From a virus, in the IMG/VR virus record IMGVR_UViG_3300042450_002380, positions 1-23,041 of that record: a stretch of DNA of 23,041 nt; one strand, written 5' to 3'. Positions 1-23,041 of this stretch are shown one piece after another (position 1 is the first letter of the stretch; each line of letters starts with the position of its first letter). Under the pieces are notes generated by a model. That model was not told the DNA's origin. It searched no databases and worked only from the letters and a program-made list of their open reading frames with translations. The position numbers were made by a program, and so were the translations under genes.

Positions 1-100
1 AGAAGCTACTGTAACCCTGCACAAATTAAGAAATTATTATGCATAGTGTAACCATTTGCGATGCCTCTCAGCAAGGGAAATAATTCAAGCAGAAACGCAG
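1..100. other. Non-coding left edge, nothing recognised
   Basis: This is an A/T-rich stretch downstream of the late-operon terminator. I see no convincing gene, tRNA or repeat. A short plus-strand reading frame starts at 61 but runs straight through the terminator stem and has no family resemblance, so I do not call it. Confidence 0.5.
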
Positions 101-152
101 AAAAGCCCCCAGCCTCTCCGACATGGTTGAATGTCGAGAAGGGCTGGGGGCT
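101..152 (-). terminator. Strong intrinsic terminator ending the late operon
   Basis: An 11-bp perfect inverted repeat pairs 104-114 (AGCCCCCAGCC) with 142-152 (GGCTGGGGGCT). Inside it a second perfect 6-bp stem pairs 119-124 (CGACAT) with 131-136 (ATGTCG) around a 6-nt loop. On the minus strand the stem is followed by TTTT at 104-101, as expected for a Rho-independent terminator stopping transcription that arrives from the lysis genes. The plus-strand side has no T tract, so it looks one-directional. Confidence 0.85.
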
Positions 153-179
153 AACGGGTTGGATGCGGACAAATCGATG

Positions 180-452
180 TTACGGGCATAAGCAAGATAT
201 CTCAGCTTGTCGTCTCGCGACTAGGCCGGGCAATACCCTCCCGCCACCATAGACCCACCGGCGCAACTCCTGCGCTGCGCTTGACCAGTCCTGCTGATTG
301 ATCCGCCGTCGGAGCGTCGATGTCTGGAGCCGTCCGGCGCCAAGATTCAATGTGAAATCTACGATGGCGGCGAGCCGGCCCTCGGACTCGGTTGCCAGCA
401 CCGGGCAGTACCGCAGCGTGGCGTTCAATGCCGTGATCAGATCGCATGTCAG
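180..452 (-). pseudogene. C-terminal remnant of a GH24 phage lysozyme
   Basis: The minus frame is open from just after an in-frame stop at 453-455 to a stop at 180-182, about 90 codons. The peptide has the hallmark C-terminal half of GH24 (T4/P21-type) phage lysozymes: RLAAIVDFTLNLGAGRLQ, then STLRRRIN, WVYGGGRVLPGL and an ARRQAE tail. The N-terminal half with the catalytic Glu and the GxxT region is absent, and there is no good start codon (the first candidate is a TTG at 426-428). It therefore cannot be an active muramidase. It lies downstream of a complete lysis cassette with an unrelated lambda R-type endolysin, so the simplest reading is a scar left when one lysis cassette replaced another. 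The call as a lysozyme fragment is made from residue patterns alone. Confidence 0.75.
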
Positions 453-493
453 TTAACTGCGTATATTTATGTCGAATACTTGGAGGAATATAA

Positions 494-1090
494 TCACCAT
501 TCGATCCGTCCACCGATGCCAACGAATCCATGGGTTGAGAGCTGCCCAGCGTTCATACCGGTTGGTTGAGTCACCGTACCGATTACTCCAAGTCGAAGCG
601 CCTTAACCTGCAACAAATCCTGCTCTGCAAGCAGCATGGCAGCCGCGCCTTGATCACCTGTTCCGTAGTAGGCGCCGACACGCCCACTGGTGAGAAATTG
701 GAACCACAGTAGTGGGTCTACCCGGTCATACATGGTGGTCTTGCCGGTGGATGTATCCAGCACACTGGTGATTGTATGACGGTGACCATCTGCCTTCGTG
801 GTGGCGGCCCCCGTCACCTTTTTGCTGTCCTGCTGCACTACTGAGGCAGGAAGATTCAGGTTTTCCTTGACCCTCTTTCCGCCAGCAATAACTTCGGGCG
901 GAGCCTTCATGTCGACCAACTCATGTGGCTGTTGAGCGACTTCCCAGGCAATAATAGCGGGCAGAGACTTCCCAACAGGCGCGCCATGCTCACGATACCA
1001 ATGCCATCCCCAAGATATGGCGAACAGCACCACGGAGATTGCAACGATCAGCAGGAATGCATCCTTGAATGCCAGAATTTTAGCTGTCAT
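494..1090 (-). CDS. Membrane-anchored lysis-cassette protein, function unknown
   Basis: A 198-aa protein that I cannot assign to a family. I chose the ATG at 1088-1090 because it overlaps the stop of the upstream gene by 11 nt; an upstream in-frame start (1105) would lengthen it by only five residues. One hydrophobic segment near residues 9-30 (AFLLIVAISVVLFAISWGWHWY) gives a type II signal anchor. The remainder is polar and should be periplasmic, with Gly-rich stretches near the C-terminus that ends GGRIEW. It occupies the slot where Rz-type spanins usually sit, but it lacks the long coiled coil of an i-spanin, and I saw no embedded Rz1 lipoprotein frame in it. Its membrane topology and position fit a lysis or host-interaction accessory role, but that is inference. 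Confidence 0.75.
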   Translation of the reverse strand: MTAKILAFKDAFLLIVAISVVLFAISWGWHWYREHGAPVGKSLPAIIAWEVAQQPHELVDMKAPPEVIAGGKRVKENLNLPASVVQQDSKKVTGAATTKADGHRHTITSVLDTSTGKTTMYDRVDPLLWFQFLTSGRVGAYYGTGDQGAAAMLLAEQDLLQVKALRLGVIGTVTQPTGMNAGQLSTHGFVGIGGRIEW

Positions 1091-1337
1091 CCTTGCCCTG
1101 CGCATGGGTAGATTCTTTCTTTAATCCCAGTGCCGCGCCCATGCCAGCAAACAAGCTGGCCATGCCAATCCCGAATGTTTGCACGTCGAATTTTTCACCG
1201 CGCCAAACCACTGAGTAAACAACGAGCATTACACCGGCCAATATCACACCAGCCGCCAGCGCCCGTACCGGATCATGGGTTAGATTATTGGTTTCTGTGA
1301 ACCAGTCTCGGCAAATCTTTTTGTAGCCATCTTTCAT
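1080..1337 (-). CDS. Small two-helix membrane protein, candidate holin
   Basis: An 85-aa protein with two hydrophobic stretches, about residues 26-45 (ALAAGVILAGVMLVVYSVVW) and 55-73 (FGIGMASLFAGMGAALGL), joined by a short charged turn, and a charged hydrophilic C-terminus. Small size, two transmembrane helices and a place directly after the endolysin fit a class II-like phage holin, which would permeabilise the inner membrane and release the endolysin. A good ribosome binding site (AAAGGA, about 7 nt upstream) supports the ATG at 1335-1337. It overlaps the next gene by 11 nt. No specific holin family is recognised, and the two membrane proteins encoded upstream of the endolysin are rival candidates. 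Confidence 0.75.
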   Translation of the reverse strand: MKDGYKKICRDWFTETNNLTHDPVRALAAGVILAGVMLVVYSVVWRGEKFDVQTFGIGMASLFAGMGAALGLKKESTHAQGKDDS

Positions 1338-1365
1338 AGATTATCCTTTTGTGAAACCACCAGGG

Positions 1366-1833
1366 TCATGCCAGCGTGCCGCCAGCTTGCTTGTAGGCCG
1401 CTTGTAGGTTTTCCATATTGTTTTCGTGCTGGCCATAACCGGCACCGGGGAGGCTTGCCCAAATGTGAGCGCACTTCCTGACGGCCGACTGGAACCTTCC
1501 GGCCTCGATGTCATCCAGCGCACGGCACTCCTTGATCTGTTGCAGCGCAATCAAGTCTTGGCTATGCGGCGAGAAGTCTGGTAGGGCCATGCTGAGTTTG
1601 TATGCATCGAAGTAACGAGCAAGCAATTGATAGCGGCCCGCCGCAGTTGATGCAAGCGTGGGCCTCAGCTTTATCAGTTGACGCGGATGTTTTGAGTAGT
1701 CGTGAAACAGGATCGGGTGCGCCGGTGTTGACCCGACTATGACGTTGTATCCATTGTCGGAGGATTTCAACAGTGCGGAGCCCAGTTCGCTGTAAGCAAT
1801 CATTTCCAGAAATGCTTTTTGATTTGGTGTCAT
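1366..1833 (-). CDS. Endolysin, lambda R-type lytic transglycosylase
   Basis: A 155-aa protein that aligns by eye along its whole length with phage lambda endolysin R (158 aa), a lytic transglycosylase that cuts the MurNAc-GlcNAc bond of peptidoglycan. Matching blocks are QKAFLEMIAYSE, GYNVIVG, DYSKHPRQLIKL, LASTAAGRYQLLARY, DFSPHSQDLIALQQIKE and IWASLPGAGYGQ. Glu16 in AYSE corresponds to the catalytic Glu of the WSEGT motif in R, although here the following residues differ (LGSALL) and a short insertion precedes GYNVIVG. There is no signal peptide or N-terminal membrane anchor, so it should need a holin. The ATG at 1831-1833 has a weak ribosome binding site, and a small upstream frame ends in an ATGA overlap with it. 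Confidence 0.93.
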   Translation of the reverse strand: MTPNQKAFLEMIAYSELGSALLKSSDNGYNVIVGSTPAHPILFHDYSKHPRQLIKLRPTLASTAAGRYQLLARYFDAYKLSMALPDFSPHSQDLIALQQIKECRALDDIEAGRFQSAVRKCAHIWASLPGAGYGQHENNMENLQAAYKQAGGTLA

Positions 1834-1952
1834 TCGAGGCGCTCAAATAATGTGCCCAGGCGATTGCCAGCACGGAAGGGGAGAGTGCTATGACAGGTGC
1901 GCCGGGGCGATTCGTTAATCTTCGTGACGACCTTTTTCCAACAACCGATCAA
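1830..1952 (-). CDS. Possible 40-codon ORF coupled to the endolysin
   Basis: A frame open between an upstream TAG and a TGA at 1830-1832 that overlaps the endolysin ATG as ATGA. The only plausible start is a TTG at 1950-1952, with no clear ribosome binding site, giving a 40-residue basic peptide beginning MIGCWKKVV. It overlaps the end of the 59-aa gene in another frame and fills an otherwise unexplained 81-bp gap before an endolysin start that has a poor ribosome binding site. The codon before the TTG is Val, so VLIGC resembles a lipobox, but no upstream start would give a signal peptide. I list it because stop-start coupling would explain how the endolysin is translated. It may well be non-coding. 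Confidence 0.25.
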   Translation of the reverse strand: MIGCWKKVVTKINESPRRTCHSTLPFRAGNRLGTLFERLE

Positions 1953-2094
1953 TACGCTGGTGCGCCTCAGTGATGCTCTTGCCTAACTGATCTTGCCGGT
2001 GATGAATTCCGCGAATATCTGCGCGGATTCCGCCCCAAATTGCAGCACCAACGATGATCTGGCCGGCGAGCCATTCCCACACTTCTGGGATCAC
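1915..2094 (-). CDS. 59-aa membrane protein with GTG start
   Basis: A short gene beginning at a GTG (2092-2094) that overlaps the TGA of the upstream 71-aa gene as GTGA, and ending at TAA (1915-1917). The N-terminus IPEVWEWLAGQIIVGAAIWG is amphipathic to membrane-spanning. The rest is a polar helix with heptad-like spacing (HHRQDQLGKSITEAHQRIDR) and a charged tail. The layout of one short hydrophobic segment plus a cytoplasmic coil resembles small phage holin or antiholin accessory proteins, but no family is recognised. The tight coupling to the 71-aa gene suggests that the two membrane proteins are made in matched amounts. Confidence 0.65.
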   Translation of the reverse strand: MIPEVWEWLAGQIIVGAAIWGGIRADIRGIHHRQDQLGKSITEAHQRIDRLLEKGRHED

Positions 2095-2306
2095 GATTTG
2101 CCTGCAAGCAGTCCAACCACGAACGCGGCCACGATGATGGTGAACAGGAATGCCGTAGAATGTTTTTTTGCAGCCAAACGCACCACCAACCTGTCAACAG
2201 CCGGCTCCATGTCTGCCTCGACAGCAGCAATCGATCGCCTGATTCTCGCAGCCACATCCTTGACCGATGTCACCACACATTTCTCCTTTTCTTTTTCGAT
2301 TGCCAT
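2091..2306 (-). CDS. 71-aa tail-anchored membrane protein, lysis cassette
   Basis: A small protein with a charged N-terminal helix (residues 1-48, beginning MAIEKEKEKC) and a single C-terminal transmembrane helix at about 50-68 (STAFLFTIIVAAFVVGLLAG). It starts at ATG 2304-2306 behind a very strong ribosome binding site (AGGAGG, 6 nt upstream), the best in this part of the window. It directly follows a UUCG-loop terminator, so it is the first gene of the lysis cassette. C-terminal anchoring with a coil-like cytoplasmic domain fits a holin regulator or XhlA-like lysis helper, but I do not recognise a specific family. Confidence 0.75.
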   Translation of the reverse strand: MAIEKEKEKCVVTSVKDVAARIRRSIAAVEADMEPAVDRLVVRLAAKKHSTAFLFTIIVAAFVVGLLAGKS

Positions 2307-2332
2307 GATGTTCCTCCTGAATTTAGAGCAAT

Positions 2333-2354
2333 AAAAAAGCCCCCGAAGGGGCTT
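2333..2354 (-). terminator. UUCG-loop intrinsic terminator before lysis genes
   Basis: On the minus strand the RNA reads AAGCCCC-UUCG-GGGGCUU followed by U residues (stem arms 2337-2343 and 2348-2354, loop 2344-2347, A tract 2333-2338 on the plus strand). The perfect 7-bp stem with an extra-stable UUCG tetraloop and U tract is a canonical terminator. It separates the tail-fibre genes from the lysis cassette and ends about 27 nt before the next start codon. Confidence 0.88.
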
Positions 2355-2374
2355 GGTAGTTGAATGTAAATAGA

Positions 2375-2833
2375 TTACGGTATCGTCCGAACCGGCAGCG
2401 CTGACAGGAATTCATCCAACGGCGGAATCGGTACCCAAACTTCAGTTGGTAGTGTGGGCCAGATTATTTCACCTGCTAAAGGGTACACAGCAATCTGACG
2501 AATCTCTTGGCGATACGCAATAAACTCTGCTTGATTCGCTAATCTGGGACTGGCTGTTGGTAGCCCTATGTCAGATATGGTCGTCCAGTCGGTGTTGTAT
2601 AACAACCCGGAGGCTTTTTGTTGATTCTGCTCTGCCGTTGGCGCACGCGGCGCGGGTGTAATGTGAATTGGGTATCCTTGTGTATCTGCAACAATTTGCT
2701 TTCCGTTAGATTGACCCTCTAGTAGAGACTGATAATATTCCTCAGTGATCTCTACTGCGTCAGCAGGCATTACAGGGTTAATGTCTGGGGTATAGAAACC
2801 GCAGGTTGAAGCCGAGTAGAAGTAATTTGTCAT
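2375..2833 (-). CDS. Tail fibre assembly protein
   Basis: A 152-aa protein directly downstream of the tail fibre gene. The start MTNYFYSASTCGFYTPDINP, with a following segment PADAVEITEEYYQSLLEGQSNG, fits the N-terminal pattern of phage tail fibre assembly proteins (short beta-strand lead, then 'P.dave.t...y..LL.gqs.G'). The Gln/Pro-rich middle and the C-terminal IPPLDEFLSALP are typical too. Members help the adjacent fibre fold or trimerise, and some remain in the virion. The ribosome binding site (AGGA) lies about 7 nt before ATG 2831-2833. A terminator follows within 25 nt. Confidence 0.75.
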   Translation of the reverse strand: MTNYFYSASTCGFYTPDINPVMPADAVEITEEYYQSLLEGQSNGKQIVADTQGYPIHITPAPRAPTAEQNQQKASGLLYNTDWTTISDIGLPTASPRLANQAEFIAYRQEIRQIAVYPLAGEIIWPTLPTEVWVPIPPLDEFLSALPVRTIP

Positions 2834-2857
2834 TTTATTTTCCTGGGCGCTTAATTA

Positions 2858-3799
2858 TTATTTCCCTATCGCCATCCAGTAGAATGGTGATGTTCCGTCT
2901 GATCCTTTTCTTAAGACAAAACTGCTTAAACCAACAGTGTCTACAGTATTCTCGCCAGACGATGAAACGGTTAAAGCCTTTATATTATTTATTTGGACAT
3001 TGTAAATAGACGTTGGGAACGCTATTGGGTATGTGATTACTGTCGAACTATCCTGTGCAAGACTGGCAGTAGCTCCCCATTGTAAAATCATGCCGTTCGG
3101 TAACTTCATGTACCCATTTGCAGCGTTACTCAATGTGCCGAAAGCAAAAGCAGTGGTGGCCAACTGGGTAGTGCTGGTGGCACTTGCTGCTGTTGTAGCC
3201 GTACAACTAGTTAAATCACCACTTACCGGTATTCCAAGTGCCGGAGCAACTAGAGTCTTATTACTTAGCGTATCAGTCGTAGCCTTGCCCACCAGCGTAT
3301 CGGTCGCAACTGGTAGAGTGAGTGTTCCAGAGCCTGCAACGGCTGGCGCCTCGATCGTAATAGAGCCACTCGTAGCGCCATTTAGCACAACGCGAGATAA
3401 CACCCCTTCAACCGCAAGCGTCACCGTCCATGCTGCAATTGTTCCTGATCCGCCGTACTGCGTCACTGTGACAACAAGCGTACCTGTCTCGGCCGTATAT
3501 GCAGTTACATAGCCGATCATGTGATTTGAAGGGCTTGCGGAAGATGCTATTTTTAAACTCTGCCCAACAACGTAGCTCTTGCCCGTCTGCACGGTCAGGC
3601 TCTTGGTTCCAGCTCCAATACTCAGCGCCGTGGTGCTGGTAGCGTTGGTCGAGTTGTTGTTCATGGCGGTCACTGCTACATTGATCTCAGCGACCAACTG
3701 AGGCAGTGCGCCCATCAGCGCATCAGCTGCTGGCACATAGACCGCATCAATCATCGTTCGGGAGGGTGCTGGCGTAGGTAGCGAGGTAATCGCTGGCAT
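2858..3799 (-). CDS. Tail fibre protein with gp53-like C-terminal domain
   Basis: A 313-aa receptor-binding fibre candidate. The N-terminus (PAPSRTMIDAVYVPAADALM, ALPQLVAEINVAVTAMN) matches the short attachment segment common on phage fibres that dock to the tail tip. The middle is Ser/Thr/Ala/Gly-rich beta repeats, including the common fibre phrase DTLSNKTLVAPALG. The last 90 residues fit the gp53-like fibre tip: NGYMKLPNGMILQWG, then YPIAFPTSIYNVQ, and the terminal FYWMAIGK. It is short for a siphovirus side fibre. The composition is more A/T-rich than the head genes, as is common for host-range genes that are exchanged often. Its assembly protein follows within 25 nt. Confidence 0.87.
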   Translation of the reverse strand: MPAITSLPTPAPSRTMIDAVYVPAADALMGALPQLVAEINVAVTAMNNNSTNATSTTALSIGAGTKSLTVQTGKSYVVGQSLKIASSASPSNHMIGYVTAYTAETGTLVVTVTQYGGSGTIAAWTVTLAVEGVLSRVVLNGATSGSITIEAPAVAGSGTLTLPVATDTLVGKATTDTLSNKTLVAPALGIPVSGDLTSCTATTAASATSTTQLATTAFAFGTLSNAANGYMKLPNGMILQWGATASLAQDSSTVITYPIAFPTSIYNVQINNIKALTVSSSGENTVDTVGLSSFVLRKGSDGTSPFYWMAIGK

Positions 3800-3835
3800 A
3801 ATTCTAGTCCTGTGGTTAAAGTGTTCTGATACGCC

Positions 3836-4741
3836 TTATGTCAGCCCGGCGAGATCGAGGCTGCAGGCTGACACCACCGGCCCTGGAATGTCGATGCGGA
3901 AGCCTTTGTAAAACCCGTAAATAAATGTTGAGGAATACCCTTCGATGCCGACCCACACCACTGGCGTGGCGCGATAAGATGCCAGGAGCAAATGTAGCGC
4001 ATCGATGCGCATGTTTTCGACCTCAACCGCAAAAGTGGCACGCTTGCTGTAGGCGCGCTCCAGAATGCTGAAATTACCCCACACATCTTGTTGCTTGACG
4101 CTATAGTCATCGATCCCTAGCGATGCGCCATTGTCGGTGAGGCCGAGGCTGAACTGCATCCCGAGCACCAGTTCACCCAGCAGTGCTGTGGCACCTGGAG
4201 CCGATAAAAGCACCCTCACAGTGGGGGCGTAGTACGCCGGCAGATCCAGCGCCACAAAATCAGAAACGCGAACAATCGGCTCGTAGAAATACACGTACCA
4301 GTCAGTGATTCCCATTGTCGAAACCAGGCTGGTCGTTTTGTCATAAACAACACCATCAATGGTGTCCGTGACGATGATGCGAACCGTCGCTCCGGCGATA
4401 TTCATCAGCGCGATGCCGTTGACCCGACCAGTGCAATTGATCGTCACATCAATGCTATCAGCGTTACTGGTTTGTCCCGACACCACCGCATCAAACATGC
4501 GCCAGCGATTGGTCGCGCCCACTTTCAGCCACCAGGTATCTGCTGCCAGTCCGGTCGTGAGGTGCCCTGTGTTGGCGTTTTGCAGAGACTCGATGATCCA
4601 ATGCTTATTGGCGGCGATGTAAATCACGCGCGCGCCCAGGGCATAAGTCGTTGCCGGGTTGTACGCCGCGTAATCAGTTTCTGGTACGTTGCTGCTGGTC
4701 AGGGTGGCATCGTTTACTGGCATGGGCCGAATCATCTTCAT
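3836..4741 (-). CDS. Tail protein with CBM5/12-like N-terminal module
   Basis: A 301-aa protein whose ATG (4739-4741) overlaps the tape-measure stop as ATGA, so it is a tail gene acting just after the tape measure. Residues about 24-73 (AAYNPATTYALGARVIY, then WIIESLQNANTGH and DTWWLKVG) show the aromatic and Gly spacing of chitin-binding type 3 (CBM5/12) modules. The rest is beta-rich without a catalytic signature and ends in FIYGFYKGFRIDIPGP. The position fits a distal tail or tail-tip component, and the module could touch cell-surface glycans. It is the only gene between the tape measure and the fibre, where siphophages usually carry several tip genes. The exact role is inference. Confidence 0.75.
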   Translation of the reverse strand: MKMIRPMPVNDATLTSSNVPETDYAAYNPATTYALGARVIYIAANKHWIIESLQNANTGHLTTGLAADTWWLKVGATNRWRMFDAVVSGQTSNADSIDVTINCTGRVNGIALMNIAGATVRIIVTDTIDGVVYDKTTSLVSTMGITDWYVYFYEPIVRVSDFVALDLPAYYAPTVRVLLSAPGATALLGELVLGMQFSLGLTDNGASLGIDDYSVKQQDVWGNFSILERAYSKRATFAVEVENMRIDALHLLLASYRATPVVWVGIEGYSSTFIYGFYKGFRIDIPGPVVSACSLDLAGLT

Positions 4742-7700
4742 ACCGTTCTCACGGCGGGCATGCCATCGTTGTCCCAGCGACGCACCATATCCGCGGTTGC
4801 TGAAACGTGGCGTGCGATTGCATCATTAGTTTTTTTGAGTTCTGCGCGGAGTTGGCGAATTTCTGCCACAAACGCAGCATTGCCGGCATCGGGGCTGCGC
4901 AGCCGCGCCATCAGCTCGCGGTTATCGGCCGCCGGAATGATGCGCTCGCCAGTATGAATGTTAGCTGGCATATCGTAGGGCACGTAGTCGGTGCCGACGG
5001 CAAATGACGGCCGGAATGCGTTGGTCTGGCTCAGCAGCGTATTGCTGGCGGTCTGCCTGGTGTGCTGGTAGCGAATATAGTCCGTCAGCGTGGCAAAATA
5101 GTCCTCTGTCAGCGCGACGATACCCTGGCCCAACTGCTCAGTCGCATTGGTCAACGATGCAAACGCGGGCGCGAGTTGCACCAGCGCTGAGAACATTCCC
5201 TGCCCGGCATTGGTGCTTAGATCCTGCGCCTCGGTCAGGGCGCGGTACTGGTCGAGCGTGGCGGGTAGAGTGGTCAGCCCGAGATTGGAGAGCTCATGAT
5301 TCAGCAGCCGCCAGCCGCTGGCGTTGCGCTCGGCGTCGGTGTAGAAATTCTGGTAGTACGCCTGCAGCGGCGCAGCCGCCTTATCCACTCCCCCAAATAA
5401 CTGGATCAGGTTGTCGCGTGCGACGGTGCTGGCCAGCCCCAATGCACCAAACGACTGCCCGGTGAGATCGATCAGTTCGGTGGTCAAAATGAATTCCGAG
5501 CGCATGCGTTTGGCGGTGTCCGTCAACTGCTCGCCCTTCTGCTGCACCGCCGCCAATTCCGGCACCAGGCGCGTGCCGATGCTGTTGGACACGTCAATAG
5601 TCAACTGCTTGATCTTCTCTTCAGAGTCGATTTGCCGTCGCACTGAATAGGTCCAGCCTGCGAGCGAGCGGGCGCCTTCATTGGCCGACATTATCAAATC
5701 GGCGTAGACCGCAGAGGCCGAGGCGACGACCGAAGAGAGGCCTTGTTGCGTATCCTCGCTAAGAGCAGTGTGGTCTACTCTGTAACGGTTTTTACGAAAC
5801 CACCCGCCTTTGCTGCGCATTGTTTGCTGCAGGTCCCCGCCGAAGCCGCTGGCATCAAACTGTCCGACCAACTCCTGCGGGCCAATCGGTTTAAACGGGC
5901 CGCGCCCAAACATGGTGTTCAGCATGGGACCGAGCACCGGCACATAATTCAGTACCTTCCCCACGCCGCCACCAATTACTTTATCACCAGCGAGTTTTCT
6001 GAAAATCAGATCAACCGCAATCAGTGCAATCGCAGGCCCGGCCATTGCTGCCAGGCTAGCGCCGATGGTGGCGGCAGCACCCATGCCCGTGCCTGCGATT
6101 GCCGTACCGGCGCCACCGATGAACGCAGTACCTGCCCCACCTGCCGCACTGAATATGCCTGCCGTGGAGCCGGCTAAGCCAGCGCCGAAGGCGCTCACTG
6201 CGCTGGAACCGAACATACTACCAAGATCAGCAATACCGCTGCCGAGCGTGCTGGTGAGGCCGCCGGTGACTGCACTGAAAATGTTGCTGGCGCCGGAGGC
6301 GATGTTCATCAGGCTGAGGCCACCGCTGCTCACCGAGCCCCCTGTGGCGTTGGCTGCCCCCGCAGCAAAACTCCCGCTCAACGAAGTGCCGATGTTAATG
6401 ATCCATTTACGCACCGTGAGCTGATACAGCAGATCAATGATGGACATCTTGATGGATTGCCCGATGGATGCCATCGCGCTTGTCCCGTGTGCGGCGAATT
6501 GCACGAATGCCATCCTTCCGGTCTGTTCCATCGTGCTCCACATCCGACTCCAGTCTTCCCCTGCCTTGGCGATCTGTTGCTCTTTCACTAGATCGCGCTG
6601 TAGTTGCGCGAGCGCATCCAGATCGTTGGCATGCTGCATGTATGCATCATGCAACGGCCCGGCATAGACGGCCGCACTACGCAGGTTTGCCGCAAGTTCC
6701 TCGTTCTTCGATCCGGTCAATGCGATGATCTGTTCGTTACTCATGCCGATCATGGCATTCTGTTCACGCAGCGCGTCGATCTGTCCTTGTACGCCGGTGA
6801 TCTGCCGCTGGCCGGATTGGATCAGATCATCAGCGGCTTTCTTGGCGGCCTGCATGGCGATCACTGATTGCTCGGTGGTGAGCAGATTTTCCAGATCTCC
6901 GGTCAGTTTGATTTTCTGCACGCTGGTCAGGTTGAGCGTGCCGTCGCGCAATTTGACCATGGCATCCAGTGCGGTTTTCTGCCCGTCAGTCAACTTGGCC
7001 TGCCCGGATAATTCGAGCGCCTGCGCGGCAGTTTTCTCATGGATCGAGCCAATCAGTTTGTCGTAGGCATTGATGGCGGCTTTGGCGTCAGAGGCACTGG
7101 CAGCTGCCGCGCCAGACTGGTAGTTGAGTGCGGGCTTGGCTACTGCGGGCGTGTTGATTTTGGAGGTTTGCTTCGTGACCTCGGGCGAGCCGTTCCATAC
7201 GTTGCCGATGAATTTTCCAATCGATGCGGCGTTGCCTTTGTAATCACTCAAGAACGCATCCTTGATTACCTTGACGCCGGAGAAATCCAGATGCGCGAAG
7301 CGATCGGCCATCGCAGCCGCCGCCCCAATGGCAGCGCCGACTTGGGTGAATACATACCCCACCAGTGAGCCCGCGGTGACCAGTCCCTTGAGGGCGATCC
7401 CTGCCGCATCGGCGGTGGCGGTGAATGCCACCGTATTGGTCGAAGTATTGTTCATTGCTCCGGCGATATCGGTCAGCGCTGGCATCAGGTTCAGTGCCAT
7501 GGAGGTGTACAGCGAATCCACATGCCCGCTCATCAGCCCCATCTGGTCTTTCAGCAGTGAGGCCTGCTGCGCGGCCTCGGTCGAGACACCGGAGAAGCGG
7601 CTGATGTTGTCCGCCATGTCGTTCAATACCGGCATGATTTCCGCACCGGATTTACCGAACAGATCAGTGGCCAGCGCAGTCTTGCCCGCGCCATCGGCGT

Positions 7701-8214
7701 AGTTCTGTAAATTCCTGGCGATCTCGATCATCACCTGGGACGGATCGCGCAAATTGCCAGCGGTATCGCGCGAAGAAATACCCAGCGCCTTGAGTGCGTT
7801 GTTGGCTTTGTTGGTATCGCTGTCTATCGTGCCCATGCCCTTGGCGAGCTTGGCAATGGCGTTATCGACTGCGCCGAAATCACCGCCGAATGCAGCAACG
7901 GTTTTCTGGATACGAGAGAGGTTCTCGACCGAGGAGCCAGTCTTCTGCGCCATGTCGTCGAGTTTGGCTAAGGTGTTGATGGAGTTACTCAGACGGTCGA
8001 TCGCAGCGTTGATACCGGCATACGCGGCCACGGCCGCAACTGCGCCGGTTGCGATACGGCTGAAATATTGCTTGGCTGACTTCTCGGCAGAATCAAAATT
8101 ACGCTGCACATTTTTGGCATGCATGAGCGCAGCCTGACTGGATTTGTCGAGACCTTGGGTGTACTCGGCATATTCCAGCGCGAGTTTCACCACCAATGAT
8201 CCGAGTGCCGACAT
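4738..8214 (-). CDS. Tail length tape-measure protein
   Basis: A 1158-aa protein, the longest in the window, placed after the tail chaperones as in lambda-like phages. It sets tail length and is ejected with the DNA. The N-terminal half is alpha-helical (ALMHAKNVQRNFDSAEKSAK, then DDMAQKTGSSVENL). Hydrophobic stretches occur near residues 53-73 and 268-305, followed by a Gly/Ala/Ser-rich segment around 620-740. Near the C-terminus the conserved GTDYVPYDMPANIHTGE (about 1068-1090) and a final coiled coil are typical of this family. I chose ATG 8212-8214, with AAAGGA upstream, over a TTG two codons earlier. The start lies 2 nt after the preceding stop. Confidence 0.95.
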   Translation of the reverse strand: MSALGSLVVKLALEYAEYTQGLDKSSQAALMHAKNVQRNFDSAEKSAKQYFSRIATGAVAAVAAYAGINAAIDRLSNSINTLAKLDDMAQKTGSSVENLSRIQKTVAAFGGDFGAVDNAIAKLAKGMGTIDSDTNKANNALKALGISSRDTAGNLRDPSQVMIEIARNLQNYADGAGKTALATDLFGKSGAEIMPVLNDMADNISRFSGVSTEAAQQASLLKDQMGLMSGHVDSLYTSMALNLMPALTDIAGAMNNTSTNTVAFTATADAAGIALKGLVTAGSLVGYVFTQVGAAIGAAAAMADRFAHLDFSGVKVIKDAFLSDYKGNAASIGKFIGNVWNGSPEVTKQTSKINTPAVAKPALNYQSGAAAASASDAKAAINAYDKLIGSIHEKTAAQALELSGQAKLTDGQKTALDAMVKLRDGTLNLTSVQKIKLTGDLENLLTTEQSVIAMQAAKKAADDLIQSGQRQITGVQGQIDALREQNAMIGMSNEQIIALTGSKNEELAANLRSAAVYAGPLHDAYMQHANDLDALAQLQRDLVKEQQIAKAGEDWSRMWSTMEQTGRMAFVQFAAHGTSAMASIGQSIKMSIIDLLYQLTVRKWIINIGTSLSGSFAAGAANATGGSVSSGGLSLMNIASGASNIFSAVTGGLTSTLGSGIADLGSMFGSSAVSAFGAGLAGSTAGIFSAAGGAGTAFIGGAGTAIAGTGMGAAATIGASLAAMAGPAIALIAVDLIFRKLAGDKVIGGGVGKVLNYVPVLGPMLNTMFGRGPFKPIGPQELVGQFDASGFGGDLQQTMRSKGGWFRKNRYRVDHTALSEDTQQGLSSVVASASAVYADLIMSANEGARSLAGWTYSVRRQIDSEEKIKQLTIDVSNSIGTRLVPELAAVQQKGEQLTDTAKRMRSEFILTTELIDLTGQSFGALGLASTVARDNLIQLFGGVDKAAAPLQAYYQNFYTDAERNASGWRLLNHELSNLGLTTLPATLDQYRALTEAQDLSTNAGQGMFSALVQLAPAFASLTNATEQLGQGIVALTEDYFATLTDYIRYQHTRQTASNTLLSQTNAFRPSFAVGTDYVPYDMPANIHTGERIIPAADNRELMARLRSPDAGNAAFVAEIRQLRAELKKTNDAIARHVSATADMVRRWDNDGMPAVRTV

Positions 8215-8216
8215 GA

Positions 8217-8651
8217 TCAATCCTTTTGACGATTCAGAACTTCCAGCGCGGTGGCCTCCATTATTTGGAGGTCATCCCACAGCTTTTTGCGTTTCTTTTT
8301 TGATTTCGGCATGCGCGTTTCGACTCCGGCATAGTCCAGGCCCAGCCAATGCACCCGCTCCATGCCGCCGATTGCATTCCATTGCGTGCCTACCCGCAGG
8401 AAAAATAGGACGCTGTCCCAGTTTTCTGAGAACACTTCGAAAGCATCGGCAGTATCTTCGTGCGGCGTGGCGGCTTGCTCGATGCGCGCGCGCACTGCTT
8501 CGATTACATCGTCCGGTGCACTGTCAGCAATCAGTCCATCGAGGACGGCAGTACCGTGCTGGAGCCGCGCGGCGGGAGCGGGCCTGTCACCCGCCCACCA
8601 GCGCGCGGCCTCCTCTAGTTTTTTATTGATGCCTTGACGACGTTGCTCCAA
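8217..8651 (-). CDS. Tail chaperone frameshift extension (DUF1799-like, gpT-type)
   Basis: A 144-codon frame lying -1 relative to the preceding chaperone and overlapping it by 37 nt. The only start in the overlap is a TTG at 8649-8651 without a ribosome binding site, so it is best read as the extension of a fusion made by -1 frameshifting at 8618-8624. The predicted fusion is 242 aa: 109 residues of the first frame, then LEEAARWWAGDRP onward. The C-terminal half (EVFSENWDSVLFFLRVGTQW, GLDYAGVE, WDDLQIMEATALEVLNR) fits DUF1799 phage proteins found just before tape measures. By analogy with lambda gpGT it would bind the tape measure and recruit tube subunits, and be absent from finished virions. 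Its stop lies 2 nt before the tape-measure ATG. Confidence 0.85.
   Translation of the reverse strand: MEQRRQGINKKLEEAARWWAGDRPAPAARLQHGTAVLDGLIADSAPDDVIEAVRARIEQAATPHEDTADAFEVFSENWDSVLFFLRVGTQWNAIGGMERVHWLGLDYAGVETRMPKSKKKRKKLWDDLQIMEATALEVLNRQKD
8564..8624 (-). promoter_or_regulatory. Programmed -1 ribosomal frameshift site
   Basis: On the minus strand the last sense codons of the first chaperone read ATA AAA AAC followed by the TAG stop. They form the classic in-frame slippery heptamer A_AAA_AAC at 8624-8618. Eight nt downstream a perfect 8-bp GC stem can form (GCCGCGCG at 8609-8602 with CGCGCGGC at 8571-8564, 30-nt loop), at the right spacing for a stimulatory structure. The -1 frame continues as AAA CTA GAG into the long downstream frame. 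Slippage here yields the gpG/gpGT-type pair conserved in long-tailed phages. Confidence 0.9.
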
Positions 8652-8944
8652 AACGCTTCCATCAAGCCGTATAACGCCTGCGGGATCGACAATAACGCCT
8701 GCACTTCAGCTTCATTGAAATCAACCGGCGCACCCTGTTCATCGACAAACTCTTTCCAACCGAGCAACACTCGTTCCATCACCTCGCGGGCGGGCAGGTT
8801 GCGCAACTCTTCCAGCTCGGCGGAATTGCCGATGTACTTGAATATCGCATCGAATTGCGACTTGTCGTGTCCGCCTTTGTCGTTGGGCATATTCACCGTC
8901 ACGCGACTGGTGAAGGTGGGCTTAGCGGATTTTTTAAATGTCAT
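8615..8944 (-). CDS. Tail assembly chaperone, short form (gpG-like)
   Basis: A 109-aa protein between tail tube and tape measure, the fixed slot for the tail assembly chaperone. It has an N-terminal beta-strand section (MTFKKSAKPTFTSRVTVNMP) and a helical remainder including LRNLPAREVMERVLLGWKEF and a Glu/Asp-rich FNEAEVQALLSIPQALYGL. This fits phage TAC families that coat the tape measure during tube polymerisation. It ends exactly at a slippery heptamer, so a minority of ribosomes should extend it into the DUF1799-like frame. The start ATG is at 8942-8944 with a weak GAGGAA-type ribosome binding site. A terminator-like hairpin lies about 22 nt upstream of the start. Confidence 0.88.
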   Translation of the reverse strand: MTFKKSAKPTFTSRVTVNMPNDKGGHDKSQFDAIFKYIGNSAELEELRNLPAREVMERVLLGWKEFVDEQGAPVDFNEAEVQALLSIPQALYGLMEAFWSNVVKASIKN

Positions 8945-8965
8945 GATTGATTCCTCGAATAGAAC

Positions 8966-8988
8966 AAAAAGCCCCGCAGGAGCGAGGC
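8966..8988 (-). terminator. Hairpin with U tract between tail tube and chaperone genes
   Basis: On the minus strand GCCUCGC-UCCU-GCGGGGC forms a 7-bp stem (one U-G wobble) at 8988-8971, followed by UUUUU at 8970-8966. The wobble pair means the stem is good only in minus-strand RNA (C-A mismatch on the other strand), which supports selection in that direction. It lies between the tail tube stop and the chaperone start. It may reduce read-through from the highly expressed tube gene. Confidence 0.75.
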
Positions 8989-9013
8989 AAAGGGGTACTG
9001 CATCAGAACCGGT

Positions 9014-9946
9014 CTAAGTGAATGTCACAACCAGTTCATCTCGCCCGGCATTGGCCTGCAAATCCATGCTCGAATTGCAATGGGCAATGCCTTGGTCGGA
9101 GGTATAAGACAAATTTGTCAATTGCACTTTGGGAGCGCTAATACCGGAAATGTAGCCAGCAGTTAGCCCGTGTGTCACGGCCAATGCGCCGAGCGTGCCG
9201 TTCTTGATTACGCTGTACCAGTCTTTCACGGCAAGCGTATCCACTTCGAAAACTGCACTGCCCACCGGCATGCGGTTGGTGATCTGAATGCCCTCGAAGT
9301 TGGGTTTGTTGACGTACTCCACCTGATTTGCCAGATCGAGTGTTTGTGATTTGGATTTGAGCGCAATGCCGTGCAAGGTGAAGGCGGTGGTATTGGCCTT
9401 GTTGATCGGTAGCGGATCTTTGAATCCGGAGTAATCCGTTCCGGAGGGATTGGTGAGGTCTGTTGGAGTCGAGTAAAAGCCCCAGAATTTGAATTTCATC
9501 ACCGGGATGCCTTGTGCATTCAGATCGAATGAGACCGTGCCCTTCGCATCAGTGATTACGTGTTTGATCCCATCAAGGAAATAATAAAACGAGAGTAATT
9601 CGTGCGCGGTATCGACCGGCGTATAGCCAACACTGGTAGCTGCCACGATGGTTTCCCCTAACGCGCAGGCACGTAACAGCGGACCAAACTTGGGCGGTGT
9701 ACCGGCAACGCCGGAACCCTGCATCTCCACTTCGAATTCGATGGTGGAATGCACGGCGACCACGACACTACCGGGATTGCCCATCCATGCCAGCACATTG
9801 TTGCGCTTCACGATCTGCGCATTGAGTGGATCGACTTTTGGCTCGCTGCACAAAATGGCATTGGCGCCGACGGTTGGGACAGAATCTGTCCCGGCGACCG
9901 GCTGGATTTTTGCGAGCAGGATTACGTTACGCGATGCTTTTGACAT
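9014..9946 (-). CDS. Major tail tube protein
   Basis: A 310-aa protein in the slot between the tail terminator and the tail chaperones. The N-terminal pattern (ILLAKIQPVAGTDSVPTVGANAI, then MGNPGSVVVAVHSTIEFEVE) is that of siphophage tail tube subunits of the phiE125/Pseudomonas prophage type, with beta-sandwich composition, few charged helices and the family phrase FWGFYSTPTD in the middle. Subunits polymerise into stacked hexameric rings around the tape measure. The ribosome binding site CAGGAG lies 7 nt before ATG 9944-9946. The gene stands alone between hairpins, consistent with independently tuned high expression. It is somewhat longer than lambda gpV (246 aa). Confidence 0.88.
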   Translation of the reverse strand: MSKASRNVILLAKIQPVAGTDSVPTVGANAILCSEPKVDPLNAQIVKRNNVLAWMGNPGSVVVAVHSTIEFEVEMQGSGVAGTPPKFGPLLRACALGETIVAATSVGYTPVDTAHELLSFYYFLDGIKHVITDAKGTVSFDLNAQGIPVMKFKFWGFYSTPTDLTNPSGTDYSGFKDPLPINKANTTAFTLHGIALKSKSQTLDLANQVEYVNKPNFEGIQITNRMPVGSAVFEVDTLAVKDWYSVIKNGTLGALAVTHGLTAGYISGISAPKVQLTNLSYTSDQGIAHCNSSMDLQANAGRDELVVTFT

Positions 9947-9986
9947 GGGTTACTCCTGACAAGTTGTGATCGGAAAATAAAAGCGG

Positions 9987-10184
9987 TTACGCTGAATCCT
10001 GGTTGCGCGTGCGCTGCCCGGTGGCAGGGTCGTAGGTGTAGGACCCACCCTTGCCGGCATGCTCATCAGTAGTGATGGCGCGGTACAAGCTCATAGCGTG
10101 ATTGGGCTGCTGCTCGGTAACAACCAACTCCGTATCGACATTGGTGTTGAGCGAAACGGGGTAAATATGTTTCTTGTTGCTCAT
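9987..10184 (-). CDS. 65-aa protein of the tail region, unknown
   Basis: A small hydrophilic protein starting MSNKKHIYPVSLNTNVDTEL and ending in a Gly/Thr/Arg-rich tail (GGSYTYDPATGQRTRN). I do not recognise a family. It has a GGAG ribosome binding site about 9 nt before ATG 10182-10184 and is immediately preceded by a terminator-like hairpin. It sits between the tail terminator and the tail tube, where long-tailed phages sometimes have a small unassigned gene. There is no membrane segment, signal peptide or cysteine. Its good ribosome binding site and clean placement support it as a real gene. Confidence 0.7.
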   Translation of the reverse strand: MSNKKHIYPVSLNTNVDTELVVTEQQPNHAMSLYRAITTDEHAGKGGSYTYDPATGQRTRNQDSA

Positions 10185-10198
10185 GATTTTTTCTCCAT

Positions 10199-10220
10199 AA
10201 AAAACCCGCCTGAGCGGGTT
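10199..10220 (-). terminator. Hairpin with U tract before the 65-aa tail gene
   Basis: A perfect 7-bp stem pairs AACCCGC (10203-10209) with GCGGGTT (10214-10220) around a 4-nt loop. On the minus strand it is followed by a T tract at 10204-10199. It lies 15 nt before the start codon at 10184, so the next ribosome binding site begins almost at the end of the U tract. The core matches the first hairpin upstream of the capsid gene (13801-13821) except for one inserted loop base. Confidence 0.8.
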
Positions 10221-10240
10221 GAGAGTCGGATGCGGCAGGC

Positions 10241-10588
10241 TCAGGTTCGACGGGTGCGAATTACATGATTAGAAAAGCAAGCGTAAACGCTCGGATCTGA
10301 TTCATAAGCCGCATCGCCGCGGCCTTCCTCGCGAAGATAGACCGGGATCGCCATAAGCGCTGCATCAACTGAGGTCTGTAGCGCAGGAATCTCGCCCAGC
10401 GTTTTAGCCAGTATCACCACGCCCACTGTATGCTGGTCGTAGCCGCCGTCCTGCACCCAGTTCTGTTCTGGTTCGCTGTCGATATCAAATACGATCGCGG
10501 GCCAGGTGGGCTGCTCCGGTAGCTCTATCGCCCAGGTGTTCGCCAACACGGCAGATAGGGCGGTGAGCACCTGCGATTTGATGGTCAT
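10241..10588 (-). CDS. Tail terminator-like protein (lambda gpU slot)
   Basis: A 115-aa protein that overlaps the upstream gp10-like gene as ATGA and precedes the tail tube. The sequence (MTIKSQVLTALSAVLAN, then PTWPAIVFDIDSEPEQNW, VGVVILAKTLGEIPAL) has the pattern of small siphophage minor tail or terminator proteins of the DUF3168/gpU type: an N-terminal helix, a strand containing 'WPaivf', then a 'hevgVvilak' strand. Such proteins cap the finished tail tube and join it to the head. The order gp10-like, terminator, tube agrees with HK97. The exact family assignment is moderate. Confidence 0.75.
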   Translation of the reverse strand: MTIKSQVLTALSAVLANTWAIELPEQPTWPAIVFDIDSEPEQNWVQDGGYDQHTVGVVILAKTLGEIPALQTSVDAALMAIPVYLREEGRGDAAYESDPSVYACFSNHVIRTRRT

Positions 10589-11073
10589 TTGCTGGCAGCC
10601 CTCTCAACCTCTTTCAGCGCCTGCGCTTCCATGGCGGCGATGGCCTCGGTGGATTTGTTCTCAAGTGCTTTTGCAATAAAGGACGTCCCGGTGCGACGTT
10701 TCGTGGTGAATTCCAAAAAACTCCAGTAAAACGGATCATTCTGCCGCCGGGTCACAACGCGCCCGGATTTGCTGAGCGCTAAGTATTTTGTGACTTTCTT
10801 TCCGTTGCCCAAGTCCCGCCCGTGTCGCACGCCCAGGTTGTATTGCTCGGTGCCGGGCGGCGCATTGCGCTCGCGCTTGATGACAATGTTCTTGATCAAT
10901 GCGCCGGTCTTGCGCAGACCTAAGGCTTGCGCCACGCTCCGCGCTTCCTGGCGCAACATACTGGCACCTGCTGCCGCAATGCGTCGGGCGGCGGTTTTTT
11001 TCATGTCGATCGCCAACGTTGCAAACGAGCGGATCAGCTTGCCTATGCCCAGGACCCTGCTACCGCCCATCAT
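10585..11073 (-). CDS. HK97 gp10-like tail completion protein
   Basis: A 162-aa basic protein in the HK97 gp10 slot (head-tail joining or neck). Features are an N-terminal amphipathic helix (IGKLIRSFATLAIDMKKTAA), SMLRQEARSVAQALGLRKTGAL and YWSFLEFTTKRRTGTSFIAK, which fits the typical 'f..fGt.k..a.PFl.pAl' motif of this family in a slightly diverged form. It overlaps the head-closure gene by 14 nt and the next gene by 4 nt. Two consecutive ATGs (11071-11073 and 11068-11070) are possible starts; I keep the longer. Confidence 0.85.
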   Translation of the reverse strand: MMGGSRVLGIGKLIRSFATLAIDMKKTAARRIAAAGASMLRQEARSVAQALGLRKTGALIKNIVIKRERNAPPGTEQYNLGVRHGRDLGNGKKVTKYLALSKSGRVVTRRQNDPFYWSFLEFTTKRRTGTSFIAKALENKSTEAIAAMEAQALKEVERAASK

Positions 11074-11404
11074 TCACCCCGGTGTCACAAGTCAGCACCA
11101 CGAAGCGATGCGCTTCGGCGAAATCATTGAGGTGGCGGATGTTGTATTTTTTACCCGCGTATGAAACACGCATTTTTGCATTGAGATCCGACCGGTGCCG
11201 AATAGTGAATTCAGTGCGGGCTTCTGCAACCTGTCCACCGTGGCTGGTGGCGCGGCGATCATTGCCTGACAGGTTGGCCACTTTGGCCCATACCGTGGTG
11301 ACCGCAGACCAGCTATCGACCATGCCGCCTTCCGAATCCTTAGTCTGCACCAGGGACTCCAGTGTAATGCGCCGATTCAATTGGCCTGCCTGCAGCGAAC
11401 TCAT
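11060..11404 (-). CDS. Head closure / head-tail adaptor protein
   Basis: A 114-aa protein with the signature of the SPP1 gp16 / HK97 gp7-type head closure family: LQAGQLNRRITLESLVQTKD near the N-terminus, then SAVTTVWAKVANLSGND, TEFTIRHRSDLNAKMRVSY and GKKYNIRHLNDFAE. These proteins form the ring that plugs the portal-adaptor channel and docks the tail. The ATG (11402-11404) overlaps the stop of the preceding connector gene as ATGA, indicating translational coupling. Confidence 0.92.
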   Translation of the reverse strand: MSSLQAGQLNRRITLESLVQTKDSEGGMVDSWSAVTTVWAKVANLSGNDRRATSHGGQVAEARTEFTIRHRSDLNAKMRVSYAGKKYNIRHLNDFAEAHRFVVLTCDTGVNDGR

Positions 11405-11976
11405 ATGAGTGAGACTTTGTAAGGATCGAGTAATCCGTCCATGAAGGGCAATGTTTCGATACGACCGCCGCTCGTCACAGCGACTTCCTCGCGGTACGCG
11501 TAGAGGCTTCCCACACGCAGCTTGATCCAGCTCTTGATGCCCTCGGGAACATCAGATGGCGCACCATACCCGGCATCGAAGGTGACCGTCACCGCGCCGA
11601 TCTGCGGCAGCGCGAGCGGCCAGAACTGACCGAACACGGGGGTGATACGCGCAGGCTCACACGCCGTATCCACCGTGTAGGTCGAGGCCGGCATGGTTTG
11701 CAGCACTGCGTTCATGTCCAGGTAATTGATGGCCAGCACCGACTGCACTGGGCATTTAGGCAGCGCGATGACGCAACGCGGGAACCCATCGAGCACCAGT
11801 TTCCAGCGCCCGGTCACGAACTGGCACCCGGTCAGGGTCTCAGCGGCTTGCCGAGATGCCGAGATCAAGGAGGCAATCAAGGTGTCGTCCTCGTTAAAGT
11901 CCACCCGCAGGTGAAGCTTGGCGTCGATGAGCGACACCGGTTCCTCTGCGGGTGGGGTGATGAGTTGCAGCGGCAT
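11401..11976 (-). CDS. Head-tail connector, phiE125 gp8 family
   Basis: A 191-aa adaptor. The N-terminus PLQLITPPAEEPVSLIDAKL, followed by HLRVDFNEDDTLIASLISAS and RQAAETLTGCQF, is characteristic of the phiE125 gp8 / gp6-like connector group that binds under the portal. Later blocks (FGQFWPLALPQIGAVTVTFD, AGYGAPSDVPEGIKSWIKL) are also typical. The ATG at 11974-11976 follows the upstream TAA directly (TAAATG), so translation is probably re-initiated. It pairs with the head-closure gene downstream. Confidence 0.92.
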   Translation of the reverse strand: MPLQLITPPAEEPVSLIDAKLHLRVDFNEDDTLIASLISASRQAAETLTGCQFVTGRWKLVLDGFPRCVIALPKCPVQSVLAINYLDMNAVLQTMPASTYTVDTACEPARITPVFGQFWPLALPQIGAVTVTFDAGYGAPSDVPEGIKSWIKLRVGSLYAYREEVAVTSGGRIETLPFMDGLLDPYKVSLI

Positions 11977-12423
11977 TTAGATGACCTGCACCACGGCCGC
12001 CTGGTTTTGCGAGTCCGCCGGCGCGTGGCGCGGATTCACACCGATCAGTTGCGCTGAGGTAATGCTGGCGGCTACGCCAACCGTCACCGTGACCCGCACA
12101 AAACCGAAACCATTGACGGTGTCCAGTTCCTCGGGCTTGATGTTGATGAGCGCCTGCTTGTTGTCACCCGTGGCCTTGACGATCTGGGTGATGGATTTGC
12201 CGGTGATGTCTTTTGCACCGGTGCCTGCGTTGTCCAGTGCCTGCTGCAGTTTGGCGTCGACCGTAGCGGCCGTGCCCAGCACGCCGGTTTGCACCAGCGC
12301 CAGAAATCCGAGGTGGTTGGCCACCGACACCCAGCCGGTGCTGACTGCGCCTGCGGCCTGTGTGGCCGGATCGATGGTGGCGAGGATAGCGAGCATCTCG
12401 CTGGCTTTAGAGTTTGGAAACAT
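11977..12423 (-). CDS. Capsid-adjacent structural protein, unknown
   Basis: A 148-aa protein directly after the major capsid gene with a strong ribosome binding site (AAGGAG) ahead of ATG 12421-12423. It has alternating beta-strand segments (GAVSTGWVSVANHLGFLALV, GFGFVRVTVTVGVAASITS) with Ala/Thr/Val richness and a repeat-free middle containing 'ATVDAKLQQALDNAGTGAKD'. Small beta-rich proteins in this slot are often head decoration or stabilisation proteins, so that is the leading inference. No catalytic motif, membrane segment or signal peptide is visible, and I cannot name a family. Confidence 0.75.
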   Translation of the reverse strand: MFPNSKASEMLAILATIDPATQAAGAVSTGWVSVANHLGFLALVQTGVLGTAATVDAKLQQALDNAGTGAKDITGKSITQIVKATGDNKQALINIKPEELDTVNGFGFVRVTVTVGVAASITSAQLIGVNPRHAPADSQNQAAVVQVI

Positions 12424-12450
12424 AGTTTTTCTCCTTGTGTGGTGGACGCT

Positions 12451-13782
12451 TTAGCGCGCGCCGAGTTGGATGAACGGGGACATGGTGGCGCTGCCCTTGG
12501 CAGGCGAAATGGGCGCGACGATCTTGGATTGCCCATCCATGCGAAAGGTGGTGCGAAACGCCGTGAGGTCCGCATCGAAGTACAGATGCATCGATGTGGC
12601 TGTCTGCATGCCGCCTGACTTGGTGATGGTCTGGTAGTACTTCAGATCGACCAGCAAGATGTCACCTTGCGCTGAGAAGGTATTGGCGTGCTGCGACACA
12701 AACACCGGACGCCCCAAGAGCGTGCCGTAGGGCGAGATCTGAATGCCGCCGACTCCCAGACCTGTTGGCAGGTAGATCGGGTAATTGCCCAAGGTCAGCG
12801 TAAAGAGTGCTGGCAGCACATCGTTGTTGACGATCCACACCGCATTGGCAAACGAGCCAGAGGGCAGGCGCGCAATCATCTTGGCAAGATTCTGCGGCAC
12901 AAGCGTTTGCGTGGTTTGCCCCGTTTCCTTGGCGACCGTTACGGTAGCCCCCGAACTCAACGCCCCAACCGGCACGCCGTTGCCAGCACCGAACAGAATC
13001 GACTCATTCATTTTCCAACGCATTGAGGTCGCCACCTTGTCCGGCAGGTAGCTCGTGAGCGCATTGGCATCATCGAGCAATTCGTCGGTGGTGGGTACGA
13101 GCGCCATGAGTTTCTTCAGGCGCAAAGTGGCAAGGCCCAGAACGGGTTTGGTGGCTATTGCTGCATTGGCCTCACCCTGCCAGTAAGCGCGGATGCCGTT
13201 GGTGCCCCAGGGCGTGGTCTCGTCCTTGGGAAACGCCATGCTGTTGCCGGAGATTTCCACGTTGTCGGTCATTGGCAACAGGGAGTCCTCTCCAAGGGAG
13301 AGCTGAAAAATCTGCTGCGAGAACTGTGGGGGCACCATGAAGCCGCCATCTTGGCCCGAGGCCTCGTTGGCAAAGCTGCCTGGGGCTGCCGCACCACGGC
13401 CACCACCCCAATCGCGACCAATGAGGAGACGCTCATCGAGGGACTTGCCGGGCTTGTCAGCCTGGTAGACCGCCTGCATGAATTCGCCTACCGATTGAAA
13501 GCCGTGCATCGGGTCGGCCTGACGGTTGTCGGTCACCGTGATGTGCGCGTTGCGCGGGTGGTTCAGTGCGCCGATGGCCATTTGCGCTTCCTCAGCGATC
13601 AGGCTCGATTCGCGGTCAATGGCGCCGGAGGCGGAGTCGATGCGGGCCTTTAGCGCATCAAAGGCGCTAACCTCCTCATCGCTCAAGTCGCGGTTGTCGG
13701 TGGCCGCGCGCTCGGTGAGCGCACGAGCTTCGTGGATCAGCGCGGCTTTGCGAGCTTGCAGTTCGCGTAATTGTTTACTCAT
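12451..13782 (-). CDS. Major capsid protein, HK97 fold
   Basis: A 443-aa capsid precursor. The first 70 or so residues form a charged coiled coil (SKQLRELQARKAALIHEARA, then DEEVSAFDALKARIDS) acting as the delta/scaffold domain that the adjacent protease should remove. The rest shows HK97-family blocks: GGFMVPPQFSQQIFQLS, then GTNGIRAYWQGEANAAIATK, LRLKKLMALVPTTDELLDDA, FGAGNGVPVGAL and WIVNNDVLPALF. The ribosome binding site CAGGAG lies 7 nt before ATG 13780-13782. Two tandem terminator-like hairpins lie just upstream, and a toxin-antitoxin pair separates the gene from its protease. Cross-linking residues as in HK97 cannot be judged here. Confidence 0.95.
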   Translation of the reverse strand: MSKQLRELQARKAALIHEARALTERAATDNRDLSDEEVSAFDALKARIDSASGAIDRESSLIAEEAQMAIGALNHPRNAHITVTDNRQADPMHGFQSVGEFMQAVYQADKPGKSLDERLLIGRDWGGGRGAAAPGSFANEASGQDGGFMVPPQFSQQIFQLSLGEDSLLPMTDNVEISGNSMAFPKDETTPWGTNGIRAYWQGEANAAIATKPVLGLATLRLKKLMALVPTTDELLDDANALTSYLPDKVATSMRWKMNESILFGAGNGVPVGALSSGATVTVAKETGQTTQTLVPQNLAKMIARLPSGSFANAVWIVNNDVLPALFTLTLGNYPIYLPTGLGVGGIQISPYGTLLGRPVFVSQHANTFSAQGDILLVDLKYYQTITKSGGMQTATSMHLYFDADLTAFRTTFRMDGQSKIVAPISPAKGSATMSPFIQLGAR

Positions 13783-13800
13783 TTGATTTCTCCTGAAATG

Positions 13801-13821
13801 AAAAACCCGCCTGACGCGGGT
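13801..13821 (-). terminator. Capsid-proximal hairpin of a tandem pair
   Basis: A perfect 6-bp stem pairs ACCCGC (13805-13810) with GCGGGT (13816-13821) around a 5-nt loop, followed on the minus strand by a T tract at 13805-13801. It ends 18 nt before the capsid start codon. With the neighbouring hairpin (13824-13846) it forms a tandem terminator read after the toxin-antitoxin genes. Confidence 0.8.
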
Positions 13822-13823
13822 AT

Positions 13824-13846
13824 AAAAAAACCGCCACGAGGGCGGT
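13824..13846 (-). terminator. Upstream hairpin of the tandem pair before capsid
   Basis: A 6-bp GC-rich stem pairs ACCGCC (13830-13835) with GGCGGT (13841-13846), loop ACGAG, followed on the minus strand by seven T at 13830-13824. It is identical to the hairpin upstream of the methyltransferase (22317-22339) except for one loop base. It would terminate transcripts from the toxin-antitoxin promoter or from upstream late genes. Confidence 0.85.
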
Positions 13847-13969
13847 CAGACTTGAGGTGCGATGAATCGCGGGTTTGCTACAAAATCAGATTGTCATGGG
13901 ATTGGTTGAGTTGGTTTGTTATGCATAATATTCGTACATTCCTTTGGCGGTTTCTGCATGTCCGGTGCA

Positions 13970-14254
13970 TCAATGTCGCACTGGCGGCCATTGCCTTGCT
14001 GCGTGCAGCACGCGCAGAATACGTACCAGATCGGTCGTTATGTCGTAGATCAGGATGTAATTCTGATGTGCCACCAACTCACGGGTGCCGGTAACGCGAC
14101 CCTGTTGACCCAAACTCGGATGATCAATCAGACGGTTGGCTTTCTCAGAAAGAAGCTCATCGAGAGCCAGTGCAGCGCTTGGGTTATCGGTCTCTATGTA
14201 GTCATAGATCGCACGGCGGTCATCTATGGCTTCATGCGTCCAGAATAGTCTCAC
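13970..14254 (-). CDS. RelE/ParE-superfamily toxin
   Basis: A 94-aa protein with the compact RelE/ParE pattern: an N-terminal FWTHEAIDDRRAIYDYIE helix, SEKANRLIDHPSLGQQGRV, and a C-terminal sheet carrying TRELVAHQNYILIYDI and VRILRVLHAARQWP. The conserved Arg (TREL), NYxLxY tyrosines and the LHxxRQWP end are those expected of mRNA-cleaving RelE-type members; ParE-type gyrase poisons share the fold, so the target is open. The start is GTG (14252-14254), overlapping the antitoxin stop as GTGA. No defect is visible. It lies between prohead protease and capsid, an unusual site for a toxin. Confidence 0.9.
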   Translation of the reverse strand: MRLFWTHEAIDDRRAIYDYIETDNPSAALALDELLSEKANRLIDHPSLGQQGRVTGTRELVAHQNYILIYDITTDLVRILRVLHAARQWPPVRH

Positions 14255-14538
14255 GATCTCGCTTGGATTTTACGGCGCGTCGCATCCCTGCGCGCTGCAA
14301 ATTCTGATTCCACCTCTTCGTTGGAAACCAGGCGACCCGCATTGGCCGAATCCAATCCTACCTGAACTTGGCGATGGAACCAGACGCCATGCTCGGCGGC
14401 GTCCTGCTGCTGCTTGACGAAATCACGCATGAAGTCTCGCAGAAGCTGCGCACCAGTTCGGTCGCGGGACTTCGCCGCCGTAGAAAACTCGTCTTTCAAA
14501 TCCACATCGACACGGAAGGTAAAAGTTGATTCGTTCAT
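14251..14538 (-). CDS. Antitoxin partner of the RelE/ParE toxin
   Basis: A 95-aa protein upstream of and overlapping the toxin. The N-terminus STFTFRVDVDLKDEFSTAAK, with RDRTGAQLLRDFMRDFVKQQ, gives a short beta strand followed by two helices, the ribbon-helix-helix pattern of RelB/DinJ and CopG-like antitoxins. The C-terminal half (VGLDSANAGRLVSNEEVESE, FAARRDATRRK) is the charged toxin-binding tail. I chose ATG 14536-14538 because an extension to 14607 would begin upstream of the promoter and operator-like sequence. It should neutralise the toxin and repress the shared promoter. Confidence 0.88.
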   Translation of the reverse strand: MNESTFTFRVDVDLKDEFSTAAKSRDRTGAQLLRDFMRDFVKQQQDAAEHGVWFHRQVQVGLDSANAGRLVSNEEVESEFAARRDATRRKIQARS

Positions 14539-14553
14539 TGTGTTTGCCCTATG

Positions 14554-14593
14554 TGTTACATGATAAGTATACTGTATCACAAAGCGCTGCCGA
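14554..14593 (-). promoter_or_regulatory. Toxin-antitoxin promoter with operator-like palindrome
   Basis: On the minus strand a TATACT -10 candidate lies at 14571-14566, and a TCGGCA -35 candidate lies 16 nt upstream at 14593-14588. The -10 is embedded in the palindrome AGTATACT (14566-14573), flanked by inverted TGATA (14561-14565) and TATCA (14575-14579). A palindrome over the promoter is the usual operator layout for RHH antitoxin autoregulation. The stretch begins about 16 nt before the antitoxin start. It is called from sequence pattern only. Confidence 0.6.
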
Positions 14594-14630
14594 ATGAGTG
14601 GGCACATCTGCCAGGTAACAGCAGCCCGTT

Positions 14631-15554
14631 TTAAAGAATTTGCAGTTCCTTTTGCGCGATGGCCAAGCGCGAAGCCCGTGGCTTGGATGAGATCCTGACA
14701 GCGCGGCGCATTTTATTGATAACGTCATCAAGCGTGGCGACGCCATCGACCATGTGGCTGGAAAGGGCCGCATCGGCTCCGAGCACGCGGCCCTGGCCCA
14801 TGCTGTCGCGTACCTGCGCGACCGGTACACCTCGGCCCTTGGCGACCGCCTTGGTGAAGGCTGCGTAGTAGTCATCGACGCGCGACTGCATAAAGCCATG
14901 CGCCTCCTCACTCAGGGGCGCGTAGGGGTTCCCCTCGACTTTGAACTTACCCGCCGAGATGAGCGTGGTTGTAACGCCGGCATCATCCATGGCGCGGCTG
15001 TAATCCTGGTGCGCTTGCCACACACCGATGGAGCCCACTTCGCCGCCAGGGGTCACGTAGAACTCGGCAGCACAAGCGCCAATCCAGTACGCAGCGGAGG
15101 CGGCCAGGCTGTTGGCAATCGCAATGACAGGCTTTTGACCTTGGGCACTGGCGATCTCATCGGCAAGTTCTGCAACACCGTACACACTGCCACCAGGGCT
15201 GTCGATATCGATCAGGATTTGGCTCACGCTCTCATCTGCCAGTGCCTGGCGCAGGCTCGCGGTGAATTGCTGCGTGCTAGTGCTGCCCGGGCCGGAAACA
15301 TCCTCGACCATATTGCCGCGCTGGGTCACGATGCCGTAGAGCGGCAGTACGGCAATGCCGCCTGCGTTCACCTGGGTGGCCTGACGCCGCGCCTCACGCG
15401 CACTGCGCTCAGCCGCAATACGTTGCATCACCTCATTACCTGCGGGTGTGTTGCTCGACCAGCGTGAAATGACGCCGTACATCACATTCAGGTGCTCGGG
15501 CATCATCGCCCACGGGGTCGCCAGGAACTCGGCGACCAGTAATTGATTTTTCAT
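14631..15554 (-). CDS. Prohead protease, S49 (SppA/ClpP-fold) family
   Basis: A 307-aa serine protease that should mature the capsid precursor inside the prohead. The S49 signature is clear: VLPLYGIVTQRG, then the oxyanion segment QILIDIDSPGGSVYGV, the nucleophile region ANSLAASAAYWIGACA (Ser of AASAAYW) and SIGVWQAHQDYS. The catalytic Lys candidate is in LISAGKFKVEGNPY. The C-terminus is basic. The ATG (15552-15554) overlaps the portal stop as ATGA. Normally the capsid gene follows at once; here a toxin-antitoxin module of about 850 bp intervenes. Confidence 0.95.
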   Translation of the reverse strand: MKNQLLVAEFLATPWAMMPEHLNVMYGVISRWSSNTPAGNEVMQRIAAERSAREARRQATQVNAGGIAVLPLYGIVTQRGNMVEDVSGPGSTSTQQFTASLRQALADESVSQILIDIDSPGGSVYGVAELADEIASAQGQKPVIAIANSLAASAAYWIGACAAEFYVTPGGEVGSIGVWQAHQDYSRAMDDAGVTTTLISAGKFKVEGNPYAPLSEEAHGFMQSRVDDYYAAFTKAVAKGRGVPVAQVRDSMGQGRVLGADAALSSHMVDGVATLDDVINKMRRAVRISSKPRASRLAIAQKELQIL

Positions 15555-16849
15555 AAGAGTGTCCCGGGGGCGAGCAGTGGTTGGGTTAATTCGGTTTCGG
15601 TCATCGGTACGGTGCTATCCCGCGCTGGCGGCTCCGCCTGTTCGGCGTCAACTTCAAGATCTTCCGCCGCACTTTCTTCGACCATGTTCAGTGGCCGTAG
15701 CGGTTCGTCCAAGCCGTCAAGAGGATTCAGGTTCTCGGCGATACGCGCCTCATTACGCGTCAACCAACCGTTCTGAATTCCGCTTTGGTAGTAGCTTGAT
15801 CTGCTGGCCGCATCGCCGCGCATCAGGTTGGCGAAATCAAACTCGATCTCGATGTCGTCACTCTCGAGCAGCAACTCAGACTCGATGCTCGCCTCCCAGC
15901 GCTCAGCCCACGGCGTCATGGTGTGCATGACGAACTCCAAACTCTGCTGCTCAATATTGGAGAAGGTCGCCCGGTCTAGATCCGCGATCATGTGCGGCGG
16001 GACCCGGAACAATCGGGCGATGTCGGTGATCTGAAACTTGCGCAGCTCCAAAAACTGAGCATCTTTGTTGGTGACGCCGACCTCGTGGAACTTCATGCCG
16101 TTCTCCAGCACCAGCACCTTGCCACGGTTGGTGCCGGACTGCGCACTTTGATAGGACTCGCGAAACACTTTCTTGGCTTCCGAATCCTTGAACGAGCCGG
16201 GAAACTCAATCCAGCCGCCGGTTGGCTTGGCGTCATTCGCAAAGAATCGCGCACCGTAGTCCTGGGCGGCGAGCGCCATCCCGAGGTTCTCGCGGGCGAG
16301 CTCAATCGGGCTCATGCCGATCAGCCCATCGGAGGACAGTCCCCGCAGGTGCCACACGTCACCGCGCGGCATGATGACCTCGGTGCCTGCGCGGTCGGTG
16401 ACACGGTAGCGGTATTCGCCGGAAGGCAGCAATTCGATCTTGACCCGGTCCGGATGGATCGGCATCAGTTCCACCACCTCGCCTCTTGGGTTGGTGATGA
16501 TTTGGTTGTACGCGTTGCCCCGCAAGACCAGGTGGCTTTGCAGCATTTCACGCCACTCAAAGGGATTCTGAAACCGGTTTGGTCGTTTAGCCATCAGGCG
16601 ATACAGCCAGTGGTCGGTCACCTTGTCCTTAGCCCCATCGGCGCGGCGCTGGTAGATCACCAGCGGTAGCGACGCCATGGTCTCGGAGAGGATGCGCACA
16701 CAGGCGTAGACCGCTGCGAGGCGCAGCGCGCTCTCAGGTGAGACACGCATGCTGCTGGTGCGTGCCGACACCGGCTCAAACCAGAAATCACCCCCGGCAG
16801 ATCGATCAGCGGACGCCATCCAACGGGAGAAGAAACTGAACATTCCCAT
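15551..16849 (-). CDS. Portal protein, HK97 gp3 family
   Basis: A 432-aa portal that forms the dodecameric ring for DNA entry and exit at the capsid vertex. Family blocks in order: RVSPESALRLAAVYACVRIL, SETMASLPLVIY, RPNRFQNPFEWREMLQSHLV, LRGNAYNQI, PIHPDRVKI, HLRGLSSDGLIGMSPIELAR, and RKFQITDIARLFRVPPHMIA, followed by FSNIEQQSLEFVMHT. The acidic C-terminal tail after residue 390 (VEESAAEDLEVDAEQAE) is common in these portals. The start ATG overlaps the terminase stop and its own stop overlaps the protease ATG. Confidence 0.97.
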   Translation of the reverse strand: MGMFSFFSRWMASADRSAGGDFWFEPVSARTSSMRVSPESALRLAAVYACVRILSETMASLPLVIYQRRADGAKDKVTDHWLYRLMAKRPNRFQNPFEWREMLQSHLVLRGNAYNQIITNPRGEVVELMPIHPDRVKIELLPSGEYRYRVTDRAGTEVIMPRGDVWHLRGLSSDGLIGMSPIELARENLGMALAAQDYGARFFANDAKPTGGWIEFPGSFKDSEAKKVFRESYQSAQSGTNRGKVLVLENGMKFHEVGVTNKDAQFLELRKFQITDIARLFRVPPHMIADLDRATFSNIEQQSLEFVMHTMTPWAERWEASIESELLLESDDIEIEFDFANLMRGDAASRSSYYQSGIQNGWLTRNEARIAENLNPLDGLDEPLRPLNMVEESAAEDLEVDAEQAEPPARDSTVPMTETELTQPLLAPGTLL

Positions 16850-18561
16850 CAGAGCATGACCAGTTCATAGTCCGCGCCCAGCACCACCGAGTCACCCGGT
16901 AGAAAAGCGCGCGACAGCGCCATGATCAGTGCCACGATGCCGTCGATCTTGTTCTCAGGGCGTTCCTTCCTCGGGTAGATGTTGTCCTTCGCATCCAGGT
17001 GCGCCACTACGTTGCTGGCCATCCAGCCGAGCACCGGGTCGCCGTCATGAATTAATTTACCTTGCAGCACCAACGCCTCTAACGTCTTCATCGGCTCCGA
17101 GAAATTGAGCACCGTCGGACGCACTTCAATCATCGGTAAGCCCTCACTCATCATTCGTGTGGACAGTTGTGTCGCCTGGAACGGATCAAAGGCCACCGCC
17201 TGCACCGCGTGTAGTGACACGAACTCAATCAGGTCAGCCTCGATCCAGCTGAAATCAATCACATTGCCAGGTGTCACCGTCAGCCGCCCGCTGCCCATCC
17301 AGCCCGGGTACTGACTGTTGCCATTGGCGTGCACCGTGTCCTCCGGCAGGTAGTAGCGAGCAAACACCGCGAACGCGCCCTCGATCTCCTGGTGCGCAAA
17401 CACCAGCACCAAGGCTGCGATATCGGTCTTGCTCGCCAGATCCAAGCCGATCCAGCACGGCTGCCCGGCATACGCCGCAAGCGTCAGACTCGGGTTTGCA
17501 CAGCGGTCCCAGGCACGCATATCCATCCACGAGGTGTCGGCGTTGACCCACTCGTTCAAGTGCTTGGTCTTGAAGTTGTTCACCGCACTGGGTAGCTGCA
17601 TGGCCTTGGCCTGCAGCGGCAGCAACACCTCGGGACGCACCGACACGCCCCAGTTGGGGTTGGCTTTAATCAGCGACGCTTCGGTGACCCAGTCGTCCCC
17701 ATCATCCAAGCCATAAATAATGCCGAACTGACTGTCGTCCTCGAACACCCTGTCGAGCAGCTTGGTGACGAAGGTGCGGATCTCGTAGCAGATGCCGGCT
17801 CGGTTACTGCCGGCGGTGGTGATCACCCACAGAAGCGAGTTGTCGCGCTTGCCGGTACCGGTTTCCACCACGTCATAGACGGTGCGCGTCTTGTGCGCGT
17901 GCAGTTCATCGATGCAGCCAAAGTGAATGTTCAGGCCGTCAAGCGTTGAGCCTTCTGCCGACAGTGCTTCGAACTTGGAGCCGGTCTTCAGGACATGGAT
18001 GTTGTGGGCCCCCACCGTGACGCCGAATCGGTTGCGGAACCCGGCCGACTGCCTGGCCATCGTCTGCGCGTCGCCAAACACTATCCGCGCCTGATCACGA
18101 GTCGTAGCCAGCGAATAGACCTCCGCACCGCCTTCGCCATCGGCGGCCATCATGTACAGCGCCAGCGCCGAAGAAATTGTTGACTTGGCATTCCCGCGCG
18201 GGATTTCTACGAACGACCGTCGGAACCGCCGCTTGCCATCCGGCTTGACCCACCCGAACACGGTGGTGAGTACAAATACCTGCCATGGCTCCAGGTGGAT
18301 AGGCATTGCGGCCAGCGGCCCCTTCACATGCGCTAGGCGCTCGATGAACGCGCACAGGTTGTCGGCGGGTGTGAACGCCTTGCCAGACTTGTCGGTGAGC
18401 TTTGGGTTGAACCGGTAGGCGCTGCCCGGCCCCTTGAAGCGCTCCAGGTCATCCAATTGGCGCTGACAGGCTTGGCGCGCCCATTTGCAGGTCGAAATTC
18501 TGCCCGCCACCACGTCCCGGGCGTACTGGCGCGCAACAGCGGCATAGTTGCGTGGTGCCAT
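16849..18561 (-). CDS. Terminase large subunit, HK97-type
   Basis: A 570-aa packaging motor and nuclease. The ATPase domain has a Walker A-like IPRGNAKST at about 120-128 and Walker B GCIDE at 215-219, followed by a coupling-type TTA at 248-250. The RNase H-like nuclease domain has acidic residues in IGLDLASKTD (Asp374), VAFDPF (Asp459) and NKIDGIVALIMALS (Asp540). Length and the LEPWQVFVLTTVFGW block match HK97/Terminase_1 proteins. The start overlaps the small-subunit stop as ATGA. With an HNH partner two genes upstream, the phage is predicted to cut at specific cos ends. Confidence 0.97.
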   Translation of the reverse strand: MAPRNYAAVARQYARDVVAGRISTCKWARQACQRQLDDLERFKGPGSAYRFNPKLTDKSGKAFTPADNLCAFIERLAHVKGPLAAMPIHLEPWQVFVLTTVFGWVKPDGKRRFRRSFVEIPRGNAKSTISSALALYMMAADGEGGAEVYSLATTRDQARIVFGDAQTMARQSAGFRNRFGVTVGAHNIHVLKTGSKFEALSAEGSTLDGLNIHFGCIDELHAHKTRTVYDVVETGTGKRDNSLLWVITTAGSNRAGICYEIRTFVTKLLDRVFEDDSQFGIIYGLDDGDDWVTEASLIKANPNWGVSVRPEVLLPLQAKAMQLPSAVNNFKTKHLNEWVNADTSWMDMRAWDRCANPSLTLAAYAGQPCWIGLDLASKTDIAALVLVFAHQEIEGAFAVFARYYLPEDTVHANGNSQYPGWMGSGRLTVTPGNVIDFSWIEADLIEFVSLHAVQAVAFDPFQATQLSTRMMSEGLPMIEVRPTVLNFSEPMKTLEALVLQGKLIHDGDPVLGWMASNVVAHLDAKDNIYPRKERPENKIDGIVALIMALSRAFLPGDSVVLGADYELVML

Positions 18562-19019
18562 CAGCCTGCAATGTCAGACCAGGGGTCCGAGTCGCTCACT
18601 GCCTCTACCGGCAGGGTTATGCGCGAGCGAGACGCCGGCGTGAATCCCATCTCGGTCGCCGCCTTGGTCATGATCTGTGCCTGCTTGTTGGCAATGGCCA
18701 GGTACGGTGACTGCATCGGCACGCCGGTGTTGGGGGCCTTCATCAGTAAGCCCGTCTTGATCAGACCTACCTGTGCCTTACGGTACAGATCGGCCGCACA
18801 TGACCAGACCTCGAGCACCGACATGTCGAGTCGGCGTAACAGATGTGGTGGCGCGCTGCTGATCGCATAGCGCCACGCGTTCTTGGCTCCATCTGCCATG
18901 TACTCCGGGGGTTCGACCAAGTCGCCCTGGGGCTGTGGTTCACGCGGGTTAGTCCTGCATTTCTGTAGCGTGCCCTTGAGCTTCTTGACGGCAGTGGGGA
19001 GTGGTTTACGTCCGGCCAT
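18561..19019 (-). CDS. Terminase small subunit, P27 family
   Basis: A 152-aa DNA-recognition subunit. The N-terminus MAGRKPLPTAVKKLKGT, followed by PREPQPQGDLVEPPEYM, is diagnostic of P27-type small terminases, and the helical centre with ADLYRKAQVGLIKTGLLMKA and QSPYLAIANKQAQIMTKAAT continues the match. It binds the packaging site and feeds DNA to the large subunit. The ribosome binding site (AAGAGA) is modest, and ATG 19017-19019 follows a G/C-run-rich gap. Translation is coupled to the large subunit. Confidence 0.95.
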   Translation of the reverse strand: MAGRKPLPTAVKKLKGTLQKCRTNPREPQPQGDLVEPPEYMADGAKNAWRYAISSAPPHLLRRLDMSVLEVWSCAADLYRKAQVGLIKTGLLMKAPNTGVPMQSPYLAIANKQAQIMTKAATEMGFTPASRSRITLPVEAVSDSDPWSDIAG

Positions 19020-19236
19020 CAGATCTCTTACCCACTGGTTGAACCTCTTTCGCGTCAGAATTGGGCATAGTCGATTTCTTCATTTGTGGCCCTGGGAATG
19101 ATGGGGGGGCCTATTTGCATACTGCACCCCCCCCTGTTTCATTGTGCACGCGCAAAAATCTGTGCAAGCGCACGCATCTCATTGATTACATTGTAGATAT
19201 TAGACCCCCCTACCCCATTGTCATATGTCATTTGCA
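19020..19236. other. Candidate cos / packaging-site region
   Basis: A 217-bp gap between the HNH and terminase genes with no credible gene. It holds seven G at 19103-19109 facing eight C at 19127-19134 (able to pair with a 17-nt loop), another C6 run at 19205-19210, and a 12-bp direct repeat TGTGCAmGCGCA at 19143-19154 and 19161-19172 (11 of 12 identical, 18 bp apart). HNH-P27-TerL phages use the HNH protein for cos cutting, and cos often lies close to these genes. The location here is inference; no known cos core is recognised. Confidence 0.4.
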
Positions 19237-19635
19237 TCAGTCAGCCACGCCGCTTTTACGGCGATCCCTCGGGTTTCCGAAACCGCCATCGTGTCGTGCG
19301 GTAACGGCGGCGTGACACGGACCGCAGACTGATTGCAAATTCGATGGTTCATTGTTGTGACTGTTTCCATTGATGTGATCTACCACGCTTGCTGCACGCA
19401 GAACACCTCGTTGTTGGCACGCCCGGCATAACGGTTCTTCACGAAGTACGTGCGCACGGATGGCGCGCCAGGCCGCGCTGTTGGTCGGCAAAGCGCGACT
19501 CGCCTGCCGTTGTCGCTTGCGAGCAGTGCTGTCCCATTGACGCTGATCTGTCCGGTGGACGTCGCAGTAGCCAGGCTGCGCCAGCACCGCACCACAACCG
19601 GGGTGTCGGCAGGGCGTGGGCGCTTTATGCGGCAT
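19237..19635 (-). CDS. HNH endonuclease, terminase-associated
   Basis: A 132-aa phage HNH protein. Zinc-ligand cysteine pairs occur in PCRHPGCG and PLCRACQ, and the HNH core is VVDHINGNSHNNEPSNLQSV followed by CGPCH. Small HNH proteins next to terminase genes stimulate cos-specific cleavage by the large terminase (shown for HK97 gp74). The start ATG 19633-19635 has no good ribosome binding site, but the N-terminal MPHKAPTPCRHPGCG fits the family. It is divergent from the plus-strand cassette, separated by 116 bp, so both must be transcribed from that interval or from read-through. Confidence 0.93.
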   Translation of the reverse strand: MPHKAPTPCRHPGCGAVLAQPGYCDVHRTDQRQWDSTARKRQRQASRALPTNSAAWRAIRAHVLREEPLCRACQQRGVLRAASVVDHINGNSHNNEPSNLQSVCGPCHAAVTARHDGGFGNPRDRRKSGVAD

Positions 19636-19751
19636 CGCGGAGAATCAATAACCCGTAACAGACGGTGCGGGAATCTTCTGCAGAATTGAGTTGATTAACT
19701 TCCAAAATGAAGCGTTCATGTTGCTGTCATCAACTACATCAAGGAGTAAAA

Positions 19752-19949
19752 ATGAACACCCACCGCACAGAATTTACGGTCGACGAATTGGGCTTTATCC
19801 AGACCGCGATGAACAAGGTGCTGGTCGCGGTGGCACGCGGCGAGATCGATTTAAACCTGCTGGCCCGCAAAGAACTTGCAGGACGCGGCCTGGATGATCA
19901 GGGCATCTGGATCGGCTTTGATCGCGCCAAGAAATTTCACAAGATTTAA
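19752..19949 (+). CDS. 65-aa protein, first gene of plus-strand cassette
   Basis: A small, soluble, charged protein (FTVDELGFIQTAMNKVLVAV, ARGEIDLNLLARKELAGRGL, GIWIGFDRAKKFHKI) behind a strong AAGGAG ribosome binding site 6 nt before ATG 19752-19754. I do not recognise a named domain. From memory, small proteins of this pattern (a helix, then 'ARGEIDLN.LA..ELA.RGLD..G.W.GF..A') accompany DUF6900 genes in proteobacterial mobile elements. It ends 11 nt before the next start. Its function is unknown. Confidence 0.8.
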   Translation: MNTHRTEFTVDELGFIQTAMNKVLVAVARGEIDLNLLARKELAGRGLDDQGIWIGFDRAKKFHKI

Positions 19950-19960
19950 GGAGAACGACG

Positions 19961-20191
19961 ATGAACAACAAAACCCTGAACGCACATGAACAAAACGTCA
20001 TTGATGCATTTAACCAAATCGCGCTCGATCATCTTTTTGTTGAAACCCTTGAAACACGCCACAGCGACCGGCTCGATTTTCATGAAGTGAGTGTGTGGGG
20101 CATCAAGAGCGCGCTGCAGGCCGCGTTCGATGCGGGCAGACACGCAGCCTGCGCCAACCAACCACAACATCAATCAGGAGATCCATCATGA
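19961..20191 (+). CDS. DUF6900-like protein
   Basis: A 76-aa protein whose core (ALDHLFVETLETRHSDRLDF, HEVSVWGIKSALQAAFDAGR) matches what I know of DUF6900 domains: a conserved 'ETLeTRnSDsLDFheVaVWsikaAL..Ay.aG' stretch. The ribosome binding site AAGGAG overlaps the stop of the preceding gene, and the stop overlaps the next ATG as ATGA. The biochemical role of DUF6900 is not known to me. It is common in conjugative elements, plasmids and prophages of Pseudomonadota, next to DUF3489 proteins. Confidence 0.85.
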   Translation: MNNKTLNAHEQNVIDAFNQIALDHLFVETLETRHSDRLDFHEVSVWGIKSALQAAFDAGRHAACANQPQHQSGDPS

Positions 20192-20697
20192 CCCCACAAC
20201 TCAGCGCCTCACAACACGCCATCCTCGCGCACGCTATTCACCACACCGATGGACGGCTCAGCTGGTTCCCCGACAACATCAAGGGCGGCGCACGCAAGCA
20301 AGTAATCGATGCGCTTTCTAATCGCACTCTGATCACCCGTGACGGTGTGCATTGGTGCGTTGCCGCCGAGGGTTACGACGCGCTCGGTATGCCACGACCT
20401 GCACCAGCACGCGGCCCGATCACGCTCGCTGCACTCGATACGGTCATCGCCAACGCCGAGGCAGCGCAAGCCGAATTACCAAAACCCCGCACACGAGACA
20501 AGAGCAAGCAGGCGCAGGTGATTGCGATGTTGCGCCGAGCCGAGGGGGCGACCATCGCACAGATCTGTGAGGCGACCTCATGGCAATCGCACACAGTGCG
20601 TGGTACGTTTGCTGGCACGTTCAAGAAGAAGCTCGGACTAGTCATTGATTCCAGCAAAGAATCTGGTGGCGAGCGGGTGTACCGCATCGGTGCCTGA
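20188..20697 (+). CDS. DUF3489-domain protein, HTH-like
   Basis: A 169-aa protein with ATG at 20188-20190 and ribosome binding site AGGAG 7 nt upstream. The N-terminal 70 residues look like a small winged-helix (SASQHAILAHAIHHTDGRLS, WFPDNIKGGARKQVIDAL, LITRDGVHWCVAAEGYDAL). After a Pro-rich linker the C-terminus has the DUF3489 pattern: KQAQVIAMLRRAEGATIAQI, CEATSWQSHTVRGTFAGTF, KKKLGLVI, then RVYRI. Two helix-turn-helix-like units suggest DNA binding and a regulatory role, but this is unproven for the family. The gene ends only 11 bp from the converging minus-strand gene. Confidence 0.88.
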   Translation: MTPQLSASQHAILAHAIHHTDGRLSWFPDNIKGGARKQVIDALSNRTLITRDGVHWCVAAEGYDALGMPRPAPARGPITLAALDTVIANAEAAQAELPKPRTRDKSKQAQVIAMLRRAEGATIAQICEATSWQSHTVRGTFAGTFKKKLGLVIDSSKESGGERVYRIGA

Positions 20698-20708
20698 GAG
20701 GATGCCCT

Positions 20709-20966
20709 TTAGCCCCGTTTGGCCAGCTCACTCTGGCTATCGGCCAGCATGTCGATGCGCAGATTGGGCTGGATGCTCGAGACCAGGTGGTTGATCGTCC
20801 AGTTGAGAATCTTGGCACGATCACCATCGGTGGCAGCGGCGTCAAACTTCGCCACAAAGCTGTCCATTTCCTGCAGCGCGCGCGCCAGGGTGTTGCGCGC
20901 ATTGACCAGGGACTCGCGTGCGTTTTTGCGGGTCATCTCAGCTACAAATTCGTTTTCGTTTTTCAT
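20709..20966 (-). CDS. 85-aa helical protein, unknown
   Basis: A charged, probably helical protein (MKNENEFVAEMTRKNARESL, then RNTLARALQEMDSFVAKFD). I chose ATG 20964-20966 because it has an AGAGAAGG ribosome binding site at good spacing. An upstream in-frame start at 21002 lacks one and lies inside the adjacent hairpin. I recall similar short proteins beside ParB-type phage methyltransferases but know no function. Its stop converges with the DUF3489-like gene across 11 bp, with no terminator visible between them. Confidence 0.75.
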   Translation of the reverse strand: MKNENEFVAEMTRKNARESLVNARNTLARALQEMDSFVAKFDAAATDGDRAKILNWTINHLVSSIQPNLRIDMLADSQSELAKRG

Positions 20967-20984
20967 GATGGGCCTTCTCTGGTT

Positions 20985-20999
20985 GGGTTGCGACAACCC
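20985..20999 (-). other. Short perfect hairpin without T tract
   Basis: GGGTTG (20985-20990) and CAACCC (20994-20999) form a perfect 6-bp stem with a 3-nt loop, between the methyltransferase stop and the ribosome binding site of the 85-aa gene. No T tract follows on either strand, so it is not a classic terminator. It may be an RNA stability or processing element or a coincidence. Confidence 0.4.
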
Positions 21000-21068
21000 C
21001 ATTCACGCTCTGTTCGGCCGAGAAGGCAAGCACTTCACAGATCATTATTGATTGTGGATCTGCCGCCA

Positions 21069-22310
21069 CTAAGCGGCGCCCGTTTCCGGACACAGCGCAT
21101 TGAAGCTCACTCCGTCGCTTTGACGCGTGACCTGCTTACCGGTGTAATCCTGGAAGCGCCGAATAATTACATCGGCGTACTTCGGATCCAATTCCATCAA
21201 CCGTGCGCGACGGCCTGATTTCTCACAGGCGATCAGCGTGGTGCCCGAACCACCGAAGGGGTCCAGTACGATGTCGCGCGTCTTGCTGCTGTTGCGCACC
21301 GCGCGCTCCATCAACTCCACGGGCTTCATGGTTGGATGAAGATCGTTCTTATGCGGCTTCTTGATCTGCCACACGTCGCCCTGGTCGCGCGCACCGCACC
21401 AGTAGTGCTGTGAGCCATCCTTCCAACCGTAGAGAATCGGCTCGTACTGGCGCTGGTAATCGGCGCGGCCCATCGTAAACGTGTTCTTCGCCCAGATGAC
21501 AAACGTTGACCACTTGCCACCAGCGGCGCGGAATGCCGATTGCAACGTGTCTAGCTCAGATGAACTCATCGCGATGTAGACCGCACCCTTAGTGACCGCA
21601 AGAATGTTTTGGCAGGTCGCAAGCAGGAATGCGGAGAACCCTTCGCCCATGTTGTCGTTCAAGATCGGTCTGTGGGTGCCACGCAGCTTGTCCTTGGCGC
21701 TGTTGGCGTAGTTGACGTTGTACGGCGGGTCAGTGACCGTCATGTCGGCCAGCTCATCCCCGAGCAATGCTTTGTAATCTTCTGCCTTGGTGGCGTCCCC
21801 ACACAGCAGCTTGTGCTCACCGAGCAACCACACATCACCGGATTTGGAGATTGCCGACTCGGTGACCTCAGGTACAGCGTCATCATCGGTCAGTCCGGTG
21901 TTCTCGCTATCGAGCAATTTATCGAGTTCATCGGCGCTAAAGCCCAGCAGGTCCAGATCGAATTCCGCCGCTGACAGATCCGCCAGTTCAAGGGATAGCA
22001 ACTCGTTGTCCCAGCCTGCACTCTCGGCTAAGCGATTGTCGGCCAGAATGTAAGCGCGTTTTTGTGTGGGCGAGAGGTGTGCCAGTTCAATCACTGGCAC
22101 CGTGGCCAGCCCCAATTTGCGCGCACCGAGCAGTCTGCCGTGACCAGCAATTAACCCGCGGTCCCCATCCACCAGAATCGGATTGTTGAAGCCGAATTCA
22201 CGGATACTGGCGGCAATCTGTGCGACCTGTGCATCCGAGTGGGTGCGGGCATTGTTCGCGTAAGGGATCAGCAAGTCTACCGAACGGTATTCGATATTGA
22301 GTGTTTGCAT
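21069..22310 (-). CDS. ParB-domain DNA methyltransferase
   Basis: A 413-aa two-domain protein. Residues 1-130 form a ParB/Srx-like domain (LIPYANNARTHSDAQVAQIA, then NNPILVDGDRGLIAGHGRLL GAR). Residues 155-395 form a beta-class N6-adenine or N4-cytosine methyltransferase: catalytic DPPY at 194-197 (motif IV) precedes HPTMKP at 325-330 and the AdoMet-binding DPFGGSGTT at 350-358 (motif I). Such orphan enzymes have no restriction partner and probably protect phage DNA or modify its ends. No nuclease gene lies alongside. The start at 22308-22310 has no visible ribosome binding site; a terminator-like hairpin and T tract end 6 nt before it. Confidence 0.95.
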   Translation of the reverse strand: MQTLNIEYRSVDLLIPYANNARTHSDAQVAQIAASIREFGFNNPILVDGDRGLIAGHGRLLGARKLGLATVPVIELAHLSPTQKRAYILADNRLAESAGWDNELLSLELADLSAAEFDLDLLGFSADELDKLLDSENTGLTDDDAVPEVTESAISKSGDVWLLGEHKLLCGDATKAEDYKALLGDELADMTVTDPPYNVNYANSAKDKLRGTHRPILNDNMGEGFSAFLLATCQNILAVTKGAVYIAMSSSELDTLQSAFRAAGGKWSTFVIWAKNTFTMGRADYQRQYEPILYGWKDGSQHYWCGARDQGDVWQIKKPHKNDLHPTMKPVELMERAVRNSSKTRDIVLDPFGGSGTTLIACEKSGRRARLMELDPKYADVIIRRFQDYTGKQVTRQSDGVSFNALCPETGAA

Positions 22311-22316
22311 ATGCGT

Positions 22317-22341
22317 AAAAAAACCGCCACGCGGGCGGTTT
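22317..22341 (-). terminator. Terminator-like hairpin abutting methyltransferase start
   Basis: A perfect 8-bp stem pairs AAACCGCC (22321-22328) with GGCGGTTT (22334-22341), loop ACGCG, followed on the minus strand by seven T at 22323-22317. The methyltransferase ATG lies only 6 nt past the T tract, so no ribosome binding site fits between. Over 23 nt it differs by a single loop base from the hairpin at 13824-13846 before the capsid gene. Confidence 0.85.
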
Positions 22342-22413
22342 GGAGTATGGTTTTGTCTGAACGCTCTTGTTCTGACTATGGCACAAATCTTAGCAGAAAC
22401 TCCCGGATATGTT

Positions 22414-22438
22414 GCACATCAAGATCTGTCTGATGTGC
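22414..22438. promoter_or_regulatory. Perfect 8-bp inverted repeat, operator-like
   Basis: GCACATCA (22414-22421) and TGATGTGC (22431-22438) form a perfect inverted repeat with a 9-nt spacer, in the 170-bp gap between the DUF6362 gene and the methyltransferase. No T tract follows, so a dimeric regulator site is more likely than a terminator. A weak minus-strand -10 candidate TAAGAT lies about 15 nt further downstream, near 22388-22393. Confidence 0.5.
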
Positions 22439-22480
22439 CGCTTATGCGCGCAGTAAATGTAATTTAGCCACTGATACACG

Positions 22481-22873
22481 CTAAAACGCGCTAGAACACT
22501 CAGCACCTAACTGCACGGCGACCACCATCAACGCTCGCTTCCATCTGCGCCAGGCTGTTGACCGATCGCAGCCAATGCGACGACACACCTCTTTCCACCC
22601 GTAGCGATCAGCACGCATCCATACAATGTGCCGTGATTCGGGATCGAGCCACTGTACCCAGCGCATCGTCTCCAACATCCGCTCGATGTCTGCCGGACCC
22701 GGCGATATGGGCCGACCGATGTACTGCGGGTCCGGGTAGCGATCAGGCGCCTGGAAGGCCAACATCGACCAGCTGTTGAAGTAACCTTGCCCCCGATCTG
22801 GCGGCAGTCGCCGCGCTGTTTCTGCTGCCTGCACGAAGCATGCTTCCACTTCATCAATCGTCCACTTACTCAT
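22481..22873 (-). CDS. DUF6362-like HTH protein
   Basis: A 130-aa protein beginning MSKWTIDEVEACFVQAAETA at ATG 22871-22873. I rejected a longer reading from 22945 because the upstream gene occupies that stretch in another frame and the ATG overlaps its end. The C-terminus has a helix-turn-helix (YGWKEVCRRIGCDRSTAWRR WKRAL), and the centre has LETMRWVQWLDPESRHIVWM, matching DUF6362 proteins found near phage terminase and methyltransferase genes. DNA binding is likely; a late regulatory or antitermination-like role is a guess. The ribosome binding site AAGGA lies about 8 nt upstream. Confidence 0.85.
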   Translation of the reverse strand: MSKWTIDEVEACFVQAAETARRLPPDRGQGYFNSWSMLAFQAPDRYPDPQYIGRPISPGPADIERMLETMRWVQWLDPESRHIVWMRADRYGWKEVCRRIGCDRSTAWRRWKRALMVVAVQLGAECSSAF

Positions 22874-23041
22874 GGTGAGTCCTTCCGTACAGACGCTCGC
22901 CAATCCTGCGCACGATCTCGCGCTCGATGAAGTCCAGACGATCATCAGTTTCGTTCACCACCAGGATGTGCTGCTCGCGCCAACCGGCTTCCTTGATCGC
23001 GTCAAGATCCGGTACCTTTGGCTGCAGCTTACCCAACGGGC
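22866..23041 (-). CDS. Partial small phage protein, C-terminal part
   Basis: The window edge cuts this gene, leaving its last 57 codons and TAA (22866-22868). The visible peptide includes LGKLQPKVPDLDAIKEAGW, REQHILVV and a charged helix RLDFIEREIVRRIGERLYG. Its stop overlaps the DUF6362 start by 8 nt, so the two are co-translated. I recall similar short proteins of unknown role beside DUF6362 genes in prophages. The frame agrees with real coding better than the overlapping extension of the DUF6362 frame. Confidence 0.7.
   Translation of the reverse strand, partial: PLGKLQPKVPDLDAIKEAGWREQHILVVNETDDRLDFIEREIVRRIGERLYGRTHHE

Follow-up and report, generated by a model that had tools for sequence, protein, structure and literature searches.

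A probable −1 frameshift signal joining the tail assembly chaperone and DUF1799 frames of a virus that probably infects Nitrosospira

The window, meaning the whole stretch of DNA that was analysed, comprises positions 1-23,041 (23,041 nt) of the virus record IMGVR_UViG_3300042450_002380. According to profile matches, a pair of chaperone frames is placed in it between a tail tube gene and a tape measure gene, as in the G/GT type of tail module. The features of this locus are:

9014-9946, minus strand: tail tube protein (Phage_tube_2; PF18906, E 3.6e-12), the upstream neighbour
8615-8944, minus strand: ORF1, a gpG-like tail assembly chaperone of 109 aa, with an ATG start preceded by the Shine-Dalgarno (SD) sequence AGGA
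8649-8651, minus strand: TTG, the sole canonical start upstream of the slip for the window's second frame, in a weak context and unconserved
8618-8624, minus strand: slippery heptamer A_AAA_AAC in the ORF1 frame, read from the sequence, its position conserved among homologues
8615-8617, minus strand: TAG, the ORF1 stop, read from the sequence and adjoining the heptamer
8564-8609, minus strand: perfect 8-bp stem (arms 8609-8602 and 8571-8564) enclosing a 30-nt loop, within which there is an inner helix
8217-8618, minus strand: −1 frame (ORF2), the DUF1799 (gpT-like) part of the predicted fusion, 133 aa plus stop (PF08809, phrog_680)
8217-8944 (join 8944-8618, 8618-8217), minus strand: predicted −1 frameshift fusion of 242 aa, deduced from its parts and from homologous joins
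4738-8214, minus strand: tape measure protein (matches to PHROG tape measure families with E as low as 1e-30), the downstream neighbour

In the open reading frame list the tape measure gene runs from TTG 8220 (4738-8220, minus strand), but the ATG at 8214 is preceded by AAAGGA and is to be preferred as the start. Elsewhere in the window, a ParE-family toxin gene (PF05016, E 1.8e-19; 13970-14254, minus strand) and an overlapping upstream ORF that is probably its antitoxin (14251-14607, minus strand) are placed in the structural module, between the capsid and protease genes. The terminase end carries genes for a DUF3489 protein (20095-20697, plus strand), a DNA methylase (N6_N4_Mtase) whose N-terminus is weakly ParB-like (21069-22310, minus strand) and a DUF6362 protein (22481-22945, minus strand). 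The host is probably Nitrosospira, because the nearest relatives are a Nitrosospira MAG with a 95% identical protein and a viral contig (L002) with 97% identical DNA.

The pair consists of a Phage_TAC_4 protein (PF08748) and a DUF1799 protein (PF08809). ORF2 matched PF08809 with E 1.3e-11 (44.9 bits against a cut-off of 26) and phrog_680 with E 2.8e-18, which bears out a preliminary description of this DNA in which the −1 frame had been read as continuing into a DUF1799-like domain; DUF1799 was also matched by all ORF2 relatives (50/50). ORF1 matched phrog_569 (E 1.1e-9) and scored 19.5 bits with PF08748, just below the cut-off of 21.1. This family, entitled 'Phage tail assembly chaperone', was matched by 35 of 49 ORF1 relatives at E<=0.1 (best 4e-14), and the Pfam profile searches gave no sequence match to any other Pfam chaperone family. 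The AlphaFold model of ORF1 (pLDDT 82.5) was matched by Foldseek (prob 1.00, E 1.6e-4) to a protein of Klebsiella phage Solomon that is called 'tape measure chaperone' and is itself a TAC_4 protein. The ORF2 model (pLDDT 91.4) gave weak matches to tape measure chaperones, including one in phage Scapp (E 0.075, prob 1.00) whose length of 236 aa fits the annotated Scapp frameshift product. The PDB fold search with the ORF1 model and the profile searches of PDB sequences returned nothing.

The 3' end of ORF1 reads GCA TCA ATA AAA AAC TAG, in which the heptamer is parsed as AT[A AAA AAC] TAG. It is separated by an 8-nt spacer, TAGAGGAG, from a stem whose 5' arm, GCCGCGCG (8609-8602, minus strand), is the perfect complement of its 3' arm, CGCGCGGC (8571-8564, minus strand), and the −1 frame, already open ahead of the slip, continues to 8217. 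The site had been described beforehand as an in-frame A_AAA_AAC (8624-8618) directly before the TAG (8617-8615) of the short chaperone, with a perfect 8-bp GC stem 8 nt further on and a predicted 242-aa product, joined from 8944-8618 and 8618-8217 across an Asn-Leu junction; all of these coordinates proved exact. The hairpin is larger than had been claimed. It contains an inner helix as well, it is predicted to pair 8613-8610 with bases 3' of the 8-bp stem, and a folding energy of −48.6 kcal/mol is predicted for the stretch of 85 nt from the heptamer onwards (z −3.3, with 0 of 200 shuffles as good).

Homologous loci were collected in two surveys. For the first, viral and genome contigs were scanned with an alignment of the second frame, giving 115 loci with a readable pair, of which 71 were non-redundant after those at least 90% alike had been dropped; single-sequence searches had found two loci only. 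The heptamer beside the ORF1 stop was AAAAAAC in 55/71 and GGGAAAC in 14/71, and among these 69 the distance from heptamer to stop was 0 in 67 and 3 in two. Within the ORF1 bodies of the 71 homologues, the chance level for these heptamers in frame was 2/6954 positions for AAAAAAC and 0/6954 for GGGAAAC. Mapped on the protein tree, the heptamer class has undergone at least 4 changes and the stop codon, with its position constant, at least 17, so that the place of the stop is kept but not its identity. As the peptide patterns of the first survey include the Leu encoded across the slip, which could bias the search, a second survey was anchored only on the distant C-terminal TQWR/GLDY region, using a 5-row C-terminal alignment as query. 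It yielded 80 loci, 76 of them with a visible ORF1, and A_AAA_AAC was found at distance 0 in all 76 (32/32 when made non-redundant).

The two remaining loci of the first survey (L117 and L118, Halomonas llamarensis) have lost the stop-adjacent heptamer. Both have an in-frame A_AAA_AAG five codons upstream, some 15-22 nt before the ORF1 stop, in the sequence GTA AAA AAG AAC or GCA AAA AAG AAC, and this dnaX-type heptamer is, judged from its sequence, a candidate moved shift site. A further group of relatives, Pectobacterium phages Taid and Ymer, Dickeya phage Setonix, Scapp and GH-K3, has no X_XXY_YYZ heptamer though both frames are intact. The ORF1 end reads CAA AAG TAA in Taid, Ymer and Setonix (L123, L209 and L210), GCA AAA GTT TAA in GH-K3 (L217) and GAA AAG TAT TAA in Scapp (L211), which is annotated as a frameshift nonetheless. 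All of these except GH-K3 contain A_AAG, a tetramer described as shifty in E. coli (PMC5009743). In the heptamer-less relatives examined, the second frame lacks a good ribosome binding site: Taid has a TTG 19 nt ahead of the stop but no Shine-Dalgarno sequence for it, and GH-K3 offers a TTG 79 nt before the stop and no other start.

The downstream structure was also present outside the window. Across the 71 loci, the mean folding energy of 60-nt windows fell from about −16 to −18 kcal/mol to a minimum of −26 kcal/mol at the end of the heptamer, and folding energy after the heptamer was below that of neighbouring windows in 67/71. With neighbouring windows as the reference the mean z was −2.3, and with synonymous-codon shuffles −1.1; our window gave −6.6 and −2.6, respectively. 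The first stem begins 4-10 nt past the heptamer in 44/69 loci, while elsewhere such a stem is about half as common (20-26/69). The window's outer stem and heptamer recur unchanged in its close relatives L002 and L087; in their inner helix one pair is changed on both sides (G-C to A-U), two pairs are changed on one side and still paired, and one pair is broken. By these folding predictions, a downstream stimulatory RNA structure of the G/GT type is present. If there is an upstream SD-like stimulator, it is a weak one: the binding to the anti-SD observed at 4-8 nt upstream exceeds that of synonymous shuffles only slightly.

Taken as a whole, the locus very probably encodes a programmed −1 ribosomal frameshift of the lambda G/GT type, by which the chaperone and DUF1799 frames would be joined. 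Most ribosomes would stop at the TAG and release the 109-aa tail assembly chaperone. A minority would slip one base back on A_AAA_AAC, with tRNA-Lys and tRNA-Asn re-pairing with AAA AAA and with help from the hairpin just downstream, and would resume at CUA (Leu) to produce the 242-aa chaperone-DUF1799 fusion. If the products act as in lambda, the tape measure protein would be coated by the short form, and the long form, which is rare, would recruit tail tube subunits. What the sequences show is the signal with its placing and conservation, the missing alternative start in most homologues and the structure signal; that ribosomes slip, how often they do so and the tasks of the two products are inferred. 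The efficiency may be low, because in E. coli shifting is weaker at A_AAA_AAC than at A_AAA_AAG (PMC5009743). In reporters, 6-7% shifting was measured for a chaperone cluster that is related to a protein of phage HK97 (PMC3711429).

The second frame could instead be a separate gene, translated from TTG 8651 or by termination-reinitiation at the TAG, with no fusion being made. In favour of this, an open TTG lies 33 nt ahead of the slip, preceded by a weak GGA, and database records do give two genes, some with apparently non-standard starts (the C of CTG in RC1 and RS1, ATT in HK578). However, no ATG, GTG or TTG lies between the preceding second-frame stop and the slip in 59/71 homologues, a canonical start upstream of the slip was found in 0/32 non-redundant loci of the second survey, several second frames open just 6-9 nt before the slip, and conservation of the protein starts with the first codon after it (L..AAR.WA). 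The preliminary description had the window's TTG without a ribosome binding site, which needs qualifying: the TTG is preceded at 4 nt by a weak GGA(AG) (anti-SD duplex −3.3 kcal/mol), yet 32% of positions inside ORF1 bind equally well, so that this does not amount to a meaningful site. ORF2 of the window is therefore left without a good start of its own. The comparison among homologues suggested in that description favours it, as the heptamer and downstream structure are kept across distant homologues and the TTG is not. A separate start or reinitiation was rejected on account of the missing start codons in both surveys, and we consider it very improbable.

Two further explanations do away with ribosomal slippage at the heptamer, and both appear less probable still. 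RNA polymerase slippage on the run of six A would give mRNAs with an altered number of A residues, and many enteric relatives have A7 where the window has A6. The A6 run is shorter than is usual for transcriptional slippage. Moreover, G_GGA_AAC, in which no run exceeds 3, takes the place of the A run in 14/71 loci as well as in ThpS-P1, R656, CUB19 and SYP, with position and frame kept; transcriptional slippage was ruled out for this reason and its probability is put close to nil. The heptamer might also be an accident of Lys-Asn codons at the conserved C-terminus of one of two unlinked overlapping genes, as nearly all members that have a heptamer carry -KN or -GN at the end of ORF1. The codons AAG and AAT would be possible there, yet just AAA AAC or GGA AAC is used, with the matching preceding base, against an in-frame background of about 3 in 10,000, and the T1-like members are annotated as frameshifted. 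Such a coincidence is hardly credible.

The near-fixed contact between an AAC-ending heptamer and the zero-frame stop is the one point here that may deserve testing. The stop distance of 0 compares with an average of 26 nt in the SEA-PHAGES training genes (PMC10885494). Because the stop is at distance 0 in 67/69 and 32/32 loci despite at least 17 changes of stop codon, the stop could itself be part of the signal, with slow termination raising slippage on an AAC-ending site. We regard this idea as speculative and rather unlikely; if true, the ratio of long to short product would be sensitive to release factors. With their two interchangeable AAC-ending heptamers, nearly always touching the stop, the 71 divergent loci provide a test bed for the question of how bacterial ribosomes use 'mammalian-like' shift sites.

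DUF1799 relatives are found in over 1,000 phage records, and in the listed ones the usual annotation is of separate proteins, under labels such as 'hypothetical protein' and 'tail length tape measure protein'. Two genes are annotated at the AAAAAAC signals of cyanophage S-CBS1, HK578, SO-1, VarioGold, pAEv1818 and phiES15, and likewise at the GGGAAAC signals of RC1, RS1, ThpS-P1, R656, CUB19 and SYP. The join is thus missed in most of the records seen, which would be corrected if PF08748 and PF08809 were treated as one frameshifted gene. Separately, the name 'tail length tape measure protein' is given to both chaperone halves in many RefSeq phage records and in phrog_569 and phrog_680, apparently a misnomer that has been propagated.

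The class of mechanism to which lambda G/GT belongs has been reviewed (PMC5009743), and the window resembles lambda gpG/gpGT in having a short chaperone and a rare predicted −1 fusion upstream of the tape measure gene; in lambda the ratio of short form to fusion is 30:1 (PMC5009743). It differs in that no sequence match to the other Pfam chaperone families was found. The G/GT sites of the haloarchaeal viruses HCTV-1 and HCTV-2 resemble these loci in their two heptamers, G_GGA_AAC and A_AAA_AAC (PMC5009743), but their hosts are archaeal. The closest parallels are the T1-like Citrobacter phage Stevie and Klebsiella phage Solomon, which have the same two families, placed in the same order between the tail genes and the tape measure gene, and an A_AAA_AAC adjoining the stop, with the second frame in −1. 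Their stop is TAA whereas that of the window is TAG, the window ORF1 falls just under the Pfam cut-off, and its host is probably Nitrosospira. The joined frameshift product is annotated in both records and the frameshift is named in the papers on these phages (PMC4319613, PMC8407766); a literature search on the T1-like gene names TfmS/TfmA found nothing relevant. The earlier reading of a frameshifted tail chaperone is supported by the relatives in PF08748 and by this same join in T1-like phages. Because Stevie and Solomon have the same pair and heptamer already annotated as a frameshift product, the signal in the window is not new in kind, and the window is a further case of the known family of frameshifted tail chaperones that includes lambda G/GT and the T1-like phages.
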